Of a stretch of DNA of 64,000 nt, positions 1-64,000 are shown piece by piece. How positions within the stretch are numbered: position 1 is the first letter of the stretch; each line of letters opens with the position of its first letter. A program made the translations under genes and the position numbers. The stretch covers positions 2,276,001-2,340,000 of the forward strand of contig NC_018178.1 of the NCBI RefSeq assembly GCF_000279145.1, written 5' to 3'. The notes under the pieces are model-generated. The model was not told the origin of the DNA and made no database searches. It saw only the letters and a list, made by a program, of their open reading frames with translations. This stretch comes from Melioribacter roseus P3M-2 (lineage in GTDB: Bacteria; Bacteroidota; Ignavibacteria; Ignavibacteriales; Melioribacteraceae).

Positions 1-1158
1 CATAAGTCGATTGACGCTCCGATTCAATTTAACGCTCTGCTCTTTATCCCGAAGAAAAGCGACGAATTTTTCTGGATCGACAGGGACAATTACGGATTGG
101 ACCTCTACGTAAGAAAAGTTCTCATTCAACACAAGAATAAAGACCTTCTGCCGGAGTATCTCGGTTTTGTTAAAGGCGTTGTCGATTCTGAAGACCTGCC
201 CCTCAATATTTCGAGGGAGACACTCCAGGAAAATGTAATTTTCAACAAGATAGCCTCGAGCGTTACTTCAACCGTACTTTCGTATCTTGCCGAGAAAGCT
301 AAAAACGACAGGCAAGGATATGAAAATTTCTGGAAGGAGCACGGTAAAATATTTAAACTCGGTTATGTCGACTTCGGCAACAGGGAAAAATATATCGAAT
401 TGCTCCGTTTCAATTCGTCTTTCTGCAAAGACGAAACCGAAGTGATTTCACTCGAAGAATATGCCGGCAGAATGAAAGAAAATCAAAAGGATATTTATTA
501 CGCAAGCGGACCCAACCGCGAAGCGATTCTGAGTAATCCTCATATCGAAATCTTTAAGAATAAAGGCATCGAAGTCCTTTGCCTCTTTGATCCCGTCGAC
601 GAACTGGTAATAAATTCCATCGGCAAGTATAAAGATTATCCCCTTAAGTCGATTGAAAACGCAGACGCAAAAGCGCTGGAAAATATCAAAAGCGATGAAA
701 AAGAATCGGAAGAAAAGAAAGAAGAATTAAGCAAAGACGACAAAAAACATTTCAGCAGTCTGCTTGCAAAAATGAAAAAAATACTGGGAGATAAAGTTGA
801 AGACGTAGTCGAATCCCAAAGGCTTGTGGAAAGTCCCGCCTGTCTTGTATCGACAAGCGACGGTTTAACATCCACAATGGAAAAAATCCTAAGAATGACG
901 AATAAAGAAATTCAACCGAGCAAGAAACGTCTTGAGATTAATCCGAACAATAAATTAATCCGCAACTTGCTGGAAGTCTTCAAGAAAGATTCGAACGACG
1001 AGGTAATAAAAGAAGTTACTGAACAGCTTTATTATATTTCACTGCTCAACGACGGCGAGTTGACCGATCCCCATTATTTTACTTCGCTGGCGAACAAATA
1101 CCTGGAAGAATCGAGTTCCTGGTATATCGATTACTCGAATAAAGGAAATAATGAATAA
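1..1158 (+). CDS. htpG: Chaperone HtpG (Hsp90), C-terminal part
   Basis: The reading frame is open from the first base, so the gene begins outside the window and about 385 C-terminal residues are present. They cover part of the middle domain and the dimerisation domain of a bacterial Hsp90, an ATP-driven cytosolic chaperone. Seen: the middle-domain signature SEDLPLNISRETLQ, and later VESPACLVSTSDG followed by MEKILRMTN, typical of the C-terminal domain. The stretch around residues 200-225 is charged and Lys/Glu-rich. The stop overlaps the start of the next gene by 8 bases. The family assignment is secure; the N-terminal ATPase domain cannot be judged. Confidence 0.95.
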   Translation, partial: HKSIDAPIQFNALLFIPKKSDEFFWIDRDNYGLDLYVRKVLIQHKNKDLLPEYLGFVKGVVDSEDLPLNISRETLQENVIFNKIASSVTSTVLSYLAEKAKNDRQGYENFWKEHGKIFKLGYVDFGNREKYIELLRFNSSFCKDETEVISLEEYAGRMKENQKDIYYASGPNREAILSNPHIEIFKNKGIEVLCLFDPVDELVINSIGKYKDYPLKSIENADAKALENIKSDEKESEEKKEELSKDDKKHFSSLLAKMKKILGDKVEDVVESQRLVESPACLVSTSDGLTSTMEKILRMTNKEIQPSKKRLEINPNNKLIRNLLEVFKKDSNDEVIKEVTEQLYYISLLNDGELTDPHYFTSLANKYLEESSSWYIDYSNKGNNE

Positions 1159-2095
1159 GAAAAAAATAGTTATTACCGGAGGAGCCGGTTTTATAGGGAG
1201 CCATATAGCCGAAGCCTGGCTCGAAAAAGGCGCCGAAGTTCATATTATTGACAATCTTAGAACCGGCTTCCTTTCCAATATTGAAAAACTAGACGGGATT
1301 ATTTTTCATAATGGCAGCATAACAGACAAAGAATTGGTGTTCGAAGCGACAAAAGACGCCGATTATCTGCACCATCTGGCCGCGGTTATATCCGTGCCCG
1401 AATCGATCGAAAATCCAGAGGAATGTATCGATATAAATGTGGGCGGATTGATAAATATTCTCGAAGCGGCTAAGGTAAATAAAATTAAAAAGGTAGTGTT
1501 CAGCAGTTCCGCCGCTGTATACGGCGACAATCCCGAGCTGCCGAAATCGATCCATTCGCCCGTATTTCCCAAATCGACATACGGTATTACAAAACTCGAC
1601 GGCGAATTTTATCTTAAAATGTACCATGAACAATTCGGAGTCAACGGAATCGCTCTACGATACTTCAATGTGTTCGGAGCCAGGCAGAATCCCGCTAGTC
1701 AATATGCCGCGGCTGTGCCCATTTTTATTACTAAAGCCCTCAAGGATGAAGATATAACCGTATTTGGCGACGGAAATCAAACGCGCGATTTTATCTATGT
1801 TAAAGATGTTGTAAAGGCAAATATCCTGGCAGCCGAATCGGAGATCGAACAGGGGACTTATAATGTGGCTACGGGAGAAAGCATTACGATAAACGACCTT
1901 GCCCGGATGATTGTCGATATAACCGGAAGCAATTCGAAGATTGTGCATCTCGAAGAACGGCCGGGCGATATTAAACACAGCGCGGCTTCGATTTCGGAAA
2001 CTATAACAGAACTCGGATTTGCGCCCGAAATACCTCTTAAGACGGCGCTGGAAGAAACTATCCGTTCTTACAAATCAAACGGAATTAAGGAATAA
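1151..2095 (+). CDS. NAD-dependent epimerase/dehydratase (UDP-glucose 4-epimerase-like)
   Basis: A 314-residue extended short-chain dehydrogenase of the sugar-nucleotide epimerase family, cytosolic and NAD-binding. The N-terminal Rossmann motif is TGGAGFIGSHIAE. The catalytic elements are SSSAAVYG (Ser) and YGITK (Tyr-x3-Lys). The motif RYFNVFGARQNP is typical of GalE/WbpP-type epimerases, which interconvert UDP-glucose/UDP-galactose or the N-acetyl forms; the exact substrate cannot be read from sequence. The start codon lies inside the end of htpG (8-base overlap), which suggests translational coupling although the two functions are unrelated. Length and motifs are normal for the family. Confidence 0.9.
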   Translation: MNKKKIVITGGAGFIGSHIAEAWLEKGAEVHIIDNLRTGFLSNIEKLDGIIFHNGSITDKELVFEATKDADYLHHLAAVISVPESIENPEECIDINVGGLINILEAAKVNKIKKVVFSSSAAVYGDNPELPKSIHSPVFPKSTYGITKLDGEFYLKMYHEQFGVNGIALRYFNVFGARQNPASQYAAAVPIFITKALKDEDITVFGDGNQTRDFIYVKDVVKANILAAESEIEQGTYNVATGESITINDLARMIVDITGSNSKIVHLEERPGDIKHSAASISETITELGFAPEIPLKTALEETIRSYKSNGIKE

Positions 2096-2132
2096 TTCGA
2101 GTCTGACATTTTTTAATAAAAAAATCTTTTTG

Positions 2133-2140
2133 TAACTTTG
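2133..2140 (+). promoter_or_regulatory. Possible Bacteroidetes-type -7 promoter element
   Basis: TAACTTTG matches the TAnnTTTG element of Bacteroidetes promoters. It lies about 60 bases before the histidine kinase gene and has a T-rich stretch some 20 bases upstream. Whether this organism's sigma factor uses that consensus is not known, so the call is weak. Confidence 0.3.
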
Positions 2141-2201
2141 CTGCAAGTGATTGGATTATATATTAGCACAGGTGGTTCCAATAAAAGGGTAATATAGGGT
2201 T

Positions 2202-2891
2202 TTGGAAGATTATATCCAGAATAACAAACTGACGCTATTAGGTAAGTTAACGGCAGGATTGTTGCACGAAATTCGCAACCCTCTTACTGTCATTAAATTG
2301 AATCTCGACTATCTCAACATGTTCGAAAAAGAACTTTCTTCCGAGCTGAGAGAATCGGTGGCGTCTTCGCTGGAAGCTTTCGAACGGATTAATTTTATAA
2401 TCAGCGACGTGCTCGATTTCACTCGTAAATCGGGCGACCGCCAGAAAAGCGTTTCCATTAATACAATTGCAGAAAGAGCAATCGATATTATCTCTTTTAC
2501 CGCTTCCAAAAGAAACATTAATGTTATTAAAGAGTTCGATCCGAACATTCCGGAGATTAATATTAACGAGAATAAATTGCTGCAGGTGATGCTCAATTTG
2601 ATTAATAACAGTATCGAAGCTTCGAAGGATAAAAGCGATATTTATGTGAGAACGTCATACGCCGAAACTCCGGAAAACAAAAAAATTGTCTGGGAAGTCG
2701 AAGATTTCGGATGCGGCATAAAAGACGAAGATAAAGAAAAAATTTTGTCCGGATTTTACACAAGCAAGGTTAAGGGAAGCGGAGTAGGACTGACGGTTTG
2801 CAAAAGATTGCTCGAAGAAATGGGCGGTCAACTCGGCTTTGAATCCGAATACGGAAAAGGCTCAAGGTTTTTTATCACATTTGTTTTTTAA
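2202..2891 (+). CDS. Soluble sensor histidine kinase (NtrB-like, no input domain)
   Basis: A 229-residue two-component kinase core. The H box is LLHEIRNPL with His22 as the phosphoacceptor, the N box is NLINNSIEAS, and the G boxes are EDFGCGI and GSGVGLTV. There is no transmembrane segment or recognisable PAS/GAF sensor: the protein begins about 20 residues before the H box. The start is a TTG; an in-frame TAA lies four codons upstream, so no longer N-terminus is possible. The gene ends 11 bases before a sigma-54 response regulator, its obvious partner. How it senses anything is unclear; it may depend on another protein. Confidence 0.88.
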   Translation: MEDYIQNNKLTLLGKLTAGLLHEIRNPLTVIKLNLDYLNMFEKELSSELRESVASSLEAFERINFIISDVLDFTRKSGDRQKSVSINTIAERAIDIISFTASKRNINVIKEFDPNIPEININENKLLQVMLNLINNSIEASKDKSDIYVRTSYAETPENKKIVWEVEDFGCGIKDEDKEKILSGFYTSKVKGSGVGLTVCKRLLEEMGGQLGFESEYGKGSRFFITFVF

Positions 2892-2902
2892 CTCGGGTAA
2901 TT

Positions 2903-4294
2903 ATGGAACCGAAAATTCTAATTATTGACGACGACGATCTGGTTTCGCTGTCTCTCAAAAAAGTGCTGGTTAAACAGGGCTATGCAGTGGATGTATGCAA
3001 CGACGCAGGACAGTGGGCGGACGTTGTTAAAAATTTTCAACCCGATTTGATCCTCCTCGATATTTATCTGACTACGCATAACGGCATCGATATTCTTAAA
3101 CTGATTAAAAAAGATTACACCGCATTGCCGGTTATAATGATTACCGGTTATGCCGACATTAAAATGGCCGTCACGTCGATTAAACTCGGCGCTTTCGACT
3201 TTCTGTTAAAACCGATCGATCTGGAACAACTAAATATCGTTCTCGACAAAGCTCTCGAAAATATTAAACTGAGAAGCGAGATCGACAGACTCCATACGAT
3301 TCTGGAAACGGATAAATTGACCAAAGAATTCTTCGGACGAAGTCCCAAAATTCAACGTCTCCTCGATTCGGTCGAAAAACTGGCTTCGAGCAGCGATACA
3401 ACGATTCTACTCGAAGGAGAAAGCGGCACCGGTAAAGAAGTTTTTGCGCGGTTTATTCATCAAAACAGTCCGAGAGCCTCGGCTCCGTTTATTACTATCA
3501 ATTGCGGTTCGATCCCGAGGGAATTGGCTGAAAGCGAATTGTTCGGGCACGAAAAAGGAGCTTTTACGGGAGCTTCTCAGAAAACCAAAATGGGAAAATT
3601 CGAGCTTGCAAACAACGGCACGCTTCTGCTCGATGAAATCGGCGAACTGAGCCTCGAAATGCAGGTTAAACTTTTGCGCGTTTTGCAGGAAAGAAAATTT
3701 TATCGGCTCGGCGGCGAAAAAGAAATAAGCGTAAACGTACGGGTACTTGCCGCAACGAACCGGAACCTGGAAGAAGAAGTTAAAAAAGGGAATTTCCGCG
3801 AAGACTTGTTCTATCGTCTTAACGTTGTAAAAATCGACATTCCGCCTTTAAGGGAACGGCAGGAAGATATTCCGTTTATAGCATATTCATTCCTGCAGGA
3901 ATTTAATCAGAAATTCAATAAATCGATTAACGGTATCGATCCCGCCGCTCTCGATTTGTTAAAGTCATACAGGTGGAAAGGAAATATCCGCGAGCTTAGA
4001 AACGTTATGGAGAGGGTTGTCCTTCTCTGCGAAGAAGACATGCTTAGAGTTCATCATTTTGCATTTCTAATCGAAAATAAGTCGGAAGAAGATAACGATT
4101 CCGACGCCTTCGTTCTGAAAATACCTTCCAAAGGCATCACGATGGACGAAGTCGTTAAGACATTGATACAGAAAACCCTTTTGATTACAAACGGCAATCA
4201 GGTACAGGCGGCAAAAATCCTCGGACTGTCGAGGTCAAAACTCCGTTACAGAATGGAACAGCTCGGAATTGAAGTTACCAAACAAATAAACTAA
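2903..4294 (+). CDS. Sigma-54-dependent response regulator (NtrC family)
   Basis: A 463-residue transcriptional activator. Domains in order: receiver (residues 1-120, phosphoacceptor Asp53 in LILLDIYL), AAA+ ATPase (about 145-385) with Walker A EGESGTGKE, the sigma-54 contact loop GAFTGA, Walker B TLLLDEIGEL and the RELRNVMER segment, and a C-terminal Fis-type helix-turn-helix (QAAKILGLSRSKLRYRM). It should be phosphorylated by the kinase just upstream and activate sigma-54 promoters by ATP hydrolysis. Target genes are not evident; the next gene, an outer-membrane barrel 15 bases downstream, may be co-transcribed. Confidence 0.95.
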   Translation: MEPKILIIDDDDLVSLSLKKVLVKQGYAVDVCNDAGQWADVVKNFQPDLILLDIYLTTHNGIDILKLIKKDYTALPVIMITGYADIKMAVTSIKLGAFDFLLKPIDLEQLNIVLDKALENIKLRSEIDRLHTILETDKLTKEFFGRSPKIQRLLDSVEKLASSSDTTILLEGESGTGKEVFARFIHQNSPRASAPFITINCGSIPRELAESELFGHEKGAFTGASQKTKMGKFELANNGTLLLDEIGELSLEMQVKLLRVLQERKFYRLGGEKEISVNVRVLAATNRNLEEEVKKGNFREDLFYRLNVVKIDIPPLRERQEDIPFIAYSFLQEFNQKFNKSINGIDPAALDLLKSYRWKGNIRELRNVMERVVLLCEEDMLRVHHFAFLIENKSEEDNDSDAFVLKIPSKGITMDEVVKTLIQKTLLITNGNQVQAAKILGLSRSKLRYRMEQLGIEVTKQIN

Positions 4295-4309
4295 AGTTTA
4301 CTCCCCGAT

Positions 4310-5644
4310 ATGAGATTTTTATTCTTTTTAATTCCTTTTATTTTTGCCGCCAATCATAATTACGGGCAATATTTAAATCCTTATAACTCAGATTCCTACA
4401 TGGGAGGCGGATTAGGCATCAATTGGATTAACGGCGCTCCTCATTATTCATTCCGAATGTTCCCTGAATTTTCGATTTCGAAAGTAGGAATCGGACTTGA
4501 TTTGAGGATCGATTTTACATCCGACGGCAGAATCCGTTCTGAAAATTTCAACGAATTTTCGGATTACCTGAGCATGATTAGATATGTCAGGTACGGTCAG
4601 AAACACGATCCGTTATATATCCGTCTGGGCGCTCTCGATTATGCAACTTTGGGACACGGCAGCGTGCTCTATCTTTATAATAACAGTCCGTCATTGGATT
4701 CGCGAAAAACAGGGCTGGCATTCGACGCTGATTTTAACGAATACGGTTTCGAATCGGTGTATGGTAATTTCGGCAGTAGCGGATTGATCGGAGGGCGCAT
4801 CTATCTTAGACCGCTTAAATTTACTTCGTTGACGGAAATTCCGATTATCGGTTCAATTGAAATCGGCGCGACTCTGGTTACCGATACGGATGAAAATGCA
4901 GGTATTACGTCGGGAATGTTTGTCGATTCGCTTTTTGTAGCTACCCGTAAAGAAAGCAATCCTACTGTTGTGGGTTTTGATTTCGGACTTCCTGTTTTGA
5001 GATCCGATTTGGCGGACCTCGAGTTTTATGTTGAATACGCTAAGATAATAAACTTCGGCGGGGGAGCTTCTATCGGCGCTCTATTCGGATTTAAAGGTTT
5101 TTCTTTGTTAAAACTCCATGCAAGAATCGAAAGAAGATTCAACGGAAATAAATATATCCCGTCGTACTTTAATGCTCTTTATGAAATTGAAAGGTTTGCA
5201 TTGCAAAACGACAAAAAGACTTTTACGAGCAAATTAAGCGCATTAAATCGAGCAAAAGCGGGGAGCGGATATTTCGGTGAATTGGCAGGCGACTGGCTCG
5301 GTATTCTAAAAATTACAGGAAGTTTCAGTAAAAACGACGGAATGAACGACGGCATTCTGCATTTACAAGCGGTATTCAACTCTGAAAATTTCCCGTATCT
5401 ATTTCGCGCCGGGTACGACAAAGGGGGCATCGGTAAATTATCGGATTTTTTCGGCGCCGACGAGCGTTCATTTGTATTTGCAGAAGCAGGTTATAAATTT
5501 CAAAGGTATTTTCTTTTTTCTGTTTTTTACAGCTGGACATTCGAACCCGTGAGGAATCGCTTAAACGAAATCAAAGGCTACAAACCTCAAAGAAGAATCG
5601 AACCGAGAATCTCGTTTATTTACCCGATCGGAAACGGAAACTGA
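4310..5644 (+). CDS. Predicted outer-membrane beta-barrel protein, function unknown
   Basis: A 444-residue exported protein. It begins with a short hydrophobic signal peptide (RFLFFLIPFIFAA) followed directly by a mature region of alternating hydrophobic and polar strands rich in Gly, Tyr and Phe, such as the MGGGLGINWING region and several FGFxG-type turns. There is no plug domain, catalytic motif or sorting domain. The pattern is that of an outer-membrane barrel. It lies 15 bases after the NtrC-type regulator, so it may share its transcript. I do not recognise a specific family. Confidence 0.6.
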   Translation: MRFLFFLIPFIFAANHNYGQYLNPYNSDSYMGGGLGINWINGAPHYSFRMFPEFSISKVGIGLDLRIDFTSDGRIRSENFNEFSDYLSMIRYVRYGQKHDPLYIRLGALDYATLGHGSVLYLYNNSPSLDSRKTGLAFDADFNEYGFESVYGNFGSSGLIGGRIYLRPLKFTSLTEIPIIGSIEIGATLVTDTDENAGITSGMFVDSLFVATRKESNPTVVGFDFGLPVLRSDLADLEFYVEYAKIINFGGGASIGALFGFKGFSLLKLHARIERRFNGNKYIPSYFNALYEIERFALQNDKKTFTSKLSALNRAKAGSGYFGELAGDWLGILKITGSFSKNDGMNDGILHLQAVFNSENFPYLFRAGYDKGGIGKLSDFFGADERSFVFAEAGYKFQRYFLFSVFYSWTFEPVRNRLNEIKGYKPQRRIEPRISFIYPIGNGN

Positions 5645-6295
5645 TTATTCGAAATTGTCAAAAATAAATTTTTTGAATTCCTCCACACTGTAGAATTTGA
5701 AATCGGCTTCAACGCCGGAGAATTTCTCCCTCGAAAATTTATCCCACAAGACGAGAGCGCATTTAACGCCGGCATCGCGGGCGGCTTTAACGTCATTTGC
5801 AACGTCTCCTACCATCAATACTCGTTCGCCTTGAAGATTGAATCTGGAAAGGAAGAGCCTAATCCCTTCGGGATCGGGTTTGTGTTTTTCAACATCGTCG
5901 CCGGTTATTATCAAATCGAAGTAATCGATTAAACCGAGTTCTTTTAATGTGATTTCGGAGGATTTTCTTCCTTTGCCTGTGAAAATTCCTACCGGTATCG
6001 AGCGGCTTTTTAAGAAGATTAAAACTTCTTCTATGCCGGGATATGCGGGCGCTTTTTCTTTGTGGTTCTTCCGGTAATATTCGTAGTAATCGTTTCTTGC
6101 CTCGCCGTATCTTTCAGCCATATACTCTTTAAGGATAACGTCTTCGGTGGGACCGAAAAGAGCGACTATTTCGTCGTTGCTCATTCTCTTGTTCAGATAT
6201 TTCTCGATAACATGGTTGAATGTATCGAATATAAGCTCGTGAGTGTCGGCAAGAGTTCCGTCGATGTCGAAAATAATTCCGTCAAAATTTTTCAT
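5645..6295 (-). CDS. HAD-superfamily phosphatase (phosphoglycolate phosphatase-like)
   Basis: A 216-residue cytosolic HAD hydrolase. Motif I is FDIDGTLADT with the nucleophile Asp, motif II is FTGKGR, the conserved Lys lies in KHKPDPEG, and motif IV is MVGDVANDVKAA. An alpha-helical cap domain sits between motifs I and II. The layout is that of phosphoglycolate phosphatase/PGMB-like enzymes, but substrate cannot be assigned from sequence. Its start abuts the end of the upstream minus-strand gene (adjacent bases), so the two are probably one operon. It is convergent with the barrel gene, with no spacer. Confidence 0.88.
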   Translation of the reverse strand: MKNFDGIIFDIDGTLADTHELIFDTFNHVIEKYLNKRMSNDEIVALFGPTEDVILKEYMAERYGEARNDYYEYYRKNHKEKAPAYPGIEEVLIFLKSRSIPVGIFTGKGRKSSEITLKELGLIDYFDLIITGDDVEKHKPDPEGIRLFLSRFNLQGERVLMVGDVANDVKAARDAGVKCALVLWDKFSREKFSGVEADFKFYSVEEFKKFIFDNFE

Positions 6296-8092
6296 TCATT
6301 TTACCAGTTTGTTTAAGTTCAGATTATAGATGGCGCCGTCGGCTGTGGCGATTAATAAATTTGAGTCGGACAGTGGCAATACTCCGATAATCGGCGAGTT
6401 GCCCACTGAAAGAAGCCGTTCGATATTTTTGTCGCCGTTCCATAAATATACAATTCCGTCGACAGCCAGGAGATACCGGTTGTCTTTAATGGCAAGCGGA
6501 GGAAATGCATGGAAGCGAATTTTTTGGTCGAGTTTGATTTCTTTAATTGTATTTCCTTTGTGTACGGCAAATGCATATAAATTTTCCTCGTCAAACGAAA
6601 ATATGTATTTGCCGTCGCCGCTGAGACTTATTTCTTTCCTTAATTTATACCTGTCTCTGTACCAGTTCAATTTGCCGAGCAGATAATCAATACAGAAAAG
6701 TTGACCGTTGTCGGATACGACAAATATCGACTTTGATGAAATAACTAAATCGGAAGCCGAAAGGTTGTCTCCTTTCCGGTATTTCCAGCGCCAGATGAAA
6801 AGTCCCGTTCGCGCGTCGATGCAATATAAAAAACCGTCGTCGGATGTGTAGAAAATTTTATTCTCGCGGAGAATAAGGTTGTCGTTGATAGCTTCTTTCG
6901 ATATGTCATTAACCCAATATTCCTGCAAAGTTTCGAGATCGTAACAGTAAACTTTTCCTTCGTTTGTGCCGAAGACCAGGGCTTTTTTGGAATTAGTGAC
7001 TTTGGGAATCATTAATTCTTTGTCGCCAGAATATTCAATCGGCAAGAGGGAAGTAGTGACGTATTCATTGAATCCGATCGACTGGATTTGCTCGCCCGTC
7101 AAACTGATTGATTGCAAGTCGCCTTGAAAAGTAACCGCATTTAAAGTCCGGTCTGCTATTGTAATAGAGCCGTAAACATCGCCGTTTAAATCATAATCCC
7201 ATAAAATTTCGCCGGTAGTATCTCTGCATGTCAGAATGCCCGCTGCGTCTGCAGCAAAAATTTTGTTGTTGAAAAAAAACGGACGACTGTATAAATCGTT
7301 CTCCAAACGCGTTTTAAATACAATGGCTGAATCCGGCAAATTATCTGTGTCGATTTCTATCTCTTCTTTTGATACTTCAATTCTTTTGTCTATAACTTCT
7401 AACAATTTACCAGAACGTATTATTATCGAGTCGGCTGTAATACGGATTTCGGGAATTTCCCATTTATTTGATTTATCCGGTTTGAAATTTTCAAGATTGA
7501 GAGCCGGATAGCCGTATAAATTTGTCAACTCGGTTTGTGGAGAGTTTCCGCAGACGATAAGTTTTAGATTTTTGGAAGCGATTAGCTTCATCGCCTCTTT
7601 CCAGTTGTCAGCCGTATTGTTAATCGGTTCGGGAAGGAAAAGATAAATCTCGTCCGATAATGAAATTGTGTCGAGAGTTTCATTTAGCCAGTTAAAAATT
7701 TCGCCTGAAAAATGCCGATAGTTTTTGTAAGGTATGATGGGCGAAACGCCCAGCAAGAAAAAATCGGCGGCTTTCAAATCGAACCTGTCGTTGAATATTT
7801 CGGGCATTTCCAAAAGCGCATTTAACTTTGAAAGATTATCTGCCGAAGGAAGTATAAGCGTTTCTTTGTTAACCTTGTTTAAAAATGTTTTAATTTTATC
7901 TGCCGATTGATCTTCGCCGGTTAAATCTCCGAGCAAAATGACTATGTCGGCGTCGCTTTCATAGTTTATGTAATACGTTAAGGAATCGAGTCCGGAAGAA
8001 AGTTCTGGAGAAGAAATAACCGCGACGTTTAAACTTTGCGCAGACAGCGCGTATGCGGAAAAAAGAATTAGTATCGGAAATAATCGTTTCAT
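6296..8092 (-). CDS. Exported protein with metallophosphatase-like N-terminus and PQQ-type beta-propeller
   Basis: A 598-residue secreted protein. A cleavable signal peptide (LFPILILFSAYALSAQ) leads into a region of about 200 residues that resembles a calcineurin-like phosphoesterase (ADIVILLGDLTGED). The usual GNH[DE] motif is not seen (LILPSADN stands about where it would be), so this part is probably catalytically dead. The rest, from about residue 255, is a PQQ-like propeller with repeats such as GKVYCYDLETLQEYW, GFLYCIDARTGLFIW and GQLFCIDYLLGKLNW. BamB has a similar propeller, but I infer only a scaffold or binding role. RBS AAGGAC lies before the start. Confidence 0.6.
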   Translation of the reverse strand: MKRLFPILILFSAYALSAQSLNVAVISSPELSSGLDSLTYYINYESDADIVILLGDLTGEDQSADKIKTFLNKVNKETLILPSADNLSKLNALLEMPEIFNDRFDLKAADFFLLGVSPIIPYKNYRHFSGEIFNWLNETLDTISLSDEIYLFLPEPINNTADNWKEAMKLIASKNLKLIVCGNSPQTELTNLYGYPALNLENFKPDKSNKWEIPEIRITADSIIIRSGKLLEVIDKRIEVSKEEIEIDTDNLPDSAIVFKTRLENDLYSRPFFFNNKIFAADAAGILTCRDTTGEILWDYDLNGDVYGSITIADRTLNAVTFQGDLQSISLTGEQIQSIGFNEYVTTSLLPIEYSGDKELMIPKVTNSKKALVFGTNEGKVYCYDLETLQEYWVNDISKEAINDNLILRENKIFYTSDDGFLYCIDARTGLFIWRWKYRKGDNLSASDLVISSKSIFVVSDNGQLFCIDYLLGKLNWYRDRYKLRKEISLSGDGKYIFSFDEENLYAFAVHKGNTIKEIKLDQKIRFHAFPPLAIKDNRYLLAVDGIVYLWNGDKNIERLLSVGNSPIIGVLPLSDSNLLIATADGAIYNLNLNKLVK

Positions 8093-8223
8093 ATAAAAAG
8101 TCCTTATTGTACGACTACAAATTTAATAAAAAATCGATTGGCAAGGCGATTCCGGGAAAATGCTCAAATTGTAAATAGAGTCACTTATTCATATATTTCG
8201 CACCGGATTATTATTATATAGGC

Positions 8224-10017
8224 ATGCAAAACATACGTAATTTCTGTATTATCGCACATATAGACCACGGCAAATCGACCATAGCCGACGGATTGCTCGA
8301 ATTCACGCAAACAATTTCGGTGAGGGAAGCAAAAGAACAACTGCTCGACAGTCTCGACCTGGAGCGCGAAAGGGGAATTACCATTAAATCCCACGCCATT
8401 CAAATGAATTATAAAGCCGACGACGGCAATAATTACATTCTCAATTTAATAGATACTCCGGGACACGTCGATTTTTCTTACGAAGTATCCCGTTCGCTGG
8501 CCGCATGCGAAGGAGCCTTATTGGTTGTAGACGCGGCACAGGGCGTCGAAGCGCAAACAATATCGAATTTATACATGGCAATCGACGCGGGTTTGGAAAT
8601 AATTCCGGTAATAAATAAGATCGATCTACCCAGCGCAATGGTCGAGCAGGTAAAAAAGCAAATTATCGATTTGATCGGCTGTAAAGAAGAAGAAATAATA
8701 TTAGCCAGCGCAAAAACGCGTGTGGGTATAAAAGATATACTCGAAGCGATTGTGGCAAGGGTGCCCTCGCCGATGGGCGATCCGGACGCTCCGCTGCAAG
8801 CTCTCATTTTCGACTCGATATTTGATTCTTATCGCGGAGCGATCGCATATATAAGAGTTGTAAACGGGGTTATAAACGAAAAAGACGAAATAAAATTTTT
8901 TGCAAGCGGGAAAAAATATCTTGCAGAGGAAATCGGAATTCTCCGGTTAAACCGAATAAGAACCGGAAAATTGGAAGCCGGTAATGTAGGGTATCTTATT
9001 GCCAATGTTAAAGAATTGCAGGATACCAAAGTTGGCGATACTGTTACACATGCGCGCAACGGAGCTGAAAAACCGCTGCCCGGCTATAAAGAAATAAAAC
9101 CGATGGTCTACAGCGGGCTTTATCCGACCAATTCCGACGATTACGAGGATTTGAGAGACGCGCTCGAAAAATATAAACTGAACGATTCTTCATTGACCTT
9201 TACGCCCGAAACTTCCGCAGCCCTCGGATTCGGTTTCCGTTGCGGTTTCCTCGGTATGCTCCATATGGAAATTGTACAGGAAAGGCTCGAAAGAGAATTC
9301 GGACAGTCGATTGTCACGACTTTGCCTAATGTCGAATACTGGGTGTTCAAAAAAAACGGCGAAAAAATAATTGTCGATAATCCTGCTGATATGCCGCCGC
9401 AGGGTGAAATCGAGCGGGTGGAAGAGCCGTTTGTTAAAGCGCAAATCGTTACTCCAAGCGAATATATCGGGAACTTAATGCAGCTTGCAATTGAAAAAAG
9501 AGGTGTATATATAAATACTACTTATATTGACCCGACAAGGGCGGATATGGCCTTCGAATTCCCCCTGGCGGAAATTATCTTTGATTTTTATGATAAATTG
9601 AAATCGATTTCGCGCGGATATGCCTCGTTCGACTATGAATTTATCGGCTACAGAGAATCCGATTTGGTGAAGCTCGACATACTCCTAAACGGAGAAAAAG
9701 TAGACGCTCTTTCGGTAATCGTGCACGAAAAGAAAGCTTATACATGGGGACAAAAAGTCTGTTCCAAACTGAAAGAACTGATTCCCCGTCACATGTTCGA
9801 AATTGCCGTCCAGGCTGCTATTGGCAATAAGGTAATTTCAAGGACGAATATTAAAGCTCTCAGAAAAAATGTATTGGCTAAATGCTACGGCGGAGATATA
9901 ACCAGAAAACGAAAGCTGCTCGAAAAACAAAAAGAAGGTAAAAAGAGAATGAAACAAGTCGGAAATGTGGAAATTCCACAGGAAGCTTTCCTGGCCGTTT
10001 TGCAAATAGAAGACTAA
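8224..10017 (+). CDS. lepA: Elongation factor 4 (back-translocase LepA)
   Basis: A full-length 597-residue translational GTPase that acts on ribosomes. The G domain motifs are [10 protein letters not shown] (P-loop), the RGITIK switch, DTPGHVDF and NKIDLP. The family-specific C-terminal domain ends with the conserved region around [19 protein letters not shown] and [12 protein letters not shown]. No obvious Shine-Dalgarno precedes the ATG. The gene is followed after 15 bases by lepB, the classical lepA-lepB arrangement. It diverges from the propeller gene across a 131-base intergenic region. Confidence 0.97.
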
Positions 10018-10032
10018 TATTATTGGAACAAT

Positions 10033-10934
10033 ATGGAAAATAAAACAAAAAATCAGACATCCCCGTTAAAACTACTTTTCAAAAAATTTACGATCAATTC
10101 AAGAATCTATTATATGCCGCAATTGCCGCTCTGTTAATCAAAACATTTTTTATCGAGACTTCGAGAGTGCCTACCGGCTCGATGGAAAAGACCATTCTCA
10201 TCGGCGATTTCCTGTTTGTAAATAAGTTTATATACGGAGCCACTTCTCCGCGCACAATCCCGTTTACGAATATAGTATTGCCGTATTTTCAATTGCCGGC
10301 TATTACGGATCCGGAAAGGTACGATATAGTGGTATTCGAATATCCCGGCGACAGAGATGATTTGCGTCCTACAGTTATAAGTAATTACGTGAAAAGATGT
10401 ATCGGTTTGCCGGGCGATACTATAGAGATTATCGATAAAGTCGTTTTTATCAACGGAGAAGAAGCCTGGATACCGCCTCACATTCAATACGTAAATCCTT
10501 ATGTAACACCGAAGGGGGTGGCCAATCCGAGAATATTTCCCAAAGGAGCTAATTTCAATGAAGACAATTACGGACCCGTGGTAGTGCCCAAAAAAGGGGA
10601 TGTAATTAAGTTATCGACAGAGAATATTGAACAGTGGCGCACAATAATCGACAGGGAATTCGGAAGAAGGGTTGTTACGATTGAAGGCGATAAGATTTTT
10701 ATCGACGGAAAAGAAATTTCCGAATACACAATTCAAAAAGATTATTATTTTATGCTCGGAGACAATCGCGACGACAGCGCCGACAGCCGCTTCTGGGGCT
10801 TTGTGCCGCGCGACAAAGTTATCGGCGAGGCGTTTATGATTTATTGGTCTTGGGATCCCTCAATACCTTTTTCCGATTTCTTTAAATTACTGGGCTCTGT
10901 GCGCGTTAACAGAATTGCCAAATTAGTCCACTGA
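10033..10934 (+). CDS. lepB: Signal peptidase I, with an apparent -1 frameshift near the N-terminus
   Basis: Leader peptidase that removes signal peptides at the inner membrane. The catalytic body is intact: VPTGSMEKTI (nucleophile Ser), YVKRCIGLPGD (general-base Lys) and GDNRDDSADSRFWG (box E). The natural ATG at 10033 gives MENKTKNQ and so on in one frame. The transmembrane helix (LLYAAIAALLIKTFF) and the catalytic part lie in another frame. The frames join if the A6 run at 10081-10086 had seven A residues, giving LLFKKIYDQF and a protein of 300 residues. No ATG, GTG or TTG in the second frame lies upstream of the helix; the first is a GTG at 10167 inside the catalytic motif. Sequencing error, slippage or mutation are all possible. 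Confidence 0.85.
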
Positions 10935-10940
10935 TGTATA

Positions 10941-12938
10941 ATGAGATTAATTCTTTTATCTTTAATATTACTCTTACTAAACGACGGTATATCAGCCCAG
11001 TCGAAATATTTCGTCTTTCTTAAAGATAAGGGAAATACTGCCAGCCTCAGCAAAATTAGCGCGGAAAAAATTCGATCGTTATTGACTCCTCAAACAATCG
11101 AAAGACGAAAAAGAATTTTCGGCGAGAATAATTATCTTCGCTTCGAGGACATGCCGCTGGATTCCGGTTATGTGGACAGACTCAAGAGCTTGGGAGTTGA
11201 AATTGTTCATCAATTAAAGTGGTTTAATGCAGTTTCGTGCTACATCGACGAAGATAAACTGGAAGAGATAAAAGCTTTGGATTTCGTCGACTCGATACGA
11301 AAAGTAAAAATTTACAAATTCCGCTATCCTGGTGAAAACAATCCGTTAAGCGGCAATGCCGTAGCCAAGACGCAGTTTAATGAAGATTACGGTTATTCCT
11401 TAAAGCAGAATCTCCTTTCTCATATACCATATCTCCACGATCTCGGAATAACCGGTAAAGGCGTTTTAATCGGACTCTTGGACACGGGATTTCGTTATAA
11501 AGATAATCCCGCGTTAAAATTTGTAAATGTAATCGGTGAAAAGGATTTTATACAAAATGACGAAATAACGGAAAACGAGCCGTCAAAAGGCGACGCTTCG
11601 AATCAGGACAGACACGGCACTGCGGTATTATCCATTATAGCGGGTTATGCCCCGGGAAATTTAATTGGTCCGGCATACGAAGCCTCTTATTTACTGGCAA
11701 AAACCGAGTATGTTCCATCCGAAACTCATCTGGAGGAAGACAATTACGCAGCCGGAGTAGAATGGCTCGAAGCAAACGGAGCGTTTATTATTAGCAGTTC
11801 TCTCGGATACAATATTTTCGACAAACCAGAATCTTCCTATCTTTTTGAAGATATGAACGGCAAGACAACCATAGTAGCCCGCGCCTTGAATAAAGCTTTT
11901 GAATTCGGAGTGGCTACTTTCACTTCCGCGGGCAATGAAGGTGCGACAAGCTGGGGAGCCGAATTCGGAGATAATTTATACGGAAAAATAGTAAGCCCGG
12001 CGGACGCTTTTAATGTTATTGCTGTAGGAGCGGTCGACGACAGCAACAGAGTTGTCGATTTTAGCAGCAGGGGACCGACTTCGGACGGGCGCGTGAAACC
12101 GGAACTGGTTGCTATGGGTTCAGGTGTAAGTTACGCTACTTCAAACGGTTATTTTACCGGAAACGGGACTTCTTTTTCGACGCCTATAACAGCGGGTATT
12201 GCCGCTTTGCTGAAATCATTTTATCCGCATCTGACTAACGCTCAAATTCGGTACATTATGCTCGAGTCGGGAGATAATGCTTCTTCTCCGAATAACGAAA
12301 GAGGGTGGGGATTAATTTCCGCTTTGAGAGCTGTAAATTTTCCTAACCTTAACCGTATAAGCAATTCATATATCCTCAATAAAACTTTTTTCGATACGCT
12401 CGATTATGAGATTTCAAATCCCGAAATACATTATTCTACGGACAATATGAATTTTTCCGTTTATAAATTAACCAAAAACGAAAAGAATGTTTATCAGTTT
12501 CAGTTGCCGTTTTTATCCGACGGAGAAGTTCTTTCGTTTTATTACACATATGAAGCAAACGGACAACAAATACGCGTTCCTTCGTCAGCTTATTATAAAA
12601 TTCAATACGGTAAGTTGAACGTGGGTTATAATCTGAACGTTGAAGAAAGAACGCTGCCGGATGAATTCACGTTGCTTCAAAATTATCCCAATCCTTTTAA
12701 CGCTGAAACGAATATTGAATTCGCTCTACCGGAAGCCGCAAATATTGATTTGTCTATTTACAATTTATTGGGGCAAAGAATATATACGCTCTATAGCGGC
12801 GAACTTTATGAAGGATGGCATAAATTCAAATGGTACGGAACGAGTAACAATAACCTGCATGTATCAAGCGGGTTATATTTCTGCAGACTGCTGGTAGACG
12901 GCAAACAAAAAGTCATTAAAATCGTATTGATGAGGTAA
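10941..12938 (+). CDS. Secreted subtilisin-like serine protease with T9SS sorting domain
   Basis: A 665-residue S8 peptidase. Signal peptide first, then a propeptide-like region to about residue 150, then the catalytic domain with the triad GLLDTGF (Asp), RHGTAVLS (His) and NGTSFSTP (Ser). After a linker, the last 80 or so residues form a type A T9SS C-terminal domain (LLQNYPNPFN, LSIYNLLGQRI, SSGLYFCRLL, ending KIVLMR). Such tails direct cargo through the type IX secretion system to the cell surface or medium, where the tail is removed. The gene lies 6 bases after lepB and 2 bases before the next gene. No T9SS machinery is in the window. Confidence 0.92.
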   Translation: MRLILLSLILLLLNDGISAQSKYFVFLKDKGNTASLSKISAEKIRSLLTPQTIERRKRIFGENNYLRFEDMPLDSGYVDRLKSLGVEIVHQLKWFNAVSCYIDEDKLEEIKALDFVDSIRKVKIYKFRYPGENNPLSGNAVAKTQFNEDYGYSLKQNLLSHIPYLHDLGITGKGVLIGLLDTGFRYKDNPALKFVNVIGEKDFIQNDEITENEPSKGDASNQDRHGTAVLSIIAGYAPGNLIGPAYEASYLLAKTEYVPSETHLEEDNYAAGVEWLEANGAFIISSSLGYNIFDKPESSYLFEDMNGKTTIVARALNKAFEFGVATFTSAGNEGATSWGAEFGDNLYGKIVSPADAFNVIAVGAVDDSNRVVDFSSRGPTSDGRVKPELVAMGSGVSYATSNGYFTGNGTSFSTPITAGIAALLKSFYPHLTNAQIRYIMLESGDNASSPNNERGWGLISALRAVNFPNLNRISNSYILNKTFFDTLDYEISNPEIHYSTDNMNFSVYKLTKNEKNVYQFQLPFLSDGEVLSFYYTYEANGQQIRVPSSAYYKIQYGKLNVGYNLNVEERTLPDEFTLLQNYPNPFNAETNIEFALPEAANIDLSIYNLLGQRIYTLYSGELYEGWHKFKWYGTSNNNLHVSSGLYFCRLLVDGKQKVIKIVLMR

Positions 12939-12940
12939 TT

Positions 12941-13585
12941 ATGCCGGATATAGTAAATAAGATACAATTGGATTATCTAAAGACTTTACGTACCGGCGGC
13001 GACCCGCTTATAAATGAAATGGAAGAATTTGCCGCGAAGAACAAAATTCCGATACTCGATTGGAATGCGGCAGAGTTGTTGGAGCGCTTAATATTAATTT
13101 CGCGTCCGAAGAGAGTGCTTGAAATCGGTATGGCTATCGGATATTCAACCATACGGATGGCAAAGGTTATCAGGAAAAAAGGGATAATTGATACGATTGA
13201 AAAGAGTAAAGACAACATTGCGCTTGCCGGCGAATTTATCGAACGCTCCGGCTTGTCGGATAAAATACAAATTATAGAAGGCGACGCTTTGTCAGTAATG
13301 CCATCCCTGCAAAAAAAATATAATTTGATCTTCCTGGACGCCGACAAAGAAGACTACGAAAAGCTTTTTTACTACTCGTTAATGCTCCTCAAAAAAGGGG
13401 GAATTATATTTATCGATAATTTGTTGTGGCACGGATATACTGCGGCTACCAGGGTGCCGGCGTCTTATAAAAAGTCAACGCATATAATAAGGGAATTCAA
13501 TCGACTTTTTCTGGATCATCCTGCCTTAAAAGCTACGATTTTACCGGTAGGAGACGGAATTGGTTTGGGGGTGAAAATAAAATGA
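12941..13585 (+). CDS. SAM-dependent O-methyltransferase (class I, COMT-like)
   Basis: A 214-residue cytosolic methyltransferase of the bacterial catechol-type O-methyltransferase family (Methyltransf_3). The SAM-binding motif is VLEIGMAIGYSTI. Later come IEGDALSVMPSL and LIFLDADKEDYEKLF, which carry the metal- and SAM-contacting acidic residues, and FIDNLLWHGYT. It starts 2 bases after the subtilase and overlaps the next gene by 4 bases (ATGA), so it sits mid-operon. Substrate unknown. Confidence 0.88.
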   Translation: MPDIVNKIQLDYLKTLRTGGDPLINEMEEFAAKNKIPILDWNAAELLERLILISRPKRVLEIGMAIGYSTIRMAKVIRKKGIIDTIEKSKDNIALAGEFIERSGLSDKIQIIEGDALSVMPSLQKKYNLIFLDADKEDYEKLFYYSLMLLKKGGIIFIDNLLWHGYTAATRVPASYKKSTHIIREFNRLFLDHPALKATILPVGDGIGLGVKIK

Positions 13586-14013
13586 GAGATCCGAAATTGG
13601 AAGCCGAAAAAATTTGTAATTATATTGAAGATTTGTCAAAAGGAAAGCTTCATTTTAAAGAGGATATCTACAGATTGACGGAGCTGTCGATACAAACCGG
13701 CAAAATGGAACAACTCGAGGAACTATCGTTTCATGCCAAGTTTTCAAAGGGAATTATTAATATTATCCAAAAAAAAGACGAACGTCTTGAAAACGAATAT
13801 TTACAAAAGATTGAGCAAGAATATCTCGATACGGTAATAAAAATCAGGGAATTACTGACGAATATCCTTACGGAGTCTACGGATTTTCTTCGTTCTATTT
13901 TCGAAGAGAAATATTTACGGCTCACTCATGAATCGATGAATAATCTGAAATTTCTTTGTGAGGATTTGAGTTTCCTAAAACTTTATTTTAACGATATGAA
14001 ATACGGTAAGTGA
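13582..14013 (+). CDS. Small helical protein, function unknown
   Basis: A 143-residue soluble protein predicted from composition to be almost entirely alpha-helical, with charged heptad-like segments and no signal peptide or membrane segment. Its start overlaps the stop of the methyltransferase by 4 bases, so it is translated as part of that operon. I recognise no family. It is followed by a hairpin terminator. Confidence 0.7.
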   Translation: MRDPKLEAEKICNYIEDLSKGKLHFKEDIYRLTELSIQTGKMEQLEELSFHAKFSKGIINIIQKKDERLENEYLQKIEQEYLDTVIKIRELLTNILTESTDFLRSIFEEKYLRLTHESMNNLKFLCEDLSFLKLYFNDMKYGK

Positions 14014-14015
14014 AG

Positions 14016-14047
14016 AGGGTTGCAGTTTAACCGCAACCCTTCTCTAA
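14016..14047. terminator. Stem-loop between convergent genes
   Basis: An 8-bp perfect stem AGGGTTGC/GCAACCCT with a 9-base loop lies between the convergent small helical gene and the Rrf2 gene. The plus-strand side is followed by a mixed pyrimidine stretch rather than a T run, so termination efficiency is uncertain. Confidence 0.5.
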
Positions 14048-14050
14048 TAG

Positions 14051-14491
14051 TTATTGGGTATTTGCGTTATTCTTGCTGAGGGTCTCGGCATATTTTTCGG
14101 CTACTTCCTGAACCGATTTACTGGATATCAAATTATAAATTCTGTTTCTCAGTTCCTCCCATTCGTCGTGCAGCGGACATGGATTTTCTTCTGAACATTC
14201 TTTTAACCCGGTAACGCATTTTAGATTAATTACCGGTCCTTCGACTCTTTCCACAATTTCCAATATAGAGCTTTTCTTTGCCAATTCGGTAATTCTAAAG
14301 CCGCCGCCTCTTCCTTTATAAGAATCGACATACCCGTATTTTGCCATTCTCTGGAGTATTTTTGCCAGATAATGAGACGGAATATCTTCGCTTTTAGCAA
14401 TCTCCGACGACATTACTAATCTGTCCTTAGGCTGCCGCGCCAAAAATAAGATTGCTCTTATTGCATATTCTCCCGTTTTCGTGTAAATCAT
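14051..14491 (-). CDS. Rrf2-family transcriptional regulator, probably Fe-S sensing
   Basis: A 146-residue Rrf2/IscR/RsrR-type regulator. It has an N-terminal winged helix (YAIRAILFLARQP, SHYLAKILQRMAKYGY, KGRGGGFRI). A cysteine cluster CVTGLKECSEENPC around residues 95-110 is the usual Fe-S ligand set of IscR-like members. It should bind DNA and respond to redox, iron-sulfur status or nitrosative stress. No isc/suf genes are adjacent, so its regulon is not shown by context. It stands alone, divergent from nothing obvious and convergent with the small helical gene. Confidence 0.88.
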   Translation of the reverse strand: MIYTKTGEYAIRAILFLARQPKDRLVMSSEIAKSEDIPSHYLAKILQRMAKYGYVDSYKGRGGGFRITELAKKSSILEIVERVEGPVINLKCVTGLKECSEENPCPLHDEWEELRNRIYNLISSKSVQEVAEKYAETLSKNNANTQ

Positions 14492-14593
14492 ACTGAGGTC
14501 CTCTCTAAGATTATTAAAAAGAGATTAATATCTTAATTAAAATTAGTTATTTAGTCTGTATTTGTCAATATTTTCGGACATGATATATAAAAT

Positions 14594-15226
14594 TTATTTG
14601 AAAATTTTTTCAGTCTTTTCCGATAAGTCTACCGGTCGGATTCCGCTATTTTGCGGAGGGAAATGCGATTCGAGGTCGGTTTTGAGCAATTCGTAATTTG
14701 AAGCGGGAACGGCAAATATGATTTCGGGTACGGTGGTGTATAAATTATCTTCAATTTGCGCCTCGTATTTCGACAAGAAATGGTGTACCGAACTTGAATG
14801 CTTATAATCATATTTTAACGAAGTACGTAAGTAAAGAGTTAATTCTTTAATTTCAGAATTCTTGAGCATTTCGAAAGCGGCGTGATAATATGCTTTCCCC
14901 AGCGGACCGACTCCCAATTTTACGCCTCCGAAATACCGGGTTACAATTACGATTATATTTGTTAAATCAAAGTGATTAATCGCATTATATATCCTTATGC
15001 CGGCCGTGCCGTTTGGTTCTCCGTCGTCGGAATACCTGAAATTTCCGTCGGCTGTTTTGAAAGCATAGCAATTGTGCGTTGCGTCAAAATATTTTTTTCG
15101 GGTCTGTTCCAATATTTCTTCGGCCGATTCGATTGTTGCTATAGGAAAACCCTGACTGATGAAGAGGGAACCTTTTTCCCGGAATTTATATTGACAGTCT
15201 CTGAGCAACGTTTTTATTGCATTCAT
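14594..15226 (-). CDS. YigZ/IMPACT family protein
   Basis: A 210-residue protein of the UPF0029/IMPACT family. The N-terminal Impact fold carries the conserved region HNCYAFK, FRYSDDGEPNGTAG, VTRYFGGVKLGVGPLGKAYYHAA. The C-terminal half resembles the ferredoxin-like DUF1949 domain. Members are conserved; roles proposed in other organisms concern translation regulation or peptide-related activity, and I infer no specific role here. It is transcribed away from uvrA across an 81-base gap. Confidence 0.88.
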   Translation of the reverse strand: MNAIKTLLRDCQYKFREKGSLFISQGFPIATIESAEEILEQTRKKYFDATHNCYAFKTADGNFRYSDDGEPNGTAGIRIYNAINHFDLTNIIVIVTRYFGGVKLGVGPLGKAYYHAAFEMLKNSEIKELTLYLRTSLKYDYKHSSSVHHFLSKYEAQIEDNLYTTVPEIIFAVPASNYELLKTDLESHFPPQNSGIRPVDLSEKTEKIFK

Positions 15227-15307
15227 AAGGGGCTACCGGAAAAATAAATTGATTTTAGTCAGTTTATTATATAAAATAACAGATTGAACTCGAACAAATT
15301 TATTGAA

Positions 15308-18136
15308 ATGGAAGAATATAATAAAATTATCATAAAAGGCGCGCGGGAACATAATCTGAAAAATATTGATCTGGAAATACCCCGGGATACTCTTACCGTT
15401 ATTACGGGGTTGTCAGGCTCGGGTAAATCCACGCTTGCTTTCGATACAATTTATGCCGAAGGACAACGGCGCTACATTGAATCGTTGTCGACATATGCGC
15501 GTCAATTTTTGACGCTTCTCGAAAAACCCGACGTAGACCTGATAGAAGGATTGAGCCCTTCGATATCGATTGAGCAAAAGACTACGGCGAGCAATCCCCG
15601 CTCAACCGTAGGCACCATAACCGAGATTTATGATTATCTCAGATTACTCTATGCCAGGGTTGGAAAAGTATATTGTTATAATTGCGGCAGACCGGTTGAG
15701 AAACAGTCATCCGATCAGATTATTGATATTATACTAAATGAATTCGATGAAAAGAAAATTCAGATTTTGGCTCCGGTTGTTCATGGCAGGAAGGGGCATT
15801 ACAGGGAATTGTTTAACGAAATTCTCAGAGACGGTTTTTTGCGGGTTCGTGTCGACGGAACCGTACACGAATTAATCGATAATTTCAAAGTCGACAGATA
15901 CAAAACACACGATATCGAGATCGTTATCGATCGATTGAAAGTAAACCAGTCCTCCAAGTACCGTATTCGCCAGTCGATCGAAGTCGCATTGAATTACGGC
16001 AACGGAAGCGTAATTATTAACGACGGAGAAAACGATCATTGGTATAGCAGGGATTTTGCCTGCGCTCACTGCGGAATCGGATTTCAGGAGCTGGCGCCAA
16101 ATTCGTTTTCTTTTAATTCGCCTTACGGCTCATGCCCCGAATGCGACGGTTTGGGCGAGAAAAAAGAGCTCGATATTAATTTAATAATTCCCGATTGGAA
16201 TAAAACTATTAATCAGGAAGGGATAGCGCCGTTGGGCAAACCGCGATCGATCTGGTTTTTTAAGCAGCTCGAAAGCGTGGCTAAACTTTACGGATTCGAC
16301 TTCGATACGCCGTTGAAAGAATTGAACAAAACACAACTTGACATTCTGTTGTACGGCACAAAAGAAAAAATTCCATTTACATATTCATACGCAGGAGACA
16401 AAGAAGTAACGTACATGCATAAATTCGGCGGAGTAATGAATTATATTAAACATTACTATGACAACACTTCGTCGAATAAAATTCGTCAGTGGGCGGAAGC
16501 TTATATGAGTACACTTACTTGTTCTGCCTGCAACGGGGGAAGATTAAAGAAAGAAGCGTTGTCCGTTAAAGTCGGCAATTTGAATATAGCAGAGGTTACG
16601 AATCTCTCAATCGATAAAGCTCTCGAATTTTTCGATAACCTGGAGCTAACCGAAAGGGAAGAATTAATTGCCAGACAGATTCTCAGAGAAATAAAATCGC
16701 GATTACAATTTTTGTTGAATGTAGGCTTGAGTTATTTAACCCTCGGGCGTTCCGCCCGAACTCTTTCGGGCGGCGAATCTCAAAGAATACGGCTTGCCAC
16801 TCAAATCGGCTCTCAACTCTCCGGCGTTCTTTACGTGCTCGACGAACCGAGCATCGGGTTACACCAGTCGGATAATGTAAAACTTATCGAATCCTTAAAA
16901 AATCTGCGCGACCTCGGCAATACTGTAATTGTAGTTGAACACGACAAACAAACAATCGAAAACTCCGATTTCATTGTCGACCTCGGTCCAAGAGCCGGAG
17001 AACACGGCGGGGAAATATGCGTTCAGGGAAAAACGCAAGAATTAATTCTAGCTGAAAACGGATTCAATTCTCTTACTCTAGACTATATAAAAATAAAAAA
17101 GATTGAAGTGCCTGAAAAGAGAAGGAAAGGAAGCGGAAAATTTTTGGAATTAACAGGCGCGTCGGGAAATAATTTAAAGAATGTTAATCTTAAAATACCG
17201 CTTGGCACATTAACCCTCGTAACCGGTGTAAGCGGTTCGGGCAAATCGACGTTAATTAACGAAACTCTGGTTCGTGTTCTTTATAAACATATTTATAATT
17301 CCAAAGTAGTCCCATTGCCTTATAAGGAAATTAAAGGTCTTGAGTATATCGATAAAATAATCGAAATTGACCAGACGCCTATCGGGAGAACTCCGCGATC
17401 TAATCCTGCCACCTATACAGGCATATTTACTCATATCAGGGATTTATTTGCTCAACTGCCCGAATCGAAAGTACGCGGTTATAAAGCCGGTCGTTTCAGC
17501 TTCAATGTAAAAGGCGGCAGATGCGAAGAATGCGGCGGCGACGGAGTTAAAAAAATCGAAATGAACTTCTTGCCTGATGTTTATGTAATTTGCGAAGCTT
17601 GTAACGGAAGAAGATATAACAGGGAAACGCTTGAAATCCTTTATAAAACTAAATCGATTTCGGATATACTGGATATGACGGTTGAAGCAGCGCTTCGGTT
17701 TTTTGAAGATTTGCACGTGCTTCACAGAAAAATTAAAGCTCTTTACGACGTGGGACTGGGGTATATTCGGTTGGGGCAGCAAGCTACGACTTTATCCGGA
17801 GGAGAAGCGCAGCGCGTGAAATTAGCGACGGAATTGAGCAAAGTTGCAACGGGCAAAACGGTTTATGTACTCGATGAACCGACTACCGGACTCCATTTTG
17901 AAGACGTAAGAATTTTATTAAATGTTCTAAATCAACTTGTCGAAAAGGGAAATACTGTAATAGTCATTGAACACAATCTGGATGTCATTAAAGTTGCGGA
18001 TTATATAATCGATTTGGGTCCCGGAGGGGGAGAAGCCGGCGGAAATATTATTGCCGCCGGAACGCCTGAGGAAATTGCAAATATCAAAGAAAGTATTACC
18101 GGAAAATTTCTCAATGAAGAATTAAAGGACCGTTAA
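15308..18136 (+). CDS. uvrA: UvrABC excinuclease subunit A
   Basis: DNA damage recognition ATPase of nucleotide excision repair, 942 residues from the ATG at 15308. A TTG eight codons upstream is possible, but [16 protein letters not shown] matches the usual N-terminus. Two ABC modules show Walker [10 protein letters not shown] and GVSGSGKST, and signatures [13 protein letters not shown] and [13 protein letters not shown]. Zinc-finger cysteines are seen in CYNCGRP, CAHCG/CPECDG and CEECGG/CEACNG. Full family length. Its end overlaps the convergent ribH gene by 4 bases. Confidence 0.97.
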
Positions 18137-18597
18137 ATTTTACTGAATAGGTCAGTCATCTCAATGGCGGACAATGCTGCGTCCCAGCCTTTATTGCCCG
18201 CTTTAACGCCTGCTCGTTCCAGCGCCTGATCCATCGAATCAGCCGTAATTATTCCGAATATTACGGGTAGTCCGCTGTTTAACGAAACATTGGCTATTCC
18301 TTTTGAAACTTCGGAAGCCACATATTCGAAATGAGGGGTTCCGCCTCTTATTACGGCGCCCAGGCAAATTATAGCGTCAAATTTTTTTGTTTGCGCCAAC
18401 TTTTGCGCAGTTAACGGAATTTCGAAAGAACCGGGTACCCAGTATACCTGAATATTAGATTCATCTGCTTTGTGACGGATTAAGCAATCGAGAGCGCCGT
18501 TTAATAATTGTTTCGATACCATTTCGTTAAAACGCGAAACAACAATTGCAAATTTTTTGCCTTCCGCATTTAGTAACCCTTCGGTAGTTTTAACCAT
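18133..18597 (-). CDS. ribH: 6,7-dimethyl-8-ribityllumazine synthase
   Basis: A 154-residue lumazine synthase. It condenses 5-amino-6-ribitylamino-uracil with dihydroxybutanone phosphate. Seen: the substrate-binding region [46 protein letters not shown] with the catalytic His region, and [16 protein letters not shown]. Last gene of the ribD-ribE-ribBA-ribH operon. It starts 12 bases after the ribBA stop and has a good Shine-Dalgarno (GGAGGAAGC region). Confidence 0.96.
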
Positions 18598-18609
18598 GCT
18601 TCCTCCTGA

Positions 18610-19827
18610 TTATAAATTTTTTATAATATGTCCCAATTTTTCCGCTTTGGTTTTAAGATACTTTTTATTTACTTCATTTGCGGGTATTTCAATCGGTACG
18701 CGCTCTATTATTTCGAGGTCGTATCCTTTTAATCCGATAATTTTTTTCGGATTATTCGTGAGTAATCTTATTTTTGAAATGCCGAGGTCTTTCAAAATTT
18801 GAGCTCCCATGCCATAATCCCTGAGGTCTGCCTTGAAACCGAGTTCCTCGTTTGCTTCCACGGTATCTTTACCTTTCTCCTGAAGTGAATAAGCCAACAA
18901 CTTGTTTACCAAGCCGATTCCTCTTCCTTCTTGTTTCATATAGAGCAAAACGCCTCTTCCTTCTTTTTCGATCATTTCGAGGGCTGTGGCGAGTTGGTCT
19001 CCGCAGTCGCATCTTAAAGAACCGAACACATCGCCCGTCAGGCATTCGGAATGAACTCTAACTAAAACGGGATTACCGTCGGATATGTCTCCTTTAACCA
19101 GCGCTATTGCATTCTCGTGCGGTTCTATTGTGCTTTCGTATAAATGAAGCTTGAAATTACCGTGTTTGGACGGCAGGTCGACAGTCACGATTTTTTTAAT
19201 TAATTTTTCTTGTTTCCTGCGGAATTCAATTAAATCCGCAATGGAAATAACAGGCAGGTTATGCTTTTTAGCGAATTCGTTTAATCTTTCGCCTCGGCAC
19301 ATTGTACCGTCGCTGTCGAGAATTTCACACAAAACACCGGCAGGGAAAAGTCCTGCCAGATTTGCAAGGTCGACAGCGGCTTCGGTATGCCCGGCTCTTT
19401 TTAACACGCCTCCCGGTTTTGCTACAAGAGGGAATACGTGTCCCGGACGCACGAAATCATCTGCGCCTGCGTTTTTATCGGCAATAGCCTTTATTGTTTT
19501 TGCCCGGTCAAAAGCCGAAGTGCCTGTAGTTGTGCCGTATCGATAATCGATAGATATCGTAAAGGGAGTTTGGTGCGGGGAAGTGTTGTATTTTACCATT
19601 AAGTCGAGCCCAAGCTGATCGGCTCTTTCGGGTGTAATTGCCACGCACAAAATGCCCCTTGCCTCGCGGGTAATAAAATTTACCGCTTCAGGAGTAGCAA
19701 ATTCGGCAGCCATAATAATATCGCCTTCATTTTCGCGGTCTGCATCATCAACTACAATAACCATCTCGCCTTTTTTGAATCTCTCGATCGCCTGATCGAT
19801 TGTATTCAACTTATTTTCGTTGGACAT
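18610..19827 (-). CDS. ribBA: Bifunctional DHBP synthase / GTP cyclohydrolase II
   Basis: A 405-residue fusion that supplies both riboflavin precursors. The N-terminal RibB domain (to about 205) carries [17 protein letters not shown] and [10 protein letters not shown]. The C-terminal RibA domain carries the zinc-binding [16 protein letters not shown] and [12 protein letters not shown]. Both halves look complete. It starts 3 bases after the ribE stop, in the middle of the operon. Confidence 0.96.
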
Positions 19828-19830
19828 CTT

Positions 19831-20466
19831 TTAATAACCCATCTTTTTTAATTTATCAGTCGTAAAATTTGAATCTTCTTTCGAATTAATCAATTTTTCT
19901 ACATACTTGGCAATCAAGTCAACTTCGATATTAACGAGATCGCCTGGTTTTTTGAATTTTAGTGTTGTATGTTCCCACGTATATGGAATAACGGATATTA
20001 CCAAGTACTCTTCATATAACCGGGCAATAGTTAAACTGACGCCGTTAACAGCTATAGAGCCTTCATCTATAAAATATTTTTTCAATTGGTAAGGATACGA
20101 AATTTCCAATAAATAATTTTCTCCTTTGGGAATTATGCCTCTAATTTTCCCCGTATAATTAACATGTCCCTGTACTAGATGTCCGCCGATTCTTTCGTTA
20201 TATTTTATTGCGCGCTCTAAGTTAACAAAATTACCCGCGTTATAATTACGGAGGGTTGTTTTCAGCAACGTCTCTCCGACAGCATCAACGTTGAATAAAT
20301 TATTATTTATCGACGTAACTGTTAGACATACTCCGTCTACCGCTACGGAATCTCCCAATTTTAAATCTTCGAATATATTTTTTCCGCTAATCGAAAATTG
20401 TATCCCGTTCTCGATTCTGTCGACTCTCTCTATTTTCCCTATTTCTTCTACTATACCGCTAAACAT
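19831..20466 (-). CDS. ribE: Riboflavin synthase, alpha chain
   Basis: A 211-residue enzyme with the usual two lumazine-binding domains. The first begins MFSGIVEEIGKI and contains DSVAVDGVCLTV; the second begins GGHLVQGHVNYTG and contains GSIAVNGVSLTI. It dismutates two lumazine molecules to riboflavin. The start is set at 20466 (MFSGIV), the universal N-terminus of the family; an ATG five codons upstream is in frame but less likely. The start overlaps the end of ribD by 8 bases. Confidence 0.94.
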   Translation of the reverse strand: MFSGIVEEIGKIERVDRIENGIQFSISGKNIFEDLKLGDSVAVDGVCLTVTSINNNLFNVDAVGETLLKTTLRNYNAGNFVNLERAIKYNERIGGHLVQGHVNYTGKIRGIIPKGENYLLEISYPYQLKKYFIDEGSIAVNGVSLTIARLYEEYLVISVIPYTWEHTTLKFKKPGDLVNIEVDLIAKYVEKLINSKEDSNFTTDKLKKMGY

Positions 20467-20908
20467 TTTTAAAACTTTCAAAATAATTTTTATTTAATTC
20501 TTTAGATTCATTATCCAGAATTCCCACAATTACTTCTATACCCGCTTGTCGCAATTCCTCAATACCTTTGCCGTTCACCTGCGGATTGGGATCTATTGAC
20601 GATATTACAACTTTTTTGATTCTGTTCTTAATTATTAATGGCACGCAGGGGGGAGTCTTTTTATTTGTATGACAGCACGGTTCGAGATTGCAATAGAGGG
20701 TAGAGCCTTCAAGATTTACTCCGGCATTATTAATCGCATTAGCTTCCGCATGCGGTCCGCCAAAATATTCATGATACCCCTCGGATAATATTTTATTATC
20801 TCTTACGATGACGCATCCCACTATGGGGTTTGGCTCGACTTTGCCTTGCCCTTTGCGCGCTAATTCAAAACATCGCAAAATATAATCACTGTCTTTTCTT
20901 GTATCCAT
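20459..20908 (-). CDS. ribD: RibD deaminase domain only (pyrimidine deaminase)
   Basis: A 149-residue diaminohydroxyphosphoribosylamino-pyrimidine deaminase. Zinc ligands and catalytic Glu are seen in PHAEANAI and LEPCCHTNKKTPPC, with substrate region VEPNPIVGCVIV. Usual RibD has about 350 residues with a C-terminal NADPH reductase; here the frame stops after NKNYFESFKNV and ribE begins at once. The reductase must be encoded elsewhere or was lost. First gene of the rib operon. No FMN riboswitch is seen upstream. Confidence 0.93.
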   Translation of the reverse strand: MDTRKDSDYILRCFELARKGQGKVEPNPIVGCVIVRDNKILSEGYHEYFGGPHAEANAINNAGVNLEGSTLYCNLEPCCHTNKKTPPCVPLIIKNRIKKVVISSIDPNPQVNGKGIEELRQAGIEVIVGILDNESKELNKNYFESFKNV

Positions 20909-21095
20909 AAAATTAAAAAATTTCGTATCACAAAAATAACTTTATTTCAGGAGTAAAAAAATTAATAGTACTACTATTTCTACGGATGTGTGTAACGACA
21001 TAATAGAATTAAAGGGTGCATATTAGAAGTAAAATTTAAGATTAATTTTTAGTGATTGATAATAGTGTATAAGATACCGGATTGAAAAATAATCA

Positions 21096-21316
21096 TCTTT
21101 TCATGGCCTCGGATTAGTTTTCGTAAGATTCATAATAAATTAACTCAAAGGGTCTACGGTGGCGGATGGACTTGACTGATCCATTCTGATGTTCCCTGAA
21201 ACGACGTGAAATGTCGGATGTCAATCCGACATATCTCTTGTTGTCTTTCAGGCTCCTTAAGACGTAAACGTAAAACATGGGAGTGCAAAAAAATGCAGAG
21301 GCGGCGGTCGGATTCG
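21096..21316. repeat. Direct repeat, copy 1 (221 bp; partner 21404-21624)
   Basis: This block is repeated at 21404-21624 with constant offset 308 and no indels. By eye I count 5 mismatches in 221 bp. It holds most of a GIY-YIG gene, its upstream spacer, and the 3' end of a tRNA-Cys. It looks like a recent local duplication. Confidence 0.9.
21114..21278 (-). pseudogene. GIY-YIG endonuclease gene, truncated copy
   Basis: Second copy of the small GIY-YIG gene next door. Relative to the intact copy, a single T-to-A change on the plus strand at 21116 turns a Lys codon into TAA, cutting the product to 54 residues after YESYEN. The 3' end beyond about 21096 is replaced by unrelated sequence. The GIY-YIG half and the Arg-containing helix remain, but the C-terminal Glu/Lys helix is lost. 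Probably non-functional. Confidence 0.8.
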
Positions 21317-21349
21317 CCCGCCTGAGGCGGGTTGCAGACCTTCGCCTTA
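21299..21349 (-). pseudogene. tRNA-Cys remnant with palindromic replacement
   Basis: A fragment matching the tRNA-Cys gene at 21608-21680. From GATTCG to TTGCAG the normal 18 bases (anticodon-stem 3' side, variable region and part of the T arm) are replaced by the palindrome CCCGCCTGAGGCGGG. The D arm and acceptor 5' half are missing. The stop codon of the intact GIY-YIG gene falls at its edge (21347-21349). Confidence 0.75.
21317..21331. repeat. 15-bp palindrome CCCGCCTGAGGCGGG, copy 1
   Basis: Inverted repeat CCCGCC-TGA-GGCGGG, identical to 21728-21742 and in the same position inside a tRNA-Cys remnant. GC-rich against the AT-rich surroundings. Could be a small interspersed palindromic element. 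Confidence 0.8.
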
Positions 21350-21586
21350 TCGGGAAAGGGAATTCAGGAATTCTCTTCCTTTGCCTGTTTTGAAGAACTT
21401 CTCTCTTTTCATGGCTTCGGATTTGTTTTCGTAAGATTCATAATAAATTAACTCGAAGGGTCTACGGTGGCGGGTGGACTTGACTAATCCATTCTGATGT
21501 TCCCTGAAACGACGTGAAATGTCGGATGTCAATCCGACATATCTCTTGTTGTCTTTCAGGCTCCTTAAGACGTAAACGTAAAACAT
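21347..21586 (-). CDS. Small GIY-YIG nuclease-family protein (UPF0213-like)
   Basis: A 79-residue stand-alone GIY-YIG domain. Seen: FYVYVLRSLKDNKRYVGLT (Tyr pair of the GIY-YIG core), RRFREHQNG (catalytic Arg and His region), RPFELIYYE and the helix SEAMKREKFFKTGKGREFL with the metal-binding Glu. Such mini-proteins are common and often repeated in Bacteroidetes/Chlorobi genomes; cellular role unknown. It lies 21 bases downstream of tRNA-Cys on the same strand, so may be co-transcribed with it. A nearly identical broken copy follows. Confidence 0.88.
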   Translation of the reverse strand: MFYVYVLRSLKDNKRYVGLTSDISRRFREHQNGLVKSTRHRRPFELIYYESYENKSEAMKREKFFKTGKGREFLNSLSR

Positions 21587-21624
21587 GGGAGTGCAAAAAA
21601 ATGCAGAGGCGGCGGTCGGATTCG
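21404..21624. repeat. Direct repeat, copy 2 (221 bp; partner 21096-21316)
   Basis: The copy that carries the intact GIY-YIG start and coding region and the 3' end of the intact tRNA-Cys. See the partner for the comparison. Confidence 0.9.
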
Positions 21625-21680
21625 AACCGACGAATAAAGGTTTTGCAGACCTTCGCCTTAGACCACTTGGCTACGCCGCC
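21608..21680 (-). tRNA. tRNA-Cys (GCA)
   Basis: The complement folds as a complete cloverleaf: acceptor GGCGGCG/CGCCGCC, D arm AGCCAAGTGGTCTAAGGC, anticodon stem AAGGT/ACCTT with loop CTGCAAA (anticodon GCA), T arm GTCGG-TTCGAAT-CCGAC. The 3' CCA is not encoded. It is flanked on both sides by damaged copies of itself. Confidence 0.95.
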
Positions 21681-21714
21681 AATAATAAAACTTTTTTTGA
21701 AGAACGATTAATCA

Positions 21715-21780
21715 GCGGTCGGATTCGCCCGCCTGAGGCGGGTTGCAGACCTTCGCCTTAGACCACTTGGCTACGCCGCC
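21715..21780 (-). pseudogene. tRNA-Cys pseudo-copy with palindromic replacement
   Basis: The 5' half matches tRNA-Cys exactly (acceptor 5' strand, D arm, anticodon GCA), but the 3' anticodon stem and T-arm half are replaced by CCCGCCTGAGGCGGG and the 3' acceptor strand is lost. It cannot fold as a tRNA. Confidence 0.85.
21728..21742. repeat. 15-bp palindrome CCCGCCTGAGGCGGG, copy 2
   Basis: Identical to 21317-21331, with the same flanks GATTCG and TTGCAG. Confidence 0.8.
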
Positions 21781-21883
21781 AATAATAAAAAACTTTTTTG
21801 AAGAACGATTATTCAGCGATTGAAATTATTTCGGGAACAATTATAATTCCTTACTTAAGGCTGCCTTATTAATCAGTTCCGTA

Positions 21884-21913
21884 TAAAAAAGAAATCCCGA
21901 TTGAATCGGGATT
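21884..21913 (-). terminator. Rho-independent terminator after tRNA-Gly
   Basis: Perfect inverted repeat AATCCCGATT/AATCGGGATT. On the minus strand it is followed by TTCTTTTTT. It lies 7 bases downstream of tRNA-Gly. Confidence 0.85.
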
Positions 21914-21920
21914 CGCTTGA

Positions 21921-21992
<72 letters not shown>

Positions 21993-22122
21993 ATAATTTT
22001 ACAAAGAGTGGGATTTCTTATTCACTACTCTTTGTTTTGATTTATTCACCGTATAAAAGAACTAGTCCGTTAAAATTTAGTGCCTAAATATAATACTCTA
22101 TTTAATATCACGCAATAGTTTT

Positions 22123-22656
22123 TTAAACTCTGGGTCCATGCATATACCCCCTGAAAGGGCGTGAATGTTGAATTGTAATGAAAGCGTGATGGTCGATCGA
22201 CTCGACTAGCTTCATTACCTGTTTTAAGTGCTTCCTTTTTATTATTGCAATTAATATCGATATGCCTCCGGAACTACCTTCCGCCGGTAAGATGGTAACT
22301 CCGAATTTTGCCTTCCTTAGCGCGTCTGCGATTTTGTCCGTATAATGTAGAGAAATGATATTAATTTGAACGTATCCGACGGCTATTTTTTCTTCAAGTG
22401 TAACGCCCATAATGTTGCCTAGAGCAAAACCCGCAGCGTATCCGATTAAATTTACCGTATTGTCCATATGAGCTACAATATATCTCATCGCAAAAATCCA
22501 GATCAATACTTCGAAAAAACCGGTTACGGCGGCATGATATTTTTTTGCCTGAACGACAAGCATGGTTCTTAAGGTGCCGAGAGTGACATCGCAAATTCGC
22601 ATCAGCATTATAATTAGAGCGCCGAAAATAATTTCCCACGAGATAAAGAATTCCAT
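22123..22656 (-). CDS. UPF0316 family membrane protein (DUF5698/DUF2179)
   Basis: A 177-residue protein with about three N-terminal membrane segments (residues 8-85) containing the family motif RICDVTLGTLRTMLVVQ, and a C-terminal cytosolic DUF2179-type domain (about 110-165) with GGISILIAIIKRKHL. The function of this family is not established. The gene diverges from pcm across about 50 bases and precedes the tRNA-Gly/tRNA-Cys region on the same strand. Confidence 0.88.
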   Translation of the reverse strand: MEFFISWEIIFGALIIMLMRICDVTLGTLRTMLVVQAKKYHAAVTGFFEVLIWIFAMRYIVAHMDNTVNLIGYAAGFALGNIMGVTLEEKIAVGYVQINIISLHYTDKIADALRKAKFGVTILPAEGSSGGISILIAIIKRKHLKQVMKLVESIDHHAFITIQHSRPFRGYMHGPRV

Positions 22657-22707
22657 ATGTATCTATTTTTTATCTTATTTTTGTAGTCCAAAAAATTATT
22701 TACGGTA

Positions 22708-23345
22708 ATGTACGAAGAAGAGAGAAAAGAATTAGTAGAAAATTTAAAGAAAAAGGAATTAAAGACGAAAAAGTACTTGAGGCAATATTAAATGTCGAAA
22801 GGCACCGTTTTGTGCCGGAGATAGTAGCGCCTCATGCTTATAATGATGTGGCTCTGCCTATCGGTTACGGTCAAACAATATCTCAACCTTACACCGTTGC
22901 TATTATGACACAAACCCTCGACGTACAACCCGGACAGAAAATTCTTGAAATCGGAACAGGTTCCGGGTATCAGGCGGCGATATTAAATTATTTGGGAGCT
23001 CGAGTATTTACAATCGAGAGAAATCACAATCTTTATAACAGAGCTCTGAAAATCTTTGACGAACTCAACTTAAAAATTGCGGCGCGATGCAGCGACGGCA
23101 CACTCGGCTGGGAAGAGTATTCGCCTTACGACCGAATTATCGTTACTGCTGGCAGTCCTACCGTTCCATCAAACCTTAAAAAACAGTTGAAAATTGGCGG
23201 AAAACTGGTTATACCCGTAGGCGACAGAACGTCTCAGGTTCTTAAAGTTCTCAACAAGATCTCGGAAGACAAATTCGAAGTTCAGGAGATTCCCTATTTT
23301 GCTTTTGTGCCTTTAATCGGAAAAGAGGGATGGCGGGAAAAGTAA
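22708..23345 (+). CDS. pcm: Protein-L-isoaspartate O-methyltransferase, with an apparent -1 frameshift
   Basis: Repairs isoaspartyl residues using SAM. The body is intact: LPIGYGQTISQP, the SAM motif ILEIGTGSGYQAAI, and IIVTAGSPTVP. An intact frame begins only at a GTG (22812), inside the conserved region RHRFVPE. The natural ATG at 22708 gives MYEEERKELVENLKKK and then goes out of frame. If the A5 run at 22750-22754 had six A residues, the frames would join as LKKKGIKDEKVLEAILNVERHRFVPE, the expected family N-terminus, for 212 residues. The end overlaps miaA by 16 bases. Confidence 0.85.
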
Positions 23346-24247
23346 TATTAATTGTCGGACCGACATGCTCCGGCAAAACCAAATTAAGTCTGAAATTAGC
23401 GGAAGTTCTGAATACCGAAATAATTTCTGCCGACAGCCGGCAAATTTACAAATATCTCAATATAGGCACTGCCAAACCCTCTGATGAGGAGTTAAAGACA
23501 ATTAAACATCATTTTATCGATTATCTCGAGCCGGATATTGATTATAATGTTAGCAGGTACGAAAAGGAAAGTTTGCAAATAATTTCGGAATTAATTAATA
23601 ATAATAAAGTTCCGGTTGTCGCAGGCGGTTCGGGATTATATATTAAGGCAATAGTCGACGGTATTTTTGATACGGCAGATACTGATGAAGAGTACAGAGC
23701 CTATCTTAAGGATATGAAAGATAGATACGGAAATGAGTACATATACGGAATGCTCGAAAAGATTGACCCGTTGAGCGCGCGTACCATGCTGCCTCAGAAT
23801 TGGAAAAGAGTGATAAGAGCTTTGGAAGTTTATCATCTGACGGGTAAATCGATAGTTGAACTCCAAAAAGAATATATAAGAAAAACAGATTTCGAATTTC
23901 TCCTGTTCGGATTGCTATGGGATCGAAAAAGATTGTATGATAATATCGAAACGCGTGTGGACGATATGATAGAGCGAGGCTTGATAAGCGAGGTTGAAAA
24001 CATACTGAGTATGGGATACAACGAAAAACTCAATTCGTTAAATACGGTCGGTTATAAAGAAATTATTAATTACCTGAAAGGAAATTTAACGCTCGAAGAA
24101 GCAATCGGTTTGGTAAAAAGAAATACAAGACGTTATGCCAAAAGACAAATGACCTGGTTTAGAAAAGACGAAAGAATTGAATGGCTTAATGTTGAAAAGA
24201 ACGAAGACATTGACCGCCATATAAACTATATCTTGTCAAAAATTTAA
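23330..24247 (+). CDS. miaA: tRNA dimethylallyltransferase
   Basis: Transfers the dimethylallyl group to A37 of tRNAs that read UNN codons. A 305-residue protein with P-loop GPTCSGKTKLSL, the substrate motif ISADSRQIYKYLNIGTAKP, VVAGGSGLYIKA, and the tRNA-binding region YAKRQMTWFRK. Length is normal. It starts inside the end of pcm (AAGAGGG precedes the ATG), so it is probably co-translated. Confidence 0.96.
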   Translation: MAGKVILIVGPTCSGKTKLSLKLAEVLNTEIISADSRQIYKYLNIGTAKPSDEELKTIKHHFIDYLEPDIDYNVSRYEKESLQIISELINNNKVPVVAGGSGLYIKAIVDGIFDTADTDEEYRAYLKDMKDRYGNEYIYGMLEKIDPLSARTMLPQNWKRVIRALEVYHLTGKSIVELQKEYIRKTDFEFLLFGLLWDRKRLYDNIETRVDDMIERGLISEVENILSMGYNEKLNSLNTVGYKEIINYLKGNLTLEEAIGLVKRNTRRYAKRQMTWFRKDERIEWLNVEKNEDIDRHINYILSKI

Positions 24248-24248
24248 T

Positions 24249-24286
24249 GCAAATTTCATTCTGTAAATTAAGTTGATTAAATTTGC
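24249..24286 (+). other. Inverted repeat in the prfB leader
   Basis: GCAAATTT and AAATTTGC form a perfect 8-bp AT-rich stem with a 22-base loop between miaA and prfB. It has no T run. It may be an operator half-site pair or chance. Confidence 0.3.
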
Positions 24287-24307
24287 GAATAAATATCGGG
24301 AGAAATA

Positions 24308-25409
24308 ATGGTTGACGAACAACAGCGACAGATAAGGGATTTGAAAGAAAGGACCGAAAATCTAAGGGGGTATCTTTAAATTAGAAGAGAAAGAAAAAGA
24401 AATTAATGAAATCCGGAAATTGAGCGAAGCCCCCGATTTCTGGAGTGATCAAAAAAGAGCGCAATCTTTATTACAGAAAAGTAAATCTTTGCAAAACTGG
24501 GTCGACCTGTGGAATGAATTGAAAGAAAAGGTCGACCATATCGAAGAATTTGTGGAGTTGGTTAAAGCAGAAGAAGACGAATCTTTTATAACCGAAATAG
24601 ATAAAGAACTTACGGAAGCCGAAAAGCTTTACAGCGAACTGGAACTGAAAAGTATGCTGAGCGGAAAAGACGACGACAAAAATTGTATCCTAACAATTCA
24701 TTCGGGCGCGGGCGGAACCGAAGCGCAGGACTGGTCGGAAATGTTAATGCGCATGTATATGAGATGGGGCGAGCAAAACGGATATAAAATGTCGATAATC
24801 GATTACCTAGAGGGTGACGGAGCAGGAATTAAAAGCGCTACAATCGAAGTGGAAGGACTATACGCCTACGGCTATCTTAAAGCGGAGACCGGCGTCCATC
24901 GACTTGTAAGGATTTCTCCATTCGACGCAAATAAGAGGCGGCACACGTCTTTTGCTTCGGTGTTTGTCATTCCCGAAGTCGACGATTCGATCGATATCGA
25001 AATTAATCCAGCGGATTTGCGTATTGATACATATCGGTCAGGCGGTAAAGGCGGACAAAATGTAAATAAAGTCGAAACGGCAGTCAGAATTACGCATATT
25101 CCCACCGGAGTCGTAGCGGCTTGCCAGTCTGAGAGGTCGCAGTTGCAAAATAAAACCAATGCAATGAAATTGTTAAAATCAAAGTTGTATCAACTGGAAC
25201 TCGAAAAGCAGCAGGCGGAATTGAACGAGATTGAAAAAAATAAAATGAAAATCGAATGGGGAAGTCAAATCCGTTCTTATGTTTTTCATCCTTACAATCT
25301 GGTCAAAGATCATAGGACAGGTTATGAAACTTCGGATACTCAGTCTGTAATGGACGGCAATATTAATGAATTTATTAAACAATATTTATTAATGTTCTCG
25401 CAGAATTAA
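24308..25409 (+). CDS. prfB: Peptide chain release factor 2, with programmed +1 frameshift
   Basis: The coding sequence is two joined parts: 24308-24376 (23 codons, ending LRGYL) and 24378-25409, reading 366 residues when one base is skipped. The release-factor domain has the stop-reading SPF motif ([15 protein letters not shown]), which marks RF2, and the peptidyl-transferase GGQ in [15 protein letters not shown]. It recognises UGA and UAA. The zero-frame stop at the shift site is TAA, not the usual TGA. Total length matches RF2. The TAATG at the end overlaps the next gene by one base. Confidence 0.95.
24365..24379 (+). promoter_or_regulatory. RF2 programmed frameshift site: AGGGGG-TAT-CTT-TAA
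   Basis: An internal Shine-Dalgarno (AGGGGG) stands three bases before the slippery CTT codon and is followed by the zero-frame stop TAA and then A. Slippage CUU to UUU skips one base and continues AAA TTA GAA. The layout matches the E. coli site except for the stop codon. Confidence 0.92.
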
Positions 25410-25738
25410 TGTCGAAATTAAAAAAATATTTGAAAGGAGAAACAATTGCCGCCGAGGGTGAAAAAGCGAGAGGACTCTTTATCCTGGTCGACGGTAAAAT
25501 AGGAATATTCAAAGGAGGCAAGAAAGTAGCCGAATTCGATAAAGAAGGTACTATTGTTGGAGAGATGAGCCTTATACTCAAAAAAGAACGCACTGCTTCG
25601 ATCGTCGCGCTGGAAGATTCGAAATTATTAGCCGTTGAAGGTCAGATTGACGATATTATTAAACTTTATCCGGATATTACAAAGAAAATATTAGTCAGTC
25701 TGGCGGAAAGGCTGGCAAAATCGACCGAAAATATATAG
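25409..25738 (+). CDS. Small cyclic-nucleotide-binding-domain protein
   Basis: A 109-residue protein that is essentially one cNMP-binding beta-roll ([49 protein letters not shown]) followed by a C-terminal helix. The phosphate-binding-cassette Arg-Thr-Ala region is present. There is no DNA-binding or channel domain, so it may act through a partner. The start overlaps the prfB stop by one base (TAATG). Confidence 0.82.
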
Positions 25739-25757
25739 GAATAAAACGGGCATAGAG

Positions 25758-26171
25758 ATGAAAAGTTACACCGAATACCTCTGGTTCAACACCGCCAAAC
25801 GCAGAGAGTATATTAATATTACACCTGAAGTGGAAAAAGCGCTTGCCAAAAGCGGCATTAAAGAAGGGATGGCGCTGGTCTCCGCAATGCATATTACAGC
25901 CGGAGTCTATGTTAACGACGCTGAAAGCGGCTTGATTCAGGATATAGACGAATGGCTTGAACAATTGGCTCCTTACAATCCCGACTACAGACATCATCGT
26001 ACGGGCGAGGATAACGGCGACGCTCATTTGAAAAGTCTGATTGTTCATCACGAAGTTATTATTCCCGTAACTGAAGGACGACTCGACTTCGGACCCTGGC
26101 AACAGGTCTACTATGCGGAATTCGACGGACAAAGACGTAAAAGGGTAATAATAAAAATTATCGGCGAATAA
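25758..26171 (+). CDS. YjbQ/UPF0047 family protein
   Basis: A 137-residue protein of the secondary thiamine-phosphate synthase (YjbQ) family. Conserved residues seen: [27 protein letters not shown] with catalytic-site His and Asp residues, [28 protein letters not shown]. Full length for the family. Thiamine-phosphate synthase activity has been reported for homologues, but the physiological role is unsettled. Nineteen bases after the cNMP-binding gene. Confidence 0.9.
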
Positions 26172-26179
26172 CGATTCAG

Positions 26180-26506
26180 GTGAAAAAACGTAAAGATTTT
26201 TTCGATAAAGTCTACGGCATTGTAGCTCAAATTCCGAAAGGCAAAGTTACTACTTACGGAGCGATCGCAGAAGTATGCGGAATTAAATCATCCGCACGTA
26301 CGGTAGGGTGGGCGTTGAACAGTGCAAAAGATTCATCCCTGCCATGTCACAGAGTAGTAAACAGATTCGGCGCTTTGACAGGCAAAGTTCACTTCGGCGA
26401 TCCTGAACTAATGGAGAATTTACTCCGTTCCGAAGGCGTGGAATTCGACGAGGACAATTGTGTAATTATGTCTAAATATTTTTGGCATCCTAAAGATAAT
26501 TTATAA
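26180..26506 (+). CDS. Alkyltransferase-like DNA-binding protein (MGMT family)
   Basis: A 108-residue single domain of the methylated-DNA-cysteine methyltransferase DNA-binding family. Seen: IPKGKVTTYGAIAE, the ARTVGWAL Arg-finger helix, and SLPCHRVVN with the active-site PCHR Cys intact. The N-terminal domain of full Ogt/Ada is absent, as in ATL proteins, but the reactive Cys is kept, so methyl transfer is possible. Start is GTG at 26180. It ends 2 bases from the convergent LiaF-like gene. Confidence 0.86.
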   Translation: MKKRKDFFDKVYGIVAQIPKGKVTTYGAIAEVCGIKSSARTVGWALNSAKDSSLPCHRVVNRFGALTGKVHFGDPELMENLLRSEGVEFDEDNCVIMSKYFWHPKDNL

Positions 26507-26508
26507 GC

Positions 26509-27408
26509 TCAATATCTTATAAGGTTAATTGAAGAAATTCCTCCTTTTATGAAAATGTCGATTTTTTTGTCGGCAGTATCATAATCGGGCGATTTATAGT
26601 AGCCCGGCTTTACTTTTTCAAGACCTTCCAGGTGACGGGCAACAAGAAATAAATCGCTTTTCATACTGCAAGCCGAGTTTTTGGGAACATAAATAGTGAG
26701 TTTTGCCGCGCCCATTTCGACATCCATCAAAGTTCTATCATATTTATCTCCGAGTTTTATTATAACGTCTGAGGCTCCCGTTTTTATGCTGACATTTCGC
26801 GTTTTGAAATTTTTTAGATCAAAACGCGCCTTTGCCGCCCCGAAATTAAGATCAAAGTCCCACACGGGTTGATCATTTAAGTGAAGCTTGAGAGTATTTT
26901 TTAACCTGCCCCCGTCGATTTCTATATCGTGATCTCCGTCCAGTTCGACATCGAGATACGCAGTTGAATCATCCGTATAAGAATCAATACGATAGTCGGC
27001 AAGTTCGCCCTCCGCTTCGGTTTCATAAAATCTATCGGTAAAATTATCGATTTCGAAATAACCTGCGCCGGATTTGAAATTCAGTTTGGCATAATTAACC
27101 GCGGGCAGTTCGTCATGTTTATATTCTTTATAATCATTAACATAGCGGGGATATGTTTCGCATCCGTTAAAAATATTCATAACAAATCCGAATATCAGTA
27201 GAGCCATAAAAATACCGAACAGAAGATTAATAACATGACGAATGAAAGTATCTCTGAAAATTATCAACCCGCCCCAGAAGACGAATATTAGAGGCCAGAT
27301 ATTCCAGATAAAATCATAGCTTGAGTGAATCCAATCGTATTTGTATGCAAAGATCAGAACGCCGATTGTAAGGAAAAAGAAACCCCAAAATAATTGACCG
27401 CTTTTCAT
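26509..27408 (-). CDS. LiaF-like membrane protein (toast-rack domain)
   Basis: A 299-residue protein. Three or four N-terminal membrane segments (about residues 5-85), including the LiaI/LiaF-like WPLIFVFWGGLIIF, are followed by an extracytosolic beta-rich domain (GAGYFEIDNFTD, FGAAKARFDLKNF, GASDVIIKLGDKY, MGAAKLTIYVPK) typical of LiaF/DUF2154. Such proteins modulate envelope-stress responses. It follows a PspC gene by 12 bases on the same strand, the common PspC-LiaF pairing. Confidence 0.82.
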   Translation of the reverse strand: MKSGQLFWGFFFLTIGVLIFAYKYDWIHSSYDFIWNIWPLIFVFWGGLIIFRDTFIRHVINLLFGIFMALLIFGFVMNIFNGCETYPRYVNDYKEYKHDELPAVNYAKLNFKSGAGYFEIDNFTDRFYETEAEGELADYRIDSYTDDSTAYLDVELDGDHDIEIDGGRLKNTLKLHLNDQPVWDFDLNFGAAKARFDLKNFKTRNVSIKTGASDVIIKLGDKYDRTLMDVEMGAAKLTIYVPKNSACSMKSDLFLVARHLEGLEKVKPGYYKSPDYDTADKKIDIFIKGGISSINLIRY

Positions 27409-27420
27409 AATTCACCTCGT

Positions 27421-27834
27421 CTATTTACGCGTAGAATTCCAAATTAAAAATATTCCGATTATTACTAACGATATCGGCAGTAAATCCTCAAAATCGAAAG
27501 CTGCAATATACTGCTCTGCCAGAAGCAAAACACCGACGGCGATGAGAATTATTCCCAGAATTGTTCTCCCTTTACCTGTAGATTGCGGATAGATCTCCTG
27601 CTTATATTCAGTTCCAAATTCGTCTTCGTTTATGTTGTATGCCATTTCGAAAGGCTCTTCCGGTATTACAATCCAGAGTATTATATAAAGAAGAAAACCG
27701 AGTCCGCTAATCAATGCGACAATAACGAAAATTACCCGCATCAAGACGGGGTCGAGGTCGAAATAGTCAGCCATACCTCCCGCCACTCCTCCGAAGATGC
27801 GATGTTTTCTGGAGCGATATAATTGTTTCCGCAT
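27421..27834 (-). CDS. PspC-domain envelope-stress protein
   Basis: A 137-residue membrane protein. The PspC domain is at the N-terminus (KHRIFGGVAGGMADYFDLDPVLMRVIFVI, then LYIILWIVIP). A second pair of membrane segments in the C-terminal half follows (TILGIILIAVGVLLLAEQ and LLPISLVIIGIFLIW). A Shine-Dalgarno AAGGAGG precedes the start. It heads a two-gene unit with the LiaF-like gene, presumably for envelope stress, and diverges from nadE. Confidence 0.88.
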   Translation of the reverse strand: MRKQLYRSRKHRIFGGVAGGMADYFDLDPVLMRVIFVIVALISGLGFLLYIILWIVIPEEPFEMAYNINEDEFGTEYKQEIYPQSTGKGRTILGIILIAVGVLLLAEQYIAAFDFEDLLPISLVIIGIFLIWNSTRK

Positions 27835-27941
27835 GACAACCTCCTTTTGGCTAATTTCGATTATTAAGACGATTGAATTCTACAAAAGTTTGAATTATAC
27901 ACGAGAGTTACTAATTTTAGTACAACAAAAAAGATAACATT

Positions 27942-29582
27942 ATGAAAATTGCTGTTTTTCAGGCTAATCCGGTTATAGGAGATTTAGAGGGGAATAAAGA
28001 AAAAATAATCAGAGGGTATAAAAAAGCAACAGAAGAGGGAGCCGACCTTGTAATTTTTCCGGAACTATTTCTTCCCGGATATCCTCCGCTCGATCTTGTC
28101 GAAAAGGAAGAATTTCGCAACGCCGTTTCGCAATGCGCTCATGAAATTGCCAATAAGACAGGCGATGTCGGATTAATATTCGGCTCCATCACGGAAGATT
28201 ATCAGGAAGTTGTGGGCACGGGAGTATATAATTCCGCATTGCTTTGCTACGACGGGAAAATTCAGTTCGTTCAGAGCAAATCATTAATTCCCAATTACGA
28301 CGTTTTCGACGAAGTAAGATATTTTGAACCTGCAAAGAAAATTCAGGTGCATCATTTTAAAGACGAGATACTCGGCATTTCGGTATGCGAGGATATCTGG
28401 AACGACGCCGACTATTGGAAAAAAAGAAGGTACGAAATCGACCCTGTTCAGCGCCAGGTGGATTTAGGAGCAAGTTTGTTAATTAATATCTCCGCAAGTC
28501 CGTACGCTTACGGTAAAAGAAAACAGAAATACGAAATGTTAAATGTGCTGACAAGGAACGACAGAATTCCTCTGGTTTATGTATGTTGCGTGGGCGCTCA
28601 GACCGACTTGATTTTCGACGGCGCAAGTATGTGCTTCGACGATAACGGTCGATTATGCATGATGGGGAAGACCTATGAAGAAGATTATTTTATATACGAC
28701 ACAGCCGTCAATTACAACGAAGTTACGAATATCGAATCCTCTTTTGAAAAAGAAGCGTTGGATGCTCTGGTTATGGGTTTGCGCGACTACGGAAGAAAAA
28801 CAGGTTTTCAAAAAGCTTTAGTCGGTTTAAGCGGAGGTATCGACTCTGCGTTGGTTACATATATTGCAGTTCAGGCTTTCGGAAATGAAAATGTCCACGT
28901 TGTACTTATGCCTTCGCAATATTCGAGCCGCGGAAGTATTGACGATTCTTTGAAACTAATCGAAAATTTGGGCATCTCACACAATATAATTTCGATTCAG
29001 CCTGTGTACGACAAAATTTTGGAAATGCTTGACGTTGTATTCGAAGGAAAACCCCGAGACGTTACAGAGGAAAATATACAGGCGAGAATCAGAGGCATCT
29101 ATTTAATGGCGGTGGCAAATAAGTTCGGCTATATGCTTTGTACTACGGGAAACAAATCGGAATTGGCTGTGGGATACTCGACTCTCTATGGCGATATGTG
29201 CGGCGCCCTCGAAGTAATAGGAGACGTTTATAAAACTCAGGTATACAAACTTGCCAAATATATCAACAGAAACGCGGAAATTATCCCCGTAGAAATTATT
29301 ACTAAAGCGCCTTCAGCCGAGTTGAGACCCGATCAAAAAGACCAGGACACTCTACCCCCCTACGAAATTCTTGACCGCATACTACAATTGTATCTTGAAG
29401 AACAAAAAGAAATAAATGAAATCAACGAGGAAATTAACGACTACGAAACGGTCTATAAAGTATTGAGAATGGTCGACTTGAATGAATTCAAACGGAAACA
29501 AGCTCCCCCTGTCTTAAGGATTTCGACTAAAGCTTTCGGTTACGGCCGACGGTATCCGATAGTACAGGGTTGGAGAAAATAA
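27942..29582 (+). CDS. nadE: NAD+ synthetase, glutamine-dependent
   Basis: A 546-residue two-domain enzyme that makes NAD+ from deamido-NAD+. The N-terminal nitrilase-like glutaminase (about 1-260) has the triad residues in FPELFLPGYPP (Glu), SKSLIPNYDVFDE (Lys) and GISVCEDIWND (Cys). The C-terminal ATP-pyrophosphatase domain has LSGGIDSALV and TTGNKSELAVGYSTLYGD. Length is normal for the glutamine-hydrolysing form. Confidence 0.96.
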   Translation: MKIAVFQANPVIGDLEGNKEKIIRGYKKATEEGADLVIFPELFLPGYPPLDLVEKEEFRNAVSQCAHEIANKTGDVGLIFGSITEDYQEVVGTGVYNSALLCYDGKIQFVQSKSLIPNYDVFDEVRYFEPAKKIQVHHFKDEILGISVCEDIWNDADYWKKRRYEIDPVQRQVDLGASLLINISASPYAYGKRKQKYEMLNVLTRNDRIPLVYVCCVGAQTDLIFDGASMCFDDNGRLCMMGKTYEEDYFIYDTAVNYNEVTNIESSFEKEALDALVMGLRDYGRKTGFQKALVGLSGGIDSALVTYIAVQAFGNENVHVVLMPSQYSSRGSIDDSLKLIENLGISHNIISIQPVYDKILEMLDVVFEGKPRDVTEENIQARIRGIYLMAVANKFGYMLCTTGNKSELAVGYSTLYGDMCGALEVIGDVYKTQVYKLAKYINRNAEIIPVEIITKAPSAELRPDQKDQDTLPPYEILDRILQLYLEEQKEINEINEEINDYETVYKVLRMVDLNEFKRKQAPPVLRISTKAFGYGRRYPIVQGWRK

Positions 29583-29634
29583 ATTATGAACTATTTAACT
29601 CAGTCATATCGTTTATAATAAAAATGGTATCAGT

Positions 29635-31386
29635 ATGAAACTCAAATTGATTTTACTTCTTTTGATCCCTTTCATTGCAGGGGCTCAATTCGGTTTACAA
29701 AAAAATATTTTGAAAATGGAATTGGTGGAAGGGCAGGATGTCGCTTATCCCAATTCAAATTATAGATTTGCCGTTAAACTGAACATCTCAGAAGAATGGC
29801 ATATCAATTCCAATAATCCGAATGAAGATTTTCTTATACCGACAAGGCTTGTAAGCGAAGACCCGAGATTTCAGTTTGCTAAGATTGTATATCCGGAAGC
29901 GAAGGACTTGAAATTCGAATTCTCGGATAAGCCGGTGTCTGTGTTCGACGGAACAATTTATATCGGCGCTCTTTTGAGGATTGACGCCGCGCTTGATGAA
30001 GGCTACTACAGTATACCAATTAAAATTACATACCAGGCTTGTAATAATCAAAGTTGTCTACCGCCGTCAAGTTTGACCGATACCTTGCATATCAAAGTTG
30101 TAAACGAAGATACTCCCGTTACCGAACTGAATTCCGAGATATTGGGAAACATCGATTTCGGAAAGGCGAGCATTGAAGAGAGTAATGATAATACAATCGC
30201 TTCGACTTTGGAATCGAGCGGTTTGTTGCTTAGCCTTTTGTTTGTCTTCCTGGGAGGTTTGGCTTTGAACCTTACTCCCTGTGTTTATCCGTTAATACCG
30301 ATCACGGTAGGTTATTTCGGCGGACAAAGCGAAGGCAGAACCGGAAGACTCTTCCTGTTGGGTTCTCTTTATGTGCTCGGCATGGCGTTGACTTATTCCG
30401 TAATCGGGGTTATTACTGCGCTGAGCGGAGCTGTCTTCGGCAGCCTTTTGCAGAATACAATAGTAATTGTAGGGATAGCTGTGCTATTTGTTGTGTTGTC
30501 ATTGAGTCAATTCGGCGTTTATGAATTCAAATTGCCCGACTCATGGGTTATGAAAGCAGGCGGAGCAAAATCGGGATATTTCGGAGCATTTTTTATGGGC
30601 TTAACGATGGGAATTGTTGCAGCTCCGTGTATAGGACCGTTTGTTCTCGGATTGGTAACTTATGTCGCCGCAAAGGGAGACCCCGTCTATGGTTTCTGGC
30701 TCTTCTTTGTTATGGCATTGGGCCTCGGATTACCGTATCTTTTCCTGGCTCTCTTTTCAGGTAAAATTAAAAGCTTACCGCGTGCGGGGGACTGGATGGA
30801 AGGCGTCAAACATGTTTTCGGATTTTTACTGCTCGGCATGGCAGTCTATTTTGTAGCTCCATTATTTCCTAAGGAAATAAATTCATACTTTCTCCCGATA
30901 TTTGGTATAGCGGCTGCGGTAATACTATTGGTGTTTGACAGGACGGCAAATAATATTAAAGGATTTAGGATTTTCAAAACGGTCTTTTCGATTATCGTAC
31001 TGGCTTTGTCGGTTTATTCATTGATTCCCGCCGACAAACCTGAATTGCCGTGGGAAAAATTTACAGACGAGAAATATCAGATTTCTCTCGATAATGGTGA
31101 AAAAATGATAATCGATTTTTATGCCGATTGGTGTATTCCCTGTAAGGAACTCGAAGCGATAACTTTCGCCGACGCCAAAGTTGCCGGGAAGATGAAGGAA
31201 TTCAAATTATTCAAAGTAGATATGACGCAAACTATTTCGGATGAAACCGAAAAACTCAGGAATAAATTTAATATAGTCGGTATGCCTACTGTATTGATTA
31301 TCGATTCAAGCGGCAGGGAAGTTGAAAGATTAACAGGTTTTGTACAGCCAAAAGAATTTTTTGAAATAATTAATGCCGTAGAGTGA
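29635..31386 (+). CDS. dsbD: Thiol:disulfide interchange protein DsbD
   Basis: A 583-residue protein that carries reducing power from cytosolic thioredoxin across the inner membrane. Domains: signal peptide; periplasmic alpha domain with the CxxxxC pair in YQACNNQSCLPP; eight-helix membrane domain with the redox Cys in LNLTPCVYPLIP and APCIGPFVLG; C-terminal thioredoxin domain with FYADWCIPCKE. All redox cysteines are present. It feeds periplasmic reductases and cytochrome c maturation. Confidence 0.94.
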   Translation: MKLKLILLLLIPFIAGAQFGLQKNILKMELVEGQDVAYPNSNYRFAVKLNISEEWHINSNNPNEDFLIPTRLVSEDPRFQFAKIVYPEAKDLKFEFSDKPVSVFDGTIYIGALLRIDAALDEGYYSIPIKITYQACNNQSCLPPSSLTDTLHIKVVNEDTPVTELNSEILGNIDFGKASIEESNDNTIASTLESSGLLLSLLFVFLGGLALNLTPCVYPLIPITVGYFGGQSEGRTGRLFLLGSLYVLGMALTYSVIGVITALSGAVFGSLLQNTIVIVGIAVLFVVLSLSQFGVYEFKLPDSWVMKAGGAKSGYFGAFFMGLTMGIVAAPCIGPFVLGLVTYVAAKGDPVYGFWLFFVMALGLGLPYLFLALFSGKIKSLPRAGDWMEGVKHVFGFLLLGMAVYFVAPLFPKEINSYFLPIFGIAAAVILLVFDRTANNIKGFRIFKTVFSIIVLALSVYSLIPADKPELPWEKFTDEKYQISLDNGEKMIIDFYADWCIPCKELEAITFADAKVAGKMKEFKLFKVDMTQTISDETEKLRNKFNIVGMPTVLIIDSSGREVERLTGFVQPKEFFEIINAVE

Positions 31387-31470
31387 ATTTAGGCATTTAA
31401 TTTTGAAAATAGTTTTCATATTTTAATAAACGACAATAAGACAAATTAACTTATTTAAGAGAATAACAAA

Positions 31471-33312
31471 ATGGCAAAAGCAAGTAAAATAGTTGAAGAT
31501 GTAACAGTACGATTTGCCGGCGATTCCGGCGACGGCATGCAGTTAACGGGAACACAATTCACGGAAACAACTGCAATTGTAGGCAACGATCTAAGCACGC
31601 TTCCCGATTTTCCAGCAGAAATACGAGCCCCTGCCGGTTCATTATCCGGCGTTAGCGGATTTCAGCTTCATTTCAGCAGCAGCGAGATTCAAACTCCGGG
31701 CGACTCGCCCGACGTTCTCGTGGCAATGAACCCTGCCGCGCTAAAAGTTAATTTGCCCGATTTGAAACCTGGCGGCACTATTATAGTCAATACGGATTCG
31801 TTCGACGACAAAAACTTACGCCTTGCAAAGTATAATTCCAATCCGCTCGAGGACGGCTCGCTCAGTAACTACAATGTAATCCCTATCCCCCTTACGCAGA
31901 TGACGATGGAAACGCTGAAAGATATGGAGCTATCCGTTAAAGACAAAGAAAAATGTAAGAATTTCTTTGCTCTCGGATTGATGTACTGGATGTACAACAG
32001 GCCAATCGACGTTACACTAAAGTGGCTCGAAACGAAGTTCAAAAACAAGCCCGAAATTATGGAAGCCAACAAAAAAGCCTTGATGGCAGGCTATAATTTT
32101 GGAGAAACCACGGAAATATTTACTACGAGATTCGAAGTCAAAGCGGCAGAATTGCCCAAAGGAAAATATCGCAATATTTCCGGCAACGAAGCTACGGCGC
32201 TCGGCTTTGTAACGGCTTCTTTGAAAAGCGGTTTGAAATTATTTCTGGGCTCGTACCCGATCACTCCCGCTTCGGAAATACTGCATGAACTGAGTAAATA
32301 CAAAGAGTTTGACGTCGTAACGTTTCAGGCGGAAGATGAAATTGCCGGAATCAGTTCTGCCATCGGCGCCTCGTTTGCAGGGGCTTTAGCAATTACCACT
32401 ACTTCTGGTCCTGGATTCTCTCTGAAGAGCGAAGCGTTGGGACTAGCGCTAATTACGGAATTGCCGCTGATTGTGGTAGACGTGCAAAGAGGCGGTCCGA
32501 GTACGGGTTTGCCCACAAAAACCGAACAGGCAGACCTATTGCAAGCGTTTTTCGGCAGACACGGCGAAGCTCCGCTTGCTATTATAGCCGCCAAAAGCCC
32601 GGCGGATTGTTTCTATATGGCTATTGAAGCTTCGAGAATCGCCACCAAATATATGACCCCAGTTGTGCTTTTGACCGACGGATATCTTGCAATGGGATCG
32701 GAGCCGCTCAGAATTCCCGATTTTGAAGAACTTCCGGATATCAGTGTGAAATTCCGTACAGACCCCGAAGGATTTTATCCTTATTTGAGAGACGAAAAAC
32801 TGAGCAGACCTTGGGCAATACCCGGCACGCCCGGTTTGGAGCATCGAATCGGCGGTTTGGAAAAACAAAATATCTATGGATCGATCAGTTACGACCCGGA
32901 TAACCACGAAGAAATGGTTAAAATAAGAAAACAGAAAATCGACAATATTGCCAATGATATACCCGAACTGAAAGTGGACGGCAGTGATACGGACGAATTA
33001 CTGATACTCAGCTGGGGTAGCACTTACGGAGCTATAAAAGAAGCTTTACGCAACGCGCGTAAACAAGGATACAAAGTGGCTCATGCTCATTTGACGTATC
33101 TCAATCCGTTCCCGCGTAACATAAAAGATGTGCTCGATAAATACGAAAAAGTGCTTATTCCGGAACTCAACACCGGTCAGCTGGCTTTGCTTATTAAAGG
33201 AAGATTTTTGAAAGACGTTATCCAATTGAACAAGGTTAAAGGACGTCCTTTCAAAGTTGCCGAAATTGAAAATAAAATATACGAAGTACTCGGAGGTACT
33301 AATGGAAACTAA
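31471..33312 (+). CDS. korA: 2-oxoacid:ferredoxin oxidoreductase, fused gamma-alpha subunit (KorA-type)
   Basis: A 613-residue subunit. The N-terminal gamma domain (about 1-195: RFAGDSGDGMQLTGTQF, LPDFPAEIRAPAGS) is fused to the alpha domain (LFLGSYPITPASEIL, FQAEDEIAGIS, TTTSGPGFSLKSE, RGGPSTGLPTKTEQADL). The pattern is that of 2-oxoglutarate:ferredoxin oxidoreductase, cytosolic and CoA-dependent. It links the TCA cycle to ferredoxin and can run in reverse for CO2 fixation. Overlaps korB by 11 bases. Substrate (2-oxoglutarate versus another 2-oxoacid) is inferred. Confidence 0.9.
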   Translation: MAKASKIVEDVTVRFAGDSGDGMQLTGTQFTETTAIVGNDLSTLPDFPAEIRAPAGSLSGVSGFQLHFSSSEIQTPGDSPDVLVAMNPAALKVNLPDLKPGGTIIVNTDSFDDKNLRLAKYNSNPLEDGSLSNYNVIPIPLTQMTMETLKDMELSVKDKEKCKNFFALGLMYWMYNRPIDVTLKWLETKFKNKPEIMEANKKALMAGYNFGETTEIFTTRFEVKAAELPKGKYRNISGNEATALGFVTASLKSGLKLFLGSYPITPASEILHELSKYKEFDVVTFQAEDEIAGISSAIGASFAGALAITTTSGPGFSLKSEALGLALITELPLIVVDVQRGGPSTGLPTKTEQADLLQAFFGRHGEAPLAIIAAKSPADCFYMAIEASRIATKYMTPVVLLTDGYLAMGSEPLRIPDFEELPDISVKFRTDPEGFYPYLRDEKLSRPWAIPGTPGLEHRIGGLEKQNIYGSISYDPDNHEEMVKIRKQKIDNIANDIPELKVDGSDTDELLILSWGSTYGAIKEALRNARKQGYKVAHAHLTYLNPFPRNIKDVLDKYEKVLIPELNTGQLALLIKGRFLKDVIQLNKVKGRPFKVAEIENKIYEVLGGTNGN

Positions 33313-34336
33313 GAATTTGGAGACTAAACCTAAATATACAGCGAAAGACTTTTCATCCGACGTAGATGTCAAATGGTGTCCGGGCTGCGGCGATTATTCT
33401 ATCCTTGCGCAGGTTCAGCGAACCTCGCCCGATTTTGGCGAATTAAAAGAGAACATCGTTTGGGTTTCGGGTATCGGCTGCTCGAGCAGATTTCCATACT
33501 ATATGAATACATACGGATTTCACGGAATCCACGGTAGAGCCGCCGCAATTGCAACCGGCGTTAAACTGGCAAACCCGAAATTGCAGGTATGGGTGGCTAC
33601 GGGCGACGGCGATTCTTTGAGTATAGGCGGCAATCATTTTATTCACGCATGCAGAAAAAATATGGATATTAAAATTGTCCTGTTCAACAATAAAATTTAC
33701 GGATTGACAAAGGGACAATATTCGCCTACTTCCGAAAAGGGCAAAATTACCAAATCTTCGCCATATGGAACAGTCGATTTTCCGTTTAATGCAAGTAAAC
33801 TTGCCGATGCTGCCGGCGCCACTTTTTTTGCCAGAACTATCGACAGAGAACCTAAACATATGCAGGAAATGTTGAAAAGAGCGGCTGCTCACAAAGGTCT
33901 TGCAGTGGTTGAAGTATATCAAAATTGTCCGATATTTAACGACGGCGCGTACGCTCCTCTTACCGATAAAACTTCCAAGGAAGATTATGTGCTTTATTTG
34001 GAACACGGGAAACCTTTAGTCTTCGGTAAAAATAAAGATAAAGGCATTAAACTCGATGGATTGCAGCCTGTGGTTATCGACTTGAATGACGGGAAACACT
34101 CGGTTGACGATTGCTGGGTTCACGACGAATTCGATACTGATCCCACAAGAGGTTTTATTCTTGCCAGATTTATCGATATGGATCATATGCCGACGCCCAT
34201 TGGAGTTTTCCGACAGGTTCACAAGCCTACTTACGACGAAGAGTATTGGAATCAGGTCGAATACGTCAAATCCAAAAAGGGAGCGGGCGATTACAACAAA
34301 CTAATGTATAGCGTTAATACATGGGATGTTGAGTAA
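33302..34336 (+). CDS. korB: 2-oxoacid:ferredoxin oxidoreductase, beta subunit (KorB-type)
   Basis: A 344-residue thiamine-diphosphate subunit. Seen: KWCPGCGDYSIL (cluster Cys), GIGCSSRFPYYM, HGRAAAIATG, and the ThDP motif ATGDGDSLSIGGNHF through NNKIYGLTKGQYSPTS. The start is the ATG at 33302, just inside the end of korA; an in-frame ATG-like site further upstream is unlikely. A strong terminator follows. Confidence 0.92.
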   Translation: METKNLETKPKYTAKDFSSDVDVKWCPGCGDYSILAQVQRTSPDFGELKENIVWVSGIGCSSRFPYYMNTYGFHGIHGRAAAIATGVKLANPKLQVWVATGDGDSLSIGGNHFIHACRKNMDIKIVLFNNKIYGLTKGQYSPTSEKGKITKSSPYGTVDFPFNASKLADAAGATFFARTIDREPKHMQEMLKRAAAHKGLAVVEVYQNCPIFNDGAYAPLTDKTSKEDYVLYLEHGKPLVFGKNKDKGIKLDGLQPVVIDLNDGKHSVDDCWVHDEFDTDPTRGFILARFIDMDHMPTPIGVFRQVHKPTYDEEYWNQVEYVKSKKGAGDYNKLMYSVNTWDVE

Positions 34337-34350
34337 TTAATTATCCGCAA

Positions 34351-34378
34351 GGGCTGCGGATTACGCAGCCCTTTTTTT
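34351..34378 (+). terminator. Rho-independent terminator after korAB
   Basis: Stem GGGCTGCG/CGCAGCCC with a 5-base loop, followed by seven T. Confidence 0.92.
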
Positions 34379-34424
34379 ATTTCCCGCCATTTCAATATTT
34401 TTAATTCTTAAAAGTAACTCTGTT

Positions 34425-35411
34425 ATGAACTATTATACCGAACTGAAAAATATTCTGGATTCTCACGAATCTTTTACTATTACTTCGCACGTCAATCCCG
34501 ATGCTGATGCAATTTGTTCCGAGATTGCGTGTTTTCTTCTTCTTAAAAGATTGAATAAAAAAGTAAAAATTATCAACCACAGTCCTACGCCCGACAATCT
34601 GAAATTTCTTGATGAAACCGGAGACGTGGAATTATATAATCCGGACAAACATGACGACTACATAATGAGTTCCGAGGTCGTCTTGTTCCTCGATTTGAAC
34701 GGCATAAGCAGAACGAAGAGCATGGAAAGTATACTACGCAAGTCGAACGCCAAAAAAGTATGTATCGATCATCATCAGGAACCGGAAAATTGCTTTGACT
34801 TTCTGCTGGTGGAAACCGAAGCAGCCGCCACGGGGGAAATTTTGTACGATTTTATAAAATCGACTAAGATTATGGAAATCGACTACCAGATTGCTCTCCA
34901 ACTGTACAGCGCTATTATGACCGATACCGGCTCCTTCCGTTACGAAAGAACTTCGCCTAAGATTCATGCAATAGCCGGCGAACTTCTCACAAAAGGCGTC
35001 AATCCCACCGAAGTATACGATAAAATTTACAATCAAACCGACTTAAACAATTTGCGATTGCTCGGAAAAGCCATTAGCAGTATTACTACAGCTTTGAACG
35101 GAAGAGTCGCGTATATGGTTATTACTCAGGCTGACCTGCGGCAGTACGGCGCCAAAGAGAGCGACGTTGACGGATTTGTAACTTATTGCATGGCCGTTAA
35201 AAATGTGGTTGTCGGGTTGTTGTTCCTTGAATTGGAAGACGGTATAAAAATTAGTTTCCGATCGAAAGGAAATATAAAAGTAAATAAATTGGCGGCTGAA
35301 TTCGGGGGCGGCGGACATATTAACGCCTCCGGCGCCAGACTTTACGACAAGGATATCGACAAATTAATAAAGAACGTAATCCTGGAGGCTCAAAAATATA
35401 TAGGAGATTAA
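34425..35411 (+). CDS. DHH-family phosphoesterase (NrnA-like oligoribonuclease / pAp phosphatase)
   Basis: A 328-residue cytosolic metal-dependent phosphoesterase. The motifs are SHVNPDADAICSE, VLFLDLN, CIDHHQEP (the DHH motif), MTDTGSFRYERTS, and in the DHHA1 domain GGGGHINASGA. The architecture is that of NrnA, which degrades short RNAs (nanoRNA) and 3'-phosphoadenosine 5'-phosphate. Directly followed, with no spacer, by the aminopeptidase ATG. Confidence 0.9.
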   Translation: MNYYTELKNILDSHESFTITSHVNPDADAICSEIACFLLLKRLNKKVKIINHSPTPDNLKFLDETGDVELYNPDKHDDYIMSSEVVLFLDLNGISRTKSMESILRKSNAKKVCIDHHQEPENCFDFLLVETEAAATGEILYDFIKSTKIMEIDYQIALQLYSAIMTDTGSFRYERTSPKIHAIAGELLTKGVNPTEVYDKIYNQTDLNNLRLLGKAISSITTALNGRVAYMVITQADLRQYGAKESDVDGFVTYCMAVKNVVVGLLFLELEDGIKISFRSKGNIKVNKLAAEFGGGGHINASGARLYDKDIDKLIKNVILEAQKYIGD

Positions 35412-36924
35412 ATGTTATTCAGACTAAAAATCAACGCGAAAAACGATGAAATAAAATTCGGCAAAAAATGCTCTTCTCCTGAAATTCTTTGTCGACACAC
35501 AAAAATTGGATAAGCAACTGGAAAGTTTTCTCGGATTGCTCAATTTGAAAATCAATCCTTTGTATAAAGAAAAATTTCTCGATAAAGAAACAAACGAAAT
35601 TAAATTTCATTCATCCGAAGGCGATCCGGTTGCAGTGATTCTCAAAAAAATCAAAACAGACCGTGAATTTAACTCGGATTTTTTCCGCGATTATCTTGCG
35701 GGCTTGATGATTAAATTGAAAAATGAACCGGTGGATTCAATGACTCTCATTGTTCCGCCCTTTAAAGATTTTGAAAAATATTTTGCCGGAGAAAAAGAAT
35801 TTCTCCGTTCAATGGCAGAAGGTTTGCAACTGGGAAATTATTCTTTCGACAACTATAAATCGACGGCTAAAAAAGCAAGGCCGTTCGAAGTAAATCTTCA
35901 CTATTCCGATAACTCGCTGCTTAAACGCGTTGTGACGGATACAAATTATGTAATGAATGCGGTTTTTATGGCTCGAGATTTAGTAAATGAACCTGCAATC
36001 AAATTGACTCCCTTGGAATTGGCGTCGCGCGCTAAAAAAGAACTTGCATTGCCCGGAGTTAAAGTAATTGTATGGAACAAGAAAGAACTCGAAAAAAGAA
36101 AGATGAATGCAATTCTTGCAGTGGGAGGGGCGAGCGATAATCCTCCTTGTATGATTATTATCCACTATAAACCGGCTAAATCGGCTAAGAAAAAAATTGC
36201 TCTGGTTGGCAAAGGAGTAACATACGATTCAGGAGGCTTGTCGATAAAACCTACTTCGGGTATGCTCGATATGAAAGCCGACATGGCGGGCGGCGCGGCG
36301 GTAATCGGCGCAATTAAAGCGGCGGCATTATTGAAATTACCCGTTGAGTTAATCGGCGTTGTGCCTGCCGTAGAAAATATGATCGGCGGAAAATCTTATA
36401 AACCTGGCGACGTAATTATTTCCGCTTCGGGTAAAACTATCGAAGTTAAAGACACTGACGCAGAAGGAAGAATAATTCTGGCCGACGCTCTCCATTATGT
36501 ATCCGGGCAAAAACCGCATCAGATTATCGACTTTGCAACTTTAACCGGCGCATGCGTTGTTGCTTTGGGAGAAATAGCCGCAGGATTATTTACTGAAAAT
36601 AACGAACTGGCGGAGGGACTCCTTCAAGCGTCCAATACTACTTACGAAAGACTCTGGCAAATGCCGTTCTGGAGCGATTACGAAAAAATGATTGAAAGCG
36701 AAATTGCAGACGTTGCGAATTTAGGACCCCGCTGGGGCGGAGCAATAACCGCAGGTAAATTTTTGCAAAATTTTGTCGACCCCGATATACCGTGGGCTCA
36801 TATCGATATTGCCGGACCGGCGCTAAAGCATAAATCCCGCTCGTATACCGAGAAATATAATACAGGCTTCGGCGTTAGGTTGATAATTGATTATTTATTA
36901 TATACAATTAATAACGGCAAATAA
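35412..36924 (+). CDS. pepA: Leucyl aminopeptidase (M17), with an apparent +1 frameshift near the N-terminus
   Basis: Cytosolic di-metal aminopeptidase. The catalytic domain is intact: LVGKGVTYDSGGLSIKP (Lys and Asp ligands), DMKADMAGGAAV, and TDAEGRIILADAL. The ATG at 35412 abuts the nrnA stop, but its frame ends at a TAA near 35511 after MLFRLKINAKND and so on. The rest of the protein reads in the frame that opens near there. Removing one A from the A6 run at 35463-35468 joins them as FGKNALLLKFFVDTQKLDKQL, about 503 residues. The next TTG (35506) alone would still give a 472-residue protein. Confidence 0.85.
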
Positions 36925-36966
36925 TTATTTTTAAAATTGAACTTAAAATAACAAGAGGGAGTTTAT

Positions 36967-37164
36967 ATGAGTAAATCATTTGAAGTTATAGAAAGAGTCG
37001 GAATTTCGACCGAAAGCATTTCCGAAGCTATCAAAAGCGTTCTTAAAGAAGCTAACGAAGAAAAACCGGTTGCCTGGTTCGAAGTTGTCGAACAGCGCGG
37101 AAGATTGACTTCCGACGGCAGCGTGGAATTTCAGGTCAAAATTAAAATAGGTCGTAAACTATAA
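36967..37164 (+). CDS. Dodecin, flavin-binding protein
   Basis: A 65-residue dodecin. Seen: a beta-strand and helix start ([22 protein letters not shown]), then [13 protein letters not shown] with the Trp and Gln that stack and hold flavin in homologues, and a final strand [12 protein letters not shown]. Dodecins form 12-mers that store or buffer flavins or CoA. A Shine-Dalgarno AAGAGGGAG precedes the ATG. It starts a run of short genes with two peroxiredoxins. Confidence 0.92.
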
Positions 37165-37180
37165 AAAGAAAGGAAGAAAA

Positions 37181-37663
37181 ATGGCTTTAAAAATTGGAGA
37201 CAAAGCCCCGGATTTCGCATTGAAAAATGCAGACGGCACGACATATAAATTGTCGGATTACCAAGGCAAGAAAAACGTAGTTCTTCTCTTTTTCCCGGCA
37301 GTCGGTTCATCCGTCTGCGAAAAAGAACTCTGCTCGACACGCGACAGCATGAAAGATTACGAAAGTCTTGAAGCGCAAGTCTTCGCTATCAGCGTTGACG
37401 GACCCTTTGCTCAAAAACTTTGGGCGGACAAACATCAATTCAATTTCCCGTTGCTCAGCGACTTCAATAAAGAAGTTTCGCAGCTATACGACGCTTACTA
37501 CGACGTCTGGTTGCCAGGAAAATTCGACTTGAAAGGCGTATCGAAAAGAGCGGCGTTTGTAATCGATAAAAACGGAGTAGTTCAATACGTTGAAGTGCTC
37601 GAAAATGCGGGCGACGAACCGGATTATAACGCTATTAAAGAAGCATTGAACAAACTTTCGTAA
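37181..37663 (+). CDS. Peroxiredoxin (AhpC/TSA-type)
   Basis: A 160-residue thioredoxin-fold peroxidase. Seen: [34 protein letters not shown] with the peroxidatic Cys and a second Cys four residues later, and [17 protein letters not shown]. The usual Thr before the peroxidatic Cys is replaced by Ser. Reduces peroxides in the cytosol. Preceded by GAAAGGAAG and 16 bases after dodecin. Confidence 0.9.
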
Positions 37664-37670
37664 AGGGTGA

Positions 37671-38144
37671 ATGATGATAGAAGAAGGTAAAAAAGCGCCG
37701 GCTTTTACATTACCCGATCAAAACGGCAAAAAGATATCTTTGAAAGATCTTAAAGGGAAAAAAAATATCGTCCTCTACTTTTATCCGAAAGACAATACAA
37801 GCGGCTGTACTAAAGAAGCTTGCGATTTCAGGGATACCTTCCCCGACTTCAAAAAAGTAAACGCCGTTATTATCGGTATCAGTCCGGATTCCGTGGAATC
37901 CCACAGGAAATTCGCGGAAAAATATGGACTTCCCTTTACGCTTTTGAGCGACGAAAAAAAGGAAGTTCTGGAAAAGTACGGCGTCTGGAAAGAAAAATCG
38001 ATGTACGGCAGGAAATATATGGGAGTTGAGAGAACGACCGTAATAATAGACGAGAACGGGAAGATTCTCAAAATATTCCCGAAAGTAAAAGTTAATGGGC
38101 ATTCTGAAGAAGTACTGAAAGCAATTCAAGAATCCGGAAAATGA
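37671..38144 (+). CDS. bcp: Thioredoxin-dependent peroxiredoxin (Bcp/PrxQ type)
   Basis: A 157-residue PrxQ. Seen: APAFTLPDQNGKKISL and YFYPKDNTSGCTKEACDFRD, with the peroxidatic Cys and the resolving Cys five residues later as in Bcp, plus GISPDSVESHRKFAEKYGL. Two adjacent ATGs (37671 and 37674) are possible; the second has the better spacing from AAAGGG. Overlaps the next gene by 4 bases. Confidence 0.93.
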   Translation: MMIEEGKKAPAFTLPDQNGKKISLKDLKGKKNIVLYFYPKDNTSGCTKEACDFRDTFPDFKKVNAVIIGISPDSVESHRKFAEKYGLPFTLLSDEKKEVLEKYGVWKEKSMYGRKYMGVERTTVIIDENGKILKIFPKVKVNGHSEEVLKAIQESGK

Positions 38145-38548
38145 TTTACATTACAAGAAGGGAAGTCTTTTCGGCTTCCCATCGAATTTATAATCCGCAG
38201 CTGAGCGACGAAGAAAATTTCAGCCTTTACGGAAAATGCAGCAACCCGAACGGGCACGGGCACAATTACACTCTCGAAGTTACAATCACAGGCGAAGTCA
38301 ATCCTGAAACCGGATATCTGATAGACCTGAAAAAATTGAAATCGATTATTCGTGAAAATGTAATCGATAAACTTGACCATAAGAATCTTAATCTGGACGT
38401 CGATTTCCTAAAGGATAAGATTCCCACTTCCGAAAATATAGTCTTAGGAATATGGAATCAGCTCGCGGGAAAAATACCCAACGGTAAACTCTACTCGATA
38501 AAGCTTTATGAAACCGAGAATAACTACATTGAATACAGAGGAGAATAG
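38141..38548 (+). CDS. queD: 6-pyruvoyl-tetrahydropterin synthase / QueD family protein
   Basis: A 135-residue pterin enzyme. Zinc-ligand His residues are in [10 protein letters not shown] and NGHGHNY, and the Cys four residues before that ([13 protein letters not shown]) is in the catalytic position. [12 protein letters not shown] and the C-terminal Glu region ([15 protein letters not shown]) complete the family pattern. Next to folE, so it uses dihydroneopterin triphosphate. It could make the queuosine precursor (QueD) or pyruvoyl-tetrahydropterin (PTPS). The gene symbol is a family label, not a proven role. Confidence 0.88.
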
Positions 38549-38550
38549 AG

Positions 38551-39117
38551 TTGGATAGAAAAGCAGTTGAAAATGCGGTGCTTACGATACTTAACGAAAT
38601 AGGCGAAGATCCTTCGCGCGAAGGTCTAAAACGCACGCCCCATCGCGTAGCTAAAGCATATGAATACCTTACGCAGGGCTATAACAAAAAAATCGAAGAT
38701 ATCCTGAACGGAGCCATTTTCGAAGAAAAATACGACGAGATGGTAATTGTGAAAGATATCGATTTTTATAGTATGTGCGAGCATCATATGCTCCCGTTTT
38801 ACGGAAAAGTTCACATTGCATACATACCGAACGGTAAAATTGTAGGGCTCAGTAAACTGCCGAGGATCGTAGACGCCTATGCCAGACGACTTCAGGTGCA
38901 GGAAAGAATGACTCAGCAAATTGCCGACACAATTGAAGAATATCTCAGTCCCGCTGGAGTGGCTGTTGTAATCGAAGCTTATCACATGTGTATGATGATG
39001 CGCGGCGTGGAAAAACAAAATTCGATAACTACTACAAGCGCCATGCACGGCGTATTTTCCGAAGACACGCGCACACGTTCCGAATTCCTTAATCTGATTG
39101 CACAAAAGAGGATATAA
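38551..39117 (+). CDS. folE: GTP cyclohydrolase I
   Basis: A 188-residue type I cyclohydrolase, making dihydroneopterin triphosphate from GTP. Seen: [41 protein letters not shown] with zinc Cys and His ligands, [19 protein letters not shown], and [11 protein letters not shown] with the third ligand Cys. Starts with TTG preceded by GAGGAG. Two bases after the PTPS/QueD gene; overlaps the next gene by one base. Confidence 0.96.
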
Positions 39118-39821
39118 TGAAAGAACTAAAAGAAGCGGTTTGGATAACCGGAGCAAGTTCCGGTATCGGCAAAGAATTGGCTCTCGAATTTGCCAATAAA
39201 AAGCATACGGTTATTGCTACGGCGAGAAGACTCAATTTACTGGAAGCTCTCGAAAAAGAAAATTCCCTTATTACGCCTTGTAAATTGGACGTATCCGACT
39301 TTGCCGAAGTGGACAAGTTTTATAAAGAATTTTCCTCCAAATATAAATTTAATGTATTGATAAACAACGCCGGACTTACGTCGTTTGAAAAAGCGGAAAA
39401 CGACTCGATCGAAACAATAAAAAAAATAATCGAAGTAAATCTGCTCGGTTCGATTTATACGATTAAATCGGTATTGCCCGACATGATTGAAAGAAAAGAA
39501 GGAACGATTATCAATATTCTTTCTGTTGTAACAAAAAAAATTTTCAAAAACAGCAGCGCATATTCCGCCTCCAAAAACGGATTATACGCCTATCTGAATG
39601 TTTTGCGCGAGGAAGTAAGAAAGTACAATATAAGGGTAATTAATGTAATCCCCGGCGCTACGAAAACTCCAATATGGGACGGCGGAATTCTCGAAAAGTT
39701 TTCGCACAGAATGATGCCGCCAAGCGAAATTGCGAGTCTTGTTTACGACCTCGCACTAATTAAAAGTAATGTAGTCGCCGAAGAAATTATTCTCAGACCA
39801 AAGGAAGGTGATCTTGAATGA
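39117..39821 (+). CDS. Short-chain dehydrogenase/reductase 1
   Basis: A 234-residue classical SDR. Cofactor motif TGASSGIGKELA (with RR in TARRLNLL, suggesting NADPH preference), NNAG, and the catalytic Ser with YSASK. Ends YDLALIKSN and so on. Stop and start overlap folE by one base and the next SDR by 4 bases, so it is in the folE operon. May reduce a pterin (sepiapterin-reductase-like) given the neighbours; this is inference. Confidence 0.88.
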   Translation: MKELKEAVWITGASSGIGKELALEFANKKHTVIATARRLNLLEALEKENSLITPCKLDVSDFAEVDKFYKEFSSKYKFNVLINNAGLTSFEKAENDSIETIKKIIEVNLLGSIYTIKSVLPDMIERKEGTIINILSVVTKKIFKNSSAYSASKNGLYAYLNVLREEVRKYNIRVINVIPGATKTPIWDGGILEKFSHRMMPPSEIASLVYDLALIKSNVVAEEIILRPKEGDLE

Positions 39822-40528
39822 AAGATAGCGTAACAATTATAACGGGCGCTTCCCGCGGAATCGGTAGAGCGATAGCTGTCCGACTGGCTCAAAACGGAGG
39901 TACCCTGGTATTAATAGGAAGGGACAAAAACAAACTTAACGAAACGGCGAGTATCGTAACGGGAAAAGGAGGCACTCCGATTATCTATGCGGGCGATATT
40001 GCTAATATAAATTTTATTGATGATACGGTAAAAGACGTCTTGAACAAATTCGGGAAAGTGGACAATTTGATTAATAATGCCGGAGTGGCGATATTTAAGA
40101 AATTTGTCGACGTATCCGTCGAAGAGTTTATGACCCAAATGAATGTAAATATGTACGCGGTTTTTAATTTTACAAAAGCCGTTGTGCCGTCAATGATTCA
40201 AAATAAAAGAGGAACAATCATCAATATATCTTCATTGGCGGGTAAAAACCCTTTCGTCTATGGTACGACTTACGCTGCGACAAAACATGCATTGATGGGT
40301 TTTACTAAGTCGCTAATGCTCGAATTGAGAGAATATAATATTCGCGTTTCGGCGGTGTGTCCGGGATCCGTGCAAACAGATATGATTGTCGATACTCCTG
40401 TAGCGCCGAAGGAAATTTCAAAGGTATTGAGTCCCGAAGATGTGGCTGAAACCGTCGCGGTTATTATCGATTTGCCTCAAAACGCCCTCGCAAGCGAAAT
40501 CGAAATTCGTCCTACAAACCCGAAATAA
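39818..40528 (+). CDS. Short-chain dehydrogenase/reductase 2
   Basis: A 236-residue classical SDR. Cofactor motif TGASRGIGRAIA, NNAG, SSLAG with the catalytic Ser, and YAATK. It shares limited but clear similarity with the preceding SDR, as expected for a tandem duplication that diverged. Overlaps it by 4 bases (ATGA). Last gene of the run that starts at the dodecin or peroxiredoxin genes. The substrate is not determined. Confidence 0.88.
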   Translation: MKDSVTIITGASRGIGRAIAVRLAQNGGTLVLIGRDKNKLNETASIVTGKGGTPIIYAGDIANINFIDDTVKDVLNKFGKVDNLINNAGVAIFKKFVDVSVEEFMTQMNVNMYAVFNFTKAVVPSMIQNKRGTIINISSLAGKNPFVYGTTYAATKHALMGFTKSLMLELREYNIRVSAVCPGSVQTDMIVDTPVAPKEISKVLSPEDVAETVAVIIDLPQNALASEIEIRPTNPK

Positions 40529-40555
40529 AAAAGGCGCCCTTTTTCAAAGGCGCCT
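40522..40555 (-). terminator. Rho-independent terminator after the Spy-like gene
   Basis: Stem AGGCGCC/GGCGCCT with a 10-base loop; on the minus strand it is followed by TTTTTATTT. It may also act weakly for the SDR gene. Confidence 0.8.
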
Positions 40556-40568
40556 CAGAGGCTATCGC

Positions 40569-41027
40569 TTATCTCCGCCATCTTTTAAAGCGGGGTTGTC
40601 CGTCGCAGCAATTGTTATTAAATTTTTTCCCAAACCCGAAGTTTTCGTTTCTGTACTTCGCCCATAATTCTTTCTGACTGTCGTCGAGCAGATTATAAAC
40701 GGCAAGCCAGTGTTTTGCAGTTTCGGTCCTTATTGCCGAACGTATATTGTTGCAATTGTCTACGAGTTGCATATATTGCTTTTCGTCAATCTTGTTTTGA
40801 GATTTCAATTTTCTCATTTCAAGACGGTTCTTTTGAAGTTCGGCTTTCAGGTCGATAAGTTTTTCTTTTAATTCGTATCTTAGTTCGTCGATACGATTTT
40901 GCTGGTCTTCGGATAAATTCAATTTATCGCAAAGAAGCATACGGCCTTTTCCGTCAAAAGGTTGAGACCAAGTTAGAGCCGGAACTGCGAGCATTAGTAC
41001 GAGCGCGAGTGAAATTAATTTTTTCAT
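40569..41027 (-). CDS. Periplasmic Spy/CpxP-like protein 1
   Basis: A 152-residue exported helical protein. Signal peptide (LISLALVLMLAVPALTWSQ), then LNLSEDQQNRIDELRYELKEKLIDLKAELQKNRLE, a long charged helix typical of LTxxQ-type periplasmic chaperones and metal sensors. The C-terminus is basic with CC and HR-like features (NNNCCDGQPRFKRWRR), perhaps metal-binding. Transcribed away from the ECF sigma gene, probably as part of its regulon. No known partner is fixed. Confidence 0.78.
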   Translation of the reverse strand: MKKLISLALVLMLAVPALTWSQPFDGKGRMLLCDKLNLSEDQQNRIDELRYELKEKLIDLKAELQKNRLEMRKLKSQNKIDEKQYMQLVDNCNNIRSAIRTETAKHWLAVYNLLDDSQKELWAKYRNENFGFGKKFNNNCCDGQPRFKRWRR

Positions 41028-41078
41028 TTTGATTTCTCCTTAATTAATTTTGAATTCGACCATTGGACAGCCGCTTAT

Positions 41079-41109
41079 CCCGGCAGGTTTAATTAAACCT
41101 TGTCCGGGG
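41079..41109. promoter_or_regulatory. Palindrome between the divergent Spy-like and ECF sigma genes
   Basis: A perfect 16-bp palindrome AGGTTTAATTAAACCT (41085-41100) is flanked by further inverted CCCGG/CCGGG. No T run on either strand, so not a normal terminator. It is a candidate operator or ECF-related regulatory site in the shared upstream region. Confidence 0.5.
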
Positions 41110-41143
41110 CTGAGATGTCTATAAAGTAGTCAATACGAACGCT

Positions 41144-41698
41144 ATGAATAAAGACAACGATTTCGAACTGGTAAATAGATTCAAGGCAGGCGATGAAACT
41201 GCTTTTAATGAAATTGTCAGGAAATACCAGAAAAGGATTTACTGGCATGCAAGGCAAATGCTGGGAAATCATCTCGACGCCGACGAAGTTACTCAACAAG
41301 TGTTGATTGTGATTTATGAAAAACTGCATACTTTTAACTTTCAGTCGTCTCTCTTTACTTGGATCTACAGAATTGCAACGACGAGAAGCCTTAATCTGTT
41401 GAAGAGAAAAAATATTAAAAGATTTTTTTCGATTGACGACGAGGATACGGATTTTGATCTGAAATCGGAAACGGATATTATTAAAGACTTGGATAACAAA
41501 CAAAAATTGGAAAAGCTCGAAAAAATGCTCAATAAGCTGCCGCCGAAACAAAAACAGGTTTTCATTATGCGTAATTTTGACGAATTTTCTTATGAAGAGA
41601 TATCGCAGATTACTGGAAAAAGCGTCGGCGGTCTCAAAGCAACATATTTCCATGCAATTAAAAAAATAACTGAGTGGATGAATTATGAAATCGAATGA
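41144..41698 (+). CDS. ECF-type RNA polymerase sigma factor
   Basis: A 184-residue sigma-70 family factor of RpoE type. Region 2: AFNEIVRKYQKRIYWHARQ, DADEVTQQVLIVIYEKL, FTWIYRIATTRSLNLLKRK. Region 4: LPPKQKQVFIMRNFDEFSYEEISQITGKSVGGLKATYFHAIKK. A charged linker joins them. It overlaps the next gene, a membrane anti-sigma candidate, by 14 bases, so the two are co-translated. Confidence 0.93.
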   Translation: MNKDNDFELVNRFKAGDETAFNEIVRKYQKRIYWHARQMLGNHLDADEVTQQVLIVIYEKLHTFNFQSSLFTWIYRIATTRSLNLLKRKNIKRFFSIDDEDTDFDLKSETDIIKDLDNKQKLEKLEKMLNKLPPKQKQVFIMRNFDEFSYEEISQITGKSVGGLKATYFHAIKKITEWMNYEIE

Positions 41699-42215
41699 AG
41701 AAATATTAAAGTATTACTCCGGTTTAATGACCAATGAGGAAAAGAAATTGCTTGAGAAAAAATTGTCGGATTCGCCCCGTTTGAAAGAGGAATTCGATAA
41801 GACCGGAAAATTAATTGACCGTTTGAAAGAATACTCAAAGGCGGAAGCGGACGAGAGCTATTTTACGAATCTTCTTCCCAGAGTGAGAGAAAAAATCGGC
41901 AAAAAACAGGGGAAAGTCGTATTCGGAAAAATTGTCTACGCTCTTTCCATGTCGATGGTTGTAGCGTTTGTTTTGATATTCTCGTTTGTCAATACGCCGG
42001 TAAATACGAACGCCGACTATGTTCTAGAGCAGGAGGAAGTGATACGAAACATAGTTACGGAATATCTGGCAGCAGGCAATTCGGAAGACGATTATACAAT
42101 TGATATTCAAACCGAAAACATTGAAGACCAGGAACTGGTTGATTATCTTTTAACCGACGATAATCTGCTTACCGAACTTTATATCGATTCGGATTTGCTG
42201 TTTAATGAAAAATGA
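41685..42215 (+). CDS. Probable membrane anti-sigma factor
   Basis: A 176-residue protein with a charged cytosolic helical N-terminus (about 1-80), one membrane segment (IVYALSMSMVVAFVLIFSFV) and an acidic extracytosolic part (about 105-176). The zinc-binding HxxxCxxC of common anti-sigma domains is absent. Position, topology and the 14-base overlap with the sigma gene make an anti-sigma role likely, but this rests on context. Confidence 0.72.
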   Translation: MKSNEEILKYYSGLMTNEEKKLLEKKLSDSPRLKEEFDKTGKLIDRLKEYSKAEADESYFTNLLPRVREKIGKKQGKVVFGKIVYALSMSMVVAFVLIFSFVNTPVNTNADYVLEQEEVIRNIVTEYLAAGNSEDDYTIDIQTENIEDQELVDYLLTDDNLLTELYIDSDLLFNEK

Positions 42216-42234
42216 AAAAAATACAGGTGGAATT

Positions 42235-42690
42235 ATGAAAAAAATATTTATGCTTATAGTACTCTCGGGATTTGTGATCTATGCGCAGCCGGAAAGACAG
42301 CAGCGAAAAGGGTGGGAAGAGTATAAAAAGTTCGAGCAGCTCGAAAAAGCCAAAATTATCGAAATTCTCGACCTGAACGAAGAAGAAGCTGTTCGTTTTT
42401 TCGCCAAAAGAAATGAATATAGAAACGAAGTAAAAAAGTTGCTGGAAAAAAGGAAAGAATTGGTGCGCGAACTGGAAGAAAATATTGAAAAGAAAAAATC
42501 GGACAATAATTACTACAAAAAGGCGATTGCGGAAATTAACTCGATCGATATGAAAATAAGCGAAGAGAAACTAAAATTTTACCGCAGTCTCGAGGAAATT
42601 CTCGAAGCGAACGAAATTGCCAAATTAATTGTTTTTGAATATACGTTCAGACGGGATATGGCTCGAAAACTGATGAAGCGGAATAGATAA
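42235..42690 (+). CDS. Periplasmic Spy/CnrX-like sensor protein 2
   Basis: A 151-residue exported protein from the ATG at 42235 (preceded by AGGTGG; an upstream in-frame ATG at 42205 overlaps the previous gene and lies before the signal peptide). Signal peptide KKIFMLIVLSGFVIYAQ, then long charged helices (RNEVKKLLEKRKELVRELEEN) with a composition like Spy/CpxP/CnrX proteins. Third gene of the ECF operon. By analogy with CnrYXH-type systems it may sense envelope stress or metals and act on the anti-sigma. This is inference. Confidence 0.72.
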   Translation: MKKIFMLIVLSGFVIYAQPERQQRKGWEEYKKFEQLEKAKIIEILDLNEEEAVRFFAKRNEYRNEVKKLLEKRKELVRELEENIEKKKSDNNYYKKAIAEINSIDMKISEEKLKFYRSLEEILEANEIAKLIVFEYTFRRDMARKLMKRNR

Positions 42691-42716
42691 AAATTTCCAA
42701 TTCCATAAAAATAGTG

Positions 42717-42745
42717 TTGCATTTTTGGTAATATGAATTTATTTT
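42717..42745 (+). promoter_or_regulatory. Candidate promoter for tRNA-Leu
   Basis: TTGCAT (-35), 17-base spacer, TATTTT (-10), ending 15 bases before the tRNA. Confidence 0.5.
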
Positions 42746-42760
42746 TTGACCCGTCATTAT

Positions 42761-42844
42761 GCGGAAGTGGTGAAATTGGTATACACGCTACTTTGAGGGG
42801 GTAGTGCCCGTTAGGGCGTGCGGGTTCGAGTCCCGCCTTCCGCA
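42761..42844 (+). tRNA. tRNA-Leu (GAG)
   Basis: Class II tRNA with long variable arm. Acceptor GCGGAAG/CTTCCGC; anticodon stem CTACT/GGTAG with loop TTGAGGG (anticodon GAG); long variable arm TGCCCGTTAGGGCGT; T arm GCGGG-TTCGAGT-CCCGC. No encoded CCA. Confidence 0.96.
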
Positions 42845-42879
42845 CGAGTTCTTTTTTATAATAAGATGAGGATGATATC

Positions 42880-43638
42880 ATGAAAAAAATACGCTCATTT
42901 GTTTTATCGCTGGCATTTGTATTCGTTGCTTTTTCGCTCTATGCTCAGGAGATGCCCGTTGACGCTGCTAAAGCATATAATGAAGGAAATAAATTTCTTA
43001 AAGCAGGCAATTACGAAAATGCTATAAAAAAATACCAGGAAGCTCTCCAGACTTCTCAGGATTACAGAATTTACTACCAGTTAGGAGTTGCATATAAAAA
43101 GCAAAACAAATTACCCGAAGCCGAAGAAGCTTTTCGCAAAACCGTAGAAATCAATCCTGAATTCAGTCTTGGTTATAATGGTTTGGGCGGTACGTATTTT
43201 ATTGAAGGCAAGTATCAGGAGTCAGTAGAAGCCTTTAAAAAATTTGCGGAACTGACCACTAAAAAATCTCTTAAAGAAAAGGCTAATGATAATATCGCCC
43301 GCGCTTATGTTAAGTTAGCAGAAGAATCGAAGAAAGACGGCAATTATCAAAAAGCAATCGAGCAGCTTCAGGAAGCAATTAAATACAGCGAATTCGACGC
43401 GGCTTATGTTTTACTGGCAAATACTTATTACGAAAACGGCGATTATGAAGAAGCTATTAAAGCTGCCGACAAGGTTATCTCTATGAATTCAAAACTTAAA
43501 GGAGCGGCTTATTATTACAAAGGACTCGCTTTGAAACAAAAACAAGATACTGAAAAAGCCAAAGAATATTTCGAACTGGCCAAGAAGGATCCGCAATACA
43601 AAAAACTGGCTGAATACGAATTGAAATATATGAGGTAA
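42880..43638 (+). CDS. TPR-repeat exported protein
   Basis: A 252-residue protein with signal peptide (FVLSLAFVFVAFSLYAQ) and about six tetratricopeptide repeats, such as EGNKFLKAGNYENAIKKYQE, LGVAYKKQNKLPEAEEAFRK and GLGGTYFIEGKYQESVEAFK. It is probably a periplasmic scaffold protein. Followed by a strong terminator, so its transcript is separate from the operon starting at 43835. Confidence 0.85.
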   Translation: MKKIRSFVLSLAFVFVAFSLYAQEMPVDAAKAYNEGNKFLKAGNYENAIKKYQEALQTSQDYRIYYQLGVAYKKQNKLPEAEEAFRKTVEINPEFSLGYNGLGGTYFIEGKYQESVEAFKKFAELTTKKSLKEKANDNIARAYVKLAEESKKDGNYQKAIEQLQEAIKYSEFDAAYVLLANTYYENGDYEEAIKAADKVISMNSKLKGAAYYYKGLALKQKQDTEKAKEYFELAKKDPQYKKLAEYELKYMR

Positions 43639-43660
43639 TTTTAGGTAAAAATTCCTGAAA

Positions 43661-43690
43661 AGTCGGCTCATCGAGCCGGCTTTTTTTTTA
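43661..43690 (+). terminator. Rho-independent terminator after the TPR gene
   Basis: Stem AGTCGGCTC/GAGCCGGCT (one G-T pair) with a 3-base loop, then a run of T. Confidence 0.92.
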
Positions 43691-43834
43691 TTTAAACAAG
43701 GAACGTAGCGGCCTGGCGCTTGTATAAAAAGCTGTATTATCATTATAGATAAATTATTGTTATTTTTTGAAATGACGTTATCGCTTTTTACTTCGAGGCA
43801 TATTAAATAGTTCTTATAAAAAAATACGGGTTAA

Positions 43835-46807
43835 ATGAAACGTAAAATAATTCTATTATCCTTAATGATTTTTTGCCTCGCCACTGTCAGGGCGCAGTCT
43901 TTGAACGAAATTTTTGATAAAGCCGCTGAGCTGTACAATCAAAAAAATTATTCCGATTCTTACCGTTACTACTCAATAATCATCCGTTCCGAAGGCGCAA
44001 ACGCAGGGACTAAAGCCGCAGCTTTGTACTATGCCGGAGAAAGTTTAATCAATACATCGGATTATTCGGCGGCTGCGACTCAGTTCGAAACTCTGATTTC
44101 CGATTATCCCTTTTCAAATTATCATGAGTTATCGCTTCTGCGTCTCGGCGAAATTTATTACAATTCAGGAACTTATCGGAAGTGCAGGGAACGGCTTTTT
44201 TATTTCCTAGAAAAATATCCCGGAAGCGCTCATTTGGGAACCGCATATTTCTGGCTCGCCGCATCGTACGCGGCGGAAAATAAATATTACGAAGCGGAAG
44301 AATACTTCAACTTGAGCATATCGAATGCTACTACGAACAAATATCTGGTAGACGCAATTTATTCTTTAGGCGCCGTTTACGAAAAATTGGGCGATTACCA
44401 GGAAGCTATTTCAAATTACGACGAGCTTTTATCATATTACGGAGACAGCGATCTGGCGCCCTTGGCGCAGATGCGTATAGGCGTCTGCTATTTTAAGATA
44501 GGCGATTACACTACAACTACTCTCGAACTGAGCAATCCCATTCTCGAAAAACTGAGCGATAAATCGAGGATAGAGAAAGATTATTATCTGTCCAACGCTT
44601 TTATGAGATTGGGCGAATACGATAAAGCGGAAAAATTAATGTCTAAACTGGTTGTTTCCGATATATCGGAAGATACCCGGAGAAAAATTACTTACAACCT
44701 CGGATGGATTAAATTTCAGCACAAAGACTACGAGGGCGCATACGAAATTTTCAGCAGTCTAAATAGAACAAGCAACGACACGATTTCGGTTTACGCCTTA
44801 TTCTGGAGCGCCGAATCAAAGAGATATATGAACGATCGGGAAGAAGCAGATCGTCTCTACCGGGAATTCATCGAAAATTATCCGAATCACCCTCTGGCGT
44901 CAAAAGTAAATTTGAGTAAAGGCGCTTTGTTGTTCGAATCCGCTACTCAAAAAGACGCCGAATCGATTTTGAAACATGCGGCGGCTTCCGACGACTTAGA
45001 GACTAAAAGCCGGGCTCTTACTCTGCTCGGAGAACTTAAATTAAAAGAAAAAAAATACGCCGAGGCTAGAAATTATTTCAGCGAAGCATTGAGCGTTAAT
45101 AATAGTTATAACGAGCCGTACAAACGCGCAAAATTGGGGAAGGGAATATCGGAATTTTATCTGAATAAGTACCGCGACGCTCTAAACGATCTTACGTTTT
45201 TATATAATAAATTCAGAGATTTCGAAAAAGACAAAGTAAATTTTTATATGGCCGAATCGTATCTTTTTTTGAGCGAATACGATAATGCCATTAAACATTA
45301 TAACCTGGCTGCAAGCGACGATCGACTGTTGAATAAGCAGGTAATCCTGGGTAAAGCCTATGCTTACTTCAACAAAAAGGACTTTCCGAATTCCGTCTAT
45401 TATTTTAACGATTATCTGAAAAAATACGGCAACGAGAAAATAAGCAAGGAAGTTAAATTGCGACTTGCAGACAGTTATTTCGGTATGAAAAATTTTGATA
45501 AAGCCAGCGCGATATACGAAGATTTATTTAAGAAAGAAAACGCAATAAGCAGCGCGCAAAATTATTATCAGTATTGCCAGGCTCTCTATAAAGCCGGTAA
45601 AACTGCGCAGGCGGTAATCGAATTTTCAAATTTGCAGAAGTTGTTTCCTTATTCTAATTATACTGACGACGCTCAATATGTTATCGGGTGGATTTATTTT
45701 CAGCAAAACCAGTACGACTGGGCTGTAGATAATTATTTGCGGCTTATCAGAAAATATCCGAATTCCGCGCTGATTCCGATTGCTTATTATTCAATCGGGG
45801 ATTCTTACTACAACATGGGGCAGTACGATTCGGCTTTGATTTATTACGAAAAAGTTCTTAACGAGTATCCGAATACATCGTACATTATCGACGCAGTCAA
45901 CGGCATACAATACTCCTACATTGCAAAAGACGAAATAGACAAAGCTGTTAAGATCATAGATGATTTTATAAAACGCTATCCGAATCAAAAATATAGCGAC
46001 CAATTTTACCTTAAAAAGGGAGATATATTTTACAGCGTAGGCGAATACGATAAAGCCATAAACGCTTATTACGATTTTATAAATAGGTACCAGACGAGCG
46101 CTCTTTTAAAGAACGCGTATTATTGGCTGGGCAAAAGCGCCGTTAATATAAATAACGATACTTTAGCGATTGCGGCTTTTAATCAGGTTTTGAATTTATC
46201 GCTGACGTCGGATATCTCTGTTTCCGCCGCCCTTGAATTGTCCAATCTTTATTCGAAACAAAAACAATTTGACTCGGCTGTAGAAACGCTCAACAAAGTT
46301 ATCGGCAAAACGGGCGAATCGAAAAGAATGCCGGAATTGCTCTTTGCGCGCGCGTTAATAGAAGTAAAGAGCAATAATTTGGAAAAGGCGTATCAAACTT
46401 TTGAAAGAGTAATTAACTATTACGACGGCACTCTGTTTGCAGATAAAGCCAAAGTAGAAACGGGGAAACTGGAGCTGAATCAAAAAAGATACGAATCCGC
46501 CATACCGCTATTGAGAGAAGTTGCAGAAAAACGACTGGACGATATAGGCGCAGAAGCTCAATACTATCTGGGCTTATCCTACATGGAACAGGAACAATTT
46601 AACGAGGCTATCACAGCGTTCGTCCGCGTGCGATCTGTTTTTGCCGCCTATGACGATTGGTATACCAGATCTCTTCTCCGTCTGGGCGATTGCTATCTAA
46701 AATTAAACGATAAAAAATTAGCCAGAGAAATGTACAGGGCTGTTTTAAGAAGACACAACTCAGGCGAATATGCAGACGAAGCAAATAAAAAATTAAAACG
46801 ATTATGA
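43835..46807 (+). CDS. Large TPR-repeat exported protein (YbgF/BamD-like)
   Basis: A 990-residue protein: signal peptide (IILLSLMIFCLATVRAQ) followed by TPR_6-like repeats over the whole length, such as YYAGESLINTSDYSAAATQF, SIGDSYYNMGQYDSALIYY and GDIFYSVGEYDKAINAYYDF. The repeats resemble the C-terminal domain of YbgF and the BamD fold. Stop and next start overlap by 4 bases, so it is the first gene of the operon with the outer-membrane barrel, HU/SPOR, exbB, exbD and tonB genes. Likely a periplasmic scaffold linked to outer-membrane energetics. Confidence 0.85.
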   Translation: MKRKIILLSLMIFCLATVRAQSLNEIFDKAAELYNQKNYSDSYRYYSIIIRSEGANAGTKAAALYYAGESLINTSDYSAAATQFETLISDYPFSNYHELSLLRLGEIYYNSGTYRKCRERLFYFLEKYPGSAHLGTAYFWLAASYAAENKYYEAEEYFNLSISNATTNKYLVDAIYSLGAVYEKLGDYQEAISNYDELLSYYGDSDLAPLAQMRIGVCYFKIGDYTTTTLELSNPILEKLSDKSRIEKDYYLSNAFMRLGEYDKAEKLMSKLVVSDISEDTRRKITYNLGWIKFQHKDYEGAYEIFSSLNRTSNDTISVYALFWSAESKRYMNDREEADRLYREFIENYPNHPLASKVNLSKGALLFESATQKDAESILKHAAASDDLETKSRALTLLGELKLKEKKYAEARNYFSEALSVNNSYNEPYKRAKLGKGISEFYLNKYRDALNDLTFLYNKFRDFEKDKVNFYMAESYLFLSEYDNAIKHYNLAASDDRLLNKQVILGKAYAYFNKKDFPNSVYYFNDYLKKYGNEKISKEVKLRLADSYFGMKNFDKASAIYEDLFKKENAISSAQNYYQYCQALYKAGKTAQAVIEFSNLQKLFPYSNYTDDAQYVIGWIYFQQNQYDWAVDNYLRLIRKYPNSALIPIAYYSIGDSYYNMGQYDSALIYYEKVLNEYPNTSYIIDAVNGIQYSYIAKDEIDKAVKIIDDFIKRYPNQKYSDQFYLKKGDIFYSVGEYDKAINAYYDFINRYQTSALLKNAYYWLGKSAVNINNDTLAIAAFNQVLNLSLTSDISVSAALELSNLYSKQKQFDSAVETLNKVIGKTGESKRMPELLFARALIEVKSNNLEKAYQTFERVINYYDGTLFADKAKVETGKLELNQKRYESAIPLLREVAEKRLDDIGAEAQYYLGLSYMEQEQFNEAITAFVRVRSVFAAYDDWYTRSLLRLGDCYLKLNDKKLAREMYRAVLRRHNSGEYADEANKKLKRL

Positions 46808-48384
46808 AACGAATTATCTTTTTATTATTGATCTTTTCCGCGGCGCTAATGGCTCAGGAAGAACAAAAGAGCATCGAATTGCCCGACTTTGTAATTACCG
46901 GAAGTCAGTCGATACAGATTCCGAAAGCCGAAAAAGTTAAACCGGAATTGATTCCGATTATTTCCAAGGATTTTCTTCTGCCGAATTATTCGCCGGAGTT
47001 AATGCCTCTTTTAATTGAATCCGTTCCGGTAAGGCATATACCGGGAATAAGTGCGGATGATTATTATATCGGAAGATTGAATGTGGGCTTGGGTTTGTAT
47101 ACTTATCCGATCGGAGAATTGAATTTATCGGCTCCATTCGACAATTATTTGTTCGGCCTCGATATATGGGGTAAAAACATTAAGGAATATACGGATTATG
47201 CATATTTCAACACTTCGGGCGTCTCTTTGAAAAACGATTTCTTCGTGAGTCCGAATTCCGATTTCCTGCCCGGCACTTCCGTAGGTCTCGGCGGATTATA
47301 CGAACGGTTTTCTTATAGGTATTTCGGAGCCGCAACCCCCGACTCCCTGAGTGAAAATGACTTGATGAATTTTAATTTTAGCGTACGGAATAAATTCATT
47401 CGCAAATTCAACTTCGACTTTGATTTTAACGGCAGACAATTCAGACATAACAATTTCGACCTGAACGAAAAGTTGTTCTCCGGGAAAGCCGAAATGTCCG
47501 TTAACTTTTCTCTTTTTTCTTTGGGCGGCGGCGCAAGTATAAAAAGGCAAATGACAGACCATACGAATATTAATTTCCGCGAAAATTTTTATTCCTTTAC
47601 CGGTTTTATAAAATTATATTCATTGTCCGACCTAATTGTAACAGGCGGAATTACGTACAGTTCCGACGAAGATAATTCATCTTTATATCCGTTTGTGGCG
47701 TTGAATTACAAAATTGACGAAGGTCTCTCGGCGTACGCCGAATATAAACCTCGAGTCGAATTTATCGACCTCTATTCCCTTTACAAACAAAATCCGTATT
47801 TGAAAAATAATTTCATCGGCAACATCTTTCTTAAGAACAAATCGGCTTTCAAAGCGGGCATCAATTACGGAATTACGGATATTCTTACGGCAGGCGTCTG
47901 GACAGAATATAAGGCGTCCGATAATTACTACTATTTTCTCGACAATGAGCAAACGGGCTTTTACAACCTCTTTACGGAAAATGATGTTAAAACATATTCC
48001 GGCGGTGTTGAGTTAATATTGAAATCTCAGATTCCGGGTTATCTCAATCTCAAAGCAGGCTACTATAAAATTAAGAACTCCGCAGGTATGATAATTCCGT
48101 TTCAGCCGGAAATTAGATTCGACGCGACATACATGAAAGAAATTACAAATAATTTTAACATTGTCTTGTCATATAGATTTATGAAGGGAGCTTATACCGA
48201 TTTAACCAATACGGATATTCTTCCGGACTACCATAATTTGTCGTTTAAAATAGAATATAAAATGTTTGATAATTTATATTTCTGGACGGATTTTCAAAAC
48301 ATCCTGAATAAAAGTAATTTTGTGTATCCGAATTATCGGGAAAAGCCGTTTGATCTGATAGGGGGTGCAACTTACAGATGGTAA
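46804..48384 (+). CDS. Outer-membrane beta-barrel protein (TonB-receptor-like, no plug)
   Basis: A 526-residue exported protein. Signal peptide (IIFLLLIFSAALMAQ), then a short conserved-looking segment IELPDFVITGSQSIQIP, then barrel strands ending in ATYRW, with the aromatic C-terminal residue typical of outer-membrane proteins. The plug domain of TonB receptors is not seen. It overlaps the TPR gene by 4 bases and shares the operon with exbBD-tonB, so it may be a TonB-dependent channel or part of an envelope complex. Confidence 0.7.
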   Translation: MKRIIFLLLIFSAALMAQEEQKSIELPDFVITGSQSIQIPKAEKVKPELIPIISKDFLLPNYSPELMPLLIESVPVRHIPGISADDYYIGRLNVGLGLYTYPIGELNLSAPFDNYLFGLDIWGKNIKEYTDYAYFNTSGVSLKNDFFVSPNSDFLPGTSVGLGGLYERFSYRYFGAATPDSLSENDLMNFNFSVRNKFIRKFNFDFDFNGRQFRHNNFDLNEKLFSGKAEMSVNFSLFSLGGGASIKRQMTDHTNINFRENFYSFTGFIKLYSLSDLIVTGGITYSSDEDNSSLYPFVALNYKIDEGLSAYAEYKPRVEFIDLYSLYKQNPYLKNNFIGNIFLKNKSAFKAGINYGITDILTAGVWTEYKASDNYYYFLDNEQTGFYNLFTENDVKTYSGGVELILKSQIPGYLNLKAGYYKIKNSAGMIIPFQPEIRFDATYMKEITNNFNIVLSYRFMKGAYTDLTNTDILPDYHNLSFKIEYKMFDNLYFWTDFQNILNKSNFVYPNYREKPFDLIGGATYRW

Positions 48385-48397
48385 AAGAGGATTTGTT

Positions 48398-49573
48398 ATG
48401 ACTATTGACGAATTGAAAAAGAAAATATCAAGTACGCTGGGCGTTTCCTCGAGTGAAACCGAACTGGCTTTTACGATTTTTGTTAAGAAGCTTGCCGAGC
48501 AGCTTGCACCCGGATTGACAATCAAAGTTCCCGGAGTTGGTTTCTTTCAATTGAAGAAAAATGACGCGGAGGACAAAGCGGATGAAATTCTTTTTTCTCC
48601 CTTGAGAGAAAGTTTATCCGACAAAGTTACGTTCGTTTCTATCGAGACGCCTCTGAATTTTTACGAAGAGCCCTCAGAGGACACTGAGACATTCAGTATC
48701 GGAGTCGGCAAACCGGTACTCCCTATCGGCGAAGAAGCAGAGCAGGACGCCGAAGCGTCTTTTATAGTATTCAAAAAATTAATTGAAGAGCGTACGAACG
48801 ACCTCCTCTCCGAATCGGAACGGATACCCGATGCTAATATTTGGGACGAGTATTATAAAAGTGAAAAATCCGAGCCGAAGTCTGACCTTAAAACGGAATT
48901 ATCGGAACTAACCGCCGACCTTCATTTTGACGAAGATCAGGTTTCCGAAGACATAGTTAATAATATAATCGACGATCGGGACACCGATGCTAATGCCGAA
49001 GATACGGAAGAGGAAGGCGATTTAACTCCAAGTAAATTGCTGGAAGATTACGAAACGTTCGAAACTACCGAATTGACCGAGAGGGAAGAAAATGCCGACG
49101 AAAACGAAGATGAATTCGGTCTGGAATATTTGCTAGAAAATCTGGACTCTGAGGCGGCTGAAGGAAATCCCGACAACGAGGAAATTCCCGAGGCGAAAGA
49201 TACTGGCGAATTAGAAATAAAGGACGAAAAAGCGCATGATGAGATTGCGGAAAAAGTTGATGGAGAAGTCGATCTGAGCGAAACCGTTGATGAAACTCCG
49301 GAAGAACAGAATGAAGAAGCGGGAACGGACGAAGAAGAAACGCAGAATATGCTGGAAGATGAAGACGAGGATAATAAAGGAAAAGATGAAACCGCGGAAA
49401 TAGAAATTGAATTGGGTAAACATCGCAAAAAGGATTTGGAAGACTTTGAAGAACGAATCGAGGTTGAAGATACGCACGAGACGGTGGACGTAGATGTCGA
49501 AGACGATGACGAATTCCTGGGACTCAGAAAAAAATACAGGAAAATACCGAGTGGAATTGGGGCGATGAATTGA
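48398..49573 (+). CDS. HU-like domain protein with acidic tail
   Basis: A 391-residue protein starting at the ATG at 48398 (AAAGAGG before it). The N-terminal about 75 residues form an HU/IHF-like domain of the kind in Bacteroidetes HU-CCDC81-SPOR proteins (DELKKKISSTLGVSSSETELAF, LTIKVPGVGFFQLKKND). The rest is very acidic and probably disordered (Glu/Asp-rich to the end), and may keep the domain away from DNA. The stop overlaps the start of the SPOR gene. The two may be one gene split by a frameshift at the A7 run 49528-49534; see findings. Confidence 0.78.
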   Translation: MTIDELKKKISSTLGVSSSETELAFTIFVKKLAEQLAPGLTIKVPGVGFFQLKKNDAEDKADEILFSPLRESLSDKVTFVSIETPLNFYEEPSEDTETFSIGVGKPVLPIGEEAEQDAEASFIVFKKLIEERTNDLLSESERIPDANIWDEYYKSEKSEPKSDLKTELSELTADLHFDEDQVSEDIVNNIIDDRDTDANAEDTEEEGDLTPSKLLEDYETFETTELTEREENADENEDEFGLEYLLENLDSEAAEGNPDNEEIPEAKDTGELEIKDEKAHDEIAEKVDGEVDLSETVDETPEEQNEEAGTDEEETQNMLEDEDEDNKGKDETAEIEIELGKHRKKDLEDFEERIEVEDTHETVDVDVEDDDEFLGLRKKYRKIPSGIGAMN

Positions 49574-50394
49574 AAGAGGAACTTGAAAATTATGACGACA
49601 CGGAATTTGAGGAAGAAATGGAAGATGTGCGTGATGAAGATATTCTCAAATCGCCTCGACCCGTTTCCGAAAATCTGTTTGAAAAACTGGAAACCACTAT
49701 AAAAGAAGAACTTCAGGAAGAAAGAATTTCCACAAAATATGAATTCGTCGAACAAAACGAAGAAAAACACTTTAACGCTTCTACTCGAAGCACATATGAA
49801 GAAGAACAGAAAATAGAGGATGAAGGTAAAACAGGATATTTTAAATACGGAATAATCGGTTTGTTCATTTTGATAATGTTTGTCGGTGTGATTTATCTGT
49901 TTTTCAACGGCGGCGAGAAAACTGAGCCTGAGATAAACGCCGGTCAACAGAACGCTTCTGTTGCGCAAGAACATAATAATTCCGAAATAGCGTCGCTGGC
50001 AGAAGAACAAAACGAAAATTTAATCGAAAATATACCTCCGGTAATCGAGGACGATTTCCCAAGGGTTGCAAAACTTGAGGATAAAACGAATAAATCCGCA
50101 TCTTCAACTCCGGGACAAACCGTTAATAACGCCGGTTTGTATATAAATCCGGCTAACGACATACGCGTATTTAAAACCATTTTTACCGACGGTTCAAAAT
50201 ACTACGTACAGGCGTCGTCCTGGAGAAACGAAACCAAAGCGATTAACGAAGTGAGCAACTGGAAAAGGAAAGGGTATAACGCGTATATAATGAAAGTAAA
50301 TATTCCCGAAAAAGGAGGGCTTTGGTTCAGAGTACGCGTCGGTCCTTTTGGAAGCGAATCGGAAGCGCGTAAATTTTACGAACAAAATTTTTAA
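49570..50394 (+). CDS. Membrane SPOR-domain protein
   Basis: A 274-residue protein. The N-terminal about 90 residues are acidic and cytosolic, followed by one membrane segment (YGIIGLFILIMFVGVIYLFF), a linker, and a C-terminal SPOR domain (KYYVQASSWRNETKAINEV, FRVRVGPFGSESEARKFY). SPOR domains bind denuded glycan strands of peptidoglycan. The start is a TTG that overlaps the previous TGA; it is weak, and an upstream frame reading continues without a break to 49510. Either translational coupling or a split HU-SPOR gene. Confidence 0.82.
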   Translation: MKEELENYDDTEFEEEMEDVRDEDILKSPRPVSENLFEKLETTIKEELQEERISTKYEFVEQNEEKHFNASTRSTYEEEQKIEDEGKTGYFKYGIIGLFILIMFVGVIYLFFNGGEKTEPEINAGQQNASVAQEHNNSEIASLAEEQNENLIENIPPVIEDDFPRVAKLEDKTNKSASSTPGQTVNNAGLYINPANDIRVFKTIFTDGSKYYVQASSWRNETKAINEVSNWKRKGYNAYIMKVNIPEKGGLWFRVRVGPFGSESEARKFYEQNF

Positions 50395-50414
50395 TAATCT
50401 AACGGAAGGCAGTT

Positions 50415-51065
50415 ATGGATTTACTCTCAATTTTTTTGAAAGGCGGCTGGATTATGTATTTAATCCTGGCTTGCTCTTTGATTGCTGTTGCTATTATTAT
50501 TGAAAAATTTATTGTCCTTAAAAAAGCAAAAGTAAATGTGGCCGCTTTTTTGGTCAGGATTAGAACCCTGCTGAAAAAGAAAGATATCGACGGCGCCATA
50601 GCGCTATGTATTGCCGAAAGAACTCCGGTCTCGAATATCGTAAAAAAAGGATTAAAAAAATACAGGCACGGACATCAACGCGTAGTTGAAGCAATCGAAA
50701 GCGCTGGCAGACAGGAAATAGCCAAGCTTGAAAAAGGTTTGCCAATTTTGGCGTCGATATCGGGTATAGCCCCTCTGCTCGGATTTTTGGGCACTGTTAC
50801 CGGTATGATTACAGCATTCATGAAAATTCAGGAATTGCAGGGCTCGGCAAATCCGGCGGACCTTGCCGGAGGTATCTGGGAAGCTTTAATTACGACCGCA
50901 TTCGGATTGATTGTGGGCATTCCCGCCTTGGCGTTTTACAATTATTTCGTAAGCGCAATAAGCAAACTGGTTATGGATATAGAACTGGTAACTACAGACG
51001 TCATCGATATTCTCGAAGATTCGGGTAAAGGCGCAATTGATGACGACGAGGAAATTAATATCTGA
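50415..51065 (+). CDS. exbB: MotA/TolQ/ExbB proton channel family protein
   Basis: A 216-residue inner-membrane protein with three membrane segments: YLILACSLIAVAIIIEKFI, then the pair around ILASISGIAPLLGFLGTVTGMI and WEALITTAFGLIVGIPALAFYNYF. The GTVTGM and LITTAFGLIVGIPA segments are the family signature that forms the proton channel with ExbD. It stands directly before exbD and tonB, so ExbB is more likely than MotA or TolQ. Confidence 0.92.
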   Translation: MDLLSIFLKGGWIMYLILACSLIAVAIIIEKFIVLKKAKVNVAAFLVRIRTLLKKKDIDGAIALCIAERTPVSNIVKKGLKKYRHGHQRVVEAIESAGRQEIAKLEKGLPILASISGIAPLLGFLGTVTGMITAFMKIQELQGSANPADLAGGIWEALITTAFGLIVGIPALAFYNYFVSAISKLVMDIELVTTDVIDILEDSGKGAIDDDEEINI

Positions 51066-51073
51066 GGTTGAAT

Positions 51074-51481
51074 ATGAAATTTGAAACCAACAATAAACCT
51101 TTGAGCATTTTTGCATATTCCTCTCTAACGGATATAGTAATGCTCTTACTTATATTTTTCCTGCTTACGTCTCAATTCGTTATTCAAACGGGAGTGAAGA
51201 TCAAATTACCTTCTGCAAAGAATAACGAACAGGTCGCTCCGGCAAAATTAATCGTTACAATTACGGAAGGAAATCAGAGCTTTTTGGGGGACGAAGAAAT
51301 TTCGATAGAGAGAATTGCAGGCCGTCTCGATATGCTGAAAAGACAGACAAACGAAAGTAATCTCATAATAAGAGCCGATAAATCAGTCAATATCGATCTT
51401 ATAATTAAAATAATCGATGCGGCTAAAGGCGTGGGCATCGATAAATTTACTATCGAGACAGAGAAAGCAGAGTATGAATGA
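51074..51481 (+). CDS. exbD: ExbD/TolR biopolymer transport protein
   Basis: A 135-residue protein with one N-terminal membrane segment that begins with the channel Asp (SSLTDIVMLLLIFFLLTSQF) and a periplasmic domain (LIVTITEGNQSFLGDEEIS, IRADKSVNIDLIIKIIDAAKGVGI). The start is the ATG at 51074; a TTG two codons upstream is less likely. Overlaps tonB by 8 bases. Confidence 0.92.
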   Translation: MKFETNNKPLSIFAYSSLTDIVMLLLIFFLLTSQFVIQTGVKIKLPSAKNNEQVAPAKLIVTITEGNQSFLGDEEISIERIAGRLDMLKRQTNESNLIIRADKSVNIDLIIKIIDAAKGVGIDKFTIETEKAEYE

Positions 51482-52148
51482 CAGGGTAAGGAAAAATTCT
51501 TATATAGCTTCCTTTTTGATACATGTCGTTATTATCGCTCTCTTTGCTTTTATTCATTTGCCTGTTAATTTCGAAGAGGAAGATTACGTAACCGTCGGGT
51601 TCGGTACGGGGACTTTTGCCGGCAGCAGAGGTCCCGTCACAAAAAACGAAGTAAAAGAAGAGCCCAAAAAACAAAAGGAAGAATCTAAAAAGGAAGAAAA
51701 AAAAGTTGAACTGCCAAAGACTAGCGCTGAAGATTCGGACAATATCGTAAAGAGAACGGATAAGAAGAAAGAAGAAACAAAGAAAGAAATTGACAATAAT
51801 CGCGACGGTATCGAAGAAAATAAATTGAGCGGCACCGAAGCCATTGGCGAAGGGCTCGGAGGCTTCGGGTTTGAACTCGACTTCGGGGGAAAAGGAATCA
51901 GAAAAATTTACAGTTACATCCTGCCCGAATACCCCGAAGGAGTATCCAAAGAAATCGACGTTAAATTGAAATTTACCATTCTGCCCGACGGTACCGTGGG
52001 AAAAATTATTCCTCTTATTAAAGCGGACGCTAAACTCGAAATGGCGGCTATAAATTCTCTTCGTCAGTGGCGATTCGAGCCTCTCCCGCCAAATGCAAAA
52101 CAAACCGAACAGACTGCAATAATTACATTTCCGTACCGGCTTCAGTAG
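51474..52148 (+). CDS. tonB: TonB-family energy transducer
   Basis: A 224-residue protein. N-terminal membrane helix (IASFLIHVVIIALFAFIHLPV with the Ser/His pair typical of TonB), a charged Lys/Glu-rich linker (about 60-130), and a C-terminal TonB domain (YPEGVSKEIDVKLKFTILPDGTVGKI, AAINSLRQWRFEPLP). The ATG at 51474 lies inside exbD. It drives outer-membrane receptors. It overlaps the convergent small membrane gene by 26 bases. Confidence 0.9.
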   Translation: MNDRVRKNSYIASFLIHVVIIALFAFIHLPVNFEEEDYVTVGFGTGTFAGSRGPVTKNEVKEEPKKQKEESKKEEKKVELPKTSAEDSDNIVKRTDKKKEETKKEIDNNRDGIEENKLSGTEAIGEGLGGFGFELDFGGKGIRKIYSYILPEYPEGVSKEIDVKLKFTILPDGTVGKIIPLIKADAKLEMAAINSLRQWRFEPLPPNAKQTEQTAIITFPYRLQ

Positions 52149-52419
52149 CCTTTTGACCGTAGTAAAACCGGTAAAAAAAGAACTCTGCGATACTCAATAA
52201 AATTAATGAAATCGTATCGGCGTTCAATTCCAGACTTATACCTTCGGAATCGAAGAATATTTTTACAATGCTGCTCGAGATCGACCAGCCGACTGTAAAT
52301 AATATAATTATCAACGCCACGTTCAGGAAAGCCGAGCCGATCGATTCTTCCTGATATTTAAGTGCAAAAATATAAGCGATAAAAATTAAATGGAGCGCCA
52401 TTAACAATGCTGCCGTCAT
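52123..52419 (-). CDS. Small membrane protein, function unknown
   Basis: A 98-residue protein with about three hydrophobic segments (LLMALHLIFIAYIFAL, FLNVALIIILFTVGWSI, LILLSIAEFFFYRFYYG). No family recognised. Its start overlaps the upstream membrane gene by 4 bases and its last 26 bases overlap the end of tonB on the other strand. Confidence 0.7.
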   Translation of the reverse strand: MTAALLMALHLIFIAYIFALKYQEESIGSAFLNVALIIILFTVGWSISSSIVKIFFDSEGISLELNADTISLILLSIAEFFFYRFYYGQKATEAGTEM

Positions 52420-52925
52420 TCTTCGCTGTTCCCGACTCTGTTGTTGATTATTTGAGCGCCGGCAAGTCCGCCTATAGCTCCGAACAATGTATTGACTACA
52501 AAATTATTAATTAGCACCGAAAAAGTATAAAGAAATGAGAATCCGTTTGTAACTATGTCGTTGCGCAGATTTTGAAACATGCTGATAATCTCCGCCCTAA
52601 TGGCTTCGCTAACGGGAAAATCGTTTATCATTTTTTGAAATTCCGGAAACGAAGCTACGATGTCGTTACTGCGCGTAATGTATGTAATCAAAATGTCGAA
52701 GGCCGAACCGAAAATCGCTGCGAACACTCCCGTCATAACTCCGATTATAAAGCCTCTCGACGCCGAAATCCTGCCGGTATCATGAGTGGATTTTCTGTCG
52801 AGTATAAGCGCCATATAAGCGGCAAACGGAACAATTATGCAGCAGGTTAATCCTTTGGCAAGCGGAACTATCGAAAGGACTCCGGCTCCGAATCCGCTTA
52901 CTATCGCTGGTAAATGTTTTTTCAT
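52416..52925 (-). CDS. Integral membrane protein, function unknown
   Basis: A 169-residue protein with four or so membrane segments (IVSGFGAGVLSIVPLAKGL with CC in CCIIVPFAAYMALI, GFIIGVMTGVFAAIFGSAF, and a last pair around FLYTFSVLINNFVVNTLFGAIGGLAGA). The glycine-rich GGLAGAQIINNR end is a common feature of DUF4199-like proteins, but I do not assign it. Middle gene of a three-gene minus-strand run with overlapping ends. Confidence 0.72.
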   Translation of the reverse strand: MKKHLPAIVSGFGAGVLSIVPLAKGLTCCIIVPFAAYMALILDRKSTHDTGRISASRGFIIGVMTGVFAAIFGSAFDILITYITRSNDIVASFPEFQKMINDFPVSEAIRAEIISMFQNLRNDIVTNGFSFLYTFSVLINNFVVNTLFGAIGGLAGAQIINNRVGNSEE

Positions 52926-53368
52926 TTATTTCTGTTCTTCTTATTTAACGAGCTGTAAAAATATAAAAATATTATCGAACCGAAAAGAAAACCCGTAAAC
53001 GCAGCGGTAATCTTTGAAAATTCTTTTATGCCGAGTAATACCAGGAGCCAGTCGATTGCAATCGGAGCGGATAATAGATAGAACGGCAAATTGGATTTAA
53101 GAAAAATTTTCCCGTAAAAAACGACGGCTAACGAGGCGATTAAAACTCCCGCATAAATACCGCTGCATCGCGCGCATACCATCATCGAATGACCGTCGAT
53201 TATTATTGTCCTTTCCGGATTTTGATGGCATACCACAGAAAATGCCTTTTTAATAAAAGGCGTCAAGTACAAATAATCGGGTAAATTATAAATCCAAAAT
53301 TCCGATAATATTAGGAGAAACCAAATTGAAATGCAGAAAATCAATATTAATCGGTAGACTAATTTCAC
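52922..53368 (-). CDS. DUF2085 family membrane protein
   Basis: A 148-residue protein with about four membrane segments. The family signature is CHQNPERTIIIDGHSM and VCARCSGIYAG (Cys and His residues of unknown role). The start is taken as the GTG at 53368, two bases after the stop of the upstream gene (TAG-A-GTG); an ATG at 53461 would overlap that gene by 92 bases. Overlaps the next gene by 4 bases. The function of the family is unknown. Confidence 0.82.
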   Translation of the reverse strand: MKLVYRLILIFCISIWFLLILSEFWIYNLPDYLYLTPFIKKAFSVVCHQNPERTIIIDGHSMMVCARCSGIYAGVLIASLAVVFYGKIFLKSNLPFYLLSAPIAIDWLLVLLGIKEFSKITAAFTGFLFGSIIFLYFYSSLNKKNRNK

Positions 53369-53369
53369 T

Positions 53370-54242
53370 CTATTTGCGTATGTTGTAGACGTAAATTGTT
53401 TTGGATGTGAGGACGTATAATTTACGGTTGAACAAAATCGAGTCGGTAATCGGTTCTTCAAGTTCCGGCGAGAATTTATTTAAGGGTAGATTCAGTAAAT
53501 CCCTGTTGTTGTACGCATAAAAGACGTTCTTTGAAGTGTTAATTGTTAATCCGGTCGACGTGGAATTGAGGTTTACGGGCTCGAACTCGAAACTCTTTTT
53601 TGTTATGTTATTGCCCCAAAGGTCGTAAATAAACAAGTTCGGTGAATCGAGAACGAAAATTTTATTGTCGATAATCGAAAAAGCTTTCGGATTCTCGAGC
53701 GCGAAATCTCCGGCGAGCATTCCGCCTATTTCCAGAAGGAACTGACCGTCGGAAGTAAATTTGAGGAGACGGCTATTGTCCGAATCGATAAGAAATACGT
53801 CGCCCTGATCGGATACGCTTACTGCGACCGGATGCCTGAACGGCTCGGATGAATAAGTCGACAGCGTTGTGATGTAATTCAGGTCTTTGTCGAAAATTTG
53901 AATCCTGTCGTTATACTTATCGGCGACATAAACGTTCAAAAGCGTCGAAAATACGTCTGCCGGGAAATCGAATGTGTAATTATCCCAGCCGTAACCGCCA
54001 ATTACTTTTATAACCGCTCCAACGGAGTCGATCTTTATCAATTCATTGGTGGAAATGTCGACTATGTAGATTGCTCCCGAAGGATCGATCGAAAATGCCT
54101 GAGCCGACGTAAAATCGCCTATTGTGTGACTGAATACCGGATTTTGTGCCTTTGTCGATGTAAAAATGAAAAGTAAAAATGACATGTAAAAAAGTACTGA
54201 ACCATATTTTAAGTCTGAAATTACCATTTTTATAATAGGCAC
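53370..54242 (-). CDS. Exported beta-propeller (NHL/6-bladed) protein
   Basis: A 290-residue protein. After a short N-terminal segment with a signal peptide (VLFYMSFLLFIFTSTKAQ) there are propeller strands such as PSGAIYIVDISTNELIKID, LLNVYVADKYNDRIQIF and SDQGDVFLIDSDNSRLLKF, typical of NHL repeats. Probably a periplasmic or secreted binding protein. Its stop is one base before the start of the DUF2085 gene, suggesting an operon. Confidence 0.8.
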   Translation of the reverse strand: MPIIKMVISDLKYGSVLFYMSFLLFIFTSTKAQNPVFSHTIGDFTSAQAFSIDPSGAIYIVDISTNELIKIDSVGAVIKVIGGYGWDNYTFDFPADVFSTLLNVYVADKYNDRIQIFDKDLNYITTLSTYSSEPFRHPVAVSVSDQGDVFLIDSDNSRLLKFTSDGQFLLEIGGMLAGDFALENPKAFSIIDNKIFVLDSPNLFIYDLWGNNITKKSFEFEPVNLNSTSTGLTINTSKNVFYAYNNRDLLNLPLNKFSPELEEPITDSILFNRKLYVLTSKTIYVYNIRK

Positions 54243-54326
54243 GGATTATGTGAGTTTTTGTTTAATAAAAATAAATGAATTTAGTAAATTAAACCAGTAA
54301 TAATTATTTATCTTACCGAGGAAAAA

Positions 54327-57300
54327 ATGCAAAAATCATTTTTTATATTAATTGTAATTCTGTTGGTGTTTTCCTCATGTAAATTAAAAGAAGAATCCGA
54401 CATTACGGGTCCCGGCGGCGGCGTTACGGAAAGTTTGAAAATCACTGCCCCCAACGGAGGCGAAGTTATTATTGAAGGCACATCGTATGAAATCAAGTGG
54501 AGCGGCACTACATCTTCGCTCCTTAACCTTTACTATTCGATAGATAACGGCGGCAAATGGGCTCCGATCGCCGACAGTATCCAGAATACCGGCGTGTATG
54601 TCTGGTTCCCGGTTCCCAGCCAGATATCGAGCCAATGCAAAGTTCGTATTACGAATATAGAAGAAACCGCTTTCGATGAAAGCGATACTACTTTCAGCAT
54701 TATCAGAAGCAGTAACGAAAGTCTTAAAATTATTAGCCCTGTGGGCGGCGAAGAATGGGAAGCCGGCACTTCGAAGGAAATTAAATGGTACAGTACAGGC
54801 ATCGATTCGGTAATAATTGAATACACTACCGATAACGGAAATCACTGGAATTATATTGCTACCGACAAAAAAATACCGGTATTTTTTATTGGGAACCAGT
54901 GCCGAATACGCCTTCTACTTTGGCGAGAATTCGCATTAAAGACGCCGAAGACGGAAGTCCTTACGTCGAAAGCGACAATGTATTCTCGATTTTACCAGAG
55001 CCTCAGATAAAAGTGCTCGAGCCCAACGGCGGTGAAATTTGGCTTGCCGGTTCTACCCAGAAAATCGAATGGCTTTCTGAAAACATTAAGAATGTAAAAA
55101 TCGCTTATACGATAAATAACGGATACGAGTGGATTACAATCGAAGATTCTATACCGAGCACGGGCTTTTACGAATGGGAAAATATACCCGACCTAAATTC
55201 GAAACTGTGTAAGATTAGAATCTACGACGCTCTCGACGGCGAGCCGTGGGACGTTTCGGACAACACATTCCAAATTACCAATCAGGTAAGTCAGGCAATC
55301 GAAATTACAAGTCCCAACGGAGGAGAAAGCTGGCAGGCGGGAACTGCTCAAAATATTACATGGTCTTCGGTTGGGATTAAAAATGTAAGTCTCGAATTCT
55401 CGGCTAATAACGGACTTACATGGGATGTAATTGCAGAGAACGTACCGAATTCCGGCGCATACGAATGGAACGTCCCGGATAAACTTTCGACTCAATGCCT
55501 TATCAGAATAAAAGATGCCGAAGACGGCAATCCCGTCGACCAGAGCAACAAGGTATTTAGGATTGTGCCCAAACCCAAAATCGAAGTTGTATATCCGGAC
55601 GGAGGCGAAACGTGGACTGCGGGCGTGCTCGATACGATTCGATGGAATTCAATCGGCGTTGAAAACGTGACAATTATGTACAGTTCCAACAACGGGATTA
55701 CCTGGGATCAACTGGTCGAAAAAACTCCTTCGAACGGTAAATATCCCGCTAGTTTTACCGTGCCTTCGAATCAATATAAAATCAGAATATTCGACTACGA
55801 TAACGGGTCGCCGATTGACGAAAGCGACGGTACTTTCATTGTATTGTCCGAACCGAATATAACGGTATTAACGCCTAACGGCGGCGAAGAGTGGTACGCC
55901 GGATCGAGCGATAATATTATATGGAAATCGACAAATATAGAAAACGTGAAAATTGAATATTCGATTAATAACGGCGCTTCATGGAAGACTATAGTCGAAA
56001 GCGCTCCCAGTACCGGATTCTTTGCATGGAATAATATTCCTGACGTAAACTCGCTGTTATGTAAAATAAGGATAAGCGACGCCGACGACGGGATTCCGGC
56101 AGATGTCTCGGACGATGTATTCTCGATTACTAATAAAGGAAATCAATTAATTCAGGTAACGAGCCCCAACGGCGGAGAATCGTTGACTGCCGGAGGAAGT
56201 TACAATATTAAATGGAACGCCGCGGGTATTGAAAACGTAAAAATCGAGTACACATTTAATAACGGAATTAGCTGGAATACAATCGTAGAAAGCACTCCCA
56301 GTACCGGGTTTTATAACTGGAGTAAAATACCGAATACTACATCGACAAATTGTAAAATTCGCATAAGCGACGCTGAAGACGGCAGTCCGAGCGACGAAAG
56401 CGACGCTTTCTTTAATATTGAACCCGAACCGTATATTCAGGTGCTCGAACCGAATGGAGGAGAAAGTCTTTTCTACGGAACGCCGGTAGAAATTAGATGG
56501 GCTTCTGAAAATGTTAGATATGTTAAAATCGAATATACTATAAACGGAGGCGCTGACTGGGTAACAATAGTTAATTCTGTCGAAAGTATTGGTACTTATG
56601 TCTGGAACACCGTTCCGAATACAAATTCATTGCAGTGCAGGATAAAAATTAGCGACGCTACCGACGGAGTGCCTTTCGACGTCTCCGACAATAATTTCCA
56701 GATATCTAATCAAATTACACAAACAATGAGAGTAATATCGCCCAACGGCGGAGAAAAATGGCAGTCGGGCACATCACAAAATATCCAGTGGGATTCAAAA
56801 GCTGTTACTAATGTGGATATTGAATATACAATTAACAACGGATTAACATGGACGCCGATAGTCTCAAATTATCCGAGTTCGGGTTCGTACGAGTGGAATC
56901 CGGTTCCAAACGTAAATTCTACTCAATGCAAAGTCAGAATTAAAGACAGTCAGGACGGAACTCCGGTTGACGAAAGCAACAGTACATTTTCCATTCAACC
57001 GAGTCAGAGTATCGAAGTGATTTATCCCACTTCAGGAGTAGAAATTTTGTCGGGTCAGAAGTTTAAGATTCAATGGAGATCTCAGGGAATAGAATACGTC
57101 AGGATTGAATTTAATCCGTATAATACTACCAGCGAACTGGATTGGAAAGTACTGGTTGACAGCGTCTCGGGCGCTGACGAAGGAGGCGGAATCCGCTCTT
57201 ATGAAGCGAGCTTTTCGATTGTATCCGATAATTACGTCATAAGAATAAGCGACGCCGCAGATAGATCGCCTCTTGATTACAGCGACGGCGTTTTCAAAGT

Positions 57301-57985
57301 AAAAGAACCGCCGACTATTAAGATCCTTGTGCCAAACGGCGGAGAGCAATGGCTTACGAGTAAATATAATGTTAGCGCCACCGACTATCAGAACTACCAT
57401 CCCTATGAAATAAGATGGAACGCAAATAATATAAAGAAAGTTAAGATCGAATGGTCGACTAACGGCGGCGGCACTTGGTATACGGTGCCGGGAGCGGAGA
57501 GCACGGATAACGACGGCAGCTTTATCTGGGCGCCCGGCAGGCTTGATTCGCCTCGACCCGACAGTTCAGATAATTGCAAAATCAGGATATCGTCTGCAGA
57601 CCCGGGCATTACGGCAAGCGACGTTACCGACGGTTATTTCTCGATTAGAGAAAGTAAAATGATAAGAGTAGAATTCCCGAGCGATGAAACCGAATACTTT
57701 ACGACAGATAATCCCGACCGTTATCCGATGGATATTAGGTGGACATCTTATGCCGTAACTTCAGTTGATATTTATTACAGTCTCGACAATGGAGTTACCT
57801 GGACGCTGCTTGTATCAAACCATCAGTCGACGGGAGCCTACGAATGGTTCTATCCTTATGATGCTGTTACAGGACCGTTCTCTACATTGGGACGTATCAA
57901 GATTGTAGATCACGACAATCCAAATATTTGGGATGTAAACGACGTTCCGTTCTGGCTCAATAAGCGCCAGGGACAGGGAAATTAA
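54327..57985 (+). CDS. Twelve-repeat Ig-like lipoprotein, with an apparent frameshift
   Basis: A lipoprotein (signal FFILIVILLVFSSC, lipobox Cys18) with twelve tandem repeats of about 95 residues (Ser-Thr-rich GPI-anchored/Kre9-like Ig fold). Each starts with a motif like KITAPNGGE, then WxAGxxxxIxW, a YSxNNGxxW strand, an YEWxxxP turn and CKVRIxDxxDGxPxDxSDxxF. The frame shifts at the A7 run 54867-54873, in the second repeat: adding one A gives DKKNTGIFYWEPVPNTP and joins the two reading frames (1219 residues). The first frame alone gives 227 residues. Likely surface-exposed adhesion or matrix role, by analogy only. Confidence 0.85.
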
Positions 57986-57991
57986 AATAAA

Positions 57992-58018
57992 ATCCCCCGT
58001 TTTCGGGGGATTTTTATT
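57992..58018 (+). terminator. Rho-independent terminator after the repeat lipoprotein
   Basis: Stem ATCCCCCG/CGGGGGAT with TTTT loop and trailing TTTTATTT. Confidence 0.93.
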
Positions 58019-58046
58019 TGTATAGAAGATTCCGAATTTATAAATT
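58018..58046 (+). promoter_or_regulatory. Candidate promoter for tRNA-Gln
   Basis: TTGTAT (-35), 17-base spacer, TAAATT (-10), 14 bases before the tRNA. It follows directly on the terminator. Confidence 0.45.
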
Positions 58047-58060
58047 TGACATGCTGATTT

Positions 58061-58131
58061 TGCCCCGTGGTGTAATGGGAACACGCTTGACTCTGGATCA
58101 AGAATTCAAGGTTCGAATCCTTGCGGGGCAG
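58061..58131 (+). tRNA. tRNA-Gln (CTG)
   Basis: Full cloverleaf: acceptor TGCCCCG/CGGGGCA with discriminator G, D arm GGTGTAATGGGAACAC, anticodon stem CTTGA/TCAAG with loop CTCTGGA (anticodon CTG), T arm CAAGG-TTCGAAT-CCTTG. No encoded CCA. Confidence 0.95.
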
Positions 58132-58178
58132 CAAAATCTTACCAAGAGTTATCCGAGTTTTTAACAATCACATCAATT

Positions 58179-60059
58179 CTACCTGGTATTTAGCAAGAGT
58201 TGAGAATATAAATTTTGTATGCCCGGATACGTAGGATTTATTCTTATCAGTTGTTCTGTAAGTTCTTTTGCCTTGTTGTATTCTTGGTTTAATGCATATG
58301 CTCCAGCTAAATTGTACATAACCTGCTGGTCGTTCGGATTGTATGAATGAGATTCTTCGAGATATTTAATCGATTCCTTTATATTACCGTCGCTCAACAT
58401 AATTTGACCAATCCATTTAGTTGAAAATGCGTCAGGTTTAAGACTGTAATGAAGAGTTAGTATTTCCAGCGCTTCGCGGAATTTATTCTGTTTGAGGAAA
58501 TCGACAGCAATGGTTTCCAGCAATATGTAGTTACTTTTAATGTACGGATATTCATAAATTAACGAACCAATGTGATTTACAAATTTTTTAACGTCGCCTG
58601 CATTTAAAAAATGCCTGGCGGTTAAATCCTGCGCTTCCGCCCATGTCAGTTTATTTGCTACTACTTTGTATGCAACCGAATCTATGAAAGTATGAGGCTT
58701 CAAGAGCTCTTTATAGCTTAATTTTTTATTTGTTTTATTATACGGCCAGTCATTCTTAAGTATCTTAATCCTGTAAACTGCTATAGTCGAATCGAGCTCG
58801 GAGAAAAAAAAGTTTGCGCGTGTTATGCTGTCTTGTATTTCTAACGGGTATTTGGGAGTCCCTTCAGGCAGCAGTTTTAAATGTGCAATTCGTTCGTAAA
58901 ATAATTTACCTATTAATTGCTGCCCTTCAAGAGTGGGATGCAGATGATCCGTCATTAAATTATCGCCAATAATTTTCATGGGCGAGGAGCTAGCCAGCAG
59001 AGAGTCTGAATCAATGTAAGATACGTTATATTTTTTCGCTAGGTCGATTATTATACCGTTTAATTCTTCAGGAGCTCTGAAGCGCAAAGCGTCCAGATCT
59101 TTGGCATATCTGAATAACGAATCTGCACTTTTAAAATTCGAATATCTCGCTCTCTCAACAGCTAAAGTAAATATGCTATCCGCTCTGGGCAATCCATTCG
59201 CTTCCGTTGATATAAATGGCGGCTGGTCTTTCAAATTCGAAGCTACGGTCGATACAATTAGAGGAATGTTATTTGACTTAGTTTGTCTTATTATCTTTTC
59301 TAGATTATTGCTGAATTGACGCAATCCCTCTTTATATTTTTCCGAATTAAACGGGATTACTTTTTCTTTTGCCATTTGCGACATTAAAGTGCCGCTGTTT
59401 ATTGCTTTTTTATTGAATATTAATTTTGAAACTTGTTTAATGATATCCCTGATTAACTGAGTCGTTTTGAATTTATTCAAAAAGATTAATATATCTGCGC
59501 TAAAGGTTGTGCTTCCGAAGCTTTCTAAAGAACCGACTCCAAGCGCGCCGTAATATTCATTATGACCTGCGTAAATTAAAATTAAGTCGGGTTGCTGTTT
59601 CACCACTTCGCCAATAAAATCCTTGATTGTATACGAATTCACGGCCGTTAAACTTAAATTAATAACTTCTATTTCTTTATGCGGATAATTTAATTCGAGT
59701 CTACGTCTCAAGTATCTCGAATAAGAACCCATCGGCATATAAGGATAACCTGCCGCGCTGCTGCCTCCCAATACGAATATTCTGTATGTACTGTCGGTTT
59801 TTTCTTTCCTGAATACGTCTCCTATGGATGTGGGAATAATGTTGATGCTGCTGAAATATCTTCTGCCTACTTCGGGATTTAAGGTATAATATTCTCCTTC
59901 AACTTCGCTCCACATTTCGGTTGAGTACCCGTAATCGAGTAATCGAAGGGTATATTCGAGCAAAAGGAAAAATACGATAGGAACCGACAGCATAATAATC
60001 CAAAAATAAAAGGGCGCTTTTTTGCCGGGCGTAGAGTTCTTCTTTTTCATAAGATGCAA
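58179..60059 (-). CDS. Membrane SGNH/GDSL-type hydrolase with TPR tail
   Basis: A 626-residue protein. N-terminal membrane anchor (FYFWIIMLSVPIVFFLLL), then an SGNH hydrolase domain with FVLGGSSAAGYP (block I, catalytic Ser), YAGHNEYYG (block III, Asn region) and DHLHPTLEGQQLIG (Asp/His block V), then two or more TPR motifs near the C-terminus (VMYNLAGAYALNQEYNKAKEL). It could act on surface polysaccharide acyl groups or lipids; substrate is not determined. It follows the lexA-linked genes by 35 bases. Confidence 0.82.
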   Translation of the reverse strand: MHLMKKKNSTPGKKAPFYFWIIMLSVPIVFFLLLEYTLRLLDYGYSTEMWSEVEGEYYTLNPEVGRRYFSSINIIPTSIGDVFRKEKTDSTYRIFVLGGSSAAGYPYMPMGSYSRYLRRRLELNYPHKEIEVINLSLTAVNSYTIKDFIGEVVKQQPDLILIYAGHNEYYGALGVGSLESFGSTTFSADILIFLNKFKTTQLIRDIIKQVSKLIFNKKAINSGTLMSQMAKEKVIPFNSEKYKEGLRQFSNNLEKIIRQTKSNNIPLIVSTVASNLKDQPPFISTEANGLPRADSIFTLAVERARYSNFKSADSLFRYAKDLDALRFRAPEELNGIIIDLAKKYNVSYIDSDSLLASSSPMKIIGDNLMTDHLHPTLEGQQLIGKLFYERIAHLKLLPEGTPKYPLEIQDSITRANFFFSELDSTIAVYRIKILKNDWPYNKTNKKLSYKELLKPHTFIDSVAYKVVANKLTWAEAQDLTARHFLNAGDVKKFVNHIGSLIYEYPYIKSNYILLETIAVDFLKQNKFREALEILTLHYSLKPDAFSTKWIGQIMLSDGNIKESIKYLEESHSYNPNDQQVMYNLAGAYALNQEYNKAKELTEQLIRINPTYPGIQNLYSQLLLNTR

Positions 60060-60094
60060 TTAAAATATTTATGAATGGAAGGAAAATAAAAAAA

Positions 60095-60469
60095 TTAATC
60101 AGATAACGGAACGACTCTTATCCTTTTCCTTAACTCCTCGGGCAAGCGAGAAATAACGATTTTTGCTCTTGATATATATTCTGCAGGTACGCCGATAAAA
60201 AGCGTCATCTGGGAATTCGACCTTCTTCCTCTAAAAAGCGTTGCAATTTTTGATTCGAGCGCGGCGCTCTCGAGTTCTTCTCCGCTCAAAGTAATGCCGA
60301 TTGCAATTCTCTTTTTAAAGCGGGCTACGGCGTCGACTTCTAGATTATCAATGGGGGAGGGCGGAGGCAGATACTTGCCGTATTTACGGCTTATCATCAT
60401 ATATCCGCTGTTTCTTATCTGATCGATAAGAAGTTCGACCCGTTCCTTATGCAGATTTCGTTTTTTCAT
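60095..60469 (-). CDS. Unknown protein linked to lexA (possible degenerate nuclease fold)
   Basis: A 124-residue protein. The order of helices and strands resembles a restriction-endonuclease-like (PD-(D/E)xK) fold: helix at the N-terminus (ELLIDQIRNSGY), then a strand, NLEVDAVARFKKRIAIGITL (with a conserved-looking Glu-x-Asp but Gly-Ile where Glu-x-Lys would be), ESKIATLF helix, MTLFIGVP, and a final strand RIRVVPL. So it may be an inactive nuclease-like protein. I do not recognise it. It lies 27 bases after the 73-residue gene on the same strand as lexA. Confidence 0.55.
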   Translation of the reverse strand: MKKRNLHKERVELLIDQIRNSGYMMISRKYGKYLPPPSPIDNLEVDAVARFKKRIAIGITLSGEELESAALESKIATLFRGRRSNSQMTLFIGVPAEYISRAKIVISRLPEELRKRIRVVPLSD

Positions 60470-60496
60470 TTTAATTGCAAAGAGGTATTATCGGAA

Positions 60497-60718
60497 TTAC
60501 AGGCGAAAATTTTGCATCCCCAAAATTTTTATGTTCGAAATCTTTTCGTATTCAAAACTTCGGATTTCATTAGCGCCGTTGATTCTTCCGTAGAGAACTT
60601 TTTTACCGCGGCGGTTGCGGGTAATATAATACGGCTCGACGATAAAAGGAGTAAGTCCGTACAGAAAAGAGATTCTGTTTCTGTTATAAATAGCGGTAGA
60701 AAATAATATGGTTTTCAT
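60497..60718 (-). CDS. Small WYL-like protein next to lexA
   Basis: A 73-residue protein. The strands and conserved positions resemble a stand-alone WYL domain core (RISFLYG, PFIVEPYYITR, KKVLYGRINGANEIRSFEYEKISNIKIL). WYL domains sense nucleotides or ssDNA in other proteins; here it lacks any DNA-binding part. AAGGAG precedes the ATG well. It starts 15 bases after lexA, so it is probably in the SOS transcript. Confidence 0.6.
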   Translation of the reverse strand: MKTILFSTAIYNRNRISFLYGLTPFIVEPYYITRNRRGKKVLYGRINGANEIRSFEYEKISNIKILGMQNFRL

Positions 60719-60733
60719 GTTTCGTTCTCCTTT

Positions 60734-61363
60734 TTAATGGTAGCTGCGGAATACTCCGACTACCTTTCCTATTATTGTAAATTCTTCGGGGTTGTCGACA
60801 ACGATCGGCTCGTAATTGTCGTTTTCCGGTATCAGGTAGATTTTGTCGTTCACTACCTGGAAACGTTTCATCGTTGCTTCGTCGTGCAGCAGGGCGACAA
60901 TAATATCGCCGTTTTGAGCTTCCCTTTGCGGCTGGATTATAACCAGATCGCCTTCCAGGATGCCGGCGTTAATCATACTGTCGCCTCTTACTTTCAGCCC
61001 GAAACATTCCGTCCGGTTGCCTACCAGATTCTTGTCCAGGGACAAATTGCCCTCGATATTTTCCTCGGCAAGAATCGGAGCGCCTGCCGCCACACGACCG
61101 ACAATCGGGATGTCGATAATGGAATTGGATTTTTCACGCGCGTTATCAACGATAAGCGATAGCGTACGGCTGGCGCCGCTCTCGTTGCTCAGATACCCTT
61201 TTTTAATTAATGCGTCGATATGCCGTTTGACTCCGAAAGTGCTGGCAATATTGAAATGCTTGCCGATTTCCCTGTATGTGGGCGGATATCCGTTGAAATC
61301 GACATAATCCTGTATGAAATCGAGAATTTCTTTTTGACGGTTTGTAATATTTTCTTTTTTCAT
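60734..61363 (-). CDS. lexA: LexA repressor, SOS regulator
   Basis: A 209-residue repressor starting MKKENITNRQ (an in-frame ATG upstream, 61459, lies before the promoter and is not used). Winged helix at the N-terminus (EILDFIQDYVDFNGYPPTYREIG, AST-type recognition helix), then the self-cleavage site Ala93-Gly94 in RVAAGAPI and the catalytic Ser129 (RGDSMINAG) and Lys166 (EATMKRF). RecA-stimulated cleavage is expected. It controls itself and two small genes downstream. Confidence 0.93.
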   Translation of the reverse strand: MKKENITNRQKEILDFIQDYVDFNGYPPTYREIGKHFNIASTFGVKRHIDALIKKGYLSNESGASRTLSLIVDNAREKSNSIIDIPIVGRVAAGAPILAEENIEGNLSLDKNLVGNRTECFGLKVRGDSMINAGILEGDLVIIQPQREAQNGDIIVALLHDEATMKRFQVVNDKIYLIPENDNYEPIVVDNPEEFTIIGKVVGVFRSYH

Positions 61364-61367
61364 AGTA

Positions 61368-61383
61368 GTGCTCGTTTGTACAC
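61368..61383 (-). promoter_or_regulatory. Candidate LexA operator (weak)
   Basis: GTGTACAAACGAGCAC lies just after the lexA -10 element. Its ends, GTGT and GCAC, are nearly inverted. LexA boxes of this group are not known to me, so this is a guess by position. Confidence 0.25.
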
Positions 61384-61387
61384 CTCT

Positions 61388-61416
61388 AATATAGTGAACG
61401 GATGTGCAGGTGTCAA
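61388..61416 (-). promoter_or_regulatory. lexA promoter
   Basis: On the minus strand: TTGACA, 17-base spacer, TATATT. A near-consensus sigma-70 promoter about 25 bases before the lexA start. Confidence 0.8.
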
Positions 61417-61435
61417 GTGGAAAATTATTTTTTTT

Positions 61436-61480
61436 CATAAAAAAGCCCGGCAGACACAATCCTTTGCATCAAACCGGGCT
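61436..61480 (-). terminator. Rho-independent terminator after the MCP gene
   Basis: On the minus strand, stem AGCCCGG/CCGGGCT with a 23-base loop, followed by TTTTTAT. It insulates the chemoreceptor gene from lexA. Confidence 0.85.
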
Positions 61481-61499
61481 CAAGAGGGGGATGTATGAA

Positions 61500-63755
61500 T
61501 CAGTTCATTTCCGGCAAAGCCAATTTTTCTTTCCGTTGAATTTTATATCCGTCGTTAGTATCGAGCTGGAATCTTTCGATTAATTCCTGCAGGCTTTCAG
61601 TCAACTGTGTAAGGTTATTTGTGGAATGGGCAATTTGAGAAGTGCTTGTCGCCGATTGCTGAGTAACCGTGGTTATATTTTCGATACTTTTACTGATTTC
61701 TTCCGCCGAAATCGATTGCTCCTGGCTGGCGCTTACGATGTTGTTGATAACTTCCGAAACGCTTTTGGCCGATTTATAGATTTCTTTCAGCACATTATCG
61801 ATCTCTTCGGTAAGTTTCATGCCGTTTTCGACGGAAATCTTTGCGTTAGCCATCGATTTATCGGCTTCCCGCACTTCCGCCTGAATCGATTTAATTGTGT
61901 CGGCAATTTCTTTGGTCGCTTTTGTAGTTCTTTCGGCAAGTTTACGAACTTCGTCGGCAACTACTGCAAAACCTCGTCCCTGCTCGCCAGCGCGCGCCGC
62001 TTCGATTGCTGCGTTGAGCGCAAGCAAATTGGTTTGGTCGGCAATTTCATCAATAACGCTGGTAATCTCTCCGATCTGATCGGTTTTGTTTGCAAGCGAG
62101 GCGATTATATTGGCTGCGCTCTCAGAGGATTCGACGATTTTGTCCATACCTTTTTTTGTGTCCGCCGTTTTATTTGTTCCTAATTCCGCAGCGGAGCTCG
62201 ATTGTTTAGACATCTCTGCGACTTCGGAGATGCTATTCGACATGTCGATAATCGATTTTGTCATCTTTTCTATCGAATATGTAATTTCGCTTACCTGTTG
62301 ATTTTGTTCCTGCGCGCCTGCCGCCATCTCTTCGGTTGACGAAGAAATTTGTATTGCGGCGCTGGCGGTGGCGTTAACCACTTCGCGTACTTTTATCAGA
62401 ATTTCTTTTAATTCGTCTATCATGCGATTGATGTCATGGCTGAGGTCGTAGAGCACGCTGTTTCGATCGATATCGAGTTTGCGGTTAAGTTTACCGTCGG
62501 CAATTTCGCGTATTACTTCGGCTATCGGGGCAATTTGTTCTTTTAAGTATGCTTCGTTTTTCTCTTCGATTTCCCGCATGTCGGTAAAGAATACAAAGGC
62601 TCCGTCCATCTCGCCTTTAGAATTTTTGATCGGTCCGGATTGAGCAAGTATCGGAATGTCTTCGCCTTTATTGTTTTTTATAAATGATTTGTCTCCTTTG
62701 AGGAAAATGCCTCCTACCGCGCGGCGGCTGATCGAATCGGCTCCGAATACCTCTTTTACTTTCATCTTGTTTACTATTTCCTCGGGTTTTTTTGTAGAAC
62801 CGATTATATCGAGAGCGGCTTGATTTATATATGTTATTGTCAGTTCTGTGTTGATCGTAAAAAACGCGCTGGCGACTCCGTTCTGGAAACTTCTGGAATG
62901 CGCTATCTCGTCTTTAATTTTTTTGATCATTTCCTCGAAAGAACGGCTCAAATTGCCTACTTCGTCTTTCCGGTCGGTATTCTCGAATTCAACGTTAAAA
63001 TTTCCTTCCAGTATTTCGGAAGCTTTGTTTGCCAGGTTATTAATCGGTTTGACTATCAGTTTTGTAATTACGGGAATGAAGGAGAACATTACAATTACGG
63101 TTATAATAATTATTAATATCGTTAACGATTTTGCCTCTTCTATTTGAGCTAAATATGTGTTGTTGAAATTTTCCGCTTCCTTATCGTAAAGTTCGACGAG
63201 TTTTTTCAGATGCATTTTAGCCGTGTCGAATTTTTTGAGCGCTTCTGCCGAAAGTAAATTATTTTGTACAACCAGCTCTTCGATTAAAGCCTGATTCTCC
63301 TCGTTATCTTCGGCTAACAACCGGTCGATTTTCTTCTGGTTATCGATTACCTGCTGATGAGTCGATTTCCATTTTTGCCAGTCCTCTTTGAAGCGAGCCC
63401 ATATTTTTTCCTCTTCTTCCTGTTTGGGTAAAGTATCGTAGATATTCCAGGCGTTATCGGCTCTTTCGAACGCGGCATTTATTGAATTATAAATTGACTG
63501 GCGAACCGCAGGGTCTTTCAAATCCCTGTTCAAAACTCCACGTTCGGCGCTCAGTACGGAAGTCTCTGCTTGATAGAGTGTGATTAGCGACTGGATGGAA
63601 GGGAGAATGTTTTTCCCCAGATGATTTACTACCGCTTCTTCTTCGTTCAGATTTTGATATGCAAGGAATGCATTGACGCCTGTCATTATTACTATCGCAG
63701 TAAAAAGAATGATGATTTTTGTGAGTATTTTAAGATCGTAAAATTTTTTGAGCAT
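61500..63755 (-). CDS. Methyl-accepting chemotaxis protein
   Basis: A 751-residue chemoreceptor. TM1 ([20 protein letters not shown]), a four-helix-bundle periplasmic sensor (about 33-200), TM2 ([20 protein letters not shown]), HAMP ([19 protein letters not shown]), a PAS domain ([22 protein letters not shown]), a second HAMP-like segment, and the signalling domain with the hairpin tip ([31 protein letters not shown]). Methylation Glu/Gln sites lie in the flanking helices. Ligand unknown. A terminator follows its end. Confidence 0.95.
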
Positions 63756-63974
63756 GGCTCCCCCTTACATTTTGTAAATGTAAATTATGGTTAATCCCAA
63801 TATTATTATCGGGTTATTTTCTGATTATTTAAGTTTATTTTTTATTTTTTTTGAGGAAGGTTGTTAAATTATCCCATTTGCAGTCGATAATAATCAAGAT
63901 ATATGATGAGTAAAAAAAATGTGTTTTTTTAAAAGAATATTAATTAGTTTAGAATAAAACTTTATGAGGTGTCC

Positions 63975-64000
63975 ATGACTTCAAACAAAAATACAAGCGC
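63975..64000 (+). CDS. Possible start of a gene running off the window
   Basis: An ATG preceded by GAGGTG at good spacing begins MTSNKNTSA and runs to the window edge. Nine residues are too few to identify it. Confidence 0.3.

Follow-up and report, generated by a model that had tools for sequence, protein, structure and literature searches.

The tRNA-Cys locus of Melioribacter roseus P3M-2 is probably (about 0.6 by our estimate) a two-unit array, now in decay, of a minimal mobile element that targets tRNA genes and would spread by homing. One unit is about 300–450 bp long and consists of a GIY-YIG gene for a protein of about 80 aa and a partial copy of the target tRNA, which usually carries a hairpin. 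Comparison across genomes indicates that the unit lies directly before or after an intact tRNA gene on the same strand, that a second tRNA piece is tagged in a loop, that relatives have empty sites, and that the element has spread between species; the cut, the repair route, and the function of the hairpin are what we infer. The M. roseus Cys locus is one case of a widespread pattern, and its recurrence beside many tRNAs in many bacteria suggests a mobile element of minimal size that leaves the invaded tRNA whole.

The locus occupies positions 21081–21818, on the minus strand, of a window of 64,000 nucleotides from contig NC_018178.1 (Table 1). Along the minus strand, a tagged tRNA-Cys piece (21780–21715) is followed by the intact tRNA-Cys, the intact GIY-YIG gene, a second tagged piece (21349–21298), and a broken GIY-YIG copy (21278–21081). 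The gap between the 3′ end of tRNA-Cys and the GIY-YIG start codon is 19 bp, and the stop codon of the 79-aa gene is overlapped by the partial tRNA-Cys copy at 21298–21349. In both broken tRNA-Cys copies, which have an identical 46-bp stretch in common, the palindrome CCCGCCTGAGGCGGG replaces 18 nt from the anticodon loop to the T-loop. The match count of the palindrome at this locus was reached in none of 100 shuffles, and a chance reading was rejected. The GIY-YIG gene was the only ORF in the unit that matched a family we sought, the other listed ORFs being shorter than 70 aa. An Rfam scan of 20900–22200 detected no intron family, and the intact tRNA-Cys was uninterrupted.

Table 1. Features of the tRNA-Cys locus of M. 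roseus (window coordinates)
Feature	Position	Strand	Basis or remark
Intact tRNA-Cys(gca), presumed target gene	21606..21680	-	ARAGORN; Rfam RF00005, 69.1 bits
Intact 79-aa GIY-YIG nuclease gene	21347..21586	-	Pfam PF01541, E 1.9e-18
Partial tRNA-Cys copy (nt 21-75), hairpin replacing 18 nt	21298..21349	-	blastn, alignment
Palindrome CCCGCC-TGA-GGCGGG within the partial copy 21298..21349	21317..21331	.	Same-point hairpins in other tRNA-Cys elements
Outermost array unit: broken GIY-YIG copy with a premature stop and an altered 3′ end	21081..21278	-	
Upstream partial tRNA-Cys copy without nuclease gene (nt 1-38, hairpin, T-arm piece)	21715..21780	-	
Palindrome CCCGCC-TGA-GGCGGG, second copy	21728..21742	.	
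Direct-repeat copy (tRNA 3′ end and GIY 5′ part)	21404..21624	-	Partner of 21096-21316
Direct-repeat copy	21096..21316	-	Partner of 21404-21624; 98% identity, 5 mismatches

A sequence-only reading of this DNA had described a 221-bp direct repeat with 5 mismatches, and exactly 5 were counted between 21096–21316 and 21404–21624; one of them creates a stop, as had been claimed, by changing a lysine codon of the second GIY-YIG copy, whose ORF encodes 54 aa (21114–21278) compared to 79 aa for the intact gene, which leaves a single intact gene at the locus, also as described. The reported tandem repeat of the tRNA with its spacer was likewise found, with a spacing of 100–101 bp, compared to about 103 bp in that reading, and so was a single intact tRNA-Cys: ARAGORN detected one, and a search of the whole genome yielded three matches, all at this locus, with no other intact copy. 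The hairpins, and the association of nuclease lineages with particular tRNAs described below, are absent from that reading. Although repeats this long can collapse or expand in short-read assemblies, and some draft contigs end within these GIY-YIG genes, the M. roseus genome consists of a single contig, and other genomes show this structure as well. An assembly artefact is extremely improbable since, in particular, another genome of this genus, assembled independently (L037), has the same order of tRNA-Cys, GIY-YIG gene, and hairpin-tagged tRNA piece.

The 3.30-Mb genome of M. roseus contains 15 small GIY-YIG copies, some of them broken, and 12 of these adjoin seven tRNA genes on the same strand, singly or in arrays (Cys, 2; Asn, 1; Pro(cgg), 3; Ser(gct), 2; Asp, 2; Ser(cga), 1; Leu(caa), 1). 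Every tRNA-adjacent locus except Leu has a second, partial tRNA copy with a palindrome. TGGCGCCTCAGGCGCCA replaces the 17-nt anticodon arm in the tRNA-Pro piece, TCCGTTAGCTAACGGA and TCCCGCCAAAGGCGGGA lie in the T-loop of the tRNA-Asn piece and the T-arm of the tRNA-Asp piece, respectively, the D-loop of the tRNA-Ser(gct) piece holds two adjacent hairpins, and the tRNA-Ser(cga) piece has the short TGCGTAGCA. The other three copies are located away from tRNAs, two of them within dispersed repeats with a palindromic centre. GIY-YIG genes in such repeats (L035 and L036 in M. roseus, L096 and L097 in G016; palindromic centre GTCATTCTGA.. / GTCATTCCCGC..) were also noted for the resemblance of these repeats to REP sequences with a GIY-YIG partner.

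Substitution rates were calculated for several copies. The Pro copies had dN and dS of 0.011 and 0.315 within the array and of 0.075 and 1.84 between the two genomes of this genus, values that indicate purifying selection. The corresponding values were 0.054 and 0.618 for the Asp copies, 0.028 and 0.109 for the intact and broken Cys copies, and 0.017 and 0.024 for the M. roseus Ser pair, which showed no clear purifying signal. As an empty-site comparison, the genome G001 of the same genus had flanks too diverged at Leu and Ser(cga), and no Asp or Asn locus was found among the 20 regions compared (of 32 tRNA places). In G001 (L108, 850–980, on its minus strand), an intact tRNA-Ser(gct) is accompanied only by a C-terminal GIY-YIG remnant where M. 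roseus has two units, a state that is possibly due to loss of the element.

Relatives at E 0.001 or better were found in 52 of 58 genomes, M. roseus included. The order-level loci were chosen by protein match among the matches listed, not randomly, and strict de-duplication by any 80-mer shared near the gene reduced 153 rows, those of the multi-phylum set below included, to 139 loci; this criterion also removes some true relatives, including the M. roseus Cys locus, and L044, L058, and L063 were left out as repeats of other loci. A same-strand tRNA was located within 170 bp at 109 of the 139 loci, compared to a chance of about 0.008 per gene, and an opposite-strand tRNA alone at none; these loci were picked by protein similarity, and the proportion is therefore no estimate for GIY-YIG genes in general. 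A lack of further copies near RNA genes had been named as refuting the sequence-only interpretation; such copies were present, in M. roseus itself and among these loci, and one copy was found beside tmRNA. The gene stood upstream of the tRNA in 59 of the 109 loci and downstream in 61, with both arrangements in 11, and the tRNAs within 170 bp of the 139 loci carried 31 anticodons, some perhaps belonging to mere neighbours. In three one-contig genomes, G046, G048, and G035, a tRNA lay alongside 6 of 6, 4 of 7, and 2 of 2 loci among the matches listed, respectively.

The arrangement was also found in other phyla. The best 80 of 363 relatives, ranked by similarity to six tRNA-associated proteins, span Ignavibacteriota, Bacteroidota (including isolates), Calditrichota, Patescibacteria lineages, Chlorobiota, Cloacimonadota, and Omnitrophota. 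Among these 80, which were likewise picked by similarity, 64 had a same-strand tRNA within 200 bp, and 55 of the 64 had a partial tRNA copy exceeding every null score. No nearby tRNA was found at the two loci from Cloacimonadota and the one from Omnitrophota.

Arrays with exact spacing were common, such as five complete 450-bp units and five identical 315-bp units, and the earlier suggestion that the GIY-YIG gene could move or copy itself locally is supported by such identical or near-identical tandem units. In 12 of the 29 arrays that were typed, the outermost unit had lost its outer end, a truncation seen on that side in 1 of 46 other copies; homogenisation of the inner copies could also produce this bias. 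Several arrangements departed from the usual one. In L050 (G034, 1124–1860), the GIY-YIG gene stands directly behind tmRNA and is followed by a piece of the tmRNA 3′ end with a double hairpin in the T-loop, so that the target may be a tRNA-like T-arm and not tRNAs alone. Two Leu-type units (tRNA 5′ piece, hairpin, and GIY-YIG gene) in L074 (G048, 63400–66100) had no intact tRNA in the stretch and represent a relict or an ectopic copy. Tagged tRNA copies with no nuclease gene between them and the intact tRNA downstream were observed in L062 (G028), where they stand in tandem, in L065 (G008), and at 21715–21780 of the window; these are possible non-autonomous units. In L039 (G024), the T-arm and acceptor of the partial tRNA-Cys were unlike those of its own tRNA-Cys and like those of other genera, possibly a trace of a foreign donor or of a later change in the tRNA.

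Partial copies of the adjacent tRNA, defined as scoring above all null alignments (maximum 16.5, n = 156), were detected on the other side of the gene in 95 of 108 tRNA-adjacent loci, and no tRNA piece was found at the remaining 13. Perfect stems of at least 6 bp occurred in 83 of 104 pieces, compared to 33 intact tRNAs and 17 control windows (104 of each examined); 21 of the 104 pieces were without a 6-bp stem. We mapped the 45 inserts with clean blocks on both sides and computed expected counts within the span of each piece. Inserts in the D-loop, T-loop, and anticodon loop numbered 23, 10, and 4 (12.7, 4.2, and 3.1 expected), respectively, and those in stems, the variable region, and elsewhere numbered 2, 0, and 6 (17.5, 1.7, and 5.7 expected), respectively. 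A stem of at least 6 bp within the insert itself was found in 27 of the 45, and in 200 shuffles the mean was 2.35 and the maximum 7.

The D-loop inserts were all in upstream elements and the T-loop inserts all in downstream ones, and the most frequent hairpin site was the D-loop for upstream genes and the T-loop or anticodon loop for downstream genes. This split follows in part from the copying of only one tRNA end: 27 of 28 upstream inserts were in pieces not reaching the T-loop, and 19 of 20 downstream inserts were in pieces not reaching the D-loop. Since the pieces rarely reach the opposite loop, the avoidance of stems is the only independent evidence on placement. Some pieces bear hairpins in two loops, for which a single cut site is insufficient as an explanation, and the loop placement would fit structure recognition as well as cutting. 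The commonest insertion point was between GGTTC and GAATCC or GACTCC in the T-loop and between TGGATA and GA in the D-loop.

The hairpin of tRNA-Cys elements occupied a single position, preceded by CTGCAA and followed by CGAATCC or a similar sequence, in 13 of 22 rows (one locus being represented twice). A CCCGCC/GGCGGG stem with differing loops occurred in 10 rows from nine loci, two of them from Calditrichota, and another stem, beginning with CCCCGA, was found at the same point in four rows, one of which was imperfect; one row had both stems. The junction was not found in 8 of the 22 rows, and one match (L185) had no hairpin. The constant point and the differing stem types suggest that the hairpin is kept despite sequence change.

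It is highly improbable that plain local duplication produced these loci, with GIY-YIG genes lying beside tRNAs fortuitously, tandem copying, and independent mobile palindromes settling in dead pieces. Tandem arrays and decayed copies are indeed present, and the same palindrome occurs alone elsewhere, but the frequency of tRNA adjacency far exceeds chance, the inserts avoid stems, the same arrangement is found across several phyla, and transfer between species is indicated by the following comparison.

Flavobacterium soyangense (L188) carries, ahead of tRNA-Arg(tcg), a unit about 310 bp long that consists of tRNA nt 1–22, CCTGCCTGCCGGCAGGCAGG, tRNA nt 23–36, and then the gene. Among the matches listed for 41 Flavobacterium genomes, the whole query was matched in F. 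soyangense alone, and homology of the flank and tRNA stopped at the last base before the palindrome in at least 9 of the 40 other genomes. Twelve Flavobacterium loci were checked, and tRNA-Arg(tcg) was empty in all 10 that contained the tRNA. L188 was compared with a second Flavobacterium locus (L172), which has a palindrome shorter by 4 nt. Their similarity rises abruptly where the tRNA piece begins and drops past the tRNA: identity was 95.5–95.7% for the GIY-YIG gene, 86.9% for the neighbouring gene, and 77.5% for the upstream flank, and dS was 0.15 and 0.69 for the GIY-YIG and neighbouring genes, respectively. For Xanthomarina and Oceanihabitans, the corresponding dS values were 0.43 and 2.80 (saturated). 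Nucleotide identity of the GIY-YIG gene exceeded that of the neighbouring gene in 10 of 10 Flavobacteriaceae pairs, and dS was lower in 9 of 10, the exception being L188/L166, in which the dS of the GIY-YIG gene was not below that of the flank. As judged from sequence, there has been insertion and horizontal transfer: relatives have empty sites, and the element is much more alike in two species than the DNA around it. These observations extend the suggested movement to movement between species. The comparison at this one tRNA-Arg locus corresponds to the spread of a homing gene into element-free alleles at a fixed site. A tblastn search for a phage or plasmid vehicle matched 20 phage and 9 plasmid records, none with 60% identity or more. 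A scan of 10 genomes located the 20-bp palindrome of the Arg element, CCTGCCTGCCGGCAGGCAGG, at 15 sites in 8 of them, and no tRNA or GIY-YIG gene was present within about 1.5 kb at 11 of these sites (L207–L209, L211–L214, L216, L217, L219, and L220).

The same data bear on an action at the RNA level, in which the protein would act on the tRNA or a transcript (as a toxin, decoy, or processing system) and the hairpins would keep the partial copy unfolded or uncut. Such an action would suit the placement of the hairpins in loops, and seldom in stems, of the folded tRNA, and a piece and gene co-directional with the tRNA. We nevertheless regard it as quite improbable: the empty sites and the transfer at the target locus point to DNA mobility, a system acting on RNA need not adjoin its target gene, and no PADLOC family matched the 79-aa protein. 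The absence of a PADLOC match also led us to reject an anti-phage defence system as a reading of the gene.

The protein shows the tyrosine, tyrosine, arginine, and glutamate expected of the GIY-YIG superfamily. Y5, Y16, R26, H30, and E62, which we take to be the catalytic residues, were invariant in 21 proteins. The closest solved relatives were UPF0213 proteins (PDB 1zg2 and 1ywl; E 6.6e-16), followed by SLX1. Matches to the I-TevI domain (E 0.0019) and to TIGR01453 (26.2 bits, under the cut-off of 56.05) were much weaker. We know of no mobility ascribed to UPF0213 proteins, and a search of the open-licence literature yielded no paper linking UPF0213 with GIY-YIG and tRNA.

Protein trees, which rest on about 85 alignment columns, follow the tRNA. 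A tree of 73 rows (one per locus, at least 62 aa, from 111 sequences) required 28 label changes, compared to 51.7 after shuffling, and a larger tree of 148 rows required 46, compared to 98.4; none of 200 shuffles was as low in either case. Ser-type lineages were mixed in the 73-row tree, and for Ser(gct) 65 of 500 shuffles were as low. The nuclease lineages thus tend to follow one tRNA or a few related tRNAs and not the genome, as far as the trees indicate, although labels cluster under vertical descent at a shared tRNA too. One tRNA-less clade of eight rows in the 73-row tree includes L042, L055, L057, L072, and L073, in which short inverted repeats, CACCCCGTGAAATA / TATTTCACGGGGT or variants thereof, lie close to the GIY-YIG genes, some of which are apparently within other genes; L057 also has a nested small element with the same ends. 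These five loci are possibly a transposon-like relative.

The chief rival explanation, which we consider unlikely, is a REP/RAYT-like system in which the hairpin is the binding or processing site of the enzyme and is cut instead of blocking a cut, movement proceeds via the hairpin as single-stranded or cruciform DNA, and the tRNA pieces guide this movement or supply homology. The kinship to UPF0213 and then to SLX1, a structure-specific endonuclease, would agree with such a system, as would the recurrence of CCCGCC/GGCGGG with differing loops in nine tRNA-Cys loci including those from Calditrichota, the position of tRNA-less GIY-YIG genes in palindromic repeats or between inverted repeats, and the dispersal of solo palindromes, exemplified by that of the Arg element. 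On the other hand, the stem is not constant, given the tRNA-Cys rows beginning with CCCCGA; insertion tracks the tRNA and leaves an intact copy of it, which fits homology-directed homing; and Pfam assigned the 79-aa protein to GIY-YIG, with a weak match to T5orf172, and not to any HUH (REP-associated tyrosine) transposase.

Homing is the simplest account of the element. The nuclease would cut its cognate tRNA gene within a loop, and the break would be repaired from an element-bearing copy via short tRNA homologies on either side, by which the recipient would acquire the gene together with a whole tRNA. In the leftover tRNA copy, the hairpin would fill the cut point and prevent recutting. Occasional cutting of the intact tRNA, followed by repair out of register from the neighbouring piece, might generate the tandem arrays. 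Because the putative cut site is still present in the intact tRNA, self-cutting would have to be either tolerated or avoided. The element may be read as working like a free-standing homing endonuclease that leaves a whole tRNA behind.

A broader proposal is more tentative, and we put it below even odds: that these are very small autonomous elements (about 300 bp with one gene for 80 aa) present in several phyla as families dedicated to particular tRNAs, in which an SLX1/UPF0213-like GIY-YIG enzyme recognises a DNA hairpin and the tagged tRNA copy serves as both landing pad and immunity mark. If this were true, DNA would be moved outside transposases, integrases, and known homing genes, with a footprint of tandem arrays and a clutter of tRNA remnants. 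The element would explain the small GIY-YIG genes and broken tRNA pieces located by tRNAs in Ignavibacteriota, Bacteroidota, Calditrichota, and Patescibacteria lineages. It would also serve as a minimal model, amenable to experiment, for selfish DNA that enters essential RNA genes and leaves them unbroken, and it would link mobility to a protein group (UPF0213-like, akin to SLX1) known mainly via structural genomics. The pattern further suggests a natural set of nucleases sorted by tRNA target.

No description of a GIY-YIG gene combined with a hairpin-tagged tRNA was found in the open-licence literature. The element was compared with systems that share some of its features. Integrative elements with tyrosine integrases target tRNA genes and restore them with a copied part. 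Unlike these, a unit of about 300–450 bp has no room for an integrase and none was found in it; the unit may sit 5′ or 3′ of the tRNA, and the leftover piece usually bears a hairpin. In sequence, the protein is most like the UPF0213 proteins of known structure. In the accounts of REP/RAYT systems available to us, a small enzyme gene is likewise linked to short palindromes, whereas the enzyme of the present element is a GIY-YIG protein with other chemistry, and its palindromes are embedded in a tRNA copy and not spread as many intergenic copies. Group I introns with homing endonucleases reside in tRNA genes (PMC3984707), and nuclease-driven homing at tRNA genes is what we propose for the element; unlike these introns, which interrupt the host gene according to the portion of that source available to us, the element has no intron and its gene stands beside an uninterrupted tRNA. 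The nearest known system in behaviour, as far as the accessible part of the source describes it, is SegB of phage T6, a free-standing GIY-YIG homing endonuclease that amplifies the tRNA-segB segment by recombination (PMC13096335). Like the genes described here, segB of phages T4 and T6 is a free-standing GIY-YIG gene located by tRNAs, and its product promotes tandem amplification of tRNA and gene. The part of PMC13096335 consulted reports no tRNA-isotype preference for SegB and describes no hairpin-tagged partial tRNA, a feature of our element. Unlike phage-borne SegB, the gene of the element is chromosomal and encodes about 80 aa, its lineages tend to follow the tRNA, and its nearest solved structures are those of UPF0213 and SLX1.
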